Assembly: GCA_015063125.1 (NCBI GenBank)
Contig: SUTB01000002.1
Location: forward strand, 152,720 to 216,719
Direction: 5' to 3'
From: Thermoplasmata archaeon
GTDB taxonomy: Archaea; Thermoplasmatota; Thermoplasmata; Methanomassiliicoccales; Methanomethylophilaceae
DNA: 64,000 nucleotides
Positions 1-64,000 of this stretch are shown here, piece by piece (positions within the stretch are counted from its first letter, which is position 1; the number at the start of each line of letters is the position of its first letter). Both the position numbers and the translations under genes were made by a program. Below the pieces are notes generated by a model. That model did no database searches, had not been told where the DNA came from, and saw only the letters and a list, made by a program, of their open reading frames with translations.

Positions 1-393
1 ACGATCCTTAGGAACGACAACAGGGGCAAGTGCGTATTCACAAGCAAGGTGCCTGCCAAGAAGACCCTGATGATCCCCTCCGCTCACGGAGAAGGGAACC
101 TGATGAGCATGGATCCTGATTTCGTGCAGAAGCTGGAGGACAACGACCAGATCGTCTTCAGGTACGTCCGTCCCGATGGTTCCGACGCCGATTATCCGTG
201 GAACCCCAACGGTTCCCCCTCGGACATCGCGGGAATATGCAACCCTGCCGGTAACGTCATGGGAATGATGCCCCATCCGGAGCGTGTGATGACAAGGTTC
301 ACCCACCCTGACTGGACAAGGGGATACGACACGGAGGAAGGAGACGGCAGATGCGTCTTCGAGTCCGTGATGAAGTATCTCGAGAAACTCTAA
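1..393 (+). CDS. purQ: Phosphoribosylformylglycinamidine synthase subunit PurQ (3' part)
   Basis: This is the C-terminal part of the glutaminase subunit of FGAM synthase, which supplies ammonia from glutamine in the fourth step of purine synthesis. The frame is open from base 1, so the start lies outside the window. Visible family features are the AHGEGN segment and the MMPHPERV segment near the end, which holds the His and Glu of the class I glutamine amidotransferase triad. The nucleophilic Cys lies upstream of the window and cannot be checked. The gene ends in TAA and runs into a GC-rich hairpin. It faces ribK convergently. Confidence 0.93.
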   Translation, partial: TILRNDNRGKCVFTSKVPAKKTLMIPSAHGEGNLMSMDPDFVQKLEDNDQIVFRYVRPDGSDADYPWNPNGSPSDIAGICNPAGNVMGMMPHPERVMTRFTHPDWTRGYDTEEGDGRCVFESVMKYLEKL

Positions 394-395
394 AC

Positions 396-417
396 GGGAC
401 GGGGGCGACCCCGTCTC
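396..417 (+). terminator. Hairpin between convergent purQ and ribK
   Basis: A 7-bp GC stem (398-404 with 409-415) with a GCGA loop, extended by two further pairs, sits directly behind the purQ stop codon and reaches the ribK stop. The downstream T content is modest. Termination is inferred. Confidence 0.55.
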
Positions 418-1072
418 ACAGTTTTACTTTCACGTCTATCCTGTCGCCGTCGCTTAGGCTGAGGGTTCTCCTCACGCTGCAAGGCGCTATGATCTCCAGG
501 ATATCAACGTAATGCGACCTCTCAGGCACGATGATGGCGCATTCGATGTTGTGGATGGATGCCTTGTATGCGATCACGTTGCCGAAGCTTCTGCCCTCGT
601 TGGTGAAACCGTCGATCATGATCCCGGCGGTGTTCCTGACGATGTCGATCTTACCGATCTCCTCGGGGTAGATGCGGACGTTGAAGGTTCCCTGGAAGGG
701 GCTGAACCCGAGCTTCTCCTTGAACTGCTTCAGGTAGCCTTCCTGACAGATGTAGTAGCCGCCCTCGCCCATTCCCGATGCGACCTCCCCATGGATGTTG
801 AGGTGGTCGGTGCGCTCGAAGATACGGCGGTATTCGGTGTACTCCTTCTTCATGAGCTCGACACCTTTGGGAGTGATCTTGATGCGCTGTTTTCTGGTCC
901 CCAGGTCCCTGGTGATGTAACCGTCATCGATCAGTTCGAGGATTCTCTTGGATGCGGATTGCTGACTCATATCGAGCGAATCGCCCAATTCCCTGGAGGA
1001 AATGGATATGTAATCATCCAGTGCTCCCAATAAAGCCAACTTGCGGAGGGCGAACGCAAACTTCTCATCCAT
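416..1072 (-). CDS. ribK: CTP-dependent riboflavin kinase with N-terminal winged helix
   Basis: A 218-residue protein that phosphorylates riboflavin to FMN using CTP, the archaeal replacement for ATP-dependent RibF. Residues about 1-80 form a MarR-like winged helix (SSRELGDSLDMSQQSASKRI is the recognition region). Residues about 90-218 match the archaeal RibK (DUF120) fold, with the GMGEGGYYI segment and the FQGTFNVRIYP motif typical of the nucleotide and flavin site. The two-domain arrangement is common in Euryarchaea and may let the protein regulate its own transcription. The ATG at 1072 lies about 27 bases behind a T-rich TATA-like element on the minus strand, so the message may be leaderless. 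Confidence 0.9.
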   Translation of the reverse strand: MDEKFAFALRKLALLGALDDYISISSRELGDSLDMSQQSASKRILELIDDGYITRDLGTRKQRIKITPKGVELMKKEYTEYRRIFERTDHLNIHGEVASGMGEGGYYICQEGYLKQFKEKLGFSPFQGTFNVRIYPEEIGKIDIVRNTAGIMIDGFTNEGRSFGNVIAYKASIHNIECAIIVPERSHYVDILEIIAPCSVRRTLSLSDGDRIDVKVKL

Positions 1073-1118
1073 GTTTTCGGTATACTATTCTCTACCAATA
1101 AAAAAGTTGATGAGCTTA

Positions 1119-1135
1119 ATCTAACAAAATTAGAT
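1119..1135. promoter_or_regulatory. AT-rich inverted repeat upstream of ribK
   Basis: ATCTAA and TTAGAT arms separated by five bases lie just upstream of the putative TATA element of ribK. Because RibK carries a winged helix, an autoregulatory operator is possible, but nothing in the sequence proves binding. The arms are short and the region is AT-rich, so chance is a real alternative. Confidence 0.3.
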
Positions 1136-1140
1136 GTAGG

Positions 1141-1160
1141 AAAAAGGGCCCTTTCGGGCC
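1141..1160 (-). terminator. Rho-independent-like terminator behind the 4-TM protein
   Basis: On the minus strand a GGCCC-GAAA-GGGCC hairpin (1160 to 1147) is followed by C and five T. It lies 12 bases behind the stop of the small membrane protein gene and upstream of ribK. Confidence 0.7.
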
Positions 1161-1172
1161 TTTTGAAGTTTC

Positions 1173-1541
1173 TCAGATGACCCTGTTGGTGTCCACGTAG
1201 CTCTTGGTGGATCCCATGCTGCCGATGGCGACGCAGAGGATTCCGAGAATTACGAGAATGATAGCCAAGATGGGCATCATCGCACCGTAGATGGCTGCGA
1301 TGACCGTGAAGGCCACTGTCAGTGCGGAGAGCACGACGACTGTGGATCCCTTCACAGGGCTGTAGGAGGAGAAGCATCCTGCAACGGCGAAGAACACCAT
1401 GGAGACAACCATGTTGATTCCGACGAAGGGGGTGCACTCAACCGTTCCGTCCCAGGCGTATGCCATGGAAGCGAACGCGATGATAGCACCTACGAATGCT
1501 ACTCCCATTCCAATCTTCATTGTGTTGGGCATTGCGCTCAT
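1173..1541 (-). CDS. Small four-helix membrane protein, function unknown
   Basis: A 122-residue protein with four hydrophobic stretches of transmembrane length (about residues 10-30, 40-60, 67-85 and 88-107) and almost no soluble part. I do not recognise a family. It is followed by a clear terminator and lies 32 bases downstream of the DUF998-like gene on the same strand, so the two may be co-transcribed. Its start is the ATG at 1541; an internal ATG at residue 8 is an alternative. The even hydrophobic pattern and archaeal-like codon use support a real gene. Confidence 0.7.
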   Translation of the reverse strand: MSAMPNTMKIGMGVAFVGAIIAFASMAYAWDGTVECTPFVGINMVVSMVFFAVAGCFSSYSPVKGSTVVVLSALTVAFTVIAAIYGAMMPILAIILVILGILCVAIGSMGSTKSYVDTNRVI

Positions 1542-1573
1542 TTTATTACCGTCCTGTTATCGGGTTACCTATT

Positions 1574-2140
1574 TTAACCCTTACTGAAAGCCAGCGAGAG
1601 GCTCTGGGTGATCATCCAGATGCACATGGCCAAGACTGCTATTACCTCGATTCCGCCGAGCTGGAATCCAGGCATCGAGGCGAAGACGATGACCACGAGA
1701 GCTCCGGTTGCTGCAGCGCTGACGACTTTTCCTGAGCGATAATCAGTTATTGCACTGATGATGACCGTGATGAGGATCAGGAAGAAGTATGTGCAGGCAA
1801 TGGGGATGTGGTAAGCCGTGTCCTTGGTGAACAAGCCGATAGCTGCGAGCAGAATTCCACAGAAGAACAGTACGACCGCTCCTCCGCATGCAGCCCCTTC
1901 ATAGGCCTTGATTTTTCCAATCGAATGGATGACGACAAACAAACCTGCGATCATGCAGGTGTAGTTGAATATGTTGGCCGCAAGAGCCGAGTGCGATATG
2001 CCGAGGTCGGAGAGCGTGTTCAAGTCGAATTCCCAAAAGCCGTCTATGAAGGCGGAGATCGCGAATGCGATGGGAGTAAGTGCTCCGACAAGGATTCCGG
2101 CAAACGCGTAAGGCGCCGCGCTCCTTGTTTTAGTAACCAT
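1574..2140 (-). CDS. DUF998-like integral membrane protein
   Basis: A 188-residue protein with six predicted membrane helices. The segment NTLSDLGISHSALAANIFNY matches the signature of the DUF998 family (SDLG followed by a polar loop and IFN) after the first helix. DUF998 proteins are widespread in archaea and have no established function. The gene runs divergently from the GPN-loop GTPase, with about 70 bases between the starts, and is followed by the four-helix membrane protein gene. Confidence 0.72.
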   Translation of the reverse strand: MVTKTRSAAPYAFAGILVGALTPIAFAISAFIDGFWEFDLNTLSDLGISHSALAANIFNYTCMIAGLFVVIHSIGKIKAYEGAACGGAVVLFFCGILLAAIGLFTKDTAYHIPIACTYFFLILITVIISAITDYRSGKVVSAAATGALVVIVFASMPGFQLGGIEVIAVLAMCIWMITQSLSLAFSKG

Positions 2141-2210
2141 GTGTTTGGCATTGCGTATTTATTTTATATTGATTTCCCGTGTTCAACGTCTGACTAAGGT
2201 CGTTGATCAC

Positions 2211-2975
2211 TTGAAATTCCTGTTTTTTATCGGAACTGCTGGCAGTGGAAAGAGCACGCTGGTCGGAGCATTCAAACAATGGTGCGATGACTCGGCAGTT
2301 GATGCGGTCGTCGTGAACATGGATCCCGGAGCGGATGCCCTGCCTTACACCGCAGATGTCGACATCAGGGAATGGATCAACCTCAGCGAGGTCATGAAGG
2401 AGTACAATCTCGGTCCCAACGGTGCGCAGATCGTAGCAGCGGACCTGATGGCCGTTAACATCAACAAGATGATCGACGTGATCTCGGGATATGACACGGA
2501 CTACGTCCTGATCGATACCCCCGGACAGCTGGAGTTGTTCGCCTTCAGGGAGTCCTCCAACGTCCTCATCGATGCGTTCGGAAGGGAGGATTCCATGCTG
2601 GTCTACCTATCCGACCCGTCCCTTAGCAGATCCCCGAACGGATTCGTCACGGCCATGGTTCTCGGAGCGCTGGCACAGTTCAGACTGCAGATCCCGATGA
2701 TCAATCTCCTATCCAAATCGGACACCCTTTCCGATGACGATGAGCAGAGAATGCTAGATTGGTACGTCGTGCCCGATTCGCTCTACGGCGACCTGTTGGA
2801 CGCGGATAACAATCCCGAGACCGTTGTCGGAATGGAGCTCTTCAAGGCCATGGAGAATACCGGTGTCTTCGGTGAGATGCGTTCAGTTTCCTCGGAGACC
2901 GGAACAGGCCTGGAGGAGATCTACGCTGCTGCGCAGCTTGTCTTCTACGGCGGAGACGACAGCAAGAGAGAGTGA
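2211..2975 (+). CDS. GPN-loop GTPase
   Basis: A 254-residue P-loop GTPase of the GPN (XAB1) family. Residues 8-15 form the P-loop GTAGSGKS, followed by the NMDPGAD segment and the diagnostic LGPNGAQ loop that gives the family its name. The switch motif DTPGQLELFAF and the NLLSKSD guanine motif are also present. Archaeal GPN proteins are dimeric GTPases; the eukaryotic relatives act in RNA polymerase assembly and nuclear import, while the archaeal role is open. The TTG at 2211 is chosen because homology starts there and an AAGGT lies upstream; the longer reading from 2139 would add 24 residues that do not look conserved. Confidence 0.88.
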   Translation: MKFLFFIGTAGSGKSTLVGAFKQWCDDSAVDAVVVNMDPGADALPYTADVDIREWINLSEVMKEYNLGPNGAQIVAADLMAVNINKMIDVISGYDTDYVLIDTPGQLELFAFRESSNVLIDAFGREDSMLVYLSDPSLSRSPNGFVTAMVLGALAQFRLQIPMINLLSKSDTLSDDDEQRMLDWYVVPDSLYGDLLDADNNPETVVGMELFKAMENTGVFGEMRSVSSETGTGLEEIYAAAQLVFYGGDDSKRE

Positions 2976-2998
2976 TTCTCGGCAATAATTGAAAAAAT

Positions 2999-3017
2999 GG
3001 GGCCAATGGCCCCTTTT
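2999..3017. terminator. Bidirectional terminator between GPN GTPase and PAN
   Basis: GGGGCC-AAT-GGCCCC hairpin (2999-3013) followed by TTTT on the plus strand; on the minus strand it is followed by A and six T. It lies between two convergent genes and can serve both. Confidence 0.75.
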
Positions 3018-3023
3018 GCAGTT

Positions 3024-4268
3024 TTATTGGAACATGTAGGCGGGAGCAGGGTTGGTCTTGTTCCTTCCTGCTTCCATGACCTTCTCCTTGGCAGCCAGGA
3101 AGTCTGCCTCGGTGGCCTTGTTCCTGCTGTCCCTGATGGCGAGCATTCCCGCCTCGGTGCACAGGTTCTTGATCTCGGCTCCGGACAGTCCCTCGGTGAT
3201 CTCCGCGAGCTTGTTGGCCTTGACCTTCTTGTCAACGTTCATGTGCTTGATGTTGATGTCGAATATCTGAGTCCTGGCCTCGAGATCGGGCAGTCCGACG
3301 TCGATGATACGGTCGAATCTTCCGGGCCTCAGCAGGGCATCGTCCAGGATGTCGGGCCTGTTGGTGGCTCCGATGATCTTGACATTGTTGATCGCAGTGA
3401 ATCCGTCCAGTTCGGACAGGAGCTGCATGAGTGTCCTCTGGACCTCCCTGTCTCCTGAAGTCGCAACGTCCAGCCTCTTGGCTCCGACGGAATCCAGCTC
3501 GTCGATGAATATGATGCTGGGTGCCTTCTCCTTGGCCAGCTCGAACAGGTCGCGGACGAGCCTTGCTCCCTCTCCGATGTACTTCTGGACGAGTTCAGAT
3601 CCGACAAGCCTGATGAATGTGGCATCGGTGGCGTTGGCCACGGCCTTGGCCATCAGGGTCTTTCCGGTTCCCGGAGGTCCTACGAGCAGGACTCCCTTCG
3701 GAGGCTCTATACCGATCTTGGCGTAGAGCTCAGGTCTGAGCAGCGGATCCTCGACGGCCTCACGGAGCTCGAGCATCTGCTGCTTGAGTCCTCCGATGTC
3801 ATCGTAGGTCACGTTGGGCTTCTCAAGGACCTCGGCTCCGGAAACGATCGGGTCGACCGAGGACTGGATGACCTCCATGACGGCAAGCGTCTGCTTGTTC
3901 ATGGTGACTCTGGATCCGGGAATGAGCGACTTCGGATCGATGTAATCTGAAATGGCGACGACGAAATCAGGTCCTGTGGAGCTCTTGACGACCGCACGGT
4001 TGTTAGGGAGCACGTCGCGGAGGTTTCCCACTATGAGCGGGGGCGTCTTGAGCCTCTCCATCTCTCCCCTGATCCTTGCCAGGTCCTTCTGGAGCCTGAA
4101 CAGCTCTCCTTCAGCGTAGCGCTTCTCGTTCTCAGCGTTGCGGAGATCCTCCACCAGCTTGACATTCCTGTCCTCCAGCGTGACGATCTTTGCTTTGAGT
4201 TCCGCTACCTCATCGGTGAATCCTGAATCGACTTCGTTTCTTTCCAGGATGGTCTCGTCGTTGTTCAT
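3024..4268 (-). CDS. pan: Proteasome-activating nucleotidase PAN
   Basis: The 414-residue AAA+ ATPase ring that unfolds substrates and feeds them to the archaeal 20S proteasome. Residues about 20-75 form the N-terminal coiled coil, residues about 75-140 the OB domain, Walker A GPPGTGKT is at 197-204, Walker B IIFIDELD at 252-259, and the arginine-finger region LRPGRFDR follows. The C-terminus is MFQ: it has the hydrophobic-aromatic-any form of the HbYX docking motif but with Phe instead of Tyr. No proteasome subunit gene is in the window. The gene stands alone between terminators and an upstream divergent MBF1 gene. Confidence 0.96.
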   Translation of the reverse strand: MNNDETILERNEVDSGFTDEVAELKAKIVTLEDRNVKLVEDLRNAENEKRYAEGELFRLQKDLARIRGEMERLKTPPLIVGNLRDVLPNNRAVVKSSTGPDFVVAISDYIDPKSLIPGSRVTMNKQTLAVMEVIQSSVDPIVSGAEVLEKPNVTYDDIGGLKQQMLELREAVEDPLLRPELYAKIGIEPPKGVLLVGPPGTGKTLMAKAVANATDATFIRLVGSELVQKYIGEGARLVRDLFELAKEKAPSIIFIDELDSVGAKRLDVATSGDREVQRTLMQLLSELDGFTAINNVKIIGATNRPDILDDALLRPGRFDRIIDVGLPDLEARTQIFDINIKHMNVDKKVKANKLAEITEGLSGAEIKNLCTEAGMLAIRDSRNKATEADFLAAKEKVMEAGRNKTNPAPAYMFQ

Positions 4269-4364
4269 CAGAACCTTGATGGACCTTCCCTTTATTATTA
4301 TATCTGATGAGAAGCCCGGCTATTCAGCATCATCCTTATCTACAATCGGAATGATGAAGTAAGC

Positions 4365-4853
4365 ATGATCTGCGAGATGTGCGGAAAAGAGGTCCCTCTG
4401 ACGAAGACTGTCATCGTCGAGGGAAGCAGGTTGAACGTCTGCCCCAACTGCGCCAGGTTCGGGGAGGACTACAGGGCCAACCAGAGCGGTGCGCCTATTT
4501 CATCCTCAGTCATCGACCAGAGGCTCGAGAAGCGCGAGAGGAGGATGAAGACCAAGGACATCTACGCCGGCACTTCCTCCACCGAGCTCGTTGACGATTA
4601 CGGCGGCGTCATCAGGGAGGCACGCGAGGCGAAGGGAATGGACCTGGAGCAGTTCGCGGCATCCATTCTCGAGAAGAAGGGAACGCTGTCCAAGATCGAG
4701 GCTAACGCTTTGGTCCCCGATGACAAGATCATCAAGAAGATCGAGAAGGCCCTCGGCATCAAGCTGACCGAGACCGTCCAGACGGGAGTCACTGTGGGTG
4801 GAGGCAACAGTGGCAACAAGATGACTCTCGGCAACTTCATCAAGAAGGAATGA
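4365..4853 (+). CDS. Multiprotein bridging factor MBF1-like transcription factor
   Basis: A 162-residue archaeal MBF1. Residues 1-25 carry a CxxC...CxxC zinc ribbon (CEMCGKE and CPNCARFG). A charged linker follows, and residues about 75-135 form a Cro/C1-type helix-turn-helix (REAREAKGMDLEQFAASI, then ANALVPDDKIIKKIEKALGI). Eukaryotic MBF1 bridges TBP and activators; in archaea it associates with translating ribosomes, so its exact role is unsettled. It is transcribed divergently from pan with about 96 bases between the start codons. Confidence 0.9.
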   Translation: MICEMCGKEVPLTKTVIVEGSRLNVCPNCARFGEDYRANQSGAPISSSVIDQRLEKRERRMKTKDIYAGTSSTELVDDYGGVIREAREAKGMDLEQFAASILEKKGTLSKIEANALVPDDKIIKKIEKALGIKLTETVQTGVTVGGGNSGNKMTLGNFIKKE

Positions 4854-4857
4854 AACT

Positions 4858-4886
4858 AATCCCCGGCATGTCCGGGATTCTTTTTT
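4858..4886 (+). terminator. Terminator behind MBF1 gene
   Basis: An ATCCC(C)GG / CCGGGAT hairpin (4859-4878) is followed by TCTTTTTT. It begins six bases behind the MBF1 stop and meets the end of the convergent DUF2240 gene. Confidence 0.75.
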
Positions 4887-4888
4887 CA

Positions 4889-5386
4889 TCATCGGCTGCG
4901 AATACCCTCGTACACCTTATCGGTGTAGGGGCCGATATCGATACCGTTGTCCCTCAGAACAATCAGGGCGGCGGCCGCGATGTCGATATCCAGTCTCTTT
5001 TGGATCCTGGAGCATGCGGGGACGAAGTCCTTCGTCTGTATCCCGTTCTCCTTGGCGACGTCGATCAGAACATGGAAGAGGTCCGGTTCCGGATTCTTTT
5101 TACTTGGTGCCGTTGCAGGCTTGTGCAGCGAATCCACCAGCTCCTTGGAGGGCTTGTACGCCAGCGGGAGGTCCATTCCGCTGAAATCTGTAGCGGGGCG
5201 GATGTAGTCCCCTTTCTTCACTATGGCCCCATCGCTCAGCAGGCGGTTGAGGAGGAGCTTGGAATCCGACGGCGACATCCATTTGAGCTCCAGGGACGTG
5301 ATCATGACGAACTCGTCCGGTTTGGAGACATCCTTACCGATGCTGCGGAAGAACGCAGCTGCGCAGACGGTCAACTCGTCGGTCAT
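4889..5386 (-). CDS. DUF2240 family protein
   Basis: A 165-residue soluble protein resembling archaeal DUF2240 proteins: an N-terminal helical region with the LELKWMSPSDSKLLLNRLL segment (winged-helix-like), a variable linker around residues 75-95, and a C-terminal helical part ending in a RIQKRLDIDIAAAALIVLRD segment. The function of the family is unknown; the predicted helix-turn-helix suggests nucleic acid binding. The ATG at 5386 is preferred because the 30 residues before it do not look like protein of this family. Confidence 0.7.
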   Translation of the reverse strand: MTDELTVCAAAFFRSIGKDVSKPDEFVMITSLELKWMSPSDSKLLLNRLLSDGAIVKKGDYIRPATDFSGMDLPLAYKPSKELVDSLHKPATAPSKKNPEPDLFHVLIDVAKENGIQTKDFVPACSRIQKRLDIDIAAAALIVLRDNGIDIGPYTDKVYEGIRSR

Positions 5387-5431
5387 AACCCGCAGATTGG
5401 TTGGTTGATAATTAGGCTTTGTGTTAAAAGT

Positions 5432-5449
5432 GGGGGCCAAGAGGCCCCC
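5432..5449 (-). terminator. Terminator behind the membrane-anchored unknown protein
   Basis: GGGGGCC / GGCCCCC arms (5432-5438, 5443-5449) with a four-base loop; on the minus strand ACTTTT follows. It lies 23 bases behind the stop of the gene ending at 5473 and upstream of the DUF2240 gene. Confidence 0.7.
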
Positions 5450-5472
5450 GAAATGGTTTATGAATCGAAGAT

Positions 5473-6489
5473 TCACTTGAACATGTTTGTCTCGTTCAAA
5501 GTGTATGTCCCTTCAAAGTACGATTCATCGCCATTGGAATTCCGCTCGTAACTGATGATCGAAGCGTATATGATGCCGCTATCGCTGGCCCAGAAGATGT
5601 ACGTACCCTCTGCGGTGAACACGATCAATTCACCATCGATCCCAACGACTTCGAAGTCATAGACGATCCTGTTCACATCCCTCTCGCCGAACGCTGTGGT
5701 GATAGTATCCTTGGTACTGCTCTTCTCCGTAGCGTTGTAGCTGTAGGTGATGGAACCCACTTCAGCATCCTCGGCGAACCATTCCAACCAGCTGGTTAGG
5801 TCTATGTCGGAGAGGAATTCCGCTTTATGCGTTAACTCATAATGCACTTCCGGCTCATTGGTCCCCTCTTTACTCTCTATTTCGTATTCATAGGTGTCGT
5901 CATCATACACCTCGGTTATGGTGTTCTTCTCCGACAAGCTGGTGCCTTCGGCAAGTACGTATTCAACGGTCTCGTCGCCCAGACCCAGGATCAAATAATC
6001 CTTATTCCAGCCACTGTCATCCGTCCATGAACCGATAGCGCCGACGAACAGCTCCAGCTCCTCCTTGGGGGAGTTGTAATCCAACGAGATATACAATAGT
6101 TCATCCTCATAGTATTCATCATCTGTGATGACGATCCTCTCCACCAGGATGTATCCGGAATCAGATGTGAAAGCATAGATTCTTGGATTGTCGACATCAT
6201 CAACGTAGACTCTGGCATTGACTCTCTCGCCGTTGACGCTGACGGTCCTTACATCATCTGTCAGGATGTATTCATCGGAGACATAGAGGTCGTCGATGAA
6301 CTCATCCACGGTTTCGACTATCGTGTGAGATCTTGTGTATTCGCCGGAGATGGCGAAGTACGATCCGGTTTCCAAATCGGTATCGAGGTTGTCGGTAGGG
6401 TTGGTCGAGCCATAGAATGCGATGAATGACGCAAACAGCACGATAATGACGGCCGCTATGGTCGCTATGGCTGTGGTGTTTTTGGACAT
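5473..6489 (-). CDS. Membrane-anchored extracellular protein, function unknown
   Basis: A 338-residue protein with a short N-terminal cytoplasmic stretch (MSKNTT), one hydrophobic helix (about residues 7-29) and a long, acidic, beta-rich outer part rich in Tyr, Asp and Glu. This is the layout of an N-terminally anchored surface protein; there is no lipobox cysteine. The outer part seems to hold two similar halves with repeated beta-strand patterns, but I recognise no catalytic motif. The ATG at 6489 is preferred over an upstream start that would place 13 residues before the anchor. Similar surface proteins are numerous in host-associated Methanomassiliicoccales. Confidence 0.68.
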   Translation of the reverse strand: MSKNTTAIATIAAVIIVLFASFIAFYGSTNPTDNLDTDLETGSYFAISGEYTRSHTIVETVDEFIDDLYVSDEYILTDDVRTVSVNGERVNARVYVDDVDNPRIYAFTSDSGYILVERIVITDDEYYEDELLYISLDYNSPKEELELFVGAIGSWTDDSGWNKDYLILGLGDETVEYVLAEGTSLSEKNTITEVYDDDTYEYEIESKEGTNEPEVHYELTHKAEFLSDIDLTSWLEWFAEDAEVGSITYSYNATEKSSTKDTITTAFGERDVNRIVYDFEVVGIDGELIVFTAEGTYIFWASDSGIIYASIISYERNSNGDESYFEGTYTLNETNMFK

Positions 6490-6593
6490 GGTTGGAAATA
6501 GTTTCCAGCATATATAATCAAAAGTCACAATATACTTCCAGACTATAGTAGATTAGAACCCTTTAAATCCGATGTCATCTGGTATCTTCTGCC

Positions 6594-6923
6594 ATGACCG
6601 ACTTGGGATTACTATGGGTGATACTCGCAGGGCTCATGGAGCCTATCTGGATGGTATCCCTTCAGAAGTACAACGAGAGCAAGAACATCCTCTGGGGAGG
6701 AGTGGTTCTTGCATTCATGTTCATCGGACCCGCATGTCTGTCCATGGCCACTGAGGGGACTCTGCAAATCAGCATAGCCTATGCTGTATGGGTGAGTATA
6801 GGTACGGTCATGACGACCCTGGTGGGATGGTTGATGTACAAGGATCCCATCGATCGCTACACCCTTCTTTACATCGCGATGGTCGTGGTAGGCGTCGCTG
6901 GATTCGATCTGGTGGTAGGATGA
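6594..6923 (+). CDS. SMR-family small multidrug/guanidinium-type transporter, subunit 1
   Basis: A 109-residue protein with four membrane helices. The first helix contains the family Glu in the AGLMEPIWMVSL segment, the residue that binds cation and proton in EmrE-like exporters. The AYAVWVSIGTV segment in helix 3 is also diagnostic. The stop overlaps the start of the second SMR gene (ATGA), so the two are co-translated. Paired SMR proteins usually work as heterodimers with fixed opposite orientation. The substrate cannot be told from the sequence; guanidinium or a drug-like cation are possibilities. Confidence 0.88.
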   Translation: MTDLGLLWVILAGLMEPIWMVSLQKYNESKNILWGGVVLAFMFIGPACLSMATEGTLQISIAYAVWVSIGTVMTTLVGWLMYKDPIDRYTLLYIAMVVVGVAGFDLVVG

Positions 6924-7264
6924 ACTCAGCATGGTGGTGGGTAATCGCGGGAGGTATCGTCGAAGCGATATACACGACGTTCATGGGTCTTGCCAACGGT
7001 ATGACCGACATCGTCTACACCGTATTGGGATTCTCCCTCAGCATCGTAGGCACGGTCCTGCTCAACGGCGGACTCAAGCGCGGACTGCAGATGGGTGCTA
7101 GCTATGCGGTATGGGTCGGTGTCGGCGTCGTAGGGGCTGCGATAGCAGACATCCTTGTGTTCAACAACGGCCTGAACATACTAGGATACATGTTCTTGGC
7201 CCTCACCATGGGCGGTATCGTAGGTCTAAATCTCAAGAGCGACAAGCTCCCGGAGAGGGCCTGA
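6920..7264 (+). CDS. SMR-family transporter, subunit 2
   Basis: A 114-residue partner of the preceding gene, with four membrane helices, the family Glu in helix 1 (AGGIVEAIYTTFMG) and the AYAVWVGVGVVG segment in helix 3. The start ATG at 6920 overlaps the stop of the first gene by four bases, and the frame upstream of it is not conserved. Heterodimer formation with the first subunit is inferred from the pairing. Confidence 0.88.
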   Translation: MNSAWWWVIAGGIVEAIYTTFMGLANGMTDIVYTVLGFSLSIVGTVLLNGGLKRGLQMGASYAVWVGVGVVGAAIADILVFNNGLNILGYMFLALTMGGIVGLNLKSDKLPERA

Positions 7265-7330
7265 TGACGGGCGTCCTCGCGCGCGCGTTTTTTGATTATA
7301 TACTAACAGATAAAATAAGGGCCTAGCAAA

Positions 7331-7341
7331 GGTTTATAATC
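7331..7341 (+). promoter_or_regulatory. TATA box of the rpoK-rpsB operon
   Basis: GGTTTATAATC lies about 25-30 bases upstream of the expected transcription start near 7360. A second TATA-like element (TTATATAC) is at about 7294-7301. Confidence 0.6.
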
Positions 7342-7381
7342 AGGACTAGTTTACACGGCTCTATCCTGTATGGTGACTTAT

Positions 7382-7564
7382 ATGGAAACACACAGTAAGT
7401 ACACAAGATTCGAGAAAGCAAGGATCATCGGAGCGAGGGCACTGCAGATCTCATACGGAGCGCCCGTACTCACGGACTATCCGGAGGATATGCTTGACCC
7501 TATCGATATCGCCATGCTGGAATTCGACAAGGATCTCATCCCGATCACTGTCGTCAGGAACTGA
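7382..7564 (+). CDS. rpoK: DNA-directed RNA polymerase subunit K (Rpb6 homologue)
   Basis: A 60-residue subunit of archaeal RNA polymerase, equivalent to Rpb6/omega, which clamps the largest subunit. The [24 protein letters not shown] stretch is the signature of the family, and the acidic C-terminal tail ending in PITVVRN is usual. The ATG at 7382 has a GGTGA six bases upstream; the in-frame ATG at 7370 would add four residues. It is 18 bases from rpsB, with which it forms an operon as in other Euryarchaea. Confidence 0.94.
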
Positions 7565-7582
7565 TCATAAAGAGGTATCAAT

Positions 7583-8212
7583 ATGAGCGAAGAGGAAACA
7601 TATGTAGCACCGGGAACCGATCTCCTGGTGGAAGAGGACATCTACCTTACATCCGGAGTACACATCGGAACACAGCAGAAATCCGCCGACATGAAGGACT
7701 TCATCTACAAGGTCAGGCAGGACGGACTGTACGTTCTCGACGTCAAGAAGACCGACGACAGGCTCAGGGACGCAGCTTCCTTCCTGGCAAGGTTCGACTC
7801 CAAGAGGATCCTCGTCGTCTCAGCTAGGCAGTACGGACAGAAGCCCGCAAGGGAGTTCTCCAAGGCAATCGGAGCACCCGCGTTCGCAGGCCGTTTCGTC
7901 CCCGGTACCCTCACCAACCCCCTGAACCCCGCGTTCATCGAGCCCGAGGTCCTGGTCGTCACCGATCCTTCGGCAGACAAGCAGGCACTCAACGAGGCCC
8001 TTAACCTCGGAATCCCCATCGTCGCACTGTGCGATGCCAACAACGAGACCAGGAACGTCGACCTCGTCATCCCCACCAACAACAAGGGAAGGCGCGCGCT
8101 CGCATGCATCTACTGGATCCTCGCAAGGGAGGTCCTCACCAGGCGCGGAGACCTCAAGGACCCCAACGACTTCCAGTTGTCCATCGACGACTTCGAAGCT
8201 AAGCTCATCTGA
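7583..8212 (+). CDS. rpsB: 30S ribosomal protein S2
   Basis: A 209-residue archaeal uS2, a small-subunit ribosomal protein. Visible features are the [22 protein letters not shown] segment, the [18 protein letters not shown] segment and the [20 protein letters not shown] segment, all characteristic of archaeal S2. Length is normal. It is the last gene of the rpoK-rpsB unit and is followed by a strong terminator. Confidence 0.97.
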
Positions 8213-8228
8213 GCATTCTAAACTTCAC

Positions 8229-8252
8229 GCCCCTTCGGGGGCTCTTCTTCTA
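8229..8252 (+). terminator. Terminator behind rpsB
   Basis: GCCCC-TTCG-GGGGC hairpin (8229-8242) with a stable UUCG loop, followed by a T-rich stretch. Confidence 0.8.
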
Positions 8253-8296
8253 AAACAATCGTTCAGAACATACCGATACGGTATGTGCTAGACGGA

Positions 8297-9994
8297 TCAC
8301 TTGTAACGATATTCCCCGTAGACCTTCTCGAGGGCGATGTTGTCGTTCTTGCCCATGCTGGTGAGGGGAATGGAATCGACGACGATGACGTCCACCGGCT
8401 TTCCACGGTCCTCGACATCCTTGTCGCAGACCTTCAGGAGCTCCTTGCGAACTGCATCCTTATCGCAGCCCGGCTCCAGCTCGACCAGCGCTAGAGGCAT
8501 GTGGCCGATCCTGTGGTCCAGATCCTTCACGCCGATGACGGCGCAGTTGACGACATGGTCGTGATAGGTCAGGAGGTTCTCAAGGGTCGTTGGGAAGACC
8601 TTATGGCCGTCGAACCTGGTGATCATCCTCTTCAGACGGCCCATGACATGCAGGAACCCATCCTCGTCGAGGAATCCCAGGTCTCCTGAGTGTATCCAGG
8701 TCATTCCGTCATCATGCTTCTTCATGATCTCGGCAGTCTCCTCGGGCTCCTTCCAGTATCCCTTCATGATGATGGGTCCGGCCATGCAGATCTCGCCTGT
8801 CTCGTTGTATCCCAATTCTTTGCCTGTCTCGGTATCGAAGATGCCGACGATGGATAGCGGACAGGGCGCACCCACGGTCCCTGGTTTGTAAATATCAAGG
8901 AACGAAGCCGTAGCAGTGGAGGACACCTCCGACATGCCGTATCCCTGGGAGAGCCTGTAAGGCATGTTGTGCGACTTCATCTCGCTCAGCATCCAGTCCT
9001 CCAGACCCCTGCTGATGTTGTCCCCTCCGGATCCGAGGGTATAGATGAACGATAGGTCCTTCCCTTTGACCTCCTTGCTGCTGAGCATCATCTCGCAGTA
9101 AGCGGGGGTGGCTATCATATGGTTGGGACGATACTTCATCACGAGTTTCCCGAAGTCCTCCGGGACAAATTTGGGTATGATGATAAGCCTTCCGCCCTTT
9201 GATATCGGCATGTGAAGTCCGGTGACCAGTCCGTAGGATGTGAACATCGGTATGATGCCGAGGAACGACTGGCCGTTGTTGAAGGTCGGTGCACTGATCT
9301 TGAAGTTCTCCGCGACCGCGTTTATCGAATCGTTGGTGAGCATGACGCCCTTCGGCGTCCCGGTGGTCCCGCCGGTGTAAGTTATCGCGGCGGTGCGGTC
9401 GCCGACGTACGGCGCTTCCGGTGCCTGGCGGCCCTCTCCGAAGGCTATGAAATCCCTCCATCTGATGACGTTAGGTCCATAGGTGACCTTGGGGAGCTTG
9501 AAGCTCGCTATCATGCGCTTCAATGCGTTGACGCTGCCCGTGGAGGGGATGACATAGAGCGTGTAGCCGTTCTTGGTCAGGACGTTCCCGGCCCTTTCAT
9601 AGACGGCATCCAGTACGAATGCCTTCTTGATCCCGGAGGTCTCGGCACGTTGGAGAATGCTCTCGCGGTCCATCCTAGGGTCGATCGCGTTGGCAGTTGC
9701 ACCAATCTTGTTGAGCGCATAGAACAGTGCAATCGATTCCGGGACGGCAACGGTCACCAGCGTGATCACGTCATCCTCCTTGATGCCGATCGCATCCAGC
9801 GATGCGGCTATCCTCTCTATCATATCCCAAAGTTCCGAATGTTTGATGGAAGAACCGAAGAAGTCTAGGACGACCTCATCCTCCCTGTTGGCATTGGATG
9901 TCCTGATGTAACGGTATGCGGACATCTCCGGCATGGGAGGGATGTCCGGTGAATACAGGGACATCCATACGCGTTCCTCGGACGGTGTGGTCAT
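8297..9994 (-). CDS. AMP-forming acyl-CoA synthetase-like enzyme (ANL superfamily)
   Basis: A 565-residue adenylate-forming enzyme. The P-loop-like A3 motif YTGGTTGTPKGVMLT lies near residue 205, the A5 region reads SQGYGMSEVS, A7 is HSGDLGFLDEDGF and A8 is GRLKRMITRFDGHKVFP, so both the adenylation and the C-terminal swivel domains are complete. A conserved C-terminal Lys (SMGKNDNIALEKVYGE) is present. It resembles long-chain fatty acid CoA ligases, but the substrate is not decided by sequence; in an archaeon with isoprenoid lipids it may use imported acids. It starts one base behind the stop of the secreted SGNH hydrolase gene, implying co-transcription. Confidence 0.85.
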   Translation of the reverse strand: MTTPSEERVWMSLYSPDIPPMPEMSAYRYIRTSNANREDEVVLDFFGSSIKHSELWDMIERIAASLDAIGIKEDDVITLVTVAVPESIALFYALNKIGATANAIDPRMDRESILQRAETSGIKKAFVLDAVYERAGNVLTKNGYTLYVIPSTGSVNALKRMIASFKLPKVTYGPNVIRWRDFIAFGEGRQAPEAPYVGDRTAAITYTGGTTGTPKGVMLTNDSINAVAENFKISAPTFNNGQSFLGIIPMFTSYGLVTGLHMPISKGGRLIIIPKFVPEDFGKLVMKYRPNHMIATPAYCEMMLSSKEVKGKDLSFIYTLGSGGDNISRGLEDWMLSEMKSHNMPYRLSQGYGMSEVSSTATASFLDIYKPGTVGAPCPLSIVGIFDTETGKELGYNETGEICMAGPIIMKGYWKEPEETAEIMKKHDDGMTWIHSGDLGFLDEDGFLHVMGRLKRMITRFDGHKVFPTTLENLLTYHDHVVNCAVIGVKDLDHRIGHMPLALVELEPGCDKDAVRKELLKVCDKDVEDRGKPVDVIVVDSIPLTSMGKNDNIALEKVYGEYRYK

Positions 9995-9995
9995 C

Positions 9996-11624
9996 TTAAG
10001 ATTCCGCCTTCTTTCTGTGGATGTGGTATTGATACAATGCCGATGCACCAATGGCCACTGCTACGATGATCATTGCGATGAAAAGCGGGCTGATGTTCCT
10101 GGGAGGGTTGTTCAGTATATCATGCTGTTCGATGGCCGTGATGATCGCCGATGCCACTTCATCATGGCCGGCCGGCGAGGGGTGGATCAGTGCAGCGGCG
10201 AACATGCTGTTCGCTAAGTACAGCAGGAACATCTCGTTGTAGTCAAAGAAGACGCTGTCGGTTCCGTTGGATATGGTGCAGCCGCCATCTTCGTGGAGGA
10301 CGATGTCGCAGTCGTAGTCATGGATCATGTCCAGGTTGTTCACCAGCTTCATCTTGGTCGCGTTGGCCTGGGCCTTTATGCCGTCCCCTTCCAGCAGCTT
10401 TAACAGGTCTCCCTTGTTGGAGCCTAGGGAGTACTTCAGGAACTCGGTGAGGTCATGATCGTCCCCGTCGTAGTAATCGTAGACAACGTACGATTCCACG
10501 GGTATGTACCAATCGCATTTCTTTTCGATGTAGGGGCGCAGCTCCTCGGGGACCACTTCATCATGGCCGTCCAGGAGCGCTATGGTCATGTCGTTCTTCG
10601 AACCGTTGGTGAGATACAGATTCGATAGGTCTGCCTGCGTGAACTCGTCCAGGAGCTTCTCCGGGGACTTGTCCAGGCTGACATGGTATACACAACCGGC
10701 GTACGGGGACAGATATTTGGCGTAGAAGTTTCCGAAACCGCCCATCATGCCGTAGAGTTCGCCTGCGGGGATCGTCAGCGGACCAACGGTGAGCGACATC
10801 TCATTTATGGGGTTCGTGGTGTCCACGACTATTATGGTCGCATCGGGATTCAATTCCAGGATCCTAGCAACGTTGTAGTCGAAATCACGGCAGTACATCG
10901 TGATACAGTAAGCGACCCCACTGGTGAAAGATTCGATGAGTTTGCTGATGAAATCCGCGCCTAATCCGGATAGGATGGCCCTGTCGACGACCAATGCGTT
11001 CATACCAGTTGTTCCCATGATCGATTTGGCCAAAATGTAAGAATACGGGTCCAAGGTCTCGAACGGTCTGTTCAGGGCGGGGTCGTCAAGGTTCATGAAC
11101 ACGCTATCCATGGTGTTGGAGAAGTCGAAGTGGAACTGGTATGTAATCAGGTCCGCCTCGGAGATCCTGTCCTGGTAGTAACGTTTGAAACCATCCATAT
11201 CCGGCGTGTATCCCTCGGGCAGGATCTTGGCGCTGTTGGACATGTAATGTTTATAGACTTTGGATACGGTGTAGTCGTCTCCGTTGTAATCGTCGTAGAT
11301 GAGGGAGCGGAAATCCAGCGTACGTGTCGAACTGACTGCTAACTGGTGGTATTCTACCTCGTACCTCTGTGATTCGAGGTACTTCGCGATCTTCGTGGGG
11401 TAGATGACATCGCTCTTCACTTCGAACCCGTAGCTGTTGTAGTCAGTGCTCGTGTAGTATTCCGGATTGCCATAGCCGTTGACCATGGAATCGCCTACGG
11501 ATATGTACGTTATCTGAGGCTTCCAGTCCTCCGCATCCGTTTGGATCAGCGGGGCCAATGTCGGCATTATCATTAAGGAGACTGCAAAAAAAGTCACAAT
11601 AACCTTGCTGATGCCTTTCCACAT
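9996..11624 (-). CDS. Secreted, membrane-anchored SGNH/GDSL-type hydrolase
   Basis: A 542-residue surface protein with a signal peptide (about residues 1-31), a GDSL-like block I (YISVGDSMVNGYG, Ser nucleophile near residue 46), and a block V His in HPSPAGHDEVA. Between them lies a large domain of about 400 residues with many aromatic and acidic residues. A hydrophobic helix near residues 512-534 followed by HRKK anchors it to the membrane. SGNH enzymes cleave ester bonds of lipids or acetylated glycans. Its direct linkage to an acyl-CoA synthetase gene suggests that acids released outside are activated inside. The function is inferred. Confidence 0.8.
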   Translation of the reverse strand: MWKGISKVIVTFFAVSLMIMPTLAPLIQTDAEDWKPQITYISVGDSMVNGYGNPEYYTSTDYNSYGFEVKSDVIYPTKIAKYLESQRYEVEYHQLAVSSTRTLDFRSLIYDDYNGDDYTVSKVYKHYMSNSAKILPEGYTPDMDGFKRYYQDRISEADLITYQFHFDFSNTMDSVFMNLDDPALNRPFETLDPYSYILAKSIMGTTGMNALVVDRAILSGLGADFISKLIESFTSGVAYCITMYCRDFDYNVARILELNPDATIIVVDTTNPINEMSLTVGPLTIPAGELYGMMGGFGNFYAKYLSPYAGCVYHVSLDKSPEKLLDEFTQADLSNLYLTNGSKNDMTIALLDGHDEVVPEELRPYIEKKCDWYIPVESYVVYDYYDGDDHDLTEFLKYSLGSNKGDLLKLLEGDGIKAQANATKMKLVNNLDMIHDYDCDIVLHEDGGCTISNGTDSVFFDYNEMFLLYLANSMFAAALIHPSPAGHDEVASAIITAIEQHDILNNPPRNISPLFIAMIIVAVAIGASALYQYHIHRKKAES

Positions 11625-11707
11625 CCAGATTCCTCAGCCATCCAGCCATGTATCTGGCAGATGCAACTGTTCTTAGCGTTACTTGGTATAATAAGGTTAC
11701 ATACGAC

Positions 11708-11728
11708 GGGAGGGGTACCACCCCTCCC
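11708..11728 (-). terminator. Hairpin behind the RPA-associated protein gene
   Basis: A perfect 9-bp stem (GGGAGGGGT 11708-11716 with ACCCCTCCC 11720-11728) and a three-base loop lie four bases behind the stop codon on the minus strand. No T-run follows. Confidence 0.55.
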
Positions 11729-11732
11729 AGAT

Positions 11733-12638
11733 TCAAATGCGTTTGAGGTATCTGAGGTTGGGCTCGTAGACGAGTCCCTTGTCCATCAGGGTGTTGGAGA
11801 CCTCCTCGAGCTCGATGCTGCTGATGCCTTCTGCCTCGGCTCTTCTCTCGAGCTCCTCCCTGGGGGCTCCCTTGCCGTCGGTGTCCAGCTCTTCCAGCAG
11901 ATTCAGGATCATGTCCTCCAGCTGAGCGCTGTTGTTTCCTGATGCACCGTTCTCGGGGATCTCGATCTCGTCGGGCTCTCCGGAAAGGTCCTCGGGGAAT
12001 CCGAGGTCCACATCCCTGTCGGGCAGGAGCATCCTCAGCGCTGCCTGGATGGTCTTCAGGTACAGCGAAGAGTCGGGCATCTGACCGTAATTGTCCAGCG
12101 CATATGTGATGCCGAAGGCCTCCACCGGGCTCATTCCAGCCTTGATGAGGTCCTGTTCCGTCGCATCGCCCATGCCGAGCACCCTCTTGGTGTTGGTCAG
12201 CCTCCTCCATGTGGATTTGGCGGTCTCGAGGATCCACTCCTTGCGGACGTCCTCTGTTATGGGGATGACGTGCTCCGGTCTGACCGATATCAGAACCCTG
12301 CCGTCATCGGCATTATAGGCTCTGACCCTTCCGACCGCCGCGACGAAGCACGGAGCCTCCAGGTCGGCCATCGTCGCAGCCGCCTCGGGCTGGAATCTTC
12401 CGACGTTGATGTAGAAGCTGCCGGACACATCCTGTATCCTGGCCCTCCACATGGGCTCTTCTTCGCTTCCGGTGTTCTCCTTCTCGGTCATGACCCCGGC
12501 GATGAGGACCCTGTTGATCTTCGCACCGAGAGGTGTGACGATGTAGGACGGGGCCTTCTCCTCGGTGGCCTTGATCTCCAGCGTGGATGAGTTCAGCTCG
12601 GTGGCGAACACCCTCCATGCGGTCTCTCTGGCGTTCAT
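11733..12638 (-). CDS. RPA-associated protein (OB-fold, COG3390 type)
   Basis: A 301-residue partner of archaeal replication protein A. Residues about 25-130 form an OB-fold (IRVLIAG-like strands, the DVSGSFYINVGRFQPEA segment), and the C-terminal half is helical with an acidic linker near residues 205-235. In Euryarchaea this gene regularly follows the RPA gene and the product co-purifies with it on single-stranded DNA. Here its ATG overlaps the RPA stop codon by four bases, fitting translational coupling. Confidence 0.85.
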   Translation of the reverse strand: MNARETAWRVFATELNSSTLEIKATEEKAPSYIVTPLGAKINRVLIAGVMTEKENTGSEEEPMWRARIQDVSGSFYINVGRFQPEAAATMADLEAPCFVAAVGRVRAYNADDGRVLISVRPEHVIPITEDVRKEWILETAKSTWRRLTNTKRVLGMGDATEQDLIKAGMSPVEAFGITYALDNYGQMPDSSLYLKTIQAALRMLLPDRDVDLGFPEDLSGEPDEIEIPENGASGNNSAQLEDMILNLLEELDTDGKGAPREELERRAEAEGISSIELEEVSNTLMDKGLVYEPNLRYLKRI

Positions 12639-13960
12639 ATTGCCGCCTCCACTTCGTCAAGGAGCTTTCCAGCTTCCTCTTCAAGGTCGATCTTGACGCA
12701 GTCTGCCGATTTGACGATGATGCTCGGACCGTAGTCGTCGCTCATGACGTTGCCGGTGACGGAGATCCTCTTCATCAGGATCTTTCCGGTTATCTCCCTT
12801 CCGACGACGCCCTCGCCCTTAGCCGCAGCCAATCCCTGGGCTGCCTGCAGGGTCACTCCTGTGAGCTTTTCTGTGTCGGCACGGTTGATTATCGCCCCGA
12901 TGGCGCCAGTTCCGTCGTCCAGGACGATCTTGAGCCTCAGGTCCATGATGCCCTCCACCATGCCGTGGGTGGTGCATGTCCCGTTCAGCATTGAACGGTT
13001 GCATTGGGGACATCTCCTGATTATACCGCTACCCTGGCGGACATCGACCACCAGGCCTTCAAGCGTTATGTCCAGACCGCCGCCGATCCTGCTGATCTCA
13101 TCGACGGTCTTCTTGTTCACCGATGTGTCTATCACATCTGCGATCTCATCTACGCGGCTGACCTCGCATCTGTCGCCGAGGTTCAGCTGAGGAATGCCCT
13201 TCCAGGACCTTATGTAGGCGTTCTGGATGCACAGCGATTCCCCCTCCTTGATGCCGAAGTCGCTCCATGCTGAGAATTGGATCTTCCCGGTGTCGTCGGC
13301 GATGACACCTGAATACACGGTCTTGGGTTCGCCCTTGGCGGTGATCTCCCTGGTCTCCACGGAGACGATTTTGCCTGTCACGGTGACGCTTCCCATGCCT
13401 TCCTTGATGGATCCGATCTTGACCTCGGTCACGGGTCCAGCCGAGATCTGCCTCTCCTGAGGCTCGATCTTGGGACCGGAGTAGTTCTCCACGCGGCCGC
13501 GGTTCCCGATGTTGATCTGGACCTTGTCGTTCCAGGTCTTGCAGTAGCAGTTCCTGAAGATGTAGTCCGTTCCCTTGGCCAGTGAGAGCGCTCCAGGCTC
13601 CCATACGGTGAATGATGCACTGCCGGTCTCGTCAGCGAGGATTCCCGAGATTATGGTCTTGGGCAACCCTTTGACCGTGATCTCCTTGTTGTCCACGAAA
13701 ACGACCTTGGCCGTGATGTCAACGTTCTGTTCCGAGCCCGTGAGCTCGCCAATCTTCTTGACCAGGCTGTTGCCGGTCACGAAAGTGGATGTATCGGTAC
13801 CTCCGTACTTCCTAATGATGCCCCTCTTGGCGGCATCGATGTTCACGTGGTACTCGTTGAGATATTTGTTCAGCTCCTCTGCGAGCTGTTCTTCGTCGAT
13901 CTTGTCTCCGAGCACCCTTTGCAATTCCTGAATATGGGGTGTTAGTTCTTCCATTTCCAT
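12635..13960 (-). CDS. rpa: Replication factor A (single-stranded DNA-binding protein)
   Basis: A 441-residue archaeal RPA that coats single-stranded DNA in replication and repair. It contains repeated OB-folds: two closely similar ones (each with a GxLADETG/GVIADDTG-KI-FSAW pattern, around residues 60-160 and 170-270) and a third around residues 290-400 with a zinc finger CPQCNRSMLNGTCTTHG inserted. The ATG at 13960 has GGAG eight bases upstream; longer readings are unlikely. It forms an operon with the RPA-associated protein. Confidence 0.92.
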   Translation of the reverse strand: MEMEELTPHIQELQRVLGDKIDEEQLAEELNKYLNEYHVNIDAAKRGIIRKYGGTDTSTFVTGNSLVKKIGELTGSEQNVDITAKVVFVDNKEITVKGLPKTIISGILADETGSASFTVWEPGALSLAKGTDYIFRNCYCKTWNDKVQINIGNRGRVENYSGPKIEPQERQISAGPVTEVKIGSIKEGMGSVTVTGKIVSVETREITAKGEPKTVYSGVIADDTGKIQFSAWSDFGIKEGESLCIQNAYIRSWKGIPQLNLGDRCEVSRVDEIADVIDTSVNKKTVDEISRIGGGLDITLEGLVVDVRQGSGIIRRCPQCNRSMLNGTCTTHGMVEGIMDLRLKIVLDDGTGAIGAIINRADTEKLTGVTLQAAQGLAAAKGEGVVGREITGKILMKRISVTGNVMSDDYGPSIIVKSADCVKIDLEEEAGKLLDEVEAAI

Positions 13961-14105
13961 TGTATCGACTCCTTCCCATAGGGAGGACGTCAATGAATCA
14001 TTCCCTATCTATAAAAGGCTACGAGGGGGGTGACCGAAAGTGGCGAAAGTGGATGCAGAGCGGTATACCCAGAGTGGTCGATTTCTTGATTTTTTCTCCG
14101 TAGGG

Positions 14106-14131
14106 TTTAAATCACACATCAACATTGATGT
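14106..14131 (+). promoter_or_regulatory. purP promoter with overlapping palindrome
   Basis: TTTAAAT (14106-14112) is a TATA box 23-29 bases upstream of the purP ATG, so the message is probably leaderless. A perfect 7-bp inverted repeat, ACATCAA-CA-TTGATGT (14116-14131), fills the space between TATA box and start codon, a position where a repressor would block RNA polymerase. The regulator is unknown. Confidence 0.5.
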
Positions 14132-14134
14132 TTA

Positions 14135-15208
14135 ATGGTACCCAAGAAGAGAATCGATGAAATCCTTGACGGCTACGACCCTAAGGATATTACGATCGCT
14201 ACCCTCTGCTCCCACTCCTCGTTGCAGATTTTCCACGGAGCTAAGAAGCTGGGGTTCAAGACATTGGGATTGACCATCTCGCATTCCACCAAGTACTACG
14301 ATGCGTTCCCACTCGGAAAGCCCGATGAGATCATCAAGTACAAGGACTTCGACGACATGGAATCCCGTGTCGACGAGCTCTACGACAGGAATGCCATCAT
14401 CATACCCCACGGGTCCTTCGTCGAGTACATGGGGTCCAAGAGGTTCTCAGACTACCCTGTCCCGTCATACGGGAACCGTGAGGTACTGAACTGGGAGTCC
14501 AGCAGGGAGAAGCAGAGGGAATGGATCACCAGCGCTGGGGTATCGATGCCCGAGATCATCACCGAGCCAAAGGATATCGACAGACCGGTCATGGTCAAGT
14601 ACAACGGGGCCAAGGGCGGAAAGGGTTACTTCATCGCCATGGACTACAACGGATTCAAGCTTGCGGTAGATCCCGACGAGTCCTACAACATACAGGAGTA
14701 CTGCTTGGGAACAAGGTACTACATGCATTTCTTCTACGACCCGCTGAAGCACGACGGGTACAGGTGCGCTGAGGGAGGATCCCTCGAGCTGATGTCCATG
14801 GACCGTAGGGACGAGTCCAACATCGATGAGTTGTACAAGCTCGGTAACATAGACGAGCTGAAGAAGGTCGGAATGTACCCCTCGTTCGTGGTTACCGGGA
14901 ACACCCCTGTCGTCCTGAGGGAATCGCTGCTCCCGAAGGCGTTCGATATGGCGGAGAAGGTCGTCGATAAGTCTTACGAGCTGTTCGGAGGAATGTGGGG
15001 ACCGTTCTGTCTGGAGACAGTCGTCAACGACAAGCTTCAGTTCAAGGCATTCGAGATCTCTACCAGGATCGTCGCGGGTACGAACCCGTTCATCTCCGGC
15101 TCCCCCTATGCCGACCTGATATATCCCGGAATGAGCACCGGCGCCAGGATGGCCATGCACATCAAGGAAGCCGCTGAGACGGGCAAGCTGAAGGACATCG
15201 TGTCCTGA
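14135..15208 (+). CDS. purP: FAICAR synthetase PurP (formate-dependent)
   Basis: A 357-residue ATP-grasp enzyme that makes FAICAR from AICAR, ATP and formate in the archaeal version of step 9 of purine synthesis. The N-terminal ATLCSHSSLQIFHGAKKLG segment (AICAR site), the RPVMVKYNGAKGGKGYF ATP-grasp segment and the LQFKAFEISTRIVAGTNPFI segment near the C-terminus are all hallmarks. Length is typical. The window also encodes PurH, which performs the same formyl transfer from 10-formyl-tetrahydrofolate, so two routes coexist. Confidence 0.95.
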   Translation: MVPKKRIDEILDGYDPKDITIATLCSHSSLQIFHGAKKLGFKTLGLTISHSTKYYDAFPLGKPDEIIKYKDFDDMESRVDELYDRNAIIIPHGSFVEYMGSKRFSDYPVPSYGNREVLNWESSREKQREWITSAGVSMPEIITEPKDIDRPVMVKYNGAKGGKGYFIAMDYNGFKLAVDPDESYNIQEYCLGTRYYMHFFYDPLKHDGYRCAEGGSLELMSMDRRDESNIDELYKLGNIDELKKVGMYPSFVVTGNTPVVLRESLLPKAFDMAEKVVDKSYELFGGMWGPFCLETVVNDKLQFKAFEISTRIVAGTNPFISGSPYADLIYPGMSTGARMAMHIKEAAETGKLKDIVS

Positions 15209-15499
15209 TCACCTGAAGATCATCTCTCCGGTGGAGCCGTCGCCAACGAAGTTGTTGTTCTCCAGCAGCTTGCGCCTTCCGCGGTCCACGTATACGGATA
15301 CGCGGAAGTTGCCGACTTCCTTGCCTGTCATTGCCGAGACGATCTCGGAGGCATCCAGCGGGGGCATTCCCTTTATGCGGACCAAGGAGAAACACAAAGC
15401 TTCCATCACTGACAGACCCTCGACGACCGTGAGATCCAAGAAGTGTCTGCTGATCTCATCCTTTATGGCATTCAGTTCGGATTCTGACAGGCCGGACAT
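15209..15499 (-). CDS. Small conserved-looking protein, function unknown
   Basis: A 96-residue soluble protein directly abutting the end of purP on the opposite strand. It begins with a helical acidic part (SESELNAIKDEISRHF) and ends with a basic beta segment (RVSVYVDRGRRKLLENNNF). I do not recognise a family. The ATG at 15499 is chosen; an in-frame TTG at 15520 is an alternative. Neither has a clear ribosome-binding site. Confidence 0.6.
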   Translation of the reverse strand: MSGLSESELNAIKDEISRHFLDLTVVEGLSVMEALCFSLVRIKGMPPLDASEIVSAMTGKEVGNFRVSVYVDRGRRKLLENNNFVGDGSTGEMIFR

Positions 15500-15520
15500 G
15501 TCATTACAAAGAGAGAACAA

Positions 15521-15819
15521 CTAGTTTAAGTTAAGGAGATAACGGCTATCAAAGGAGCCGGATCGGTTAGGCCGATCGGACCTTGACATCCCTTACGGAC
15601 GTCAATGACAAGCATCCGACCTCACCTCTTGCCAACGGTCTTGGTTCGCCGAGAATGGCCTTGCCCAGCGTCCCGGGCTTACCGTTCTACTGCATTATTC
15701 CATTCAGAGTAATTATATTTAATACATGGTTCATGCCGTTCCTAATCGGATTTCACGGCGCTTTACTAACAATTATTATCATCCTCAGTAATGCGCGATT
15801 TAACAATAGGTGCATCAGG
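15521..15819. other. Intergenic region upstream of the aspartate aminotransferase gene
   Basis: About 300 bases without a convincing gene. It holds two short inverted repeats (GATCGG/CCGATC near 15562-15578 and TTGAC/GTCAA near 15582-15604) and a good TATA element, TAATTATATTTAATA, near 15710-15724, which would start transcription about 80 bases ahead of the aminotransferase ATG. The reading frame continues openly through this region but shows no family similarity. Confidence 0.5.
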
Positions 15820-16974
15820 ATGGTTTCGCAGAGATTGCAGACGGTACCTGCCTCAGGAACGATAGCGATATCAAATCTTGTCAGTCAGATGAAGGCCGAA
15901 GGCGTGGACATCGTGTCCTTCTCGATGGGAGAACCGGATTTCACTACACCGTCCAACATCATCGACGCGGCATGTGATTCCCTGCACGCGGGATTCACTC
16001 ACTATACCCCTTCCACGGGTATTCCCGAGCTCAGGAAGGCCATCGCCGATTACACCAAGAAGAACGACGGAGTCCCCTGCGACGCATCCAACGTTCTGGT
16101 CACACCCACCAAGCAGGCCATATTCATGACCTGTCTAGCATACATCGATCCAGGTGACGAGGTCATCCTGCCCGATCCATCATGGGTTTCATACGAGGCA
16201 TGCGTCCGTTTGGCCGGAGGCGTCCCCGTCTACATCCCTACGAAGTTCGAGGATGGATTCGTTGTAGACCCTGCACTCATCGAGGCTGCTATCACCCCTA
16301 AGACCAGGATGATAATCCTCAACACCCCAACGAATCCTACCGGTGCGGTCATACCAGCTGACAAGCTGAAGCAGATCGCGGACATCGCGATCAAGCATGA
16401 CATCAAGGTCATGTCCGATGAGATATACAGTGCTATCATCTATGAGGGAAAGCACGTCTCTATGGCCTCATTCCCCGGCATGTTCGACCATACCATTCTC
16501 ATTTCCGGTCTCTCCAAGACCTTCGCGATGACGGGATGGAGGCTGGGATGGGCAATCGCTCCGGCCGAGGATATCAAGAACATCAACAAGTTGCAGTCGC
16601 ATTCGATCTCATGCTGCACGTCCTTTGTTCAGAAGGCTGCGGTGGAGGCCCTCACCGGACCCCAGGATTCCAAGTTCGAGATGGTCAAGGCGTTCAAGAA
16701 GAGGCGCGATCTGGCACTCGATCTGATCGCGGACATTCCCGGCATGGAGTGCAACGTTCCCAACGGAGCCTTCTATCTCTTCCCGAAGTACAACAAGGAC
16801 ATCCCATCGGCTAAACTCGCCGAGATCCTCCTCAAGGAAGGCCATGTCGCCGTCACCCCTGGTACCGCATTCGGACCTGGCGGAGAGGGATTCTTCAGGA
16901 TCTCCTACGCCACATCCGAGGACCAGATCAGAGAGGGCATCTCGAGGATCAAATCCACCCTATCGAAGCTCTGA
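15820..16974 (+). CDS. Pyridoxal-phosphate aminotransferase, aspartate aminotransferase type
   Basis: A 384-residue class I/II aminotransferase of the type that converts aspartate or aromatic amino acids with 2-oxoglutarate. Visible motifs are the MGEPDFTTP N-terminal segment, NTPTNPTGAV, the SDEIYSAIIYEGKH segment and the pyridoxal Lys in ISGLSKTFAMTGWRLGW. The C-terminal PGTAFGPGGEGFFRISYA binds the substrate carboxylate (Arg). The ATG at 15820, preceded by an AGG, begins where family similarity begins. The gene is followed by a serine-type aminotransferase and serA. Confidence 0.9.
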   Translation: MVSQRLQTVPASGTIAISNLVSQMKAEGVDIVSFSMGEPDFTTPSNIIDAACDSLHAGFTHYTPSTGIPELRKAIADYTKKNDGVPCDASNVLVTPTKQAIFMTCLAYIDPGDEVILPDPSWVSYEACVRLAGGVPVYIPTKFEDGFVVDPALIEAAITPKTRMIILNTPTNPTGAVIPADKLKQIADIAIKHDIKVMSDEIYSAIIYEGKHVSMASFPGMFDHTILISGLSKTFAMTGWRLGWAIAPAEDIKNINKLQSHSISCCTSFVQKAAVEALTGPQDSKFEMVKAFKKRRDLALDLIADIPGMECNVPNGAFYLFPKYNKDIPSAKLAEILLKEGHVAVTPGTAFGPGGEGFFRISYATSEDQIREGISRIKSTLSKL

Positions 16975-17039
16975 AATCCGCTTTTCAGTGCGATTCTGAA
17001 GGTCAGTATGGATGCGCATGCGCGCGTCCCTGCATCCTT

Positions 17040-17048
17040 ATTTTATAG
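17040..17048 (+). promoter_or_regulatory. TATA box upstream of the serine-type aminotransferase
   Basis: TATTTTATA lies about 30 bases before 17070, where a short ORF of eight codons (17070-17096) begins, and about 55 bases before the TTG start of the aminotransferase. Confidence 0.5.
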
Positions 17049-17098
17049 GACGTGCGGGTTACACAATCAATGTCGCTTACGCGAGCGAGGGATTAATC

Positions 17099-18163
17099 TT
17101 GAGTAGAACGTTGTTCACGGTCGGCCCCGTACATGTGGAGCAATCGACCCTTCAGGCTATGACAAAACCTATGATCACACACCGCTGCAAGGAGTACAAG
17201 GAGCTCCACGCAGGGATCGTTGAGAAGATTCAGAAGGCTCTCAACACCGATATGGACGTGTTCCTTGTCGGAGGATCCGCCACGGTGATGCTGGAGGCAG
17301 CCATCAGGAACGGCGTTAACAGCAACTCCCTCGGACTGACGAACGGTTCGTTCGGTAACAGGTCCATCGAGCTCGGGGAGCTCAACGGCAAGAACGTGAC
17401 CAAGGTCCAGGTCCCTTGGGGGCAGGCCATGAAGCCAGAGCACATCGCCGGCAAGGTCACAAAGGACATCGAGGCCGTCCACTGGGTGAGCAACGAGTCC
17501 TCCACAGGAGTGTTCAGCGACTCCCTCGCCCTTACCAAGGAGATCAAGGCCCAGAACCCCGATGCGCTCACGATGATCGATGCGGTCACATCCGCATTCG
17601 CCATGGACCTCAAGGTGAAGGACCTTGACGCTGATTCCATCGTCTTCGGAACCCAGAAGGCCCTCGCCCTTCCCCCCGGACTCGCGATCATGCTTTGCTC
17701 GGAGAGGCTCCTGGAGAAGGCCAAGACCGTTCCCAACCGCGGATTCTACGGCGACCTATTGAAGATCAAGAAGCAGGCGGACGTCGACTATGCACTTACG
17801 ACTCCCCCTGTATCCCTCATGTACGCCCTCGACTACCAGCTGGACAAGGCTCTGGCAGAGGGCATGCAGAACAGGTATGCGAGGCACCAGGAGATGGCCG
17901 ACATGGTCAGGAACTGGGCCGACAAGAAACTGCACGGAGTCTTCCCCGAGAAGGGATACCAGTCCAATTCGATCGGTGTCCTCAACAAGGGCGATATGGA
18001 CTTCGATGCTTTCAGTTCCAAGCTGAAGGCCAAGGGATACGAGATATCCAACGGCTACGGCGATGTCAAGGAGACCACATTCAGGATCGGGCACATGGGA
18101 GACACCACGCCCGCTATGGTGAAGGAGCTCCTGTCCGTAATGGACGAGGTATTGGAGGAATGA
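17099..18163 (+). CDS. Serine-pyruvate / alanine-glyoxylate type aminotransferase
   Basis: A 354-residue class V aminotransferase. The start MSRTLFTVGPVHVEQSTLQAM shows the family TVGPV motif, followed by HRCKEYKELH, a GGSATVMLEAAI segment and the pyridoxal Lys in FGTQKALALPPG. Such enzymes interconvert serine, alanine, glycine and glyoxylate, or in methanogens make serine from phosphohydroxypyruvate. Its stop codon overlaps the start region of serA, so it probably acts in the serine pathway with it. The start is a TTG at 17099, with GCGAGGG upstream; no ATG in this frame precedes the homology. Confidence 0.88.
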   Translation: MSRTLFTVGPVHVEQSTLQAMTKPMITHRCKEYKELHAGIVEKIQKALNTDMDVFLVGGSATVMLEAAIRNGVNSNSLGLTNGSFGNRSIELGELNGKNVTKVQVPWGQAMKPEHIAGKVTKDIEAVHWVSNESSTGVFSDSLALTKEIKAQNPDALTMIDAVTSAFAMDLKVKDLDADSIVFGTQKALALPPGLAIMLCSERLLEKAKTVPNRGFYGDLLKIKKQADVDYALTTPPVSLMYALDYQLDKALAEGMQNRYARHQEMADMVRNWADKKLHGVFPEKGYQSNSIGVLNKGDMDFDAFSSKLKAKGYEISNGYGDVKETTFRIGHMGDTTPAMVKELLSVMDEVLEE

Positions 18164-18165
18164 AG

Positions 18166-19746
18166 ATGACAACGAAGATTCTGGTATCGGACCCCCTGGA
18201 TGCAGAGGGTCTCGAGATCCTCAAGAACTCCGGTTTCCCCGTCGACGAGGTCTCCGGACTCACAGAGGATGAGCTTTGCGCGAAGATCGGCGATTACGAT
18301 GCTCTGATCATCAGGTCGGGCACCAAGGTGACCAGCAAGGTCATCGACGCAGGCAAGAAGCTGCGCGTCATCGGACGTGCCGGAGTAGGTGTGGACAACA
18401 TTGACGTCCCCTACGCCACCGACAAGGGAATCCTCGTCATGAACACCCCCTCGGCGAACATCCTGTCCGCAGCGGAGCACTCCTGCGCTATGCTCCTGGC
18501 AGTAGCAAGGAACATCCCCTTCGCACACGAGTCCATGCACAAGGGCGAGTGGAAGAGATCCAAGTACACCGGTGTCGAGCTCAACGGAAAGGTGCTCGGA
18601 ATCATCGGAGTGGGACGCGTCGGCGGAGAGGTCGCGAAGCGCATGAAGGCCTTCAACATGACCATGATCGGATACGATCCCTTCCTGCCCAAGGAGGTCG
18701 CGGACTCCCTCGGAGTCAGGCTGACAACCCTGGAAGAGGTCATCACCAAGGCCGATTTCATGACCATCCACACACCTCTTCTCCCCGAGACGAGGAACAT
18801 GATCTCGCTCCCCCAGTTCAAGATGATGAAGCCCAACGCGAGGATCGCCAACGTGGCCCGCGGAGGAATCGTCAACGAGGACGATCTGTACACGGCTCTG
18901 AAGGAGAAGATCATCGCAGGCGCCGCATTCGATGTGTGGTGCAACGAGCCCCTCACGGACGACGAGAAGAAGCTCCTGGAGCTGGACAACCTCGTCACCA
19001 CACCCCACCTGGGAGCATCCACGGTGGAGGCACAGCTGAGGGTCGCAGTCGAGGTCGCTGAGCATGTCATCATGTACCTCAGGGACGGAATCGTATCCAA
19101 CGCCATCAACGCACCCCGCGGATCTCTGGACAAGGAGACCGAACCTTACATCCCCCTGGTCAAGAACATGGGATCCATCATTCAGCAGATCATCGGCAAC
19201 AACCCGCTCAACAAGCTGGAGATCTCATACTGCGGCAACCTTGCCGAGAAGCAGACCAAGATGCTCACAGTCAATGCGATCATCGGATACCTCGAGGGCA
19301 TCATTGGAACCGCCAACATCATCAACGCTTTGCCCGTGGCGAAATCCAAGGGAATAGAGGTCATCGAAGGCACGAAGGATGCTTCCAAGGACTACTCCAG
19401 CATCGTGGAGATGAAGTTCACATACAACGGCATCACACGCTCTCTGAGGGGAACCGTCATCGGAGGAACACCCAAGCTCATCGGAATCGACGAGTTCATC
19501 ACCGACATCACGCTGGCCGACAGGATGATCATCCTCAAGTACAAGGACACCCCCGGTGTCATCGGAACAGTCGGAAATGCCATCGGAGAGCTTGGAATCA
19601 ACATCGCTCTCATGGCCGTCGGAAGGAATGCTGGAAAGGCCACAATGTTCCTGACCATGGACCAGGACGTCCCCGAGAACGTCGTCAAGGCTCTCGGAGA
19701 GAAGGTCGGAGTCGAGGAGATCAAGTACATCGAGCTCGGACAGTGA
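18166..19746 (+). CDS. serA: D-3-phosphoglycerate dehydrogenase with ACT domain
   Basis: A 526-residue enzyme that oxidises 3-phosphoglycerate, the first step of serine synthesis. Residues 147-153 form the NAD-binding GVGRVGG motif, RGGIVNEDDL holds the catalytic Arg, and TTPHLGAST the catalytic His. An intervening domain (about 315-450) and a C-terminal ACT domain (from about 455, LKYKDTPGVIGTVGNAIGE) are present, so feedback by serine is likely. The ATG at 18166 has GGAGG seven bases upstream; the ATG at 18160 is too close to that site. The gene overlaps functionally with the aminotransferase before it. Confidence 0.95.
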   Translation: MTTKILVSDPLDAEGLEILKNSGFPVDEVSGLTEDELCAKIGDYDALIIRSGTKVTSKVIDAGKKLRVIGRAGVGVDNIDVPYATDKGILVMNTPSANILSAAEHSCAMLLAVARNIPFAHESMHKGEWKRSKYTGVELNGKVLGIIGVGRVGGEVAKRMKAFNMTMIGYDPFLPKEVADSLGVRLTTLEEVITKADFMTIHTPLLPETRNMISLPQFKMMKPNARIANVARGGIVNEDDLYTALKEKIIAGAAFDVWCNEPLTDDEKKLLELDNLVTTPHLGASTVEAQLRVAVEVAEHVIMYLRDGIVSNAINAPRGSLDKETEPYIPLVKNMGSIIQQIIGNNPLNKLEISYCGNLAEKQTKMLTVNAIIGYLEGIIGTANIINALPVAKSKGIEVIEGTKDASKDYSSIVEMKFTYNGITRSLRGTVIGGTPKLIGIDEFITDITLADRMIILKYKDTPGVIGTVGNAIGELGINIALMAVGRNAGKATMFLTMDQDVPENVVKALGEKVGVEEIKYIELGQ

Positions 19747-19750
19747 TACC

Positions 19751-20146
19751 ATGAGCATAGTCACCGTAGACGATCTGACCCTGGCCATCAAGAACAGCAT
19801 CGACGACTCCCACGCCATGGTGGAGGAGCAGGCATACGAGCTCGCCCACCATGTGCTCAACTTCTTCGGATACTCCGATAGGATCATCGACAACGTCCTG
19901 GAGCCTGAGGACCGTGATGCGTTCTATATGCTGGAGGACGGAGGGATCCTCACCACCGAGAGGGAGGAGACCACCCTGTACGACGGAAGGGAGTGGAGGA
20001 TCCACTACTGGCTGTTCAAGAGGGACAAGATCGCGGATCTGATGGTCAACTCCAGGAGGAGGGAGAAGTCCACCGGTGACGAGGAGTTCACCTACGCCGA
20101 CCTTCCGGACGACGTCTGGCAGAGAGGCGGCGAAGAGGACGAGTGA
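19751..20146 (+). CDS. Small acidic protein, DUF6015-like
   Basis: A 131-residue soluble protein with helical N-terminal half (EEQAYELAHHVLNFFGY) and a C-terminal part resembling a winged helix (EREETTLYDGREWRIHYWLFKRD), ending in an acidic tail. I believe it corresponds to DUF6015, a family seen in Thermoplasmata-related archaea, but the assignment rests on memory of the pattern. It lies four bases behind serA and its stop overlaps the start of the helicase gene by one base, pointing to co-expression with the helicase. Confidence 0.65.
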   Translation: MSIVTVDDLTLAIKNSIDDSHAMVEEQAYELAHHVLNFFGYSDRIIDNVLEPEDRDAFYMLEDGGILTTEREETTLYDGREWRIHYWLFKRDKIADLMVNSRRREKSTGDEEFTYADLPDDVWQRGGEEDE

Positions 20147-22029
20147 TGGATTACTTCCCCTACGAGTACCGCGCCGGTCAGAAGGAGCTAGTCGAATTCA
20201 TTGACCGCACGGTACGCGATCGCAGGTGTGCGGTCATAGAGGCGGGGACCGGAACCGGAAAGACGGTCACATCGCTGTGCGGGGTCCTGGGCTACACCAG
20301 GGAGCACGGCATGAAGGTCATCTACCTGACCAGGACCAAATCCCAGCAGAAGCAGGTCATCAGGGAATCAGCCGCCATAGGCGGGGACATCATATGCGTG
20401 GCGATGCAGGGCCGTTCGGCAGCATCATGCCCGATGATGAGGGACGATCCAGATCTGGCCTCAGGCAATGCCGAGGAGATCTCCAAGCTCTGCTCGGAGT
20501 ACAAGAAAAAGAAGAACGGCATCTGCCACTGCAAGTATTTCTCGAACATCGAGGTGACCGATGTTGAACAATGGGTGGACGTCATCAGGAGGGAGCACCC
20601 TGAACCGGAGAGATTTGCCCAGATGTGCGAGGATGCCGAGGTCTGCCCCTATGAGCTGATGAAGCTCCTCCTGCCTTACGCCGATGTGATAGCCGTTCCG
20701 TACCCATTCATCTTCATGCCTATGATCCTGGACCGTTTCGTGGAGTGGGCAGGTGTTCCTCTGTCGCAGATGGTCCTGATAGTCGACGAGGCCCATAACC
20801 TTCCGGATTACCTGAGGGACGTCCAGACATTCGAATATTCTGAATACGCCATGGATCTGGCCGCCAAGGAGGCGAAGGACCATGGGGACTTCGAGCTCCA
20901 GGAGGGCATCACCGTGACCGATCTGGTCGCGGTGCTGAAGGAGATACTGGCCCATGCACAGAAGGAATATCTCATAGATGATGACGGGATGCTCCCGCCA
21001 TACTATCTGGAGGACGAGCTCATGTCCCGTCTGGGAGTCAGCTCGGTCACTATATCCCGCATGTGCAAGGCCATGGAGGAGATCGGCGACGGCATCATGG
21101 AGAAGAAGAAGGAGCGCAGGAAGCTTCCGCGTTCCTACATCCATTCGATGTCCAGATTCATACGCGCTTGGATAGACGGGGATGAGGACAACTATGTGAG
21201 GCTGATCGTCAAGGAAGGGGATAATCCGCTCTTCCAGGCATACTGCATGGATCCCTCAGGCGCTGCCGGACCATTGATAGACTGCTTCTCGTCCATACAC
21301 ATGTCGGGTACGCTCCAGCCTCTGGACGCATACATCTCTGAACTAGGTCTGGACAGGGTAAACAAGCTCTGTTTGGACGGTATATTCCCCAAGGAGAACC
21401 TCCTCACCCTGTACACGGACAAGGTGTCCATGAAGTATGAGGAGAGGGAGATCCCGGAGAACTACAACACTCTCATGGAGATGATAGTGGAATGCGTCAA
21501 CGCTGTCAGGGTCAACACATCCGTGTTCTTCCCGTCCTATTCGTTCATGGACAAGATGGTGGACGACGGTCTTGTACAGAACCTCCGGAGGGATGTGGTC
21601 TATGAGCAGAGGGGTATGTCGCAACCGGAGCTCATGAACGTCTTCGAGAACTTCAAGACGTCTCAGGGAAGCGTCCTGTTCTGTGTGACCGGAGGGAGGA
21701 TCAGCGAAGGTCTGGACTTCCCGGACAAGGCCTTGGAGATGGTGATCATGATAGGCATCCCCTATCCAAAGCCTACTGCCAAGATGCGTGCCATGCGCAG
21801 GTATTACGACATCAGGTTCGGCAACGGCCTGCGGTACACCAACACGATCCCCACCGTCAGGAAGATGAGGCAGTCCATCGGCAGGCTGATAAGATCGGAG
21901 ACGGACAGGGGCGTCGCGGTCATCCTGGACCGCAGGATAGCAGGCCTCAAGGACATCCAGGCGGAGCTAAGCCAGGACATACCGTCGAATATAAGGGAGT
22001 TCTTCGGCTATTCGAAGTACGATCTCTGA
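20146..22029 (+). CDS. XPD/Rad3-type DNA helicase with iron-sulfur domain
   Basis: A 627-residue superfamily 2 helicase that unwinds DNA 5' to 3' in repair. Walker A AGTGTGKT is at residues 33-40 and the DEAH box (IVDEAHNLP) near residue 212. Between them lie the cysteines of the 4Fe-4S domain (QGRSAASCP, SKLCSEYKK, GICHCKYF, EDAEVCPYE). The C-terminal RecA domain ends in the motif VI segment RQSIGRLIRSETDRG. Archaeal XPD is a nucleotide-excision-repair helicase homologue whose role in archaea is not fully settled. The ATG overlaps the stop of the preceding gene by one base. Confidence 0.93.
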   Translation: MDYFPYEYRAGQKELVEFIDRTVRDRRCAVIEAGTGTGKTVTSLCGVLGYTREHGMKVIYLTRTKSQQKQVIRESAAIGGDIICVAMQGRSAASCPMMRDDPDLASGNAEEISKLCSEYKKKKNGICHCKYFSNIEVTDVEQWVDVIRREHPEPERFAQMCEDAEVCPYELMKLLLPYADVIAVPYPFIFMPMILDRFVEWAGVPLSQMVLIVDEAHNLPDYLRDVQTFEYSEYAMDLAAKEAKDHGDFELQEGITVTDLVAVLKEILAHAQKEYLIDDDGMLPPYYLEDELMSRLGVSSVTISRMCKAMEEIGDGIMEKKKERRKLPRSYIHSMSRFIRAWIDGDEDNYVRLIVKEGDNPLFQAYCMDPSGAAGPLIDCFSSIHMSGTLQPLDAYISELGLDRVNKLCLDGIFPKENLLTLYTDKVSMKYEEREIPENYNTLMEMIVECVNAVRVNTSVFFPSYSFMDKMVDDGLVQNLRRDVVYEQRGMSQPELMNVFENFKTSQGSVLFCVTGGRISEGLDFPDKALEMVIMIGIPYPKPTAKMRAMRRYYDIRFGNGLRYTNTIPTVRKMRQSIGRLIRSETDRGVAVILDRRIAGLKDIQAELSQDIPSNIREFFGYSKYDL

Positions 22030-22086
22030 CAGGCTACGGTCAGATCATCCAATACGATTATTTACTGAACAATCTTAACCCGGGGC

Positions 22087-22368
22087 ATGGAGATAACCGT
22101 AGAACCCGATGTGGAGCAGATGATCAAGGAAGCAGGATGCGATTACCGCGTCTGCACAGCATGCCTAGGTCCTGCACTTGTACCTACCTCGGTAAAAGGC
22201 CCCAAGGAATCAGACATCAAGATCAAGATCGGGGACAACACGCTTTACATCTCCATGTACGTCGCACGTTACATCTCCAGAGTCACAATGGACATGCTGT
22301 ACGATGATGACGAGATCGATTCCTGTCCAGCGTTCCCGGAGAGGTTCCACAACAAGTATTATCACTGA
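22087..22368 (+). CDS. Small cysteine-containing protein, function unknown
   Basis: A 93-residue acidic protein with a CDYRVCTACLGP segment near the N-terminus and a further Cys in SCPAFPERFHNKYYH. The spacing C-x4-C-x2-C suggests metal binding or an Fe-S site. I recognise no family. The start ATG lies close to a TATA-like ATTATTTACTG, so the message may be leaderless. The 3' end overlaps the convergent ThiI-like gene by seven bases. Confidence 0.6.
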   Translation: MEITVEPDVEQMIKEAGCDYRVCTACLGPALVPTSVKGPKESDIKIKIGDNTLYISMYVARYISRVTMDMLYDDDEIDSCPAFPERFHNKYYH

Positions 22369-22988
22369 ACAAGGACAGCCTTCTCAGCGCATTCGTGCGC
22401 GAGGGAATCGATGTCTATCTTGGCGCTCATGGACGCCACCTTGTCCGGAGAAGCTTCGGTTATAGGCCTGATGGGCACTATCTTGCAGCCGTCGGTCGGT
22501 CTTATGGAGATCTCGTAAGTGCCTATCTCCTTGGCCACCGCCTCTATCTCCAGTTTGTCAAGCCCGATGAGCGGCCTGGCTACGGGGAAATCGAGCCCTG
22601 TGTTCTCCGACCTGATGTTCTTCAGGGTCTGGGAAGCTACCTGGCCCAGGGAGTCTCCCATGATTATCCCTGATGCTCCGAGCTTCTTCGCCAGTTCCCT
22701 GGCGGTCCTCTGCATGACACGTTTGCACAGTACGCACTGGTAGTGCGGATCGCAGTTCTCGTTGATGATCGTCTGATTCCTTCCGTGCTCAGCAACGTAC
22801 AGAGGAAACTCTTTCCCGGTGACCTCCCTGAGACGCTGGGCTATGTCCTTGACGACCTCGATGGAGCGGTCGTCGGTGTACGGACGGTTGTCCATGTGGA
22901 GAAGAATGACATCCGCACCGCGTTTGCTCATGAGGTAGGATGCTACGGGAGAATCGATCCCGTTGGACATCAGTGCTACTAGCTTCAT
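22362..22988 (-). CDS. ThiI-like PP-loop sulfurtransferase without THUMP domain
   Basis: A 208-residue stand-alone PP-loop ATPase. It matches the adenylating domain of tRNA 4-thiouridine synthetase ThiI: the PP-loop SNGIDSPVASYLM at residues 8-20 (Asn where the usual motif is SGGxDS), a CxxC in QCVLCKRVMQRTA and the strongly diagnostic MGDSLGQVASQTLKN. Full ThiI proteins carry NFLD and THUMP domains for tRNA binding, which are absent here; the gene upstream is Csl4, so they are not encoded just before it. Role: probably tRNA thiolation or another sulfur transfer using a separate RNA-binding partner. Its ATG overlaps the Csl4 stop by one base. Confidence 0.82.
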   Translation of the reverse strand: MKLVALMSNGIDSPVASYLMSKRGADVILLHMDNRPYTDDRSIEVVKDIAQRLREVTGKEFPLYVAEHGRNQTIINENCDPHYQCVLCKRVMQRTARELAKKLGASGIIMGDSLGQVASQTLKNIRSENTGLDFPVARPLIGLDKLEIEAVAKEIGTYEISIRPTDGCKIVPIRPITEASPDKVASMSAKIDIDSLAHECAEKAVLVQ

Positions 22989-23554
22989 CAGAGGTCCACG
23001 TCGCCATAGTCGTCGGCTAGTTTTCTGGGCATGGCGTACTTGCACTCGGGGCAGAAAAGTCCGTCGCCCTTCTTGCTCCTGACCATCTCGGTCTTGCACT
23101 TGCCGCACTGAGCCCTTATCACTCCAAGGTGATCATCCTTGGTGGTAAGCTGGAGAGCGGGTTTGATGGCTGTGACCCTGGCCCTGATGAAGTCTCCCTT
23201 CCTGAGCTCCTTCGACACATCGTCGGTGTAGCCCTGGGAGATCTTGGACACGTGGATCGTAGCATAAGTGTCTCCGCCGAGCCTCCTCTGGACACCGTCC
23301 TTGACATAGACGTCGGCGGTGGCCATCGTGTTCCTGATGTCGCCCACGATACCGTAGACTATGTCTCCGACAGCAAGAACGTTGGGCGGGTTGGGGGAGA
23401 CAACCCTGACGACGCAGTTGTCGTCATCGAACTCGAGCTCCCCGATCTGTGAGGCGTAGATAACGCCGTCCTCTGCGAATGTTCCCTCTGCGGCCAGATA
23501 CTCCTCCTCTGAGGCAACTTCCTGTCCGGGGAAAACTAGATTGGAATCTGTCAT
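22988..23554 (-). CDS. csl4: Exosome complex RNA-binding protein Csl4
   Basis: A 188-residue cap subunit of the archaeal RNA exosome, which degrades and tails RNA in the 3'-5' direction. It has the N-terminal PGQEVASEEEYLAAEGTF segment, a central S1 domain (about residues 65-140) and a C-terminal zinc ribbon (CGKCKTEM and FCPECKYAMP). Csl4 recruits substrates and DnaG to the ring. It is the middle gene of a minus-strand operon with a METTL5-like methyltransferase upstream and a ThiI-like enzyme downstream. Confidence 0.93.
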   Translation of the reverse strand: MTDSNLVFPGQEVASEEEYLAAEGTFAEDGVIYASQIGELEFDDDNCVVRVVSPNPPNVLAVGDIVYGIVGDIRNTMATADVYVKDGVQRRLGGDTYATIHVSKISQGYTDDVSKELRKGDFIRARVTAIKPALQLTTKDDHLGVIRAQCGKCKTEMVRSKKGDGLFCPECKYAMPRKLADDYGDVDL

Positions 23555-23560
23555 GTGAAA

Positions 23561-24154
23561 TCACCTAATGTTGACGACCGCGACGTCAACCGTCTTCTTC
23601 GTCTTCTTATGGAATGAAAACGTATGAGGGATTTCGTACTTATAGATTTTATAATAAGTAATATGGCGACCCCTCTTCTCGCAGTACCCTTTGACGAAAT
23701 CCAGGGTCTCCGCCATGTGTATGGAGTAGACGCATTCCGAGAGCTTCATTGCCTTGTCGAGGAAGGCCCTGTCGGCGTTCCTGTTCTGGCAGCCGAACGG
23801 GGGATTCATGAACACCGTGTCTGCTCCCTCCTCCACATCCAGGATATCCGATTTGCGGAATTCCACGTCCGCTTCGAGATCCTCCCTGTTGGATTCAGCA
23901 ACCCTCAGGGCCGATTCAGAGATGTCGAAGCCGATGACCTGCGAAGCACCCAGAAGGTATGAGCCTATGGAGAACATCCCTGTGCCGCATCCCAGATCCA
24001 CGACCTTCAGGCCTTCGATGTCGCCTTTGCTGTAGGCGTCGAAGAGGATGTCCGAAGCTATTGTGGCCGGGGTCATGTACTGTTCCAAAGCCGGATCGGG
24101 ATCCTCGAAGTTCCTCACCCTCTGCAGGGTCATCTCTAGGTCCTTCTTCCTCAT
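23561..24154 (-). CDS. METTL5-like N6-adenine RNA methyltransferase
   Basis: A 197-residue class I methyltransferase. The SAM motif VVDLGCGTGMFSIGSYLLGA and the catalytic MNPPFGCQNRNADRAFLDKA segment identify the METTL5 / COG2263 family; eukaryotic METTL5 makes m6A in 18S rRNA. NPPF is the usual mark of adenine-N6 chemistry. The ATG at 24154 is preceded by GGGAG nine bases upstream and begins at the homology (RKKDLEMTLQRV); an upstream ATG at 24250 would add 32 unconserved residues. Six bases separate it from csl4. Confidence 0.86.
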   Translation of the reverse strand: MRKKDLEMTLQRVRNFEDPDPALEQYMTPATIASDILFDAYSKGDIEGLKVVDLGCGTGMFSIGSYLLGASQVIGFDISESALRVAESNREDLEADVEFRKSDILDVEEGADTVFMNPPFGCQNRNADRAFLDKAMKLSECVYSIHMAETLDFVKGYCEKRGRHITYYKIYKYEIPHTFSFHKKTKKTVDVAVVNIR

Positions 24155-24210
24155 TCCGTCATCTCCCGGCGGCATTCCCGCCGATTCCGATGTACGGTCT
24201 GCCCCTATAA

Positions 24211-25737
<1,527 letters not shown>

Positions 25738-25749
25738 TAAACTATTCAA

Positions 25750-25776
25750 GGTGCCTTCGGGCACCTCCCTTCTTTC
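25750..25776 (+). terminator. Terminator behind gdhA
   Basis: GGTGCC-TTCG-GGCACC hairpin (25750-25765) followed by a T-rich tract, 12 bases behind the gdhA stop. Confidence 0.8.
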
Positions 25777-26051
25777 ATAATTCCGTTGTTTTATCGAATC
25801 ATATCGAGTTAGGTCGATATCGCCAACTGTGTTATTCTGCCTCCTAAAAGCAATCAATAGGTCATATCATCCAACTATTGATCAGATTCATACATTGTTG
25901 AACTCTTTTCAGGTGTTGTTATTATATTGGAGGAGGATATTACACGTTTGCAAGTATGACCCGCAATGCGGGGAGTGGATGGCAGCTGGATGGGATGCGG
26001 ATAAAGAAGCGCTTGTCAGTTTGTACATTTACTGAATTCAATACCTTAACG
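25777..26051. other. Intergenic region between gdhA terminator and candidate RNA
   Basis: An AT-rich stretch with no convincing gene. A 68-codon open frame at 25829-26035 has no recognisable protein features and an amino acid make-up unlike its neighbours. Confidence 0.45.
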
Positions 26052-26059
26052 TTTAAATA
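26052..26059 (+). promoter_or_regulatory. TATA box ahead of candidate structured RNA
   Basis: TTTAAATA with a purine-rich flank lies about 27 bases upstream of 26080, where a strongly structured, non-coding stretch begins. Confidence 0.5.
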
Positions 26060-26079
26060 CAACGTAAAACTAATGACCT

Positions 26080-26235
26080 TTCAAGGATGTGCCTACTGGG
26101 TTAAGATGTCGAAAGTAGGTGTGTCTAACCCTAATAAACGATTTACCTAAGTCACGGAGGGATCCGTGGGTTGGGTTCCCCTAATATCTATCCGGGTTCG
26201 GAGAAATCCGAGCCCGGATCCCCTAAATTCTAAGA
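26080..26235 (+). ncRNA. Candidate structured non-coding RNA between gdhA and purH
   Basis: Three structures follow one another behind a TATA box. First, GCCTAC (26091-26096) pairs with GTAGGT (26115-26120) and GGGTTA (26098-26103) pairs with TAACCC (26126-26131), which together form an H-type pseudoknot. Second, CACGGA-GGGA-TCCGTG (26153-26168). Third, a 13-bp stem (26190-26202 with 26207-26219) capped by a GAAA tetraloop. No protein frame fits. I do not recognise SRP RNA, RNase P RNA, tRNA or a known riboswitch. It could be an independent small RNA or a long leader of purH. Confidence 0.5.
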
Positions 26236-26245
26236 AATTGTGTCC

Positions 26246-26277
26246 ACTAACATCATGCGTCACATTCGCGTGTTAGT
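26246..26277 (+). other. Hairpin downstream of candidate RNA
   Basis: ACTAACA (26246-26252) pairs with TGTTAGT (26271-26277), with an inner GCG/CGC pairing (26257-26259 with 26267-26269). It may be the 3' end of the upstream RNA. There is no T-run directly behind it. Confidence 0.4.
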
Positions 26278-26371
26278 ATTGCGGCATCCCGAGCACCTTT
26301 CTCCACCTCTCTAAAATGCCCTGATTTTCGCCTTGAAAAAAAAAACCTAAAACCTATCTCTCAGAGGCCTT

Positions 26372-26451
26372 GTAAACGATCCCCTTCGGACCTCGTTTGC
26401 CAACGGTTATAACTGATAACCTGTATTCTAAGATGCATACAGAGTATGCAT
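26372..26451 (+). promoter_or_regulatory. purH leader with three consecutive hairpins
   Basis: Stem 1 pairs GTAAACGA (26372-26379) with TCGTTTGC (26393-26400); stem 2 is GGTTAT-AACTG-ATAACC (26405-26421); stem 3 is ATGCATAC-AGA-GTATGCAT (26433-26451), whose 3' arm contains the purH start codon at 26446. TTATAAC inside stem 2 could also be read as a TATA box, in which case the message would begin near stem 3. Confidence 0.4.
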
Positions 26452-28026
26452 TTCCTCGAACGAGGGGGTGTGCTTCTGGCCAAGATAAAAAGAGCAGTCA
26501 TCAGCGTTTCCGACAAGAGCGGCATAGTCGATTTTGCAAAGGAACTCGCCGCCACAGGTGTGGACATCATTTCCACAGGCGGAACATACAAGCTTCTGAA
26601 AGAGAACGGTATCAAGGTTACCGAGGTATCGGACGTCACGGGATTCCCCGAGATGTTGGACGGGCGTGTCAAGACACTCCATCCTAAGGTACATGCGGGA
26701 ATCCTCGCACGCAGGGACATTCCTGACCACATGTCAGCCATCAAGGACAAGGGAATCGAGCCCATCGACATGGTCGTCATCAACCTGTATCCGTTCAAGC
26801 AGACGGTCCTCAAAGAGGGCGTACAGTTCGAGGACATCGTCGAGAACATCGACATCGGCGGCCCCAGCATGATCCGTGCGGCTGCCAAGAATTACGAGTC
26901 CGTGGCCGTCGTCACCGACCCCAAGCAGTATCCTGAGATCCTCGAGCAGCTGAAGACAAAGGGAGAGCTCAGTCTCGAGCTCCACCAGAAGCTCATGGCA
27001 GACGCATTCGTCGCCACAGCCAATTACGACGCCATGATCGCCTCCCAGATGAAGGAGAGGTTCATCGGCAAGTTCCCCGACTCGTTCCCCATACCCCTGG
27101 AGAAGGTCCAGGACCTCAGGTACGGAGAGAACCCCAACCAGTCCGCGGCATTCTACAAGGACCCGTTCACACCCGGACCCACCGTCGCCAAGGCGGAATG
27201 TCTCTGGGGAAAGGAGCTGTCCTACAACAACATCCTCGATCTTGACAAGGCATTGGACATCTGTATGGACTTCGAGAGGCCGACAGCAGTCGTTATGAAG
27301 CACACCAACCCCTGTGGTCTCGCATCCGCAGACACCATATTCGAGGCATTCGAGACAGCATACAACGTCGACCCCTTGTCCGCGTTCGGATGCGTCATCT
27401 GTCTCAACAGGCCCTGTACGAAGGAGTGCGCGGAGATGATCTCCAAGTACTTCGTCGAGGCCGTGCTCTGTCCTGACTTCGAAGAGGGTGCAGTGGAGAT
27501 CATGGAGGCCAAGAAGAACATCCGTCTGCTCAGGACCAACTGCCCAATCGGACCTTCCGAGAGGGTCAGGGAGTACAAGATGAAGAAGGTCCAGGGCGGA
27601 ATGCTCGTCCAGACCGACGAGGATGTCGTAGTTGACCCCAAGAACCTGAAGGTCATCACCAAGCGCGCACCCACAGAGGAGGAGATCCACTCGCTGCTGT
27701 TCGCATGGAAGCTCGCGAAGCATGTGACCTCCAACGCCGTCGTTTACGTCAGGGGCGAGCGTGCAGTCGGAATCGGAGCCGGTCAGATGAGCCGTGTGGA
27801 TTCCGCAAAGATCGCCACCATGAAGGCGAACGAGCCCACCGAGGGCTGCGTCATGGCCTCGGATGCATTCTTCCCGTTCAGGGACGGAGTCGACGAGGCA
27901 GCCAAGGCCGGTGTGACAGCCATCATCCAGCCCGGAGGAAGCATCAGGGACCAGGAGGTCATCGATGCTGCCAACGAGCACAACATCGCGATGGTCTTCA
28001 CCGGATGCCGTGTCTTCAGGCACTGA
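26446..28026 (+). CDS. purH: Bifunctional AICAR transformylase / IMP cyclohydrolase
   Basis: A 526-residue enzyme for the last two purine steps. Residues about 15-150 are the IMP cyclohydrolase domain (ISVSDKSGIVDFAKEL, DGRVKTLHPKVHAGIL). The AICAR transformylase domain follows, with the catalytic KHTNPCG at 285-291, and the end MVFTGCRVFRH is typical. It uses 10-formyl-tetrahydrofolate, which FolD in this window can supply. Many archaea use PurP and PurO instead; here PurP is also present. The start is uncertain: the ATG at 26446 adds about 14 residues to the usual N-terminus and sits inside a hairpin; a GTG at 26470 is the alternative. Confidence 0.95.
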   Translation: MHFLERGGVLLAKIKRAVISVSDKSGIVDFAKELAATGVDIISTGGTYKLLKENGIKVTEVSDVTGFPEMLDGRVKTLHPKVHAGILARRDIPDHMSAIKDKGIEPIDMVVINLYPFKQTVLKEGVQFEDIVENIDIGGPSMIRAAAKNYESVAVVTDPKQYPEILEQLKTKGELSLELHQKLMADAFVATANYDAMIASQMKERFIGKFPDSFPIPLEKVQDLRYGENPNQSAAFYKDPFTPGPTVAKAECLWGKELSYNNILDLDKALDICMDFERPTAVVMKHTNPCGLASADTIFEAFETAYNVDPLSAFGCVICLNRPCTKECAEMISKYFVEAVLCPDFEEGAVEIMEAKKNIRLLRTNCPIGPSERVREYKMKKVQGGMLVQTDEDVVVDPKNLKVITKRAPTEEEIHSLLFAWKLAKHVTSNAVVYVRGERAVGIGAGQMSRVDSAKIATMKANEPTEGCVMASDAFFPFRDGVDEAAKAGVTAIIQPGGSIRDQEVIDAANEHNIAMVFTGCRVFRH

Positions 28027-28036
28027 AAAACAAATT

Positions 28037-28058
28037 ATGGGCCGGGAGACCGGCCCAT
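28037..28058 (+). terminator. Hairpin behind purH
   Basis: A perfect 9-bp stem ATGGGCCGG / CCGGCCCAT with a GAGA loop, ten bases behind the purH stop. The T-run behind it is weak. Confidence 0.65.
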
Positions 28059-28085
28059 CTATGATTTTGATAAAACTTCCAAGGA

Positions 28086-28298
28086 TTAGTTCTTGGTAAG
28101 GTCCACCGCGGATTCAAGGTCCTCGGGGATTATGGGTTTGCCTTCCGCTTTCCTCTTCATGTGTCCGCCGGGACCGCCGCGCGCAACCCTTGCTTTCTCT
28201 ATGCACTCGGGGTTGTCACAGACGAATGCGGCATAGACTACATTCTTGCAGGGCCCGCCGCAGAACTCGCATGTGTACTCATCCAGATTGAGGGTCAT
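28086..28298 (-). CDS. Small zinc-ribbon protein, function unknown
   Basis: A 70-residue protein with CEFCGGPC and CDNPEC cysteine pairs near residues 10-32, a likely single zinc site, followed by a Gly/Lys/Arg-rich stretch (RVARGGPGGHMKRKAEG). I do not recognise the family; a nucleic-acid or ribosome-binding role would fit the composition. It lies behind the beta-CASP nuclease gene on the same strand but after a terminator, so it probably has its own promoter. Confidence 0.62.
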   Translation of the reverse strand: MTLNLDEYTCEFCGGPCKNVVYAAFVCDNPECIEKARVARGGPGGHMKRKAEGKPIIPEDLESAVDLTKN

Positions 28299-28336
28299 AG
28301 TTGCGATAACGATAAGGTCGTATAAAAAAGCGGAAT

Positions 28337-28353
28337 CCGGGGCAGAGCCCCGG
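28337..28353 (-). terminator. Terminator behind the beta-CASP nuclease
   Basis: CCGGGGC-AGA-GCCCCGG hairpin; on the minus strand the sequence continues to a run of six T at 28329-28324. It starts eight bases behind the stop codon. Confidence 0.72.
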
Positions 28354-28361
28354 TCCAGGTT

Positions 28362-29600
28362 TCAGAGATCGATCTCGAATTCTTCGCCGGTCTTGGGAAG
28401 GAAGACCTTGTAGTCCCCTTCGAGATCGGGCAGGAATGCCTCACGGGACTCGGAGTGCATGATGATGACGTTGTCGGGGTCGCACTCCCTGATGAAGTTG
28501 ACGATCTGATTGTGGTCGGCGTGAGCCGAGAAATCGTACTTCTGCAGTTCGCATGAGATCTTGACGATCTCGCCGTCGATCTTCACGCATCCCTCCTCGA
28601 GGAGCATCCTTCCGTTGGTGTCCTCCGCCTGATAACCTACCAGGAGGATGGCGCTCTTGGGGTCGTCCTTGATGGCGTTGAGGTATCCGAGGACCGGTCC
28701 TCCATCGAGCATTCCGCCGGTGGTGACGATGACCTCGCCCTTTATGGCCGATGCCCTCGAACCGGAGTTCCTGACTTCGTTGAACTTCCTCTTGGCCGCT
28801 TTCAGGTGCTTGACGTCCTTGATGTACTCGGGGTAGTCGAGGAAGAGGCGGGTGACCGATCTTCCCATTCCGTCCACCCACATCTCGTAACCGAGGTTCC
28901 TCAGCAGGAGCATGATCTCCTGCGTTCTTCCGACTGCGAAACAGGGGATGAGAACCTTTCCGCCGCGGTCGATAACCTCATCGATCTTGGCGAGGAACTG
29001 CTCCTCCGTGGTCTTCCTGTCGGGGTGGTTGCGTCCGCCGTAGGTTCCCTCGATGAACAGGGTGCTGCAGTCGTGGGGCCTTGCTCCTCCGACGAGCCTC
29101 TGCGTCTCGGTGTGAATGTCGCCTGAGTAAATGACGCTCGAATCCTTCTCGAACATGAACATGGCCGCTCCGGGAATGTGTCCGGCATCCAGCATGGTCA
29201 CGTCGACGTGGTTTATGCTAATCTGATCCTGGTATGTCATCGGCACGACTGCCTTCATGGTTCTCTCGATATCGCCGGATGTGTAGGGCTGGGGATAATC
29301 CTCGGCCTTGGCGATCTTGAGGGTGTCGTACATCATCAGCTCCGAGATCTCCGCGGAGAGAGGCGTGGTGAACAGATCGCATTCGTTCTTGCCGCAGATC
29401 TGTGGGATCATTCCGCAGTGATCCAGGTGCGAGTGCGTAAGGAACGCATAGTCGATGCGTGGCGCAGGGAGAGGATACTCCGGAGGCTTTGTAGGGCTGA
29501 GACCGTACTCGATCAGAGTGGTCATGCCGTCCCCCTCCATAGTCATCCCCATGCGTCCGACCATGTCGGCACCGCCCAGGAATTTACATTTCATTTTCAT
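28362..29600 (-). CDS. Beta-CASP metallo-beta-lactamase ribonuclease
   Basis: A 412-residue MBL-fold nuclease. THSHLDHCG (motif II), the DAGHIPGAA His (motif III) and YSGDIH (motif IV) bind two metals; the beta-CASP insertion and the late motifs DFSAHADH and IIMHSE complete the active site. Such proteins in archaea (aCPSF2 / RNase J group) are 5'-3' exonucleases or endonucleases in mRNA decay and 3'-end formation. It lacks the N-terminal KH domains of aCPSF1. The gene stands alone; the upstream 250 bases hold no other gene. Confidence 0.88.
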   Translation of the reverse strand: MKMKCKFLGGADMVGRMGMTMEGDGMTTLIEYGLSPTKPPEYPLPAPRIDYAFLTHSHLDHCGMIPQICGKNECDLFTTPLSAEISELMMYDTLKIAKAEDYPQPYTSGDIERTMKAVVPMTYQDQISINHVDVTMLDAGHIPGAAMFMFEKDSSVIYSGDIHTETQRLVGGARPHDCSTLFIEGTYGGRNHPDRKTTEEQFLAKIDEVIDRGGKVLIPCFAVGRTQEIMLLLRNLGYEMWVDGMGRSVTRLFLDYPEYIKDVKHLKAAKRKFNEVRNSGSRASAIKGEVIVTTGGMLDGGPVLGYLNAIKDDPKSAILLVGYQAEDTNGRMLLEEGCVKIDGEIVKISCELQKYDFSAHADHNQIVNFIRECDPDNVIIMHSESREAFLPDLEGDYKVFLPKTGEEFEIDL

Positions 29601-29875
29601 GTGCTAGCTCCTTTTCGTATATTGCCTCTCATTCAGGAGAGGACTTTGTGAAAGAAGGTGTCTTAACACCCTCTTGACTGTGATGATGATACAGGGCTCC
29701 TCGAAACCCCATATTATAAGAGTAATTCTTCCCTAATTATGTATAGTATATAAAATCTTAGAAAAGCGATGTCATAGGACAGAATAATCAAATCGAATGT
29801 CTGGCACATCAATTTACAGATACTGGCTCATAGAACCTAGATATCGAATTGAATATGAGCCACACTTCAAAACCG
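29601..29875. other. Divergent intergenic region
   Basis: An AT-rich gap between the divergently transcribed nuclease and membrane protein genes. It contains several TATA-like stretches (for example TATAGTATATAAAATC near 29742-29757). I see no gene or RNA structure in it. Confidence 0.5.
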
Positions 29876-29883
29876 TTATATTT
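29876..29883 (+). promoter_or_regulatory. TATA box of the multi-TM protein gene
   Basis: TTATATTT is centred about 26 bases before the ATG at 29906, consistent with a leaderless transcript starting at that codon. Confidence 0.6.
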
Positions 29884-29905
29884 ACAAATCAACATTCTCG
29901 AGTTC

Positions 29906-31309
29906 ATGGGAACACTCGATAACAAATTCGGAAACTACGCAGGGCTCTGCTCAGCAGCCCTGTTCATCATCGCAGCGTTCGTAATGCTGCTGATGAAAGC
30001 CGATGTCGAGACGGAACTGACATTCTATTCCAAGACTATCCTGACCATCGCCGGTATCGTCGGATTGGTGGCAGGTATCCTCATGTACATGGGTGAGGGG
30101 GAGAAAGAAAAGAAGATCGACGCAGGATTGTTCGTGCTACTTGGATTGGTTGCGGCACTGACCTATGGGCTGATCTCCCTGTCCGTTGAAGACACAACCG
30201 TGATTGGAATCGTCGGAATCGTCGCACTCATCGCTATGCTTGGTTGCGCAATGTGCGATTCCAAGAAGGGAAACAAACTCATGCTGTACTTCGATATCGC
30301 CATGGCGGTGCTCGCACTGATCATGGCAGCACTCGTCTTCGCCAAAGTGAACCCCACAGTGGCCATGGCGGCAGCCATCATGGTAATCGGAATCTGGATG
30401 GCAGTCTACACGGGCATCGCCAGGGAATATGCCGAGGCAGAGCCTGCGATCGACCCTACACGCAAATCCGCCAAGAAGGCGAAGAAGCAGAGGGCCAAGC
30501 AGGAAGAGGAGGCCAGGAAGGTCCAGCAGAGGCACGACAAGCTCGAGATAAAGGCCAAGAAGGACAAGAAGAAGGCAGAGCAGGAGAAGAAGAAGGAGGA
30601 GCAGGCCAAGAAGCACGAGAAGCCCAAGGCCGAGCCCAAACCCGCACCTACCGCTCAGAAGGTCGAGAAGGCCGAGCCTGCCAAGGAAGAGAAGCCCGTC
30701 GAGGCGCCAAAGGCAGCAGAGCCCGCAGTGGTCAAAGAGGAGCCCAAGAAAGAGGAGAAGCCCAAGACCAACAACGACTTCATGTCCAAACTCGTGTCTT
30801 CAAAGGATGCCAGCTCTAAGGCGGCATCCGTTCCTGCAGCGAAGGATGAGGAGAAGCCCAAGGCCGAACCCAAACCCGAGCCCAAACCGGAACCTAAACC
30901 TGAACCCAAACCCGCACCTGTCGCCGAGGAGCCCGCAGCGGAGCCTGCAGAGGAGCCTGCCGACGAAGGCGATGAGGAGATGGACGACATCTACACCGAC
31001 TATTCTCCGGAGGCGCTCGTCAGGAGGGCCGCTTGGAACAAGGGTCTGAGGTGCAGGAGAGACTATGGAGACTACAAGATCCCCGTTGCATTCGTCAAGG
31101 GCAAGGTCGCAGTGTACGTCGAGGAACCCGGTTCCGGAGATGCTGCTGTCGAGGCCAAGCTCAAAGAGGAAGGATGGGAGGTCCTGAGGTTCGATGTCAA
31201 CAAGGTCACCGACGGTCTCGAGGAGGGAGCGCAGATCGCAGAGGCGGTCAAGGCGAACCTTCGTGCTCAGAAGACTTCGAAAAAGAAGAAGAAACCCGCC
31301 AAGAAGTAA
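29906..31309 (+). CDS. Membrane protein with charged linker and Vsr/DUF559-like C-terminal domain
   Basis: A 467-residue protein. Six hydrophobic helices fill residues about 8-180. A long Lys/Glu/Ala-rich stretch (about 190-300, likely coiled coil) and a Pro-Glu-Lys repeat (EPKPEPKPEPKP) form a linker to about residue 365. The last 100 residues (ALVRRAAWNKGLRCRRDYGD, then IPVAFVKGKVAVYVEEPG and LKEEGWEVLRFDVNKV) follow the pattern of Vsr/DUF559 endonuclease-like folds, but the usual catalytic Asp before the AF segment is missing, so it may be inactive. I know no function. The ATG at 29906 is chosen from TATA spacing and the first helix. Confidence 0.68.
   Translation: MGTLDNKFGNYAGLCSAALFIIAAFVMLLMKADVETELTFYSKTILTIAGIVGLVAGILMYMGEGEKEKKIDAGLFVLLGLVAALTYGLISLSVEDTTVIGIVGIVALIAMLGCAMCDSKKGNKLMLYFDIAMAVLALIMAALVFAKVNPTVAMAAAIMVIGIWMAVYTGIAREYAEAEPAIDPTRKSAKKAKKQRAKQEEEARKVQQRHDKLEIKAKKDKKKAEQEKKKEEQAKKHEKPKAEPKPAPTAQKVEKAEPAKEEKPVEAPKAAEPAVVKEEPKKEEKPKTNNDFMSKLVSSKDASSKAASVPAAKDEEKPKAEPKPEPKPEPKPEPKPAPVAEEPAAEPAEEPADEGDEEMDDIYTDYSPEALVRRAAWNKGLRCRRDYGDYKIPVAFVKGKVAVYVEEPGSGDAAVEAKLKEEGWEVLRFDVNKVTDGLEEGAQIAEAVKANLRAQKTSKKKKKPAKK
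30855..30920 (+). repeat. Short tandem repeat encoding Pro-Glu-Pro-Lys
   Basis: Imperfect 12-base units of the CCCAAACCCGAG type code for an EPKP repeat in the linker of the membrane protein. Silent differences between units argue against recent slippage. Confidence 0.6.
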
Positions 31310-31320
31310 ACCTTTCAAAT

Positions 31321-31338
31321 GCGGGGCCCATGCCCCGC
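31321..31338 (+). terminator. Terminator between the membrane protein and TFS genes
   Basis: GCGGGGC-CCAT-GCCCCGC hairpin with a short pyrimidine-rich tail, eleven bases behind the membrane protein stop. Confidence 0.7.
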
Positions 31339-31409
31339 TCCCTTATATTCGCACGCGCGCCACATACCTTAAAATAGAGACAGTCGATGCACTTGCAGAG
31401 GCTGATTAC

Positions 31410-31706
31410 GTGTTTTGCTCGTGTGGCTCGATGATGTTCCCCAAAGATGGAAAGTATGTTTGCAATTCGTGTGGCGCTACCAAGGATATCGGTGGCAAGG
31501 CAGAGGTCATCAAGACCGATTTGAAGGAGAAGGAGACCACTGTGATTACGGAGAATGTGGCCACCCTGCCCAAGACCCGTATCCCATGTCCCGAGTGCGG
31601 ACACACAGAGGCGTTCTTCGTCATCAGGCAGACCCGTTCGGCCGATGAACCTGAGACCAGGATCTACCGCTGCACCAAGTGCAACCACTCCTGGAGAGAG
31701 TATTGA
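31410..31706 (+). CDS. tfs: Transcription factor S (TFIIS/Rpb9-like)
   Basis: A 98-residue archaeal TFS, which stimulates RNA cleavage by backtracked RNA polymerase. An N-terminal zinc ribbon (CSCGSMMFP, CNSCGATK) and a C-terminal one (CPECGHTEAFF, CTKCNHSWREY) are complete. The TFIIS-type acidic dipeptide expected in the loop is seen as SADEPETR, with Asp-Glu available for catalysis. The GTG at 31410 starts right at the first zinc ribbon and has GAGG ten bases upstream. It lies nine bases from the PCNA gene, forming a transcription/replication operon. Confidence 0.9.
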   Translation: MFCSCGSMMFPKDGKYVCNSCGATKDIGGKAEVIKTDLKEKETTVITENVATLPKTRIPCPECGHTEAFFVIRQTRSADEPETRIYRCTKCNHSWREY

Positions 31707-31715
31707 GGCGATAGC

Positions 31716-32450
31716 ATGTTCGCGGCAGATCTGAAATCCGACACCCTGAAGGGATTGGTCAACATCATTTCGACACTCATAGACGAGGTCAAGTTCACAA
31801 TCACCCCTGAGGGCATGACCCTGAAGGCGGTGGACGCTGCACACGTAGCCATGATCGAGATGGACATATCGGACAAGGCGTTCGAGTCCTTCTCCGCGGA
31901 GAGCACCGAGCTCGGACTCGACCTCGAGAAGGTCAAGGGAGTCCTCAAGCTCGCAGGAGCCGGAGAAGTCATCAGGATGGAGCAGGACGACTCCACAGGC
32001 AAGCTCGTCTTCAAAGTAGGGAACATTACAAGGCGCATGAGCCTCATCGACACCACCGGCATGAACGACCCCAAGGTCCCCCAGCTCAACCTGGCAACCA
32101 ACATCCTGGTCCCCATCGAGGAGCTCCAGAAGGGAATCCGCGCAGTGGAGTCGATCTCGGATCACATCACACTCAAGGCAGGACCCGATTACTTCGAGCT
32201 CTCGAGCGAGGGAGACACGGACTCCGTGTACCTCAGGCTCGACGCCTCAGCTGCCAAGATCGAGGCATCCTCAGAAGTATGCAGCATGTTCCCTCCAGAC
32301 TACCTTTCCAACATCATCAAGGCAATCCCCTCGGGAACGCAGGTCAACATCGAGTTAGATAACGACTATCCCGTGAAACTCGTCTTCGCATTGGCGGACG
32401 GTGCGGCTAAGGTCAGCTACCTCCTCGCACCCAGGATCGAGAGCGAGTGA
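31716..32450 (+). CDS. pcn: DNA polymerase sliding clamp PCNA
   Basis: A 244-residue homotrimeric clamp that tethers replicative polymerases and repair enzymes to DNA. The N-terminal LKGLVNIISTLIDEVKF and the IDTTGMNDPKVPQL inter-domain linker are typical, as is the LAPRIE end near the partner-binding pocket. Length matches archaeal PCNA. It follows tfs by nine bases, and the transketolase genes start right behind it. Confidence 0.96.
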   Translation: MFAADLKSDTLKGLVNIISTLIDEVKFTITPEGMTLKAVDAAHVAMIEMDISDKAFESFSAESTELGLDLEKVKGVLKLAGAGEVIRMEQDDSTGKLVFKVGNITRRMSLIDTTGMNDPKVPQLNLATNILVPIEELQKGIRAVESISDHITLKAGPDYFELSSEGDTDSVYLRLDASAAKIEASSEVCSMFPPDYLSNIIKAIPSGTQVNIELDNDYPVKLVFALADGAAKVSYLLAPRIESE

Positions 32451-32455
32451 GGATC

Positions 32456-33286
32456 ATGACGGACTACACAGTCGCGGAACTCGAGAACATAGCGAACAAG
32501 CTCAGGCTCCATGTGGTCGAGATGACCTACGCGGCCCGTTCTGGGCACCCGGGCGGTTCGCTCTCGGCAGCGGACATGATCGCTGCCCTCTACTTCAAGT
32601 TCATGAGGCACGACCCCAAGAATCCCGATTGGGACGGAAGGGACAGGTTCGTGCTCTCCAAAGGCCACGTCGCACCCGTATTGTACGCGGCACTGGCCGA
32701 GTCCGGGTACTTCCCGGTCGACGACCTCCTCAGCCTGAGGCAGGTCGGTTCCAAGCTCCAAGGCCACCCCGTTCGCGGCAAGGTCCCCGGAGTGGAGATG
32801 TCCACAGGCTCACTGGGCCAGGGACTGAGCATGGCCTGCGGTATCGCACTGGCAGGCAAGATGGACGGCAAGGACTACAAGACCATATGCATGCTCGGCG
32901 ACGGAGAGCTCCAGGAGGGACAGAACTGGGAGGCGGCGATGTTCGCCCACCAGGCGGGTCTCACGAACCTCATAGCTATCGTGGACCGCAACAGGCTGCA
33001 GATCACAGGCGACACCGAGGGAGCGGTCGGACTCGAACCCCTTCCCGAGAAGTGGAAGTCCTTCGGATGGAACGCAATAATCATCGATGGACACAACATG
33101 CGCCAGATCCTCGAGGCCCTGGACAAGGCTGCTAACGCCAAAGCCAGGCCTACAGTGATCATCATGAAGACCGTCAAGGGCAAGGGCGTCTCGTTCATGG
33201 AGAACAACGCCGGATTCCACGGCAAGGCCTGCAACGACGAGGAGCAGGCAAGGGCCGTCGCAGAGCTCAAGGCGGTGATCCAATGA
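32456..33286 (+). CDS. Transketolase, N-terminal subunit
   Basis: A 276-residue subunit carrying the thiamine-diphosphate domain of transketolase. RSGHPGGSLSAADMIAALYF begins the family, and the GDGELQEGQNWEAAMFA segment is the TPP/Mg motif (GDG...N). It pairs with the next gene to form the split archaeal enzyme, which moves two-carbon units between sugar phosphates. The ATG at 32456 has GAGG just upstream; an in-frame GTG at 32447 overlaps the PCNA stop. Confidence 0.93.
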   Translation: MTDYTVAELENIANKLRLHVVEMTYAARSGHPGGSLSAADMIAALYFKFMRHDPKNPDWDGRDRFVLSKGHVAPVLYAALAESGYFPVDDLLSLRQVGSKLQGHPVRGKVPGVEMSTGSLGQGLSMACGIALAGKMDGKDYKTICMLGDGELQEGQNWEAAMFAHQAGLTNLIAIVDRNRLQITGDTEGAVGLEPLPEKWKSFGWNAIIIDGHNMRQILEALDKAANAKARPTVIIMKTVKGKGVSFMENNAGFHGKACNDEEQARAVAELKAVIQ

Positions 33287-34224
33287 CCGGAGAGAAGCTA
33301 GCACAGCGCAACTACTACGGCAAGGCCCTGGCCGAATTGGCCAAAGAGGATCCCAACGTAGTCGTGATGGATGCCGACCTCGCAGGATCCACTAAGACTT
33401 CGGATTTCCAGAAGGCGTGCCCGGAGAGGTTCGTCGAGGTAGGAATCGCCGAGTCCAACATGATCGGCATCGCCGCAGGACTGGCAGCATCCGGCAAGAC
33501 AGTGTTCACATCCACATTCGGAGTGTTCGCGACCGGAAGGTGCTGGGAGCAGATCAGGCTCGCGGTAGCTTATCCGAAGCTCAACGTCAAGATCGTCGCC
33601 ACACACTGCGGTATCAGCGTGGGCGAGGACGGAGCATCCCACCAGGCATTGGAGGATGTGGCGATCATGAGGGCACTGCCCAACATGGTGGTCGTCGCTC
33701 CCGCAGACGCTTACGAGGCATACGCCGCCACGAAGGAGCTGGCAAGGTACAACGGACCTGTCTACATGAGGATGGGCCGTGCCGACTTCCCGACGATCCT
33801 CAGCGAGGATGTGGAGTTCCATATCGGAAAGGCGACCGTGCTCCGCGAGGGCAAGGACGTCACGATCGTCGGATGCGGACAGATGGTATCGTCATGCATC
33901 GAGGCCGCAGAGCAGCTGAAGGCCGAGGGCATCGAGGCCGAGATCATAAACATGTCAACAATCAAACCCCTCGACACGGAGACACTGGCCAAGTCCGTCG
34001 CAAAGACCGGATGCTGTGTCACCGCCGAGGAGCACAGCATCATCGGAGGATTGGGATCGGCCGTTGCCGAGGCCCTCTGCGATGGAAACTGGGTGCCTCT
34101 CGAGAGAGTGGGCACCAAGGACACCTTCGGGGAGTCCGGAAAACCTGACAAGCTAATGGTGAAATACGGTCTGACCACCGCGGACATCGTCACCGCGGCC
34201 AAGAAGGCCATCGGAAGGAAGTGA
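33283..34224 (+). CDS. Transketolase, C-terminal subunit
   Basis: A 313-residue subunit with the pyrimidine-binding and C-terminal domains of transketolase. The [19 protein letters not shown] segment contains the catalytic Glu that activates [23 protein letters not shown] follows. Its ATG overlaps the stop of the N-terminal subunit by four bases, so the two are made in equal amounts. Confidence 0.93.
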
Positions 34225-34228
34225 AGAG

Positions 34229-34876
34229 ATGAAGATTTTCATAGACACAGCGAATCTGGACATGATCAAGGAGATCAACAGCTGGGGTATCCTGGACGGA
34301 GTAACCACAAACCCCAGTCTCATCGCGAAGGAAGGCGTCGACGTTAGGACACGCGTCAAGGAGATCGCGGAGGTCGTAGACGGACCCATTTCAGCCGAGG
34401 CGATGTCCATGACCTGCGACGAGATGGTGAAGGAGGGCCGCGAGCTCGCCAAGATCCACCCCAATATCAATGTCAAGCTCCCCATGTGCGTGGAGACCCT
34501 CAAGGCCACCAAGATCCTCTCGTCCGAGGGAATCAAGGTCAACGTCACTCTGATCTTCTCGCCTCTGCAGGCACTCCTGGCAGCCAAGGCAGGAGCAGCG
34601 TTCGTTTCCCCGTTCGTCGGACGTCTCGACGACATCGGACAGTTCGGAGGAGACCTCGTCGCTCAGATCATGACGATCCTGGAGAACTACGGCTATCCCA
34701 CAGAGGTCATCGCAGCATCCATCCGCGGACCCACCCACGTCCTGGAGGCCGCTCTCAACGGATGCGACATCGCCACCATCCCCTACGACACACTGAAGAA
34801 GATGGTCGGCCACCCCAAGACCGATGAGGGAATCGAGAAGTTCATCGCCGACTACGAGAAGTCCAAGAAGAACTGA
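34229..34876 (+). CDS. Transaldolase / fructose-6-phosphate aldolase family
   Basis: A 215-residue short transaldolase (TalC/Fsa type). [27 protein letters not shown] opens the barrel, the Schiff-base Lys is in NINVKLPM, and the [19 protein letters not shown] and SPFVGRLDD segments are diagnostic. With the transketolase subunits directly upstream it completes the non-oxidative pentose phosphate route, which provides ribose phosphate and connects to the AMP-RuBisCO pathway encoded 5 kb away. Transaldolase and F6P aldolase activities cannot be separated by eye. Confidence 0.92.
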
Positions 34877-34882
34877 GCTGAT

Positions 34883-36025
34883 ATGCACGATGTTGTGGTT
34901 GTCGGCGCCGGTCCCGCAGGGAACCTGGCGGCCAGATCGCTGGCGGAAAGGAAGTTCGAGGTCCTGGTGATAGAGGAGCATGAGAGCTCCGGATTGCCTC
35001 AGCACTGCACCGGACTCATCTCCGACGAGACCATCGCCATGTCCAGGGTCAAACCGGACATCTACAACACACTCTACGGCGCAGAGGTCATATTCCCCAA
35101 CGGACAGTCCATCGAGGTCCGTTCCGACAAGCCGAAGGCACGCATCGTCGACAGGGTCGATATGGAGATGAAGATGGCCGCTGCGGCCATCGATGCCGGT
35201 GCCGATTACTGCTACAACGAGAAGTACAAGTCGCACGTCATTGGAGATGCCGTCGTGGTGGACACCGATGTCCGTCCGCACAGGGGAAAGATCCTCATAG
35301 GCGCTGACGGAGCATCGTCAACCATAGCGATGTCCTTGGGAGACAACAGGCCCAGGGAGTACGTGAGGGGGATCCAGGCGGACGTCAAGCTCAGGATGGA
35401 TAACCAGGACCTTTTCAGGGTATTCCTGGGGAACACCGTCGCACCCGGTTTCTTTGCATGGCAAATCCCCTGTGGATCATTCACGCGCATAGGACTATGC
35501 ACCACATGGTCAGCCGGACCGCCTTCCCAGTACCTCATCGATCTCCTGATCAGACTGGGCCTGGAGGACAAGGTCATCAAGGTGACCTCAGGCAAGATCC
35601 CGCTGGGAGGACGCCAGTTCGTCTGCGGTGACAGGTGCATACTGACCGGTGATGCGGCAGGCTTTGTCAAGCCCATCTCGGGAGGAGGACTCTACCCCGC
35701 ATTCAGGGCGAACAGGCACCTGACCGACATCCTGGCCGCAGGTCTGGATTCTGATGCCGTTTACGCAAGGGACCTCTCGGATTACGAGAGGGCATGCAAC
35801 GAGGATTTCGGACGCGACCTTGACCGCGGATACCGTTTGAGGAAGGCATACCTGAAGCTCACCGATCCCGACCTGAACAAGGTCTACGATTACATCCTGA
35901 AGAATGATCTGATCCCGACGCTCAACGATTTCAACATCGACCACCCGTCGGACACTTTCACAAGGATCGTCAGGAGCCCCCACGCTCTGCTGTCGGCCTT
36001 GCCTTTGGTCCTGAGGACTATCTGA
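34883..36025 (+). CDS. Geranylgeranyl reductase family flavoprotein
   Basis: A 380-residue FAD enzyme. VVVGAGPAGNLAARSLAE is the dinucleotide-binding motif, LPQHCTGLIS contains the family Cys, and LTGDAAGFVKPISGGGLYPAF the second FAD motif. Family members saturate the double bonds of geranylgeranyl chains in archaeal lipids or of isoprenoid quinones. A second member is at 61108-62196; that one is closer in wording to lipid reductases, so this copy may have another isoprenoid substrate. It is followed with a one-base overlap by taw2. Confidence 0.85.
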   Translation: MHDVVVVGAGPAGNLAARSLAERKFEVLVIEEHESSGLPQHCTGLISDETIAMSRVKPDIYNTLYGAEVIFPNGQSIEVRSDKPKARIVDRVDMEMKMAAAAIDAGADYCYNEKYKSHVIGDAVVVDTDVRPHRGKILIGADGASSTIAMSLGDNRPREYVRGIQADVKLRMDNQDLFRVFLGNTVAPGFFAWQIPCGSFTRIGLCTTWSAGPPSQYLIDLLIRLGLEDKVIKVTSGKIPLGGRQFVCGDRCILTGDAAGFVKPISGGGLYPAFRANRHLTDILAAGLDSDAVYARDLSDYERACNEDFGRDLDRGYRLRKAYLKLTDPDLNKVYDYILKNDLIPTLNDFNIDHPSDTFTRIVRSPHALLSALPLVLRTI

Positions 36026-37071
36026 TGAAGAGGGTGACATTCGCCCGCCTTCCTTCCGAGGAGGCAGGTCCGATCATCCGCAAGCTCATGTCTCTGGAGT
36101 ATGTCGATCTCCATGCTAAGATCGGCAAGGACTCCGATTATCGCTACATACCTATCCTGCCGGAGCATCTGGACGATGTCCGTCAGATGGGGTTGGAGAC
36201 CGTCGAGGGGGATGCCCACACATTGGACAGGAGGAGCCCCCAGGAGAAGATACACGACATCCTCTCGTCATACGACGAGCTATCGGGCATCGTACCTGAG
36301 AAATGGGAGTACGTCGGGGACATTGTCATAGTGAGGATGGATCCCCGTTGCGAACAGTACAAGGAGCTGATCGGGCGCACTTACGCCGAGGTCCTGGGCG
36401 CGAAGACGGTCTGTGCTGATGTGAGAGGTGTGTCCGGGGAGTTCAGACAGCCCAGCATGGAGATAATCTACGGAACCGAGACGGAATCGGTCCGCCTCGA
36501 GAACGGTATCAGATACGGTTTCGATGTGACGAAGGTCATGTTCGCCTCCGGGAACACCGACGAGAGGATGCGCATGAGGAAGCTGGACTGTACCGGGGAG
36601 ACAGTCGTGGACATGTTCGCCGGAATAGGTTATTTCACGCTCCCGTTGGCAAAGTACTCCGGAGCAAGGCGTGTCTTCGCATGCGAGAAGAATCCGGAAT
36701 CCTACAGGTTCCTCTGCAGGAACATCATCGACAACGAGCTCGAGGACAAAGTGATACCGATACTATCGGACAACAGGAATCTCGCTGGGAGGGCATTTGC
36801 CGACAGGATCCTGATGGGCTATGTGCAGACGACCTCCGAGTTCGTGCCGAAGGCATTGACGATGATCCGTCCAGACGGTATCATCCACTATCACGACACA
36901 TTCTACGTCAGCGAGTACGAGGACAGGATCTGCAGCATATTCGATGATGCCTGTGGTCCGGACGGATACGAGATCGAGAGGATACACGAGGTGAAATCCT
37001 ATGCTCCCTCGGTTTCCCATTACGTCGCGGATATCCGCATCAGACCTTCTCGCCAGAACCCGACGCTGTGA
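36025..37071 (+). CDS. taw2: Taw2-like tRNA wybutosine-pathway enzyme
   Basis: A 348-residue class I SAM enzyme related to Trm5 and TYW2. An N-terminal domain (about 1-130) precedes GRTYAEVLGAKTV and the SAM site VVDMFAGIGYFTLPLAKYSGA; the motif IV position reads MGYVQTT rather than the NLP of Trm5 methyltransferases, which points to the aminocarboxypropyl transfer of wybutosine synthesis on tRNA-Phe G37. It could also be a Trm5b-like methyltransferase. The 3' end overlaps the convergent unknown gene by 32 bases. Confidence 0.82.
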   Translation: MKRVTFARLPSEEAGPIIRKLMSLEYVDLHAKIGKDSDYRYIPILPEHLDDVRQMGLETVEGDAHTLDRRSPQEKIHDILSSYDELSGIVPEKWEYVGDIVIVRMDPRCEQYKELIGRTYAEVLGAKTVCADVRGVSGEFRQPSMEIIYGTETESVRLENGIRYGFDVTKVMFASGNTDERMRMRKLDCTGETVVDMFAGIGYFTLPLAKYSGARRVFACEKNPESYRFLCRNIIDNELEDKVIPILSDNRNLAGRAFADRILMGYVQTTSEFVPKALTMIRPDGIIHYHDTFYVSEYEDRICSIFDDACGPDGYEIERIHEVKSYAPSVSHYVADIRIRPSRQNPTL

Positions 37072-38548
37072 GCAGCGTGTTCATGGTGTCGCGGTACTTG
37101 TCACCGTTAGCGGCCACTACGGCCTTGGCGAACGGAAGGAGATAATCTGCGAAGTCCTTCTCCTCCTTGCTGAGCTTGATAGGCATCTCAGTCGCTCCGG
37201 TGGCCATTACGAATGCTGCGGCCAGGCTGCGTGACTTGTTGTTCTTGAGACCGAGGTTCTGCAGGTTCTTGAAGACCATGGTCTCTCCGCCGACCTTTGC
37301 AGCCTTCGCGAGGTTGTCAGCTATCACGGTTATGGGTCCGGGCTTGTTGAAGACCGGTAACGAATCGACGACCGATGCCGAGATGAATATGCTGTGTGCA
37401 GAGTCCAATACCTGCAGGGGCTGATTCTTGGACTGGTCTCCCATCTTGTCAGCGGTCGCAGCATCGGTGTGAGCGGCCACGATATCCTTCCAGTCGTTCT
37501 CCCAGATGGGGCTGAGCGCATCGGTGACTTTGTTGCTCCTTGCGACGATGGCCCTTGGGTTGTCCGTGAGGAACTTATTCAGAGTAGCTTTGACTTCCTC
37601 AGGTCCCTCCAGAGCGGATATGAACTTGTCCAGGGACGATCCGTAGTTCTGCGTGCCGATGATGTATGTAGCCGTCGAGCTTCCCTTCAGGTTGCCCAGT
37701 TTGGACCTCTTGATCTCGGCGATGAGCGAGGAATCCGTGGTCTTCCCGATGATGTACTCTCTGAGCTTGTCCTCCGAGATCTCTTCGTAATCCTTCTCTC
37801 CCTCTGCGTGGTATTTGTGCCTCACGCGTACAGAAAGGTCCTTGACGGGATCGTTGCCTGACATACGGGACAGCAGGAACTGGATGGTGGAGACGTTCTT
37901 GGCGCAGTTCTCGCAGATCTTAATGGTCCTTCCCAGGGATTTGACCTCGATCTCGAGCACCGCAGATGCCTCGTGCCCGCACTCCAAATCGTCATCGGGG
38001 AACTCGTAGGGGGTCTCCCAGAATGTGTCGTAGAGGTAGTCCTCGGGCATGTTGAATTGATCGGAACAGACCATGGTGTCCTCGAATGAGTAGAGGAACA
38101 GGCCGTTCTTCTTGATGAACTGGTTGTAGAGCAGCAGCCTGATCTTGGGATCCGTGTAGTATTGGCATCCGATCAGTTTGTCCGCTCCGACGCTTCCCCT
38201 CACCGCATACGAGACCACTTCGTCGCCCAGCTTGGCGCTCGCGAGCAGCGGGATGGATCCAGCCGCGGCCAGTGAGATGGTCCCGGCGTATGCCTTCGTG
38301 ATGTCGTCGTTGAACATCTTTCCAGCTTCCTTCACCAGGGCATCGGGGTTGTTGCGTATCTTCTGCAGGGAATCGATGGCCTTGAACGTCTTGTCGAAAT
38401 GGCATTTCCTGCAGTTACCCGCGCATTGAGGCCTGAGCAGACCGGGGTTGTCAGCAAGGGCCCTTGAACGCTCCAGAAGATCCTCCTCGAGCTTCTTGGA
38501 AGTATGCTTGACGCCTCTCATTCTCACGCGCTTCTTCTTGCCGGGCAT
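37040..38548 (-). CDS. Large cysteine-containing protein, function unknown
   Basis: A 502-residue soluble protein with a very basic N-terminus (MPGKKKRVRMRG), a first cysteine cluster CAGNCRKCHFDK near residues 42-53, and a second in ECGHEASAV...ICENCAKN near residues 190-220. The C-terminal 200 residues are helical and Ala/Lys-rich. The clusters could bind zinc or an Fe-S cluster, and the basic tail suggests nucleic acid contact. I recognise no family. Codon use matches the neighbours, and the frame is uninterrupted. It is transcribed divergently from the RNase III gene, with a TATA-like AAATATATC about 27 bases before its ATG. Confidence 0.75.
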   Translation of the reverse strand: MPGKKKRVRMRGVKHTSKKLEEDLLERSRALADNPGLLRPQCAGNCRKCHFDKTFKAIDSLQKIRNNPDALVKEAGKMFNDDITKAYAGTISLAAAGSIPLLASAKLGDEVVSYAVRGSVGADKLIGCQYYTDPKIRLLLYNQFIKKNGLFLYSFEDTMVCSDQFNMPEDYLYDTFWETPYEFPDDDLECGHEASAVLEIEVKSLGRTIKICENCAKNVSTIQFLLSRMSGNDPVKDLSVRVRHKYHAEGEKDYEEISEDKLREYIIGKTTDSSLIAEIKRSKLGNLKGSSTATYIIGTQNYGSSLDKFISALEGPEEVKATLNKFLTDNPRAIVARSNKVTDALSPIWENDWKDIVAAHTDAATADKMGDQSKNQPLQVLDSAHSIFISASVVDSLPVFNKPGPITVIADNLAKAAKVGGETMVFKNLQNLGLKNNKSRSLAAAFVMATGATEMPIKLSKEEKDFADYLLPFAKAVVAANGDKYRDTMNTLLTASGSGEKV

Positions 38549-38624
38549 AATGCGCCAATAGTCTCCCTTTTAGATATATTTCTCTATAGCGCGCACGCGC
38601 ATGGGCGAACGAACGGGAGCAGAG

Positions 38625-38632
38625 CAATATAT
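38625..38632 (+). promoter_or_regulatory. TATA box of the RNase III gene
   Basis: CAATATAT lies about 25 bases before the ATG at 38654. The 105-base divergent region also has a TATA-like element for the opposite gene and a GCGCG/CGCGC palindromic patch near 38589-38600. Confidence 0.5.
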
Positions 38633-38653
38633 CCGCTACTCATTCAGAGGTCC

Positions 38654-39148
38654 ATGGAGACTGATTTCGAGAAGGAGGTACGCGAGTTCCTTGCCAAGAG
38701 CCCCTTCGGTTACAGGAAGGTATCCGAAGAAGATCTGGCACTATTCTGCGCCGCACTCACTCACGACAGCTTCTCCAATGAAGCATTGAATATGGATCCG
38801 CCAAGGAAGGTGCCTTCCTACGAGCGCCTAGAATTCCTGGGGGATTCTGTCCTTGAATTCCTCGTGTGCGAGCACATCTACCGTGACACTGACATCAGCG
38901 AGGGCCCGATGACCGATTACAAGCAGGACAAGGTGGCCAACCACATGCTGTCCGAGAGGATCCTGGCCAAAGGCATCGACATAGACGGCATGATGAGGGT
39001 GGGGCACGGCCACATGAAGGGACAGACCAAGGATGTCGTGGAGAACATGCGCGCCGACTGCTTCGAAGCGGTGATAGCCGCGGTATATCTCGCATACGGT
39101 CTGGACGAGGCCCGCAGGATCGTCCATGAGATCGTGATCGACGACTGA
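38654..39148 (+). CDS. rnc: Ribonuclease III catalytic domain protein
   Basis: A 164-residue double-strand-specific ribonuclease. The textbook signature ERLEFLGDSVL is at residues 57-67 and the second catalytic block ADCFEA at 134-139, giving the four acidic metal ligands. The double-stranded-RNA-binding domain of bacterial RNase III is missing, so the protein is catalytic-domain only, like Mini-III but with class I wording. RNase III is rare in archaea, so acquisition from bacteria or phages is plausible. The ATG at 38654 has GAGG five bases upstream. The AMP-degradation genes follow after 62 bases. Confidence 0.93.
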   Translation: METDFEKEVREFLAKSPFGYRKVSEEDLALFCAALTHDSFSNEALNMDPPRKVPSYERLEFLGDSVLEFLVCEHIYRDTDISEGPMTDYKQDKVANHMLSERILAKGIDIDGMMRVGHGHMKGQTKDVVENMRADCFEAVIAAVYLAYGLDEARRIVHEIVIDD

Positions 39149-39210
39149 ACGCATACTTCGACATATGTGGGAGCCGACCTCAATATTCTTTTAACGTTAT
39201 TCTTTGATAC

Positions 39211-40143
39211 ATGGGCATGGACCAGAACATCGTTGTCACGGCACAGGAAATCCGTGACATGAAGATCCGCGGAGCGGGCAGGATCGCCAGGGCGGGAGCC
39301 GATGCGATGAGGAAGTTCGCAGAATCCTATTCAGGGTCGGATATCGCCGCGTTCCGGAAGGACATGGACGAGGCTTCCAAGGTTCTTCTGGATTCCAGGC
39401 CGACCGCGGTCTCGCTGTGGAACGGTGTGCAGGCATCGATGAAGGGCGTCAAGGACGAGGACGATATCGAATCGGCCAAGGCATTGCTTATCTCGAACTC
39501 GGAGCAGTTCATCAAGGAATCCGAGGAGGCGGTGAGGACAATCGCCAAGATCGGTGCCAAGAGGATCGAGGACGGCGATACGATAATGACGCATTGCAAC
39601 AGCAGCGTCGCCATAGGGGCGATCGTCGAGGCCTTCAAGCAGGGCAAGGACATCAAGGTGTTCGCAACGGAGTCCCGTCCATGGAGGCAGGGCATCCTCA
39701 CGGTCAACGACCTGGCCAAAGAGGGAATCGATACCACCCTGATAATCGACAGCGCCGTGCGTCTGGTCATGAAGAAGGTCGACAAGGTGCTTGTGGGAGC
39801 CGATACGATAACATCCCACGGAGCATTGGTGAACAAGATAGGCACCTCCCAGGTCGCAATGGCGGCCAAGGAGGCCAGGGTCCAGTTCTACACTTGCAGC
39901 GAGACCTACAAGTTCTCGCCGCTGACTTTGGACGGGGACCTCGTCAAGATAGAAGAGCGTGAGACGTCGGAGGTCGTGAAGCCCGGGGAGATCCCGGATT
40001 CGGTGAAGATATACAACCCGGTGTTCGACATCACGCCAGCACAGTACATCGACGGCATAATCACGGAGATCGGACTCATATCGCCAGGTTCCGTGTATGA
40101 CGTTATGGAAAGGAAGTTCGGAACGGAAATGATGAAGGAGTGA
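39211..40143 (+). CDS. Ribose-1,5-bisphosphate isomerase
   Basis: A 310-residue member of the eIF2B-alpha-like family. MKIRGAGRIARAGADAM is the family signature at the N-terminus, HCNSSVAIGAIVEAFKQG follows mid-protein, and the VLVGADTITSHGALVNKIGT segment contains the catalytic Asp. It turns ribose 1,5-bisphosphate into ribulose 1,5-bisphosphate for RuBisCO. The RuBisCO gene starts five bases later, and AMP phosphorylase after it, so the role is well supported by context. A TATA-like TTTTAA about 20 bases ahead of the ATG suggests a leaderless message; a second ATG at 39217 is possible. Confidence 0.93.
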   Translation: MGMDQNIVVTAQEIRDMKIRGAGRIARAGADAMRKFAESYSGSDIAAFRKDMDEASKVLLDSRPTAVSLWNGVQASMKGVKDEDDIESAKALLISNSEQFIKESEEAVRTIAKIGAKRIEDGDTIMTHCNSSVAIGAIVEAFKQGKDIKVFATESRPWRQGILTVNDLAKEGIDTTLIIDSAVRLVMKKVDKVLVGADTITSHGALVNKIGTSQVAMAAKEARVQFYTCSETYKFSPLTLDGDLVKIEERETSEVVKPGEIPDSVKIYNPVFDITPAQYIDGIITEIGLISPGSVYDVMERKFGTEMMKE

Positions 40144-40147
40144 GAGC

Positions 40148-41377
40148 ATGGATTCGTATCTGCATTTGGGAGAGCCGGTTGATCCGGACAAATATGTCGT
40201 CTGCAAGTACCGCGTCACCACTGACCTTCCTATAGAGAAGGCCGCAGAGGCGATCGCAGCGGAGCAGTCCACGGGAACGTGGACGGGTATCTCCACCCTC
40301 GACCATGAGGTCTTCAGCAATCTCGGAGCGAGGGTCGTGGACATCAGCGGCGACAACATCATCGTCGAGTTCCCCACCGATGATTTCAGCATCGAGGTCG
40401 GAGCCGTTCCCCAGATCCTCAGCGTAATAGCCGGAAACCTGTTCGGACTGGGTGCACTCAAGGGAGTGAGGCTGGAGGATGTAACGTTCCCCAAGTCCAT
40501 ACTCGAGCAGTTCAAGGGACCGAAGTTCGGTGCGGACGGTATCAGGAAGGCCCTGGACCGTCCCGAGAAGCCGCTGGTCGGTACCATAGTCAAGCCCAAG
40601 ATCGGTCTCGATCCGAAGAAGACTGCTGAATACGTCTACGAGGCGGGAGCCGGAGGGCTCACCAACTCTAAGGATGATGAGACCCTGGTGGATCAGCCTT
40701 TCTGTCCCATAGAGGACAGGACATTGGCGGTCGCAGAGGCCTTGGACAGATTGGAATCCGAAGGCCACAAGATGATGCATGCAATCAATGTGAGCACTCG
40801 CGGAGATAAGATCGTCGAGCTCGCAGAGAAGGTGCAGTCGTGGGGTGCAAGGGAGATCATGGTCGATGTCATCACATGCGGATTCGGAGCCGTCCAGGCA
40901 TTGGCCGAGGACCCCTCTATCAAAGTCCCTATCCATGTCCACAGGACCATGCACGGAGCGTTCACCAAGGATCCGTTACACGGTGTGGCGATGCTCCCGC
41001 TCACGAAGCTGACCAGGATGTGCGGCGGAGATGCCCTGCACATCGGTACCCTCGGAGTGGGAAAGATGTCGGGCAGCACCAAGGAGGACGCGAACCTTCC
41101 TGCATGTCTCGGCAACGATGTCCCCTATAAGACAGTCATGCCTGTATGCTCCGGAGGAGTGTATCCGGGAATAGTCGAGGCCATCGTGAAGAAGGCAGGC
41201 AACAACGTGCAGATACAGGCCGGAGGCGGAGTGGCCGGACATCCTGGCGGTGTCAGGGCCGGTGCCATGGGTATGAGCCAAGCCGTGGACGCGGCGTTCC
41301 TGGGCATCCCCAAGGAGGAGTACGCCAAGGACCACAACGAACTGAAGATCGCACTTGAAACGTGGGGGTCGAAATGA
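40148..41377 (+). CDS. rbcL: Type III ribulose-bisphosphate carboxylase
   Basis: A 409-residue archaeal RuBisCO large subunit that carboxylates ribulose 1,5-bisphosphate to two 3-phosphoglycerates. VGTIVKPKIGL carries the catalytic Lys149, SKDDE the Lys175 to be carbamylated with Asp177 and Glu178 as magnesium ligands, HVHRTMHGAF a His ligand region, and GVGKMSGS loop 6 with Lys306. The bases before SKDDE read GGLTN where most enzymes have GGxDF. It acts with the isomerase before it and the phosphorylase after it in nucleotide salvage, not in autotrophic fixation. Confidence 0.94.
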   Translation: MDSYLHLGEPVDPDKYVVCKYRVTTDLPIEKAAEAIAAEQSTGTWTGISTLDHEVFSNLGARVVDISGDNIIVEFPTDDFSIEVGAVPQILSVIAGNLFGLGALKGVRLEDVTFPKSILEQFKGPKFGADGIRKALDRPEKPLVGTIVKPKIGLDPKKTAEYVYEAGAGGLTNSKDDETLVDQPFCPIEDRTLAVAEALDRLESEGHKMMHAINVSTRGDKIVELAEKVQSWGAREIMVDVITCGFGAVQALAEDPSIKVPIHVHRTMHGAFTKDPLHGVAMLPLTKLTRMCGGDALHIGTLGVGKMSGSTKEDANLPACLGNDVPYKTVMPVCSGGVYPGIVEAIVKKAGNNVQIQAGGGVAGHPGGVRAGAMGMSQAVDAAFLGIPKEEYAKDHNELKIALETWGSK

Positions 41378-42885
41378 AATTCAAAGTCAAGTCGTACGAA
41401 GTGTTCATTAGGACACCGACCATCCTCTTGGATGAGAATGACTGCATAGCATTGGGCCTGAAGGAGAACGACCGTGTGATGATCACCGGGGAAAGGGCCA
41501 CCATCGCTGTGATGACCTATGGAAAGGGCGTCATAGAGTCCGGAACCGCAGGAATTCCTGTCTCACTTCTGAAGAAGACCGGTACGAACAAGGACGGAAC
41601 GGTCGACATAGTGTTCGCCCATGCCCCCGATTCCGTCAGGTACATCCGCATGAAGATGGACGGGGAGAAGCTGGACAAGGACCAGATCGAGGCAATCGTC
41701 AGGGACATCCTGGAGAACAGGTTGTCCGAGATGGAGGTCTCCGCATGGCTTACCGCCCTGTACATCAACGGTATGGACATCGATGAGATCGCCAACTTCA
41801 CCATGGCAATGGCCAACACCGGTGACATCCTCAAGTTCTCGAGGAAACCTGTGTTCGACTTCCACAGTCTGGGAGGCGTTCCCGGAAACAAGATCACACC
41901 CATCGTGGTATCCATAGTGGCCGCAGCCGGACTGATGATCCCCAAGACATCGTCCCGTGCGATCAGCAGTGCCTGCGGAACATCGGACTTCGTCGAGACG
42001 TTCTGCGATGTGGAGTTGGAGGCCAGCAAGGTCATGGCGATCTCAGAGGAGGTCGGCGGAGTGTTCGCCTGGGGCGGATCGATGAACCTGGCCCCCGTCG
42101 ATGACATGGTCATCAAGATAGAGCACCCCCTCGGAATCAACCCCAGGGCACAGATGCTCGCATCCATCATGAGCAAGAAGGTAGCAATGGGCTCCACGCA
42201 TCTCCTGGTCGATATCCCGATGGGATCCGGTACCAAGGTCCCTACGCTGGAGATGGCGAAGTCCTATGCCCGTGACCTGATGGACCTGGGAGAGAGGATC
42301 GGCATGCACGTCGAGTGTGCGATAACATATGCCGACCAGCCTGTCGGCAACGCCATAGGTCCCAATCTGGAGGCCAGGGAGTGCATAAGCATCCTGGAGG
42401 GAGAGAAGCATCCGTCCAGCGTGATCGAGAAGGCATGCGAGTGCGCCGGAATAATCCTGGAGATGGCAGGCATCAGCAACGGGTTCGAGAAGGCCAAGCA
42501 GATCCTGGAATCAGGAGAGGCCCACAAGAAGTTCATAGAGATCGTGGCCGCCCAGAACGGCAGACCCGACCTTAAGTCAACAGACCTGCAGCCCGGCAAG
42601 TACACCGTTGATGTGGTGGCGAGTCATGCAGGTTACGTCCATTCGATCCGCAACAAGGAGATCGTCAACGTGGCGAAGATCGCCGGGGCACCCGCGGACA
42701 AGGGTGCCGGTCTGATGGTGTACAAGAAGAAGGGCCAGAGGGTCGAGGAAGGAGAGGTCCTAATGACCATCTACGCCGAAAGCGAGGCGAAGCTCACCCG
42801 TGCCCAGAAGGCCGCTGTCAGCAATTCGCCCTTCGACATCGAGGGAATGCTCCTCAAAAGGGTCACCGACGTCAAGATGAGATGA
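41374..42885 (+). CDS. deoA: AMP phosphorylase
   Basis: A 503-residue enzyme of the thymidine phosphorylase superfamily in its archaeal AMP-specific form, splitting AMP and phosphate into adenine and ribose 1,5-bisphosphate. The N-terminal barrel-like domain (about 1-85) is unique to this form. HSLGGVPGNKITPI binds phosphate, and the SSRAISSACGTSDF and PMGSGTKVPTLEMA segments are diagnostic. Its ATG overlaps the rbcL stop codon by four bases, with GGGGGTC upstream. It is the entry enzyme of the pathway. Confidence 0.95.
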   Translation: MKFKVKSYEVFIRTPTILLDENDCIALGLKENDRVMITGERATIAVMTYGKGVIESGTAGIPVSLLKKTGTNKDGTVDIVFAHAPDSVRYIRMKMDGEKLDKDQIEAIVRDILENRLSEMEVSAWLTALYINGMDIDEIANFTMAMANTGDILKFSRKPVFDFHSLGGVPGNKITPIVVSIVAAAGLMIPKTSSRAISSACGTSDFVETFCDVELEASKVMAISEEVGGVFAWGGSMNLAPVDDMVIKIEHPLGINPRAQMLASIMSKKVAMGSTHLLVDIPMGSGTKVPTLEMAKSYARDLMDLGERIGMHVECAITYADQPVGNAIGPNLEARECISILEGEKHPSSVIEKACECAGIILEMAGISNGFEKAKQILESGEAHKKFIEIVAAQNGRPDLKSTDLQPGKYTVDVVASHAGYVHSIRNKEIVNVAKIAGAPADKGAGLMVYKKKGQRVEEGEVLMTIYAESEAKLTRAQKAAVSNSPFDIEGMLLKRVTDVKMR

Positions 42886-43646
42886 CACGCAAGCTGATGT
42901 TCACGGTCGACGTAGACCGTGATGTTAATGTCCAGATCGAAGGCAGTCAGGCAGCCGGGTCGCTGGACCGCGGCCAGGGTACCTCTCCGAGGTTCGCATC
43001 GACCGAGAAGGGTCTTGCGATACTGTCGGATTTGCTGGATGATCTCGGAATCAGAGGTACGTTCTTCATCGAAGGCCGCACGGCCGAGACCGTCGATTGC
43101 TCCATCCTCAGCGGCCACTGCATAGGTTTTCACGGGTATGACCATGAGGATCTGACAGCTGTGGACGGCTTCAGGCTGGTTATGGACAGAGGATTCACTG
43201 CCGTCAGGGACAACGTCTCCAAACCGGTCTGCTTCAGAGCACCTTACATGAGGACCAACGACAGCGTCATAGATGAGCTGGTGAGGCTCGGCATCCGTCA
43301 TGATTCATCGGTATACGCCGACCCTAGCACTCAGCCCTACAATGTGAAGGGCGTCATGGAGCATCCTGTGGCCAAAGGGACGGACGATCGGGGGAAGACC
43401 ATCGCGGCATACCTGTGGCCGATGCATGAGGGGAAGAGGAGACCGGAGGATTACATGGCGCTGGCAAGGGCGTGCGGAGATGCGGATCTAGTCATATCGA
43501 CGCACAGTTGGCATATGGTGGAGAGCAGGGATTCCGGACCCATGCCATCAGACAGGGTCCAATCCAACAGAGCGCAGGTAGAAGACGTCCTGAGGATGCT
43601 GATGGACGATGGCTTCGAGCCATCGGTAATATGCGGCGACCATTGA
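42882..43646 (+). CDS. Polysaccharide-deacetylase-like (NodB fold) protein
   Basis: A 254-residue protein of the carbohydrate esterase 4 fold. FTVDVDRDVN is motif 1 (catalytic and metal Asp), GFHGYDHED motif 2 (His-x3-His), FRAPYM motif 3, and ISTHSWHM motif 5. No signal peptide is present, so it should be cytosolic and act on a soluble N-acetyl or other amide substrate. Its ATG overlaps the AMP phosphorylase stop by four bases, so it is part of the same operon although no link to nucleotide salvage is known. Confidence 0.85.
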   Translation: MTRKLMFTVDVDRDVNVQIEGSQAAGSLDRGQGTSPRFASTEKGLAILSDLLDDLGIRGTFFIEGRTAETVDCSILSGHCIGFHGYDHEDLTAVDGFRLVMDRGFTAVRDNVSKPVCFRAPYMRTNDSVIDELVRLGIRHDSSVYADPSTQPYNVKGVMEHPVAKGTDDRGKTIAAYLWPMHEGKRRPEDYMALARACGDADLVISTHSWHMVESRDSGPMPSDRVQSNRAQVEDVLRMLMDDGFEPSVICGDH

Positions 43647-43685
43647 CCGTAACTGTTGCTGGACTCTACCGTTCGCACGCGTACG

Positions 43686-43693
43686 ATTATATA
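43686..43693 (+). promoter_or_regulatory. TATA box of the folD operon
   Basis: ATTATATA lies about 35-40 bases before the folD ATG (or about 30 before an in-frame GTG at 43719). Confidence 0.55.
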
Positions 43694-43727
43694 CGCACCA
43701 GATTATCGACTGCTTACCGTGAGTGCT

Positions 43728-44615
43728 ATGACCAAGCTCATACTAGGTAAGGACGTATCGGCTGAGATCTACGCCGAGCTCAGGCAGAGGATAGAGGCCC
43801 TGAAGTCTAGGGGAGTCGTCCCTGGATTAGCCGTCGTCCTCGTCGGTGACGATCCTGCTTCCCAGGTCTATGTCAGGAAGAAGGGGGAGATGTGCGAGGA
43901 GCTTGGCATGAAATCCGTCACGGTCCGTATGCCTGCGGATACCACGCAGGAGCAGCTCATGGCCAAGGTGGATGAGCTCAACAATGATCCGTCCATACAC
44001 GGTTTCTTGGTGCAGCTGCCGCTGCCGTCCCATCTCGATGAGGAAATGGTCATCAACGCGATCGACCCGAAGAAGGACGTGGATTGCTTCCACCCCAGCA
44101 ATGTCGGCCGTGTTCTGATAGGCGATCCGGATTTCCTTCCAGCGACACCTGCAGGTGTCCAGCAGATGCTGATCAGGTCGAAGATCGATACCTCAGGAAA
44201 GCATGTCGTAGTGGTCGGCCGCAGCAATATCGTGGGGAAACCGATGGCCGCCATGATGGTCCAGAAGGGCATAGGAGCGGACTCCACCGTGACCGTAGTG
44301 CATTCGCGCACGAAGGATCTGGCCGCCATCACCAGGCAGGCCGATATATTGATAGTTGCAATCGGCAAGCCCCGTTTCATCACGGCCGATATGGTCAAGG
44401 AAGGCGCCGTGGTGATAGATGTGGGCACCAACAGGATCGATGATCCCACCCACCCGAAGGGAAGCAGGCTCGTGGGGGACGTGGATTTCGACAACGTGAA
44501 AGAGAAGACATCGGCGATATCGCCCGTACCCGGAGGGGTGGGCCCGATGACAATTTGTATGCTCATGGCCAACGCAGTAAAGGCGGCTGAGAAGGTCTCG
44601 GAAGTGAAACAATGA
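43728..44615 (+). CDS. folD: Methylenetetrahydrofolate dehydrogenase / cyclohydrolase FolD
   Basis: A 295-residue bifunctional enzyme that interconverts methylene-, methenyl- and 10-formyl-tetrahydrofolate. YVRKKGEMCEELGM carries the catalytic Lys, HGFLVQLPLPSH the family motif, and VVGRSNIVGKPMAAMM the NADP site, followed by PVPGGVGPMTICML. Methanomassiliicoccales lack the tetrahydromethanopterin C1 branch, so FolD provides one-carbon units for PurH and thymidylate or methionine. An in-frame GTG at 43719 is an alternative start. The kptA gene overlaps its 3' end by four bases. Confidence 0.95.
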   Translation: MTKLILGKDVSAEIYAELRQRIEALKSRGVVPGLAVVLVGDDPASQVYVRKKGEMCEELGMKSVTVRMPADTTQEQLMAKVDELNNDPSIHGFLVQLPLPSHLDEEMVINAIDPKKDVDCFHPSNVGRVLIGDPDFLPATPAGVQQMLIRSKIDTSGKHVVVVGRSNIVGKPMAAMMVQKGIGADSTVTVVHSRTKDLAAITRQADILIVAIGKPRFITADMVKEGAVVIDVGTNRIDDPTHPKGSRLVGDVDFDNVKEKTSAISPVPGGVGPMTICMLMANAVKAAEKVSEVKQ

Positions 44616-45271
44616 TAAGAGAATGCGAGGAGCACGGATATTTCCGTAACGAACGCTGCCCGTATTGCGGGGAGGAAGGAAAGTTCATCATGTCCGATTA
44701 TGAGGTCGAGAAGATCGGCCGCACGCTGGCGGGCATCCTGAGGCACGGCAAGTACAACCTTAGGATGGACGATCAGGGATATGTCTCCACACGCGACGTG
44801 CTGGACAAGATCAAGGACCTCTACCCGCGTATGAATTGGCTGAGGATAAGGCACCTTGAATCCCTGGTCGACACCGACCCCAAGGGAAGGTACAACATCT
44901 CGGCAGGGAAGATCCGGGCCACATACGGCCACACGATCGACCTGGACATCAGGTTGGACTGCGAGAACATACCCGAGGAGCTGTTCTACCCCACCAACGA
45001 GGAAGAGGTTCAGGACCTCTTGGACAACGGTATCGTGCCCGGAGACCGTTCGATGGTCCACCTGTCCAGGACATTCCAGGACGCTATGCGTGCTGGACTC
45101 GTCCACACAGAGGACCCCATAATCCTGGGAATCGACACGGACATCTGCATGGAAATGGGATCCGACATAGGCAAGGCCGCACGCACGGTCTACCTCTGCA
45201 GGTCGGTGCCCCCGGAGGCTGTGTTCGTCGCAGATCCCGATGATTACGAGACCGGCGAGGACGAGGAGTGA
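44612..45271 (+). CDS. kptA: RNA 2'-phosphotransferase KptA with N-terminal zinc motif
   Basis: A 219-residue Tpt1/KptA enzyme, which removes a 2'-phosphate from RNA using NAD. KIGRTLAGILRHGKYNL starts the catalytic region; the core RxxxGHT-like segment is RATYGHTID and the NAD site includes VHLSRTFQDAM. Before it, residues about 5-23 hold a Cys/His zinc motif (CEEHGYFRNERCPYCGEEG) that bacterial KptA proteins lack. In archaea the natural substrate is uncertain. It is co-transcribed with folD and the methanogenesis marker gene. Confidence 0.88.
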   Translation: MIRECEEHGYFRNERCPYCGEEGKFIMSDYEVEKIGRTLAGILRHGKYNLRMDDQGYVSTRDVLDKIKDLYPRMNWLRIRHLESLVDTDPKGRYNISAGKIRATYGHTIDLDIRLDCENIPEELFYPTNEEEVQDLLDNGIVPGDRSMVHLSRTFQDAMRAGLVHTEDPIILGIDTDICMEMGSDIGKAARTVYLCRSVPPEAVFVADPDDYETGEDEE

Positions 45272-46230
45272 ATCGGATGGTCCAGATACTCACCCCCGAT
45301 GAGGTTCAGGCTAAGAGCGGCAGGATGTTCTGCAAGCAGTTCCTCACCATGGTCGATGAGAAGAACGGGAAGGTCCAGATCATAGAGAACTGCTCCTCCG
45401 TCGGTCCAGCGGAATGGGACGTCGTCAACAGGCGCCGTTCAGGAGGTGTGATCACATCGGTCGATCTGAAGTCGACGATGATCATCACTAACACAAGGAT
45501 CGGGGAGAGCGAGATCAGCCTTGGCCCCGCATCCGCCAAGCTGGGTGCGCAGGGAATCAAGGCAGTGAAGATCGAGGGAGACGAGGTACGCACCACATGG
45601 TACGGCATGGCAGGAGCATCCGTCGGTGTCGGTGCATGTCTTCCGGCATGCCCCGACGTCATCCGTACGGAGTATCCGGACGATTTCAAGATGGGAGGCG
45701 CCCACACATGCCATGTGGATATCATCACGCCCAAGCTGGTCCGTGTGATCATCGGTATCGACGACACGGACACCAAGGAGAAGGGCGCTACATGGGTGGC
45801 CGGCCTCAAGCTGGGAACCCAGTGCCCTATAGGCAAGTTCATCGAGCACAAGATCGTGCAGCTCAACCCGGACGCCCCCAATAAGACTACCAACTGCTGC
45901 GGTACGGCCATATCGTTCGCTGTGGCGGAGAAGGACATCCCAGCGTTGATCGAGTATGCAGTCGATTTCCTGAAGAAGGAATCCTATTCCGATGATGCGG
46001 TCATGACAGTCTTCCAGGGACTGGAGATCCCCAAGGGCCTGTCCGATTTCGGCTGGAGCTGCAAGACGGTCCTCTACAAACCGGAGGATGCCGTCAAGGT
46101 GGCCGAGGAGAACGGGGTCCAGATCATCTCGCTGAAAGGCAGCCTCAAGGGTGCCATCGGTGCCGTGGGTGCAGTCGGATGCTTCGATATGGGATTGAAG
46201 TCCGCAGGCATCCCGCAGGATTTCGAGTGA
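45268..46230 (+). CDS. Methanogenesis marker protein 11
   Basis: A 320-residue protein matching the family called methanogenesis marker 11: an N-terminal part with LTPDEVQAKSGRMFCKQFLTMVDEKNGKVQ, a Cys-containing VGVGACLPACPDV segment and the IIGIDDTDTKEKGATW motif that it shares with TiaS-like nucleotide-binding proteins. The family is confined to methanogens and has no proven role. The start overlaps the kptA stop by four bases. This gene is one of the strongest pointers to a methanogen in the window. Confidence 0.85.
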   Translation: MNRMVQILTPDEVQAKSGRMFCKQFLTMVDEKNGKVQIIENCSSVGPAEWDVVNRRRSGGVITSVDLKSTMIITNTRIGESEISLGPASAKLGAQGIKAVKIEGDEVRTTWYGMAGASVGVGACLPACPDVIRTEYPDDFKMGGAHTCHVDIITPKLVRVIIGIDDTDTKEKGATWVAGLKLGTQCPIGKFIEHKIVQLNPDAPNKTTNCCGTAISFAVAEKDIPALIEYAVDFLKKESYSDDAVMTVFQGLEIPKGLSDFGWSCKTVLYKPEDAVKVAEENGVQIISLKGSLKGAIGAVGAVGCFDMGLKSAGIPQDFE

Positions 46231-46234
46231 TCAG

Positions 46235-47014
46235 ATGTCGCTCTTCCGCAAGATGGCGAACCCGGCCTACAAGCCTTACGAGGCAGAGCTGGAGAAGGAA
46301 GTCAGAGCGGGAGGCATCCCTGAGCATGTGGCCATCATAATGGACGGTAACCGCAGGTACGCCAGGGAGGTCATGGGCGAGGAAGCCAGCCAAGGTCATG
46401 TCAAAGGCAAGGATAAGTTCGAGGAGGTCACCCGCTGGTGCCTCGATCTGGGAGTGAAATACCTCACGGTATACGCATTCTCGGTGGAGAACTTCTCAAG
46501 AAGCCAGGAGGAGGTCGATATGCTCATGGATCTCATAAGCAGCGCCCTCACCGAACTGGCTGACAGCGAGGAGGTCCAGAGGTACAGGCCCTGCATAAGG
46601 GTCATCGGAGACCGTTCGATCATCCCCGAGAATCTGTACAAGGCAGTCGAGTACGCGGAGAACAAGACCAAGGATTACGACGGCTGCTGTCTGAGCATCG
46701 CCATAGCATACGGCGGCAGACAGGAGATAGTGGGAGCCGTGCGTGAGATATCGAGGAAGGTCAAGGAAGGCGAGATCGATATCGACGACATCAACGAGGA
46801 GATGCTGTCAGACCATCTCTCCACCAAGGAGATCCCGGATCCAGATCTGGTCCTCCGCACATCCGGAGAGGTAAGGGTATCCAACTTCCTTCTCTGGCAG
46901 ATCGCTTACTCCGAATTGTACTTCACAGACGTCTACTGGCCCGGATTCAGGCGCATAGACCTTCTCAGGGCCATCAGGACATATCAGCAAAGGAAGAGGC
47001 GGTACGGAGCATGA
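46235..47014 (+). CDS. uppS: cis-Prenyltransferase (undecaprenyl-diphosphate synthase family)
   Basis: A 259-residue enzyme that elongates isoprenyl diphosphates in cis to make the dolichol-like carrier for glycans. IIMDGNRRYARE holds the catalytic Asp and RR pair, VKYLTVYAFSVENFSR follows, and PDLVLRTSGEVRVSNFLLWQ with SELYFTDVYWPGF closes the active site. Length is normal. It is four bases behind marker 11 and its stop overlaps the radical SAM gene by four bases. Confidence 0.95.
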   Translation: MSLFRKMANPAYKPYEAELEKEVRAGGIPEHVAIIMDGNRRYAREVMGEEASQGHVKGKDKFEEVTRWCLDLGVKYLTVYAFSVENFSRSQEEVDMLMDLISSALTELADSEEVQRYRPCIRVIGDRSIIPENLYKAVEYAENKTKDYDGCCLSIAIAYGGRQEIVGAVREISRKVKEGEIDIDDINEEMLSDHLSTKEIPDPDLVLRTSGEVRVSNFLLWQIAYSELYFTDVYWPGFRRIDLLRAIRTYQQRKRRYGA

Positions 47015-48735
47015 GGTCGGACATAATCTTCATGCACGCCCCTTCAGTATACGATTTCCGCAAGAAGCCCATATTCTACGGGCCGGTCAGCGATGTCATC
47101 CCGTCATCGCCGGTATTCGAGATGTACCCTATCGGGTTCATGACGATATCCTCCCATCTGGAGGCGGCAGGTTTCAAGACCAGGATCGTCAACATAGCCG
47201 TCCAGATGCTCCAGAGCGATAAGTTCGACGTGGAGAAGAGGATCAGCAAGCTCAACGCCAAGGTCTTCGCCATAGATCTGCATTGGATGCCACATGCCCA
47301 TGGAGCCATCGAGCTGGCCAAGATCGTGAAGAAGTACCATCCCGACGCCCTGGTGGAGTTCGGAGGGCTGACCTCCTCATACTTCCACAGGGAGCTCATC
47401 GAGCGTCCGGAGATAGACCTGGTCATGAGAGGGGACACCACCGAGGTGCCCACAGTCATGATGATGGAGGCCCTGGAGAAGGGCACGGACCTGTCTGAAG
47501 TCCCGAATCTGACCTGGAAGGACAAGGACGGACACGTCCACGAGAACGGGATAACATACTCCCTGACCAGCCTGGACGAGATCAGGTTCGACTACGGGAC
47601 CATGATCAAGTGCGTCATGCGCAACATGGACATCAACGGCGCATTGCCATGGTACGGATGGGACAAGCTACCGCTCACATCGGTGTTCACCGTCAGGGGA
47701 TGCTCCATAAACTGCGCCGAGTGCGGGGGATCCCATCATGCGAACGGCAGGGTCGTCTGCAGGAAGGCACCCGCCTTCAGGAGCCCCGAGAAGCTGGCCG
47801 AGGACATGGACCTTATCCAATCCTATCTGGACACGCCGATATTCATAGTGGGCGACCTGAGGCAGCAGAGCATGGACTATGCCGACAGGTTCCTGGCGGC
47901 CTGCAAGGAGAGGCGCATCAAGAATCACGTGGTCGTTGAGCTCTTCAACGGTGCGACGCCGGACTACTTCAGGAAGATCGATCAGACCTTCGAGGGAGGA
48001 TGGTCTATTGAATTCTCCCCGGATTCCCACGACGAGAAGGTCCGTTTCGCTCTCGGGAAGGGATACACCAACGAATCCATAGAGAAGACGATCCCTGCGG
48101 CATTCCGCAACGGATGCAGCAGATTCGACCTGTTCTACATGAACGGACTGCCCTATCAGGACAGGGAATCGGCCCTCTACAGCGTCCAGGCCTCGGAGAG
48201 GCTGTGGGCATCGGTCAACAGGGACGACGGCCTTTTCATCTACAACGCGCCGTTCGCACCCTTCGTCGATCCCGGCAGCAGGATCTTCGAGGAGCCCGAC
48301 AAATGGGGATACACCCTCAGGGCACGCACCCTCGAGGACCATAGGAAGCTTCTGGACAACCCCTCGTGGAAGCATGTCCTGTCCTATGAGACCAAGTGGA
48401 TGACAAGGGATGATGTCGCCGAGGTATCTTACGATGCGGCCCTTGTGCTGGCGCAGAAGGAGTTCGAGGCAGGCCGTACCAGTGAGGCGATGTACAAGGA
48501 CCGCTGCATGAGGACCGAGTTCGCAAGGGAGCTCATGCACAAGGTCGACGACATAATGAAGATTCAGGATCTGGAGGAGAGGGAGGCCAGGCTTTGGGAG
48601 ACCAAGGACGAGGGTACCCGCATGATGAACTCCACCATCGCCAACAAGAAGGATCTGGACTGGGATGCCGGCTCCATATGGTCCAACGCACCCCGCGTAG
48701 GGTTCGGTCTTTTCAAATCGCTGATCAGGAAATGA
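47011..48735 (+). CDS. B12-binding radical SAM protein, Ta0216-like family
   Basis: A 574-residue enzyme with an N-terminal cobalamin-binding-like domain (residues about 1-170: YPIGFMTISSHLEAAGF, LVEFGGLTSSYFH) and a radical SAM core with cysteines 231, 235 and 238 (CSINCAEC). The C-terminal 150 residues are helical. It resembles the Ta0216 family of Thermoplasmata and methanogens, whose reaction is unknown; methyl transfer to an unactivated carbon or ring chemistry is typical of the class. It closes an operon that begins with folD and faces proC convergently. Confidence 0.85.
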   Translation: MRSDIIFMHAPSVYDFRKKPIFYGPVSDVIPSSPVFEMYPIGFMTISSHLEAAGFKTRIVNIAVQMLQSDKFDVEKRISKLNAKVFAIDLHWMPHAHGAIELAKIVKKYHPDALVEFGGLTSSYFHRELIERPEIDLVMRGDTTEVPTVMMMEALEKGTDLSEVPNLTWKDKDGHVHENGITYSLTSLDEIRFDYGTMIKCVMRNMDINGALPWYGWDKLPLTSVFTVRGCSINCAECGGSHHANGRVVCRKAPAFRSPEKLAEDMDLIQSYLDTPIFIVGDLRQQSMDYADRFLAACKERRIKNHVVVELFNGATPDYFRKIDQTFEGGWSIEFSPDSHDEKVRFALGKGYTNESIEKTIPAAFRNGCSRFDLFYMNGLPYQDRESALYSVQASERLWASVNRDDGLFIYNAPFAPFVDPGSRIFEEPDKWGYTLRARTLEDHRKLLDNPSWKHVLSYETKWMTRDDVAEVSYDAALVLAQKEFEAGRTSEAMYKDRCMRTEFARELMHKVDDIMKIQDLEEREARLWETKDEGTRMMNSTIANKKDLDWDAGSIWSNAPRVGFGLFKSLIRK

Positions 48736-48745
48736 TCGGTATCGA

Positions 48746-49552
48746 TCATTCCTTGCTCATCTCGCGGGACCTCTCTATGGTCCCGTCAACGGCATTGGAC
48801 ATGGCTGAACGCATGCCCATGTCCTCGAGGATCTTGACACCGACGATAGTGGTTCCTCCGGGGGAGCATACCTCGTCCCTCAGCTAATCGGGGTGCTTAC
48901 CGGTCTCGAGGACCATCTTCGCCGCTCCGAGCATCGATTGTGAGGCCAATTTGACAGCCTGCTCGCGTGTAAGGCCGTTAAGCACTCCTGCATCCGCTAT
49001 AGCGTCAATTACCATGTAGAAGAACGCAGGCGAGCTTCCGGCGACACCGGTCACGGCATCCATCTGCGATTCGGGTACCTCGACGGCCAAACCGACGGAA
49101 GAGAGTATCCTAGCTATCTCCGCCTTCTCATTAGAGGTCATCGAGGAGTCGCAGGTATAGCCCATAGCACCCTCTAGTACCATGCAGCAATGATTGGGCA
49201 TAACCCTAACTATCTTTGCATCTGGCACATAGGATTTTATCTTGTCGATAGAGAGTCCGGCGACGATGCTGAGGAGAATCTTGCCCTTGCCGATCGCGAC
49301 ACCCTCGTTCTTGAAAAGTCCCTCCACGTTCTTGGGTTTCACCGCAAGGACGATGAGATCGGCCTCGCCGACCATATCCGACGCCTTCTCGAAGACTTTG
49401 ACCCCGTACTGCGACGAAATATGGTCCCTAGTCTTCTTCGACGGTGCGCAGGCTACGATGCCTTCCGCGGGGAAAACACCCTTCGAGATCAACCCTCCGA
49501 TGAGGGCCTCCGCCATCTTTCCTGCGCCGATGAAACCTATGTTTGCGGACAT
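48746..49552 (-). CDS. proC: Pyrroline-5-carboxylate reductase with in-frame amber codon
   Basis: A 268-residue enzyme (if the amber is read through) that reduces pyrroline-5-carboxylate to proline. IGFIGAGKMAEALIGGL binds NADP and VTGVAGSSPAFFYM is the family motif. After GKHPD comes TAG (48886-48884), then LRDEVCSPGGTTIVGVKILE and on to a TGA at 48748. The downstream part aligns exactly with the conserved C-terminal substrate helix of ProC (HPGxLKDxVCSPGGTT), so the TAG stands for one residue, position 223, likely pyrrolysine. Without read-through the protein lacks its last 45 conserved residues. Confidence 0.9.
48884..48886 (-). other. In-frame TAG codon in proC (probable pyrrolysine)
   Basis: The minus-strand triplet at 48886-48884 is TAG, flanked on both sides by sequence coding for conserved ProC residues in the same frame. 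No TAG serves as stop codon in any gene checked in this window, fitting a genome that inserts pyrrolysine at amber codons. Confidence 0.85.
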
Positions 49553-49611
49553 GAGGTCAATATCATCCATCCAGTACTAAAAAATTGGTCAAAACGTCCT
49601 AACTCGGCCTC

Positions 49612-49619
49612 TTTATAAG
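49612..49619 (+). promoter_or_regulatory. TATA box of the fpo operon
   Basis: TTTATAAG lies about 28 bases before the expected start near 49640. An 8-bp inverted repeat, GGCCTCTT (49606-49613) and AAGAGGCC (49660-49667), brackets the promoter and the ribosome-binding site. Confidence 0.55.
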
Positions 49620-49668
49620 AACGCGGGCGTGCTTATCTTTATGTACTAACAATGAATCCAAGAGGCCA

Positions 49669-50031
49669 ATGTTACTAATTATGTACTACATGCCGTTGGC
49701 CTTCGTAGCGCTACTAACGTTAGCTTTCGGGCCATTAGCATGGTTGGTATCTAGGTTCTTAAGGCCTGAGAAACCCACTGAGTGGATGGAACAGACCTAC
49801 GAATGTGGTTCCGAACCCATCGGAGATGCCCACGTGCAGTTCAGATTCCAGTACTACACGTTCGCTCTGATCTTCGTCGTGTTTGACCTGGTGGCAACAT
49901 TCCTGCTCATGTGGGCAATCGCATTCGCAGGCCTTTCTGCCACAGCCCAGCTGATGATGATCATCTTCTTCGGTATCATGGTTCTCGGAGTCGCGTACTC
50001 TCTGAAAAAGGAGGCAGAAGTATGGATATGA
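49669..50031 (+). CDS. fpoA: F420H2 dehydrogenase-like complex subunit FpoA
   Basis: A 120-residue membrane subunit equivalent to NuoA of complex I, with three membrane helices. The YECGSEPIGDAHVQFRFQYY loop holds the conserved Cys and the FALIFVVFDLVATFLL helix the conserved Asp/Glu-region residues. It opens a twelve-gene operon. Its stop overlaps the fpoB start region. Confidence 0.95.
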   Translation: MLLIMYYMPLAFVALLTLAFGPLAWLVSRFLRPEKPTEWMEQTYECGSEPIGDAHVQFRFQYYTFALIFVVFDLVATFLLMWAIAFAGLSATAQLMMIIFFGIMVLGVAYSLKKEAEVWI

Positions 50032-50585
50032 GCCTATACCCCCATGCAGTCGCAATGAGTGCTGACGAGTTCATGACATGGTCGGACGCGATCATCAACG
50101 ATCTCCTCAGCACCGGAACGAAAAAGACAGTGGACAAGTTGACAGGACCCATCTGGGCTTGGGGTATGAAGAACTCCATGCACCCTCTGCACTGGGGTCT
50201 TGCGTGCTGCGCTCTCGAGATGGCAGCGGCATCGGCACCTAGGTACGATGCGGAGCGTTACGGTATGATCTACCGTTCCTCCCCCAGGCAGACAGATATT
50301 CTCCTGGTCAACGGTTGGATCTCCAAGAAGATCCGTCCCGACCTCAGGCGTCTCTACGAGATGATTCCGAACCCCAAGTGGGTCGTAGCCATGGGAGAGT
50401 GCGCCATCTCTGGAGGACCCTGGTACGACTCCTACAACTGCGTACAGGGACTTGACCAGATCGTCCCCGTCGACGTGTACATCCCCGGATGTCCTGCACG
50501 TCCCGACGCGATGATCGACGGTTTCATGCTCCTTCAGAAGAAGATCGAGAACTACTTCCGCAGAGGAAACTTCATGGAGGACTGA
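50022..50585 (+). CDS. fpoB: FpoB, cluster N2 subunit
   Basis: A 187-residue homologue of NuoB, which binds the last iron-sulfur cluster (N2) before the quinone-like carrier. The cluster ligands are Cys62, Cys63, Cys127 and Cys157 (ACCALEM, GECAIS, PGCPARPDA). The ATG at 50022 lies inside the end of fpoA and has GGAGG eight bases upstream; a second ATG six bases later is possible. Confidence 0.95.
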   Translation: MDMSLYPHAVAMSADEFMTWSDAIINDLLSTGTKKTVDKLTGPIWAWGMKNSMHPLHWGLACCALEMAAASAPRYDAERYGMIYRSSPRQTDILLVNGWISKKIRPDLRRLYEMIPNPKWVVAMGECAISGGPWYDSYNCVQGLDQIVPVDVYIPGCPARPDAMIDGFMLLQKKIENYFRRGNFMED

Positions 50586-50587
50586 GG

Positions 50588-51052
50588 ATGGCGGAAGTTT
50601 ATCAGAGTCCTTCTGTCGATGAGATCACATCGGCACTCAAAGCAAAGTTCCCCGACGTCGAGATCGTCGAGACAGAGGAGCGCAGGGTCAAAGCCAAGTG
50701 CCCCAGGGAGATCTCGCACGACGTCTGCAAGTTCATCCACGACAACCTGACCTTCGAGCACTGCTCGGTCGTCACAGCCGTGGACTACGTGGACCACCTC
50801 ATGGTCGTCTACCTTCTCTCCAACTACTACAACGGTGTCATGATCGACCTCAACGTCGATGTGCCCGCCGACGATCTCCACATCGCCTGTGTTACAGACA
50901 TCTGGCAGGGAGCTAACTGGCATGAGAGGGAGACCTGGGAGCTCTTCGGAATTGTCTTCGACAACCACCCGAGGCTCGAGAGGCTGCTCACACCTCAGAA
51001 CTACGAATTCTTCCCCTTCAGGAAGTCATACAAGATGAGGAGTCAGGAGTGA
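50588..51052 (+). CDS. fpoC: FpoC subunit
   Basis: A 154-residue homologue of NuoC (30-kDa subunit of complex I) in the peripheral arm. The family signature is in WHERETWELFGIVFDNHPRLERLLT. The ATG lies two bases behind the fpoB stop. Confidence 0.93.
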   Translation: MAEVYQSPSVDEITSALKAKFPDVEIVETEERRVKAKCPREISHDVCKFIHDNLTFEHCSVVTAVDYVDHLMVVYLLSNYYNGVMIDLNVDVPADDLHIACVTDIWQGANWHERETWELFGIVFDNHPRLERLLTPQNYEFFPFRKSYKMRSQE

Positions 51053-51056
51053 TACG

Positions 51057-52211
51057 ATGGCAGATTCACTTGTACCAGTTTTGGAAGCCCAAGAGAAGAT
51101 GGACACCGACAAGATGTGGGTCATCTGGGGACCTCAGCACCCGTTCTCTCACGGACTCTGGACACTCAAGCTCCAGATCGATGGAGAGTTCTGTACGGAC
51201 GCTGACCCCATAGTCGGATACCTTCACCGCGGTTGGGAGAAGGAGACCGAGAACAGGGATTACGCAAGGATCATCCCCATGACCGACCGTCTCTGCTATT
51301 GTGCATCGATGACATACTCTCACCTGTACTGTATGACAGTTGAGAAGGCGCTCGGAATCGACATCCCTGAGAAGGCAAAGTACATCAGGATCGTCGCAGA
51401 CGAGGTCTGCCGTATCCAGTCGCACCTGATGTGGCTCGCGGCGGTAGGTACCGATATGGGTAACCTGACCGTTTTCCTGTGGGCCATGAGGGAGAGGGAG
51501 TACTTCCTCGATCTCAACGTCAAGCTGTGCGGAGCCAGGATGACCACCAACTTCCCGCGTATCGGTGGAGTCAGGAACGACACCACTGAGCTGTTCGACA
51601 GGGATATCCTGAGGACAGTCAACCGTTTCGAGAAGGCAATGTGGGATATCATCTACCTGATCGACGATTCATCGGTCTTCGTATCGAGGATGAGAAAGGT
51701 CAGCTACATGACACGCGAACAGTGTGCCAACATGGGTCTCACCGGTCCCGCAATGAGGGGATGCGGTGTCGATTTCGATATCCGCCGTGACGACCCCTAT
51801 GACAATTACGATAAGGTCGACTTCGAGGTCCCTGTCCTGAACAAAGACACCAAGGTCGGAGACACGTACGACAGGTACATGATCCGTATCGAGGAGATGT
51901 TCCAGTCATGCGACATCATCAGGCAGGCAGTGAAGAAGATCGAAGCACTCGGAAAGAACGCACCCTACAGGATAAAGACCCCCACCAAGGTCCCTGCCGG
52001 AACGACATTCGGAAGGCTCGAGGACCCCCGTGGAGAATCCATCATGTACCTCGCATCCGACGGTACAGACAAGCCCTACAGGCTTAAGGTGCGCAGCCCG
52101 ATATTTACGAACGTATCATGCTCCAAGGCGATGTGTCAGGGCGTCAGGATCGCTGATGTCCCCGCTGTGCTCGCACAGATCGACATGTGCCTCGGAGAGA
52201 CAGACAGGTGA
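51057..52211 (+). CDS. fpoD: FpoD subunit
   Basis: A 384-residue homologue of NuoD (49-kDa subunit), which with FpoB forms the binding site of the membrane carrier. GPQHPFSHG near the N-terminus, the ETENRDYARIIPMTDRLCY segment and the RLEDPRGESIMYLASDG segment are family marks. The nickel ligands of hydrogenase relatives are absent, so it is not a hydrogenase large subunit. Confidence 0.95.
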   Translation: MADSLVPVLEAQEKMDTDKMWVIWGPQHPFSHGLWTLKLQIDGEFCTDADPIVGYLHRGWEKETENRDYARIIPMTDRLCYCASMTYSHLYCMTVEKALGIDIPEKAKYIRIVADEVCRIQSHLMWLAAVGTDMGNLTVFLWAMREREYFLDLNVKLCGARMTTNFPRIGGVRNDTTELFDRDILRTVNRFEKAMWDIIYLIDDSSVFVSRMRKVSYMTREQCANMGLTGPAMRGCGVDFDIRRDDPYDNYDKVDFEVPVLNKDTKVGDTYDRYMIRIEEMFQSCDIIRQAVKKIEALGKNAPYRIKTPTKVPAGTTFGRLEDPRGESIMYLASDGTDKPYRLKVRSPIFTNVSCSKAMCQGVRIADVPAVLAQIDMCLGETDR

Positions 52212-52215
52212 GAAG

Positions 52216-53385
52216 ATGGCAGTTGCTCAATATTCATCTATACTGGATTGGATCAACTATGGGGACCCCTATCAGAACCCCTTCACGCCCTTCATCACCG
52301 ACAACCTGCCCTACGACATCTGTTACGGTCTCTGGGAGATCATCGGCGGAACACTCGCATGGTTGATCAACCTGCTGTTCCCCAACAACTGGCTGTCCGA
52401 GTGGCTCGTCAGTGACCAGGTGACCGTGCTGTTCGCACTGGTCCTCTTCATGCTGGTCATCTTCATCGTGGCCTTCGTGGTCGTCCTGTTGAACCTATGG
52501 ATGGAGCGTAAGGTCCTCGGAAGGTTGATGGACAGGCGCGGAACAATGGTCGGAATGAAAGGATTCCTCCAGTGTGTCGCTGACGGTCTCAAGACCTTCA
52601 TGAAGGAGAACACAATCCCCGCAAAGGTCGACAAGATGACATACATCTGGTGTGTGTCGCTCATCGTCGGTCTCTCGTGCCTGGTCGCGTGTATGGTCCC
52701 CCTGTCCGACAGGTGGTATGTCGTCAACTACGACACAGGTCTCCTGATTATCATGGCGTTCTACGCCCTCGCACCGTTCTTCATCCTGGTTTCCGGATGG
52801 GCCCAGAACAACAAGTACTCCCTCATCGGAGGAATCAGGGCCGCAGAACTGATGATCTCTTACGAGGTCCCCATGCTGATCATCATCGCTACGATCTCAC
52901 TGCTCGCCGGCAGCTTCAACATCGGAGACATCGTCGCCCTGCAGGACACAGTTTGGCTGGTCGTCCCCATGTTCTTGGGATTCTTGGTCTTCTTCTTCTG
53001 CTCCATTGCAGAGTGTGAGAGGCCCCCCTTCGACATCGCGGAGGCAGAGACCGAGCTGGTCGAGGGATGGCAGACCGAGTACGCAGGAATGAAATGGGGT
53101 CTCATCATGCTCGCAGACTACCTAAGGGGTTCAGTCTCATGCGGTATGGTCGCGATCCTGTTCCTCGGAGGATGGACTATCCCCTTCATCGGTGGCACAG
53201 CCCTTCCCGAGATTGTCTTCCTGATCAAGGCATGGTTCGTGTTCTTCCTGATGATCGTCGTCAGAGGAGCGATCGCCCGTGTCAGGCCCGACCAGATCCT
53301 GAACTTGGGATGGAAGGTCTTCATGCCTCTGTCCGTGTTCAACCTGGCCATTGCCGTTCTTCTTAAGATAGGAGGGTTCTACTGA
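52216..53385 (+). CDS. fpoH: FpoH membrane subunit
   Basis: A 389-residue homologue of NuoH with about eight to nine membrane helices, linking the peripheral arm to the pumping subunits. WMERKVLGRLMDRRG and SIAECERPPFDIAEAETELVEGW are diagnostic, the latter being the loop at the carrier site. The start at 52216 gives an N-terminal extension of about 60 residues before the first conserved helix, with one further helix in it. Confidence 0.95.
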   Translation: MAVAQYSSILDWINYGDPYQNPFTPFITDNLPYDICYGLWEIIGGTLAWLINLLFPNNWLSEWLVSDQVTVLFALVLFMLVIFIVAFVVVLLNLWMERKVLGRLMDRRGTMVGMKGFLQCVADGLKTFMKENTIPAKVDKMTYIWCVSLIVGLSCLVACMVPLSDRWYVVNYDTGLLIIMAFYALAPFFILVSGWAQNNKYSLIGGIRAAELMISYEVPMLIIIATISLLAGSFNIGDIVALQDTVWLVVPMFLGFLVFFFCSIAECERPPFDIAEAETELVEGWQTEYAGMKWGLIMLADYLRGSVSCGMVAILFLGGWTIPFIGGTALPEIVFLIKAWFVFFLMIVVRGAIARVRPDQILNLGWKVFMPLSVFNLAIAVLLKIGGFY

Positions 53386-54125
53386 TGGCGATGAAGTATC
53401 TAGATAAGTATCCGAAGAACCTCGCAAAGAGCCTTTGGATAATGAAGCCTACCTGGACGGTCTTTAAGCTCTTCTGCAAGACAGTCGTCCACAGGCCCGT
53501 CACCGTCCTGTACCCCTATGAGAAGGAGTGGATTCCGGAGAACTACCGCGGACGCCCCGGACTCAGGTTCGACAAGTGCGTTGGCTGCGGAATGTGTGTA
53601 CGCATGTGCGTAACGCAGGCCATCAAGCTCATCGAGGTCGAAGATGACAACGGTGAAAAGGTAATGAGGCCTCAGGTCAACATCGGAAGGTGCGCATTCT
53701 GCGGATACTGCGCAGAGTACTGCCCCGTCGATGCTATGACCGTCACCCCTGAATATGAGTTGGCCGAGTACACAAGGTACGACCTGCTCTGGGGCCCCAG
53801 GAGGCTCAACTACGATAAGACGACCCCCGGAATGGAGGTCAAGCTGGAGGTTACGTTGCCTTCCGATATCGAGAACGGCAACCCCGAGAGGCGTGTCCAC
53901 ATCTTCGATGTCGACAAGCCCGAGCTCACCGACAGCAAGTGTATCGGATGCAAGAAGTGCTCCAAGGTCTGTCCCGTCGACGCCATCACAATGGTCGAGA
54001 AGGGAGTCAACGACAAGGGTAAGCCCATCGTGCGTCCTGAATTCGATAACGCGAAGTGTATCTCATGCAAGAACTGCGTGGACGCCTGTCCTAAGGATGC
54101 ACTCGAAATCAAGGAGGTGCTCTGA
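53385..54125 (+). CDS. fpoI: FpoI with four 4Fe-4S motifs
   Basis: A 246-residue subunit. The first half is a normal NuoI/FpoI, with clusters at Cys65-68-71-75 and Cys103-106-109-113. The second half adds a further ferredoxin unit: Cys186-189-192-196 (CIGCKKCSKVCP) and Cys225-228-231-235 (CISCKNCVDACP). FpoI of Methanosarcina and NuoI carry only two clusters. The added pair could be the docking or entry point for ferredoxin, since no FpoF is encoded here. The gene overlaps fpoH by one base and fpoJ by one. Confidence 0.93.
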   Translation: MAMKYLDKYPKNLAKSLWIMKPTWTVFKLFCKTVVHRPVTVLYPYEKEWIPENYRGRPGLRFDKCVGCGMCVRMCVTQAIKLIEVEDDNGEKVMRPQVNIGRCAFCGYCAEYCPVDAMTVTPEYELAEYTRYDLLWGPRRLNYDKTTPGMEVKLEVTLPSDIENGNPERRVHIFDVDKPELTDSKCIGCKKCSKVCPVDAITMVEKGVNDKGKPIVRPEFDNAKCISCKNCVDACPKDALEIKEVL

Positions 54126-54466
54126 TGGGAGTCATTTGGGATGCCCTAGTTTGGGTCTGGAACGGATTGGTCGGTTTCGGTACCTATGCACTTGACAACC
54201 TCGATCTCGTTGCATTCCTCATACTGGCAGCGATCACAATACTCGCAGCCCTGTATGTCGTGCACGACAAGGAGGTCATGCATAGCGCGTTCTACCTCGC
54301 TCTGGTTTTCTTCTGCGTAGGACTCTTCTACTTCTTCCTGGAGGCGGAGTTCCTCGGAGTCATCCAGATGCTGGTGTACGTTGGTGCTATCACCATCCTG
54401 TTCGCATTCAGCGTCATGCTGACAAGAAGATACATTGTAACAAAGGAGGATGAGGACGATGAGTAA
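54125..54466 (+). CDS. fpoJ: FpoJ, N-terminal half
   Basis: A 113-residue membrane protein equal to the first three helices of NuoJ; the conserved AEFLGVIQMLVYVGAITILFAF segment forms the bent helix that couples redox chemistry to pumping. NuoJ is split into two genes here, as in Methanosarcina, where the operon also has two J genes. Confidence 0.92.
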   Translation: MGVIWDALVWVWNGLVGFGTYALDNLDLVAFLILAAITILAALYVVHDKEVMHSAFYLALVFFCVGLFYFFLEAEFLGVIQMLVYVGAITILFAFSVMLTRRYIVTKEDEDDE

Positions 54467-54761
54467 GAGATCCTCTAAGGGCCTTGTTGTGGTCGGAATC
54501 CTCCTGGTGGTCCTCGTAGCAGGAATATTCGCCTCGAACATCGAGACGAACTATGATGAGCCTCAGGGGGGACCTACATTTGCAGGAACAACACACGATC
54601 CTGGGTTGGACATATACAACCCTGACGGAACTCTCAAGAAGAACAGTCTGCCCTATGCTGTGTTCGAGGAGTACGGATTCGTGCTGATCCCCTTGGCTTT
54701 GCTCATGTTCGGAGCCATGGTCGGCGGAGTCGTCATTTCGAAGGAGGAGGTGGAAGAATGA
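54459..54761 (+). CDS. FpoJ, C-terminal half
   Basis: A 100-residue protein with two membrane helices at its ends (about 10-30 and 74-94) around a polar outer loop. It corresponds to the C-terminal part of NuoJ (EEYGFVLIPLALLMFGAMVGGVVI). The ATG at 54459 has GGAGG nine bases upstream and lies inside the end of the first J gene. Assignment depends mostly on position in the operon. Confidence 0.85.
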   Translation: MSKRSSKGLVVVGILLVVLVAGIFASNIETNYDEPQGGPTFAGTTHDPGLDIYNPDGTLKKNSLPYAVFEEYGFVLIPLALLMFGAMVGGVVISKEEVEE

Positions 54762-55066
54762 TTCCAATGGAGTACTTCCTCGTCCTCGGAGCGATCCTCT
54801 TCTGTATCGGGGCATACGGTGTCCTGACGAAGAGCAACGCGATCGTCGTCCTGATGTGTATCGAGCTTATGCTCAACGCGGCGAACATCAACTTCGTCAC
54901 ATTCGCGGCATTCAACTACGATATCGTCGGTCAGGCGTTCGTCATCATGTCGATCTCCGTCGCAGCGGCAGAGGTCGCAGTGGGAATCGCTATCCTGCTC
55001 AACGCATACAAGATTAGAAAGTCCACGGAGCTCGATGATGCTGAGCTCACATCTATGAGGTGGTAA
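54758..55066 (+). CDS. fpoK: FpoK membrane subunit
   Basis: A 102-residue homologue of NuoK with three membrane helices. The two conserved Glu residues of the pump path are visible in VLMCIELMLNAANINFV and AAAEVAVGIAILL. Its ATG overlaps the preceding stop by four bases. Confidence 0.95.
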   Translation: MIPMEYFLVLGAILFCIGAYGVLTKSNAIVVLMCIELMLNAANINFVTFAAFNYDIVGQAFVIMSISVAAAEVAVGIAILLNAYKIRKSTELDDAELTSMRW

Positions 55067-55067
55067 G

Positions 55068-57068
55068 ATGATAGCTGAATACACATGGCTCGTTCCTTTC
55101 ATCCCTATGATGTGTTTCCTCATCATCGGTATCATCGGAAGGAAGACACCCGAGAAGGGTGGTTACATCGCAATAGCCGGAGCCCTGCTCTCGTTCCTGA
55201 TCGCACTGGCGATCAGCGTGGAGTACCTCGGCAGCTCCGAATACGAAATGGGACTTCCCATTACCGAATCGATCAGGTGGTTCGCCATCGGCGACTACAC
55301 ACTGAACCTCGGATACTACGTCGACGGACTGACATGCATGATGATGCTGTTCTCGTCCTTCATCTCGACACTGATCTTCATCTACTCGATCGGCTACATG
55401 CACGACCAGGGAGAGAGGAAGAACAGGTACTACGCCGAGGTCTCGCTGTTCCTTACCGGAATGCTCGGACTCATTGTATCAAGCAACTTCCTGGAGCTGT
55501 TCATCTTCTGGGAGGTCATGGGACTCTGTTCCTACCTGCTGATCGGATTCTGGTCATTCAGGCACCACGAGGGAGACGCTGCTTCCGCCAACGCGGCATC
55601 CGCAGCAAAGAAGGCTTTCCTCGTCACCCGTATGGGAGATGTCTGCCTCATGGGAGGCCTGTTTATCTTCCTCAACCTGTTCCACAGCTTGGACTACACG
55701 GACATGTTCGCAGCAGCAGAGCAGGTCGCACAGTCGAACCCCGAGCTCATGACCCTCGGTCTCCTCCTCATGTTCGGAGGAGTCATCGGAAAGAGCGCTC
55801 AGTTCCCTCTGCACGACTGGCTGCCTGATGCAATGGCAGGTCCTACCACAGTATCATCTCTGATACACGCAGCAACCATGGTTAAGGCCGGAGTCTACCT
55901 CGTAGCAAGGGCCTTCCCCATCTACGTCATGGACGGCAATGTCATGCTCTTCGTGGGCATCATCGGAGGCGTAACCGCCTTCATCGCAGCCACCATGGCT
56001 CTCAACAACATGAACATCAAGAAGGTCCTGGCCTACTCCACCGTCTCACAGCTCGGATACATGATCCTCGCTCTGGGAGCAGGAGGATACCTCTGGTCGC
56101 TCGGATACTACGAGCTCGGAGCGCTCGGATTCTTCGCAGGATGCTTCCACATGGTCAACCACGCCTTCTTCAAGGCACTCCTGTTCATGGGCTCCGGATC
56201 CGTCATCCACGGAACCGGAACAGAGGACATGAGGCTGATGGGTGGCCTGTTCGGAAAGATGAAGATAACAGCAATCACCATGCTCTTCGGATGTCTGTCC
56301 ATCGCTGGAATCCCGATCTTCAGCGGATTCTGGTCCAAGGATCTGGTCATCGATACCGCTATGCTCGCATTCGAGCACGGTGTCGGAGACGCAACCACAT
56401 GGTTCCTCGTCCTTTGGATCCTCGCAGTCGTTACCGCATTCATGACGGCGTTCTACATGTTCCGCATGTGGTTCATGACCTTCATGGGCGAGCCCCGCGA
56501 GAACGCACAGCACTGCCACGGAGAGTCTCCCAAGACAATGACCACCCCCTTGATCATCCTCGCGGTATTCGCACTGATCAGCGGACTGTTCATGTTCTTC
56601 GGACTCGACCAGATGCTTGCATTCGAGGGAGTCATGATCGACGGAACCGAGCACGGAATCGAGCTGTTCACCAACCCGTACACCTACCTCACTCTGGTGC
56701 TCGCGGCAATTGGTATCCTCATCGCATACGGCATGTACGTAAAGCAGTCCATCAACCCCGGAAAGTTCAACAAGAACGGAGAGTCTGGACTGTACAAAGC
56801 ACTCACAAAGAGATGGTGGTTCCCCGACCTCTACAACCAGATCTCATGGAAGTTCGGTTACGGAGTCGCAAAGGGAGTCAACTACGTCGACAGACAGATC
56901 GTGGACGGAACAGTCAACGGTCTGTCCGCAGCAGTCGTCGGAGGAGGAGATGTCCTCAGCAAGGTCCAGACCGGACACGTCCAGGACTACTCGTCCATCG
57001 TGCTGCTCGGAGTATCGGTCCTATCCGTGCTCTGCATTGTGATCTTCGCATTACTGGGAGGTTTCTGA
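55068..57068 (+). CDS. fpoL: FpoL pumping subunit
   Basis: A 666-residue homologue of NuoL, an antiporter-like subunit with about 16 membrane helices and the long lateral helix at the C-terminus. WEVMGLCSYLLIGFW carries the key Glu, and SAQFPLHDWLPDAMAGPTTVSSLIHAATMVKAG the conserved Lys/His path. Length is typical. Confidence 0.96.
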   Translation: MIAEYTWLVPFIPMMCFLIIGIIGRKTPEKGGYIAIAGALLSFLIALAISVEYLGSSEYEMGLPITESIRWFAIGDYTLNLGYYVDGLTCMMMLFSSFISTLIFIYSIGYMHDQGERKNRYYAEVSLFLTGMLGLIVSSNFLELFIFWEVMGLCSYLLIGFWSFRHHEGDAASANAASAAKKAFLVTRMGDVCLMGGLFIFLNLFHSLDYTDMFAAAEQVAQSNPELMTLGLLLMFGGVIGKSAQFPLHDWLPDAMAGPTTVSSLIHAATMVKAGVYLVARAFPIYVMDGNVMLFVGIIGGVTAFIAATMALNNMNIKKVLAYSTVSQLGYMILALGAGGYLWSLGYYELGALGFFAGCFHMVNHAFFKALLFMGSGSVIHGTGTEDMRLMGGLFGKMKITAITMLFGCLSIAGIPIFSGFWSKDLVIDTAMLAFEHGVGDATTWFLVLWILAVVTAFMTAFYMFRMWFMTFMGEPRENAQHCHGESPKTMTTPLIILAVFALISGLFMFFGLDQMLAFEGVMIDGTEHGIELFTNPYTYLTLVLAAIGILIAYGMYVKQSINPGKFNKNGESGLYKALTKRWWFPDLYNQISWKFGYGVAKGVNYVDRQIVDGTVNGLSAAVVGGGDVLSKVQTGHVQDYSSIVLLGVSVLSVLCIVIFALLGGF

Positions 57069-57069
57069 T

Positions 57070-58566
57070 ATGAGTATGATTCTTTCAAGTCTGATCCTCA
57101 TCCCCCTGATCGGAGCGATAATCGCTCTGCTCATGGGCGGTTCGAGGGAGAAGTACTCGAAGTACGTCGCTATCGGATTCTCCGCAGTGACGCTCGTCAT
57201 TTCCCTGCTCCTTATGCTGGGAGTGTTCGGCGACTTCGCCGATCTCAGCGAGAGCTTCGAGTGGATTAGCACATCGACGTTCATCATGAACTACTCTCTG
57301 ACAATCGATGGACTCAGCATCCTGATGGTCTTCCTGACCGCACTGCTGGTCCTCCTCGTCAACGTATTCTCGTTGGACGAGCACAGGGAGAACAACAACT
57401 ACTTCTACGCCCTGATCATGGCGATGGAAGTCGGTCTCATGGGTGTCTACACCGCATCCGACTACTTCCTGTTCTACATCATGTGGGAGGTAACTCTCAT
57501 CCCGATGTACTTCATGATCTCATGGTACGGAGGACCTCGCAGGCACTACTCTGCGATCAAGTTCTTCATCTACACACACGTAGCATCGCTGGTCATGCTG
57601 ATCGGTATCTTCGTACTCGGTTACGAGTCCGTTGAGCCCGGAATGGCAGTCAACTTCTCGTTCGACGCCATCAAGCTCGGTATCGCGGATGCGGGAATCA
57701 CTATTCAGTCCCTCATCTTCGCCATGCTGTTCTTCGGATTCATGGTCAAGATGCCTTCAGTACCGTTCCACACTTGGCTGCCTGACGCCCACACAGAGGC
57801 ACCTACCGAGGGATCCGTCCTTCTGGCCGGTGTCATGCTGAAGATGGGATCCTACGGTATCATCCGTATCTGTATCGAGGCCCTGCCCGATGCAGCATAC
57901 GTCTGGCAGTGGGTCATCATCGCGATCGCCATCGTCTCCATCATCTACGGAGCATACGGATGTATCGCACAGACAGACCTCAAGAAGATGGTTGCATTCT
58001 CATCCATCAGCCACATGGGAATGGTCATGCTCGGTATCGGATGTATGTCCGAGGCCGGAATCACATTCGCGGTCTTCCAGATGTTCGCACACGGACTCAT
58101 CACCGCAATGCTGTTCATGGTCTGCGGTATGACCGGACACAAGGTCGGAACCAGAGAGATCCCCCTCCTCGGTGGACTCGCTGGAAGGATGCCTATCTAT
58201 GCGACATTCATGATGATCGCGTTCATGGCATCTCTCGGACTGCCCGGACTCGTCGGATTCTGGGGAGAGTTCCCTGTCATCATGGCGTTCTATGAGTTCA
58301 TCCTCGAGAACGATGTGATCTGGATGCTCCTGTTCTGTATGCTGTCCCTCATGCTGACCGCAGGATACTACCTGTGGGCAATGCAGAGGACCCTGTTCGG
58401 ACCCGAGACCACAAAGATCGACCTTTCGAAGGTTCACGATGTCGCGCACTTCGAGTTCGCGGCCCTGGCGGTCCTGTCAATCCTGGTCGCATTCTTCGGA
58501 GTGTGGCCCGATGCGGCTCTCCAGTACATCGAATCCTACTCCACCATCCTTATGGGGGTGATTTGA
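57070..58566 (+). CDS. fpoM: FpoM pumping subunit
   Basis: A 498-residue homologue of NuoM with about 14 membrane helices. YIMWEVTLIPMYFMISWYGG holds the conserved Glu and VKMPSVPFHTWLPDAHTEAPTEGSVLLAGVMLK the proton path with the conserved Lys. It starts two bases behind fpoL. Confidence 0.96.
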   Translation: MSMILSSLILIPLIGAIIALLMGGSREKYSKYVAIGFSAVTLVISLLLMLGVFGDFADLSESFEWISTSTFIMNYSLTIDGLSILMVFLTALLVLLVNVFSLDEHRENNNYFYALIMAMEVGLMGVYTASDYFLFYIMWEVTLIPMYFMISWYGGPRRHYSAIKFFIYTHVASLVMLIGIFVLGYESVEPGMAVNFSFDAIKLGIADAGITIQSLIFAMLFFGFMVKMPSVPFHTWLPDAHTEAPTEGSVLLAGVMLKMGSYGIIRICIEALPDAAYVWQWVIIAIAIVSIIYGAYGCIAQTDLKKMVAFSSISHMGMVMLGIGCMSEAGITFAVFQMFAHGLITAMLFMVCGMTGHKVGTREIPLLGGLAGRMPIYATFMMIAFMASLGLPGLVGFWGEFPVIMAFYEFILENDVIWMLLFCMLSLMLTAGYYLWAMQRTLFGPETTKIDLSKVHDVAHFEFAALAVLSILVAFFGVWPDAALQYIESYSTILMGVI

Positions 58567-58567
58567 A

Positions 58568-60052
58568 ATGGTAGCTGAGATCATAACATCGATATTCGGT
58601 GACCTTACACCTCTCGCAGCTATGATCGTATTGGTCATAGCAGCACTCGTGATGCCCGGCATCCAGATGTTCGGAAAGAAGCACACTGCAACATGGGCAA
58701 TCGCCATGATCTTCGTCATCTTCGCGATGTTCATCGACATGTGCCTCCTTGTCGACGGCTACGTCGGCTACTATCTTGGCGTGTACTTCGACGAGTACAG
58801 CTCGATCATGGGACTCCTGTTCCTGATCGTCCTGTTCCTCGTAGTGCTTGTCTCCAACTCAAGCGTTGAGACAACCAGGAACCATGCCGGAGCATACTAC
58901 TCGCTGCTCTTCGGTGCAACGACCGGTATGCTGTTCGTTACGACATCCTACGATCTGCTGACCATCTTCGTCGGAGTCGAGCTGACCAGTATCTCCTCGT
59001 ATGCAATGGTTGCATTGAAGAGGAAGGACGGAAGGTCCGCAGAGGCAGCTGTGAAGTACGCCATCATAGGCGGTATGTCCACTGCACTGACCCTCTACGG
59101 AATCTCGATGATCTACGGAATCGCTCAGACGACAGAGACTTACGCACTCGCAGATTTCGTCGCCTACAACACGGAATTCAACTGGGCCTTCATGATCGGC
59201 ATCATCTGCATGATCGCAGGATACGGATTCAAGATCGCAGCAGTACCGTTCCACATGTGGGCACCCGATGTGTACGAGGGAGCAGCCTCACCTGTCTCCA
59301 TGTTCCTGGCAACAGGATCCAAGAAGATGGGAATCGCTGTGTTCATCCAGGTCTTCCTGGTAATGTTCATCGGAGCGGCAACGTTAGGAACCATCTACGG
59401 AGAGGTCGCACAGTATATCTTCGCAATAATCGCAGCGTTCACGATGACGGTCGGAAACATCGTCGCCATCGCACAGAACAACATCAAGAGGATGCTCGCA
59501 TACTCATCCATCGCTCAGGCAGGATACATCCTGATCATCATGGCAGTCATGACTCCTGAGGCAATGGCAGCAGGTATGTTCCACATGTTCACCCACGTGT
59601 TCATGAAGGGAGGAGCCTTCCTCATCGTCGGTGCACTCATCTGCGCCGGTATCGGTGAGAAGATCTCCGACTACAGGGGACTTGCCAAGAGGGCACCCTT
59701 CCTGGCAGCGGCCATGATGCTGTTCCTGTTCTCGCTTGCAGGTATACCCCCGCTCGCAGGATTCACTTCCAAGTTCTTCCTGTTCGCATCGGCTCTGGGA
59801 ACCCCCGGAGACGCATCCGGAGAGTGGGTGTGGCTTGCATTCGTGGCAGTCCTGAACTCCGCGATCTCGCTTTACTACTACGCAAGGGTAGTCAAGGCGA
59901 TGTACATCGAGAAGGGAGAGAGCACCGAGAAGTTCAAGATCCCCGCAGCATTCACCGTTGCGATCGTGATCTGTCTGATCTTCGTCGTCGTGCTCGGAGT
60001 CTACCCCGATCTCCTGTACGGATTCTGCGAGGCAGCATCCTGGACTCTCTGA
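58568..60052 (+). CDS. fpoN: FpoN pumping subunit
   Basis: A 494-residue homologue of NuoN with about 14 membrane helices. TIFVGVELTSISSYAMVALKR carries the conserved Glu, and AAVPFHMWAPDVYEGAASPVSMFLATGSKKMG the Lys path. It ends the operon. Neither fpoF (F420H2 oxidising subunit) nor fpoO follows. Confidence 0.96.
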   Translation: MVAEIITSIFGDLTPLAAMIVLVIAALVMPGIQMFGKKHTATWAIAMIFVIFAMFIDMCLLVDGYVGYYLGVYFDEYSSIMGLLFLIVLFLVVLVSNSSVETTRNHAGAYYSLLFGATTGMLFVTTSYDLLTIFVGVELTSISSYAMVALKRKDGRSAEAAVKYAIIGGMSTALTLYGISMIYGIAQTTETYALADFVAYNTEFNWAFMIGIICMIAGYGFKIAAVPFHMWAPDVYEGAASPVSMFLATGSKKMGIAVFIQVFLVMFIGAATLGTIYGEVAQYIFAIIAAFTMTVGNIVAIAQNNIKRMLAYSSIAQAGYILIIMAVMTPEAMAAGMFHMFTHVFMKGGAFLIVGALICAGIGEKISDYRGLAKRAPFLAAAMMLFLFSLAGIPPLAGFTSKFFLFASALGTPGDASGEWVWLAFVAVLNSAISLYYYARVVKAMYIEKGESTEKFKIPAAFTVAIVICLIFVVVLGVYPDLLYGFCEAASWTL

Positions 60053-60155
60053 TGACAATCCAATAAACCCTTTACCCAAACCTCTTACCTTTCATCTTTT
60101 TCAGGACTTACACTTCCACGGTTAGAGTTAAGTACGGCACTCCGATACCAGTGTA

Positions 60156-61103
60156 ATGGCTGAGAGCTGGTATTCCATAGTCGAGAAGGACGTAGAGTCC
60201 GTCGACGAGGTCCTCATCGATGGTGTGATGCGCACTTATCCCGAGCTCAACGAGATGTGCAAGGATATGATTGCCTCACGCGATCACAAGGTCAGGCCCG
60301 CTCTCGGAATTCTATCATACTACGCCAACGGAGGCAAGGACTCCGATACCGCGGTCTACATGGCAGCCAGCTTTGGAGCGGTCTTCGACGGTCTCCACAT
60401 GCACGACATGATCGATGCGGACGGTAACGTTAAAGGGATGAAGAAGAAACTCTTCCACAAGATCCCTCCCACCACCAAGGTCATCGTCGCAGGCGATTAC
60501 ATGTACATCATGGGATTCCGCATGGCCTACGATAAGGCGCCCAATGTCGCTCCGTACATCATGAAGGTCTCCACCATGATCAGCGACGGAATATTCAGCC
60601 AAACCGACAGGCTCGGCGATTCCACGGTTACCAAGGACGAGTGCCTGGAGCTCATCAAGAAGAGGGTGGCATCCGAACTCAGCGTGATGATGGAATGCGC
60701 GGCCAAGGAGGCCGGTGCGAAAGAATCCGTCATCGCAGAGATGGGAGTCCTGGGAGAGGGACTGGGAATCGCACTGAGGATCCGTAACGATCTCGAGGAC
60801 CTGTTCGGTAACGGCAAGGGAATCGCACAGATGGACACCCTGATGCAGGGAATCCCGACAGTGCCCCTCTGTCTGGCGATGGCCGATGAGAGCATCGGAG
60901 AGAAGGTCAAGCAGGCCTTCTCCGACAAAGACATCCAGAAGAAGGATGCAGAGAGGATCGTATCCTCCATGAAGGCAGAGGGAATACAGGAGCGCTGCGA
61001 GGATATCATCAAGGAATACAGTAAGAAGGCCAGGGAGATCATCAGCGGCCTTCCCGATTCGGATTATAAGAGTTCATTATTGAGTTTCATCGACACGATG
61101 TGA
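60156..61103 (+). CDS. Divergent polyprenyl diphosphate synthase
   Basis: A 315-residue protein of the trans-prenyltransferase family (GGPP synthase type). The second aspartate motif is read as RNDLEDLFGNGKG, but the first is degenerate: HMHDMIDADG stands where the family has HDDxxD followed by RRG, and the two Arg are replaced by a Lys-rich stretch. It may use a different metal arrangement, work as one subunit of a heteromer, or make another chain length. It lies five bases before a geranylgeranyl reductase gene and 100 bases behind the fpo operon. Confidence 0.82.
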   Translation: MAESWYSIVEKDVESVDEVLIDGVMRTYPELNEMCKDMIASRDHKVRPALGILSYYANGGKDSDTAVYMAASFGAVFDGLHMHDMIDADGNVKGMKKKLFHKIPPTTKVIVAGDYMYIMGFRMAYDKAPNVAPYIMKVSTMISDGIFSQTDRLGDSTVTKDECLELIKKRVASELSVMMECAAKEAGAKESVIAEMGVLGEGLGIALRIRNDLEDLFGNGKGIAQMDTLMQGIPTVPLCLAMADESIGEKVKQAFSDKDIQKKDAERIVSSMKAEGIQERCEDIIKEYSKKAREIISGLPDSDYKSSLLSFIDTM

Positions 61104-61107
61104 TAGC

Positions 61108-62196
61108 ATGGCCGAGAAGGTGGATGTCCTGGTCGTCGGATCCGGTCCGGCGGGAAGCGTGACCGCAAGATACGCCGCACAGGCCGGAGCATCGGTCAAG
61201 ATCCTCGAGAGGCGTCCCGTTGTCGGAGTCCCCGTGAGGTGCGGCGAGTTCATGCCCTCCGACGAGGAGATTCAGAACATGTTCCCCAAGCTCAGGGACA
61301 TGAAGTCCCTCTTCGACATTCCGGAGGACCTTCGTTGCCTGAATACCGTGGGGATAAACCTCATCGATCCCGATGACAGGGTCACGACGCTGGAGTTCAA
61401 CGGATACACCACAGACAGGGACAGGTTCGATCAGTACCTGGCCGATCTGGCGGTGGAGGCCGGAGCAGAGCTCTGTCTCGGTCAGGCCTTCAACGATATC
61501 AGGGACGGCGTCGCCGTCACCGACAAGGGCGAGATCGAGTACAAGGTGCTCGTGGGAGCGGACGGTCCCGGTTCGAGGGTCGCCCAATCTCTTGGATTGC
61601 AGAGGAACAGGAACCCCTATCCTGCGGTGACCGCCCAGGTCAAAGGGGATTTCGAACCTTACACTCAGATGTTCTTCGGTGGCATCGCGCCCGGTGCGTA
61701 CGGGTGGATCATCCCCAAGGACGGACGTGCGAACGTCGGTGTAGGATTCTCTCCCAAGTTCGCAGACGGCACCCTCTCATCATACTTCGACAAGTTCATG
61801 GTCAGGCACGGTTTCAAGGCCGAGGGCAAGGTATACGGGAAGTACGTTCCCAGCGAAGGCCCGATCCCCAAGACCGTCAGCGGCAACGGAATGGTCGTCG
61901 GAGACGCAGCCGGTCAGGTGATATCAGTCAACGGAGGAGGAATCCCCCTGGCGATGATCGCAGGCCGCATATGCGGTCTGGTAGCGGCGGATAACGTCAT
62001 CAACGGAGCATCACTCCAGAATTATGAGACGCAGTGGAGGGAGATCATGGATCCCCCTCTCAAGATGGCGGCTCTCAACAAGAAGCTCGCGGACACCTTC
62101 GCCTTCAGATCCGATGCCACCACCAAGATGTGCATGAGGATCCTCGGCAAGCGCAGGATGGGCAATCTGATCAGATGCAAGCGCATCTTCCCGTGA
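61108..62196 (+). CDS. Digeranylgeranylglycerophospholipid reductase-type flavoprotein
   Basis: A 362-residue FAD enzyme that saturates geranylgeranyl chains of archaeal membrane lipids. VLVVGSGPAGSVTARYAAQAG binds FAD, PVRCGEFMP holds the conserved Cys, and MVVGDAAGQVISVNGGGIPLAM is the second FAD motif. The PxxYxWxFP-like substrate segment is GAYGWIIPK. It is paired with the prenyl synthase before it. Reduction of a respiratory carrier tail is an alternative role given the neighbouring fpo operon. Confidence 0.88.
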   Translation: MAEKVDVLVVGSGPAGSVTARYAAQAGASVKILERRPVVGVPVRCGEFMPSDEEIQNMFPKLRDMKSLFDIPEDLRCLNTVGINLIDPDDRVTTLEFNGYTTDRDRFDQYLADLAVEAGAELCLGQAFNDIRDGVAVTDKGEIEYKVLVGADGPGSRVAQSLGLQRNRNPYPAVTAQVKGDFEPYTQMFFGGIAPGAYGWIIPKDGRANVGVGFSPKFADGTLSSYFDKFMVRHGFKAEGKVYGKYVPSEGPIPKTVSGNGMVVGDAAGQVISVNGGGIPLAMIAGRICGLVAADNVINGASLQNYETQWREIMDPPLKMAALNKKLADTFAFRSDATTKMCMRILGKRRMGNLIRCKRIFP

Positions 62197-62655
62197 TCAT
62201 TTCCTTCTGCAGGCCTTCATCGGGGAACCGCATACAGGGCATTCAGGGTACTTCTCCTTGAACCATTTGCCGCAGCCTATGCATTTGTAGTTCCACTTGA
62301 CGACCTTCTCTATCCCCTTCATTCCGACCGGTTTGAAACCGAGCCCCATCACCCTTGCCACATTCTGAATGGAGTAGTCGTCGGACCATATGGTCCCGTT
62401 GACATCGACAGCCAGTGCCAGCACCGTCATGTCGACAGGGGATAGCCTCCCTATGTCGCCGGTCTTCTTGGCGGCCTCCTCGACCTTCTGAAGGGACTCC
62501 TTCGAGCATTCGGAGACCTTAACCATGTCGCCCCAGAGCGATAGACGGGGATCATCGTACTTCTCCAGCTCCCTGATGACGCCTGGGGGACACACGTGTT
62601 CCTCTTCGGGTAAGGCATCCATCGAGAAGAATGCGGAGCTGTCCAATACGAGCAT
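62197..62655 (-). CDS. nob1: Nob1-type PIN endonuclease with zinc ribbon
   Basis: A 152-residue protein that trims the 3' end of 16S rRNA. The PIN domain (residues about 1-110) has the metal-binding acids in VLDSSAFF, LSPVDMTVLALA and IWSDDYSIQNVA. The zinc ribbon follows in CIGCGKWFK and CPVCGSPMK. It abuts the stop of the reductase gene in a convergent arrangement. Confidence 0.92.
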   Translation of the reverse strand: MLVLDSSAFFSMDALPEEEHVCPPGVIRELEKYDDPRLSLWGDMVKVSECSKESLQKVEEAAKKTGDIGRLSPVDMTVLALAVDVNGTIWSDDYSIQNVARVMGLGFKPVGMKGIEKVVKWNYKCIGCGKWFKEKYPECPVCGSPMKACRRK

Positions 62656-62747
62656 ATGTGCCTATCGGCGAGGGAATAGAAAACCGTGACGGATGGTGAG
62701 CGATATGATATTAACTGCAATCCCATATCTGGATGCAAGGTGCCTGA

Positions 62748-63329
62748 ATGGAGATACTGGAGATTCTGACAATCATGGTGACCGGGCTTTGGCTTTTCCT
62801 GCCGGCCATGGTCCCGAACTCCGCAGCCGTAGTCTTCGGGAAGAAGTCAAAGACCAAGATGGATTTCGGGAAATCCTGGAGAGGCAAGCGTATCTTCGGT
62901 GACGGCAAATCATGGGGAGGATTCTTCGGAGGAGGCCTTTCTGGAGTTCTCTTGGGATTGATCCTGATGGGCATCGGTTCCCTCTGGGATCCGGAGAACT
63001 ACGGAGGATACGGACCTTCATTCTGGTCCGATGTCGGGATCCTGTTCTGCCTCGCCTTCGGAGCGGTCCTGGGCGACCTGTGCGGGGCATTCATCAAGAG
63101 GAGGTTCGGCATGGAGAGGGGTCAGAAGGCGCCTGTCCTGGACCAGTACGATTTCGTCATCGGTGCATTCCTGGTGACCGCACTCTTCTTCCCCGGATGG
63201 GTCTACGCGACCTACATAGAGGGATGGCATCTGGCCGCCCTGATCTTCATATTATTGATAATGTTCTTCATCCATCGCATCGTGAACATTATCGGATTCA
63301 AGATGGGGCTCAAGAAGGAGCCGTGGTGA
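62748..63329 (+). CDS. carS: CDP-archaeol synthase CarS
   Basis: A 193-residue membrane enzyme that activates digeranylgeranylglyceryl phosphate with CTP, the step before polar head group attachment. Four to five membrane helices, FLPAMVPNSAAV at the N-terminus, FGKSWRGKRIFGDGKSWGGFFGG with the CTP-binding residues, and GALGDLCG-like VLGDLCGAFIKRR with LDQYDFVIGA are characteristic. It groups with the reductase and prenyl synthase genes nearby as a lipid cluster. It is five bases from pyrE. Confidence 0.95.
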   Translation: MEILEILTIMVTGLWLFLPAMVPNSAAVVFGKKSKTKMDFGKSWRGKRIFGDGKSWGGFFGGGLSGVLLGLILMGIGSLWDPENYGGYGPSFWSDVGILFCLAFGAVLGDLCGAFIKRRFGMERGQKAPVLDQYDFVIGAFLVTALFFPGWVYATYIEGWHLAALIFILLIMFFIHRIVNIIGFKMGLKKEPW

Positions 63330-63333
63330 TCAC

Positions 63334-63867
63334 ATGAACGAACTCACAACTGCATTGAAGGACTGTGGAGCACTCCAGTTCGGAGACTTCACGCTGGCAT
63401 CCGGTGCCAAGAGCGAATACTACATAGACATCAAGAAGGCCAGTACCAACCCGAAGGTCCTCTACATGATCTCCGTCCTCATGGCGGAGAAGATGCAGGA
63501 CGAGAACCTCCGTCCGGACAGGATCGCAGGGGTCGTTCTCGGATCGGTCCCTCTGGCGGCCGCGCTCTCGTTGGCAACCGGCATTCCCTACGTCATGGTT
63601 CGCAAGGAGAAGAAGGACCACGGAACAGGAAAGCTCATCGAGGGAGACCTCAACCCCGGGGACAAGGTCCTTGTGGTCGAGGATGTGGTCACTACCGCAG
63701 GATCAAGCATCGCAGCCATCAAGACGCTCCGCGAGAACGGGGCCGTGGTGGAGAATGCTATGTCGGTCATCGACCGCGAGAGTGGCGGTGAGCAGAACTA
63801 TGCCGAGATCGGCGTCAAATTCTATTCCCTGGTAAAGGCCTCGGAGATCGTGAAGGAAAAGAGATGA
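63334..63867 (+). CDS. pyrE: Orotate phosphoribosyltransferase
   Basis: A 177-residue enzyme that makes orotidine 5'-phosphate from orotate and PRPP in pyrimidine synthesis. FGDFTLASGAKSEYYIDIKKA is the N-terminal signature, VMVRKEKKDHGTGKLIEG the flexible catalytic loop, and VLVVEDVVTTAGSS the PRPP motif. Length is normal for archaea. Its stop overlaps the next start by four bases. Confidence 0.95.
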   Translation: MNELTTALKDCGALQFGDFTLASGAKSEYYIDIKKASTNPKVLYMISVLMAEKMQDENLRPDRIAGVVLGSVPLAAALSLATGIPYVMVRKEKKDHGTGKLIEGDLNPGDKVLVVEDVVTTAGSSIAAIKTLRENGAVVENAMSVIDRESGGEQNYAEIGVKFYSLVKASEIVKEKR

Positions 63868-64000
63868 GGCCCGAACCCGATTGCAGCCTCTGCGGACTGT
63901 GCGAAGGCCGCACCAATATCGTCCTGCCGGACGGCAGCTTCGATTCAGGGATAATCTTCGTCGGGGAGGCTCCCGGGGAGAACGAGGACCTGGAGGGAAG
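63864..64000 (+). CDS. Uracil-DNA glycosylase family protein (5' part)
   Basis: The first 45 residues of a gene cut by the window end. CSLCGLCEGRTNIVLPDG with Cys pairs typical of the 4Fe-4S ligands, followed by IIFVGEAPGENEDLEG, matches family 4/5 uracil-DNA glycosylases (GEAPG motif). These remove uracil from DNA in archaea. The ATG overlaps the pyrE stop by four bases. Confidence 0.85.
   Translation, partial: MRPEPDCSLCGLCEGRTNIVLPDGSFDSGIIFVGEAPGENEDLEG

Follow-up and report, generated by a model that had tools for sequence, protein, structure and literature searches.

An amber codon private to one strain within proC, the gene for pyrroline-5-carboxylate reductase, in a pyrrolysine-encoding archaeon of the Methanomassiliicoccales

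In the genome studied here, proC is interrupted at codon 223 by an in-frame TAG, behind which the coding sequence continues up to a TGA. The gene very likely works: Gln-223, encoded by CAG, would have become TAG in one strain and would be decoded as pyrrolysine (Pyl), so that the change amounts to a tolerated missense mutation. The window, i.e. the whole stretch of 64,000 nucleotides that was analysed (G000:C1:152720-216719), belongs to a genome of 1.65 Mb, G000, in an 8-contig assembly. A second strain of the same species, G005, served for comparison.

The proC gene and its in-frame TAG

The frame reads MSANIGFIGAGKM...ETGKHPD up to the TAG and then LRDEVCSPGGTTIVGV...REMSKE up to the TGA (Table 1), which gives a ProC of 268 residues when the TAG is taken as sense. 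An alternative in-frame ATG upstream, at 49570, would lengthen the frame; the genus alignment favoured the start at 49552. Against TIGR00112 (proC) the read-through protein scored 283.3 bits over residues 5-265, where the curated cut-off is 196.75, and it therefore belongs to this family as a full-length match. Both the Rossmann and the P5CR dimer domain were found with Pfam, and the P5CR_dimer match (E 2.9e-41), with one TAG inside it, spans this codon uninterrupted. Homologous coding sequence thus lies on either side of the TAG.

Table 1. Features of the proC locus (positions in the window)
Feature	Position	Strand	Evidence
proC, pyrroline-5-carboxylate reductase	48746..49552	-	TIGR00112 above cut-off; P5CR_dimer through the TAG; orthologue alignment
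In-frame TAG, codon 223 of proC	48884..48886	-	CAG (Gln) in G005, the second strain of the species
45 codons after the TAG: remainder of helix 221-228, SPGGTT motif, last two helices	48749..48883	-	nucleotide-identical to G005
TGA terminator of proC	48746..48748	-	

A sequence-only reading had placed the TAG at residue 223 and had recognised 45 matching codons between it and the TGA. TIGR00112, P5CR_dimer and the G005 copy all bear this out, and the TAG and its coding continuation are real, coordinates included. They are not a product of chance, since ProC is free of stops in the 135 other genomes of the order that gave a ProC match and the G005 coding sequence is identical except for its CAG. 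In the predicted structure (pLDDT 93) residue 223 sits near the N-terminal end of helix 221-228 and not far from the SPGG motif; according to this model, a stop at 223 would cost the protein most of that helix and two later ones.

Codon 223 in related genomes

Over the 804-bp coding sequence, proC of G005 differs in one base, which makes the codon CAG there and TAG here. Among 28 proC genes of the genus (both strains counted), codon 223 was CAG in 14, GTC or GTG in 10, ATC in two and GAG in one; the sole TAG is the G000 copy. When ProC was followed through the order, 136 genomes gave a match to it, and G000 was the only one of these with a stop inside the gene; the other 135 had none. In the wider alignment residue 223 was Q, V, I, E, K, T or others, and the adjoining Leu-224 was invariant. 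The TAG is derived, since the closest relatives have CAG. Given the CAG in the same-species strain, the lack of a stop in ProC elsewhere in the order and the variable residue, the TAG is, as judged from the aligned sequences, a strain-private C-to-T change and a putative Gln-to-Pyl missense mutation.

These data speak against the stronger form of the proposal made from the sequence, in which proline synthesis would involve an enzyme requiring Pyl. Conservation of the TAG among ProC orthologues, of the kind seen in Pyl-requiring MtmB-like proteins, was not found: all other copies in the genus have sense codons. Pyl-223 might nevertheless be important in ProC, for a new catalytic or regulatory role that couples proline synthesis to the supply of methylamines or Pyl; the predicted location at the start of helix 221-228, near the SPGG motif, would suit such a role, and Pyl is chemically unusual. 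However, the site is variable, ordinary residues occupy it in the same-species strain and in all other relatives examined, and ProC lacks the TAG conservation that marks the methyltransferases. We regard a functional role of Pyl-223 as highly improbable.

The same recent origin removes an argument that had been raised against a loss of function, namely that a nonsense mutation should have been accompanied by damage in the downstream part. The coding sequence shows no further disabling change, but the TAG, a single strain-private substitution, is too young for decay to be visible, and the intact 3' part is therefore uninformative. If the TAG were a recent true nonsense mutation, UAG would terminate, ProC would end at residue 222 and the strain would need external proline; the rest of the coding sequence, being that of the intact G005 copy, would look just as it does. 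Whether UAG is likely to terminate in this genome has to be judged from its decoding machinery and its use of TAG.

Pyrrolysine machinery and the use of TAG in the genome

The pylTSBCD genes, sought elsewhere in the genome, form a complete set. pylS, pylB, pylC and pylD scored above curated cut-offs in one cluster (G000:C4, ~681.5-685.4 kb), which is adjoined by a tRNA-Pyl with the anticodon CTA and flanked by two MtmB genes with in-frame TAG. An MtbB-like gene with in-frame TAG (MtbB named by eye) was found on C1, and pylS is likewise encoded by G005. One aRF1 above cut-off was detected in G000; some termination at UAG may therefore still occur, which is in favour of a nonsense mutation. ProC is encoded by a single-copy gene, the only one in the genome with P5CR_dimer. 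Two further genes of the pathway, proB (named by eye) and proA, lie side by side and are intact, which argues against a strain that has lost proline synthesis. A second proline route via ornithine cyclodeaminase was considered and discounted, as the match was weak, with 34 bits over a third of the model. Proline synthesis in G000 would be tied to the Pyl supply only on two conditions, namely that the read-through is real and that ProC is the sole proline route.

Use of TAG as a terminator was surveyed in 512 kb, in stretches covering ~31% of the genome, with a simple gene caller based on codon usage. The 478 called genes ended in TGA (406), TAA (63) or TAG (9). Six of these nine carry on behind the TAG with a strong coding signal: two MtmB, MtbB, ProC, a sulfhydrylase and a protein of 721 residues. 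One further case is ambiguous, and in the remaining two a TGA follows soon after. The 721-residue read-through frame (G000:C4:354430-356595, minus strand) has its TAG at codon 360 with a strong coding signal on both sides; a Pfam search with this protein gave no match. The only two TAGs in the sample that resemble real stops (G000:C1:46596-47489 and G000:C3:74626-76155) have a TGA in the same frame 3 and 11 codons further on, as though for backup. Two antisense ORFs of the window, TAG-ending in a crude first gene call, were rejected as genes. With nine TAG ends among 478, six of them continuing and two backed by TGA, TAG hardly serves as a stop in G000, and in this genome it appears close to a pure sense codon.

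Pyl read-through is the best explanation of the proC TAG because the pylTSBCD set and the amber codons in MtmB and MtbB coincide with scarce TAG stops. After one C-to-T transition, confined to the G000 strain, had turned CAG into TAG at codon 223, Pyl would be made by PylBCD, PylS would charge tRNA-Pyl(CUA) and this tRNA would decode the TAG. The product would be a full-length ProC with Pyl replacing Gln at a variable position, which should be neutral or nearly neutral. As UAG is read by the Pyl-tRNA and TAG is almost never a terminator, the proC TAG would act as a tolerated missense mutation. The sequence, the pyl genes, the scarcity of TAG stops, the polymorphism and the variable site are shown directly; insertion of Pyl in ProC, its efficiency and the activity of the enzyme are what we infer from this evidence. 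Of the sequence-only reading, Pyl at residue 223 thus stands as the best reading for a pyl-encoding member of the Methanomassiliicoccales with TAG as a near-pure sense codon, whereas a special role of Pyl does not. A terminating UAG is unlikely in a genome that encodes tRNA-Pyl and pylSBCD and in which hardly any gene depends on TAG for termination.

Comparison of the two strains gave further evidence against termination. G000 and G005 are ~99.3% identical over the window, and the codon comparison covered 155 genes with 46,090 codons. Synonymous differences numbered 1180 and nonsynonymous ones 217. In addition there were two in-frame stops, each of them a TAG in G000; no in-frame TGA or TAA difference occurred in the 155 genes. 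In a smaller comparison, 39 genes of G000 were inspected for stops in their G005 counterparts, and no stop differences were found. Given the codon composition, a new stop arising at random would be TAG in 57-61% of cases, so two TAGs out of two have P ~0.32-0.37; since this is not significant alone, the lack of TGA and TAA was weighed against missense rates. If stops were tolerated as the average missense change, one lineage should have gained 2.5-3.2 TAGs. The same assumption predicts 3-5 TGA or TAA gains (3.2-4.9, both lineages together), and the probability of finding none is 0.008-0.04. New in-frame stops between the strains are thus TAG only, which speaks against proC having suffered an ordinary nonsense mutation.

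The second strain-private TAG is found at codon 302 of an O-acetylhomoserine-sulfhydrylase-type gene (Cys_Met_Meta_PP; G000:C1:105912-107207, minus strand), outside the window. The codon is GAG in G005; a local alignment ending 5 bases short had suggested a TAG common to both strains, which the full comparison corrected. Downstream of the TAG the two strains differ in seven codons, six of them synonymously. Another species, G013, also has TAG at codon 302. As its gene is only ~80% identical in DNA, the TAG was most likely gained twice, by convergence. This recurrence supports sense decoding and counts against a sequencing error at that sulfhydrylase site. In yet another species of the genus, a second sulfhydrylase paralogue (G007:C5:2668-3936) has a TAG near the C-terminus, at codon 444 of the called frame.

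The proC TAG might also be a sequencing, assembly or mixed-population artefact with C as the true base, as in G005; it is a single-base difference in an assembly of eight contigs. The excess of synonymous over nonsynonymous differences between the strains, however, indicates strong filtering by selection, so few of these differences are errors, and the comparable private TAG of the sulfhydrylase is found again at codon 302 in G013. An artefact is accordingly quite unlikely, and a decoded TAG in a working proC remains the preferred reading. A wider proposal can be put forward only tentatively, as we hold it to be somewhat less probable than its opposite: in this lineage amber codons may arise within a species in the manner of normal missense changes and nearly as often, repeatedly so at some sites such as codon 302 of the sulfhydrylase, TAG being a full sense codon, and neutral drift may in this way tie core amino-acid synthesis to Pyl in some strains.

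Relation to known amber genes and genomic neighbourhood

In the methyltransferases MtmB, MtbB and MttB the TAG is conserved and Pyl is placed in the active site. ProC would share with them a TAG that is read in frame, in the same genome as regards MtmB and the MtbB-like gene; in contrast, the proC TAG is private and the ProC site variable. Kivenson et al. reportedly described in Science in 2025 archaea with a 'Pyl code', in which TAG is a general sense codon. G000 resembles these in that TAG is depleted as a terminator and present in many kinds of genes.

The named relatives of the species are Methanomethylophilaceae. With M. alvus, ISO4-G1 and ISO4-H5 it has the order in common, and with ISO4-G1 very probably also the genus. 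Sixteen amber proteins beyond the methyltransferases were described in M. alvus, where the frequency of TAG as a stop was given as 1.6% (Borrel et al. 2014, PMC4153887). That study already proposed that amber codons arise as mutations that are stable and that Pyl can thereby become indispensable for growth, and it described PYLIS-like signals as not obligatory. ISO4-G1 has 25 Pyl genes in all (PMC4824259), and the 46 of ISO4-H5 include adenylate kinase and phosphoglucose/phosphomannose isomerase (PMC5011839).

The proC case is like these putative housekeeping Pyl proteins of the Methanomassiliicoccales in combining an in-frame TAG in an ordinary enzyme and sense codons in relatives with pylTSBCD and rare TAG stops. 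It is different in that the TAG is a polymorphism within the species, a near-identical strain having the sense codon. In the parts of the three reports that were available to us, ProC is not named among the putative Pyl proteins of M. alvus, ISO4-G1 and ISO4-H5 (PMC4153887, PMC4824259, PMC5011839), and a literature search found no Pyl or amber case for ProC. The novelty suggested earlier is not borne out for housekeeping amber enzymes of this order, which these papers had already reported: ProC adds one such enzyme to the known amber list of the Methanomassiliicoccales and is not a new kind of phenomenon.

The value of the case lies in the naturally occurring pair of strains, ~99% identical, with CAG/TAG in proC, GAG/TAG in the sulfhydrylase gene and no further in-frame stop in 155 genes. 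With this pair one can test how core genes acquire amber codons and whether the Pyl supply limits growth outside methylamine metabolism. Standard annotation would call proC and the sulfhydrylase gene broken and would predict a false proline auxotrophy.

Two other loci of the window, both on the plus strand and both named by eye, were also seen. At 39211-42885, three adjacent genes resemble ribose-1,5-bisphosphate isomerase, archaeal RuBisCO and AMP phosphorylase and form a putative AMP-salvage RuBisCO pathway. A putative Fpo-like complex I operon occupies 49669-58566; it runs opposite to proC, and ~120 bases separate the two starts.
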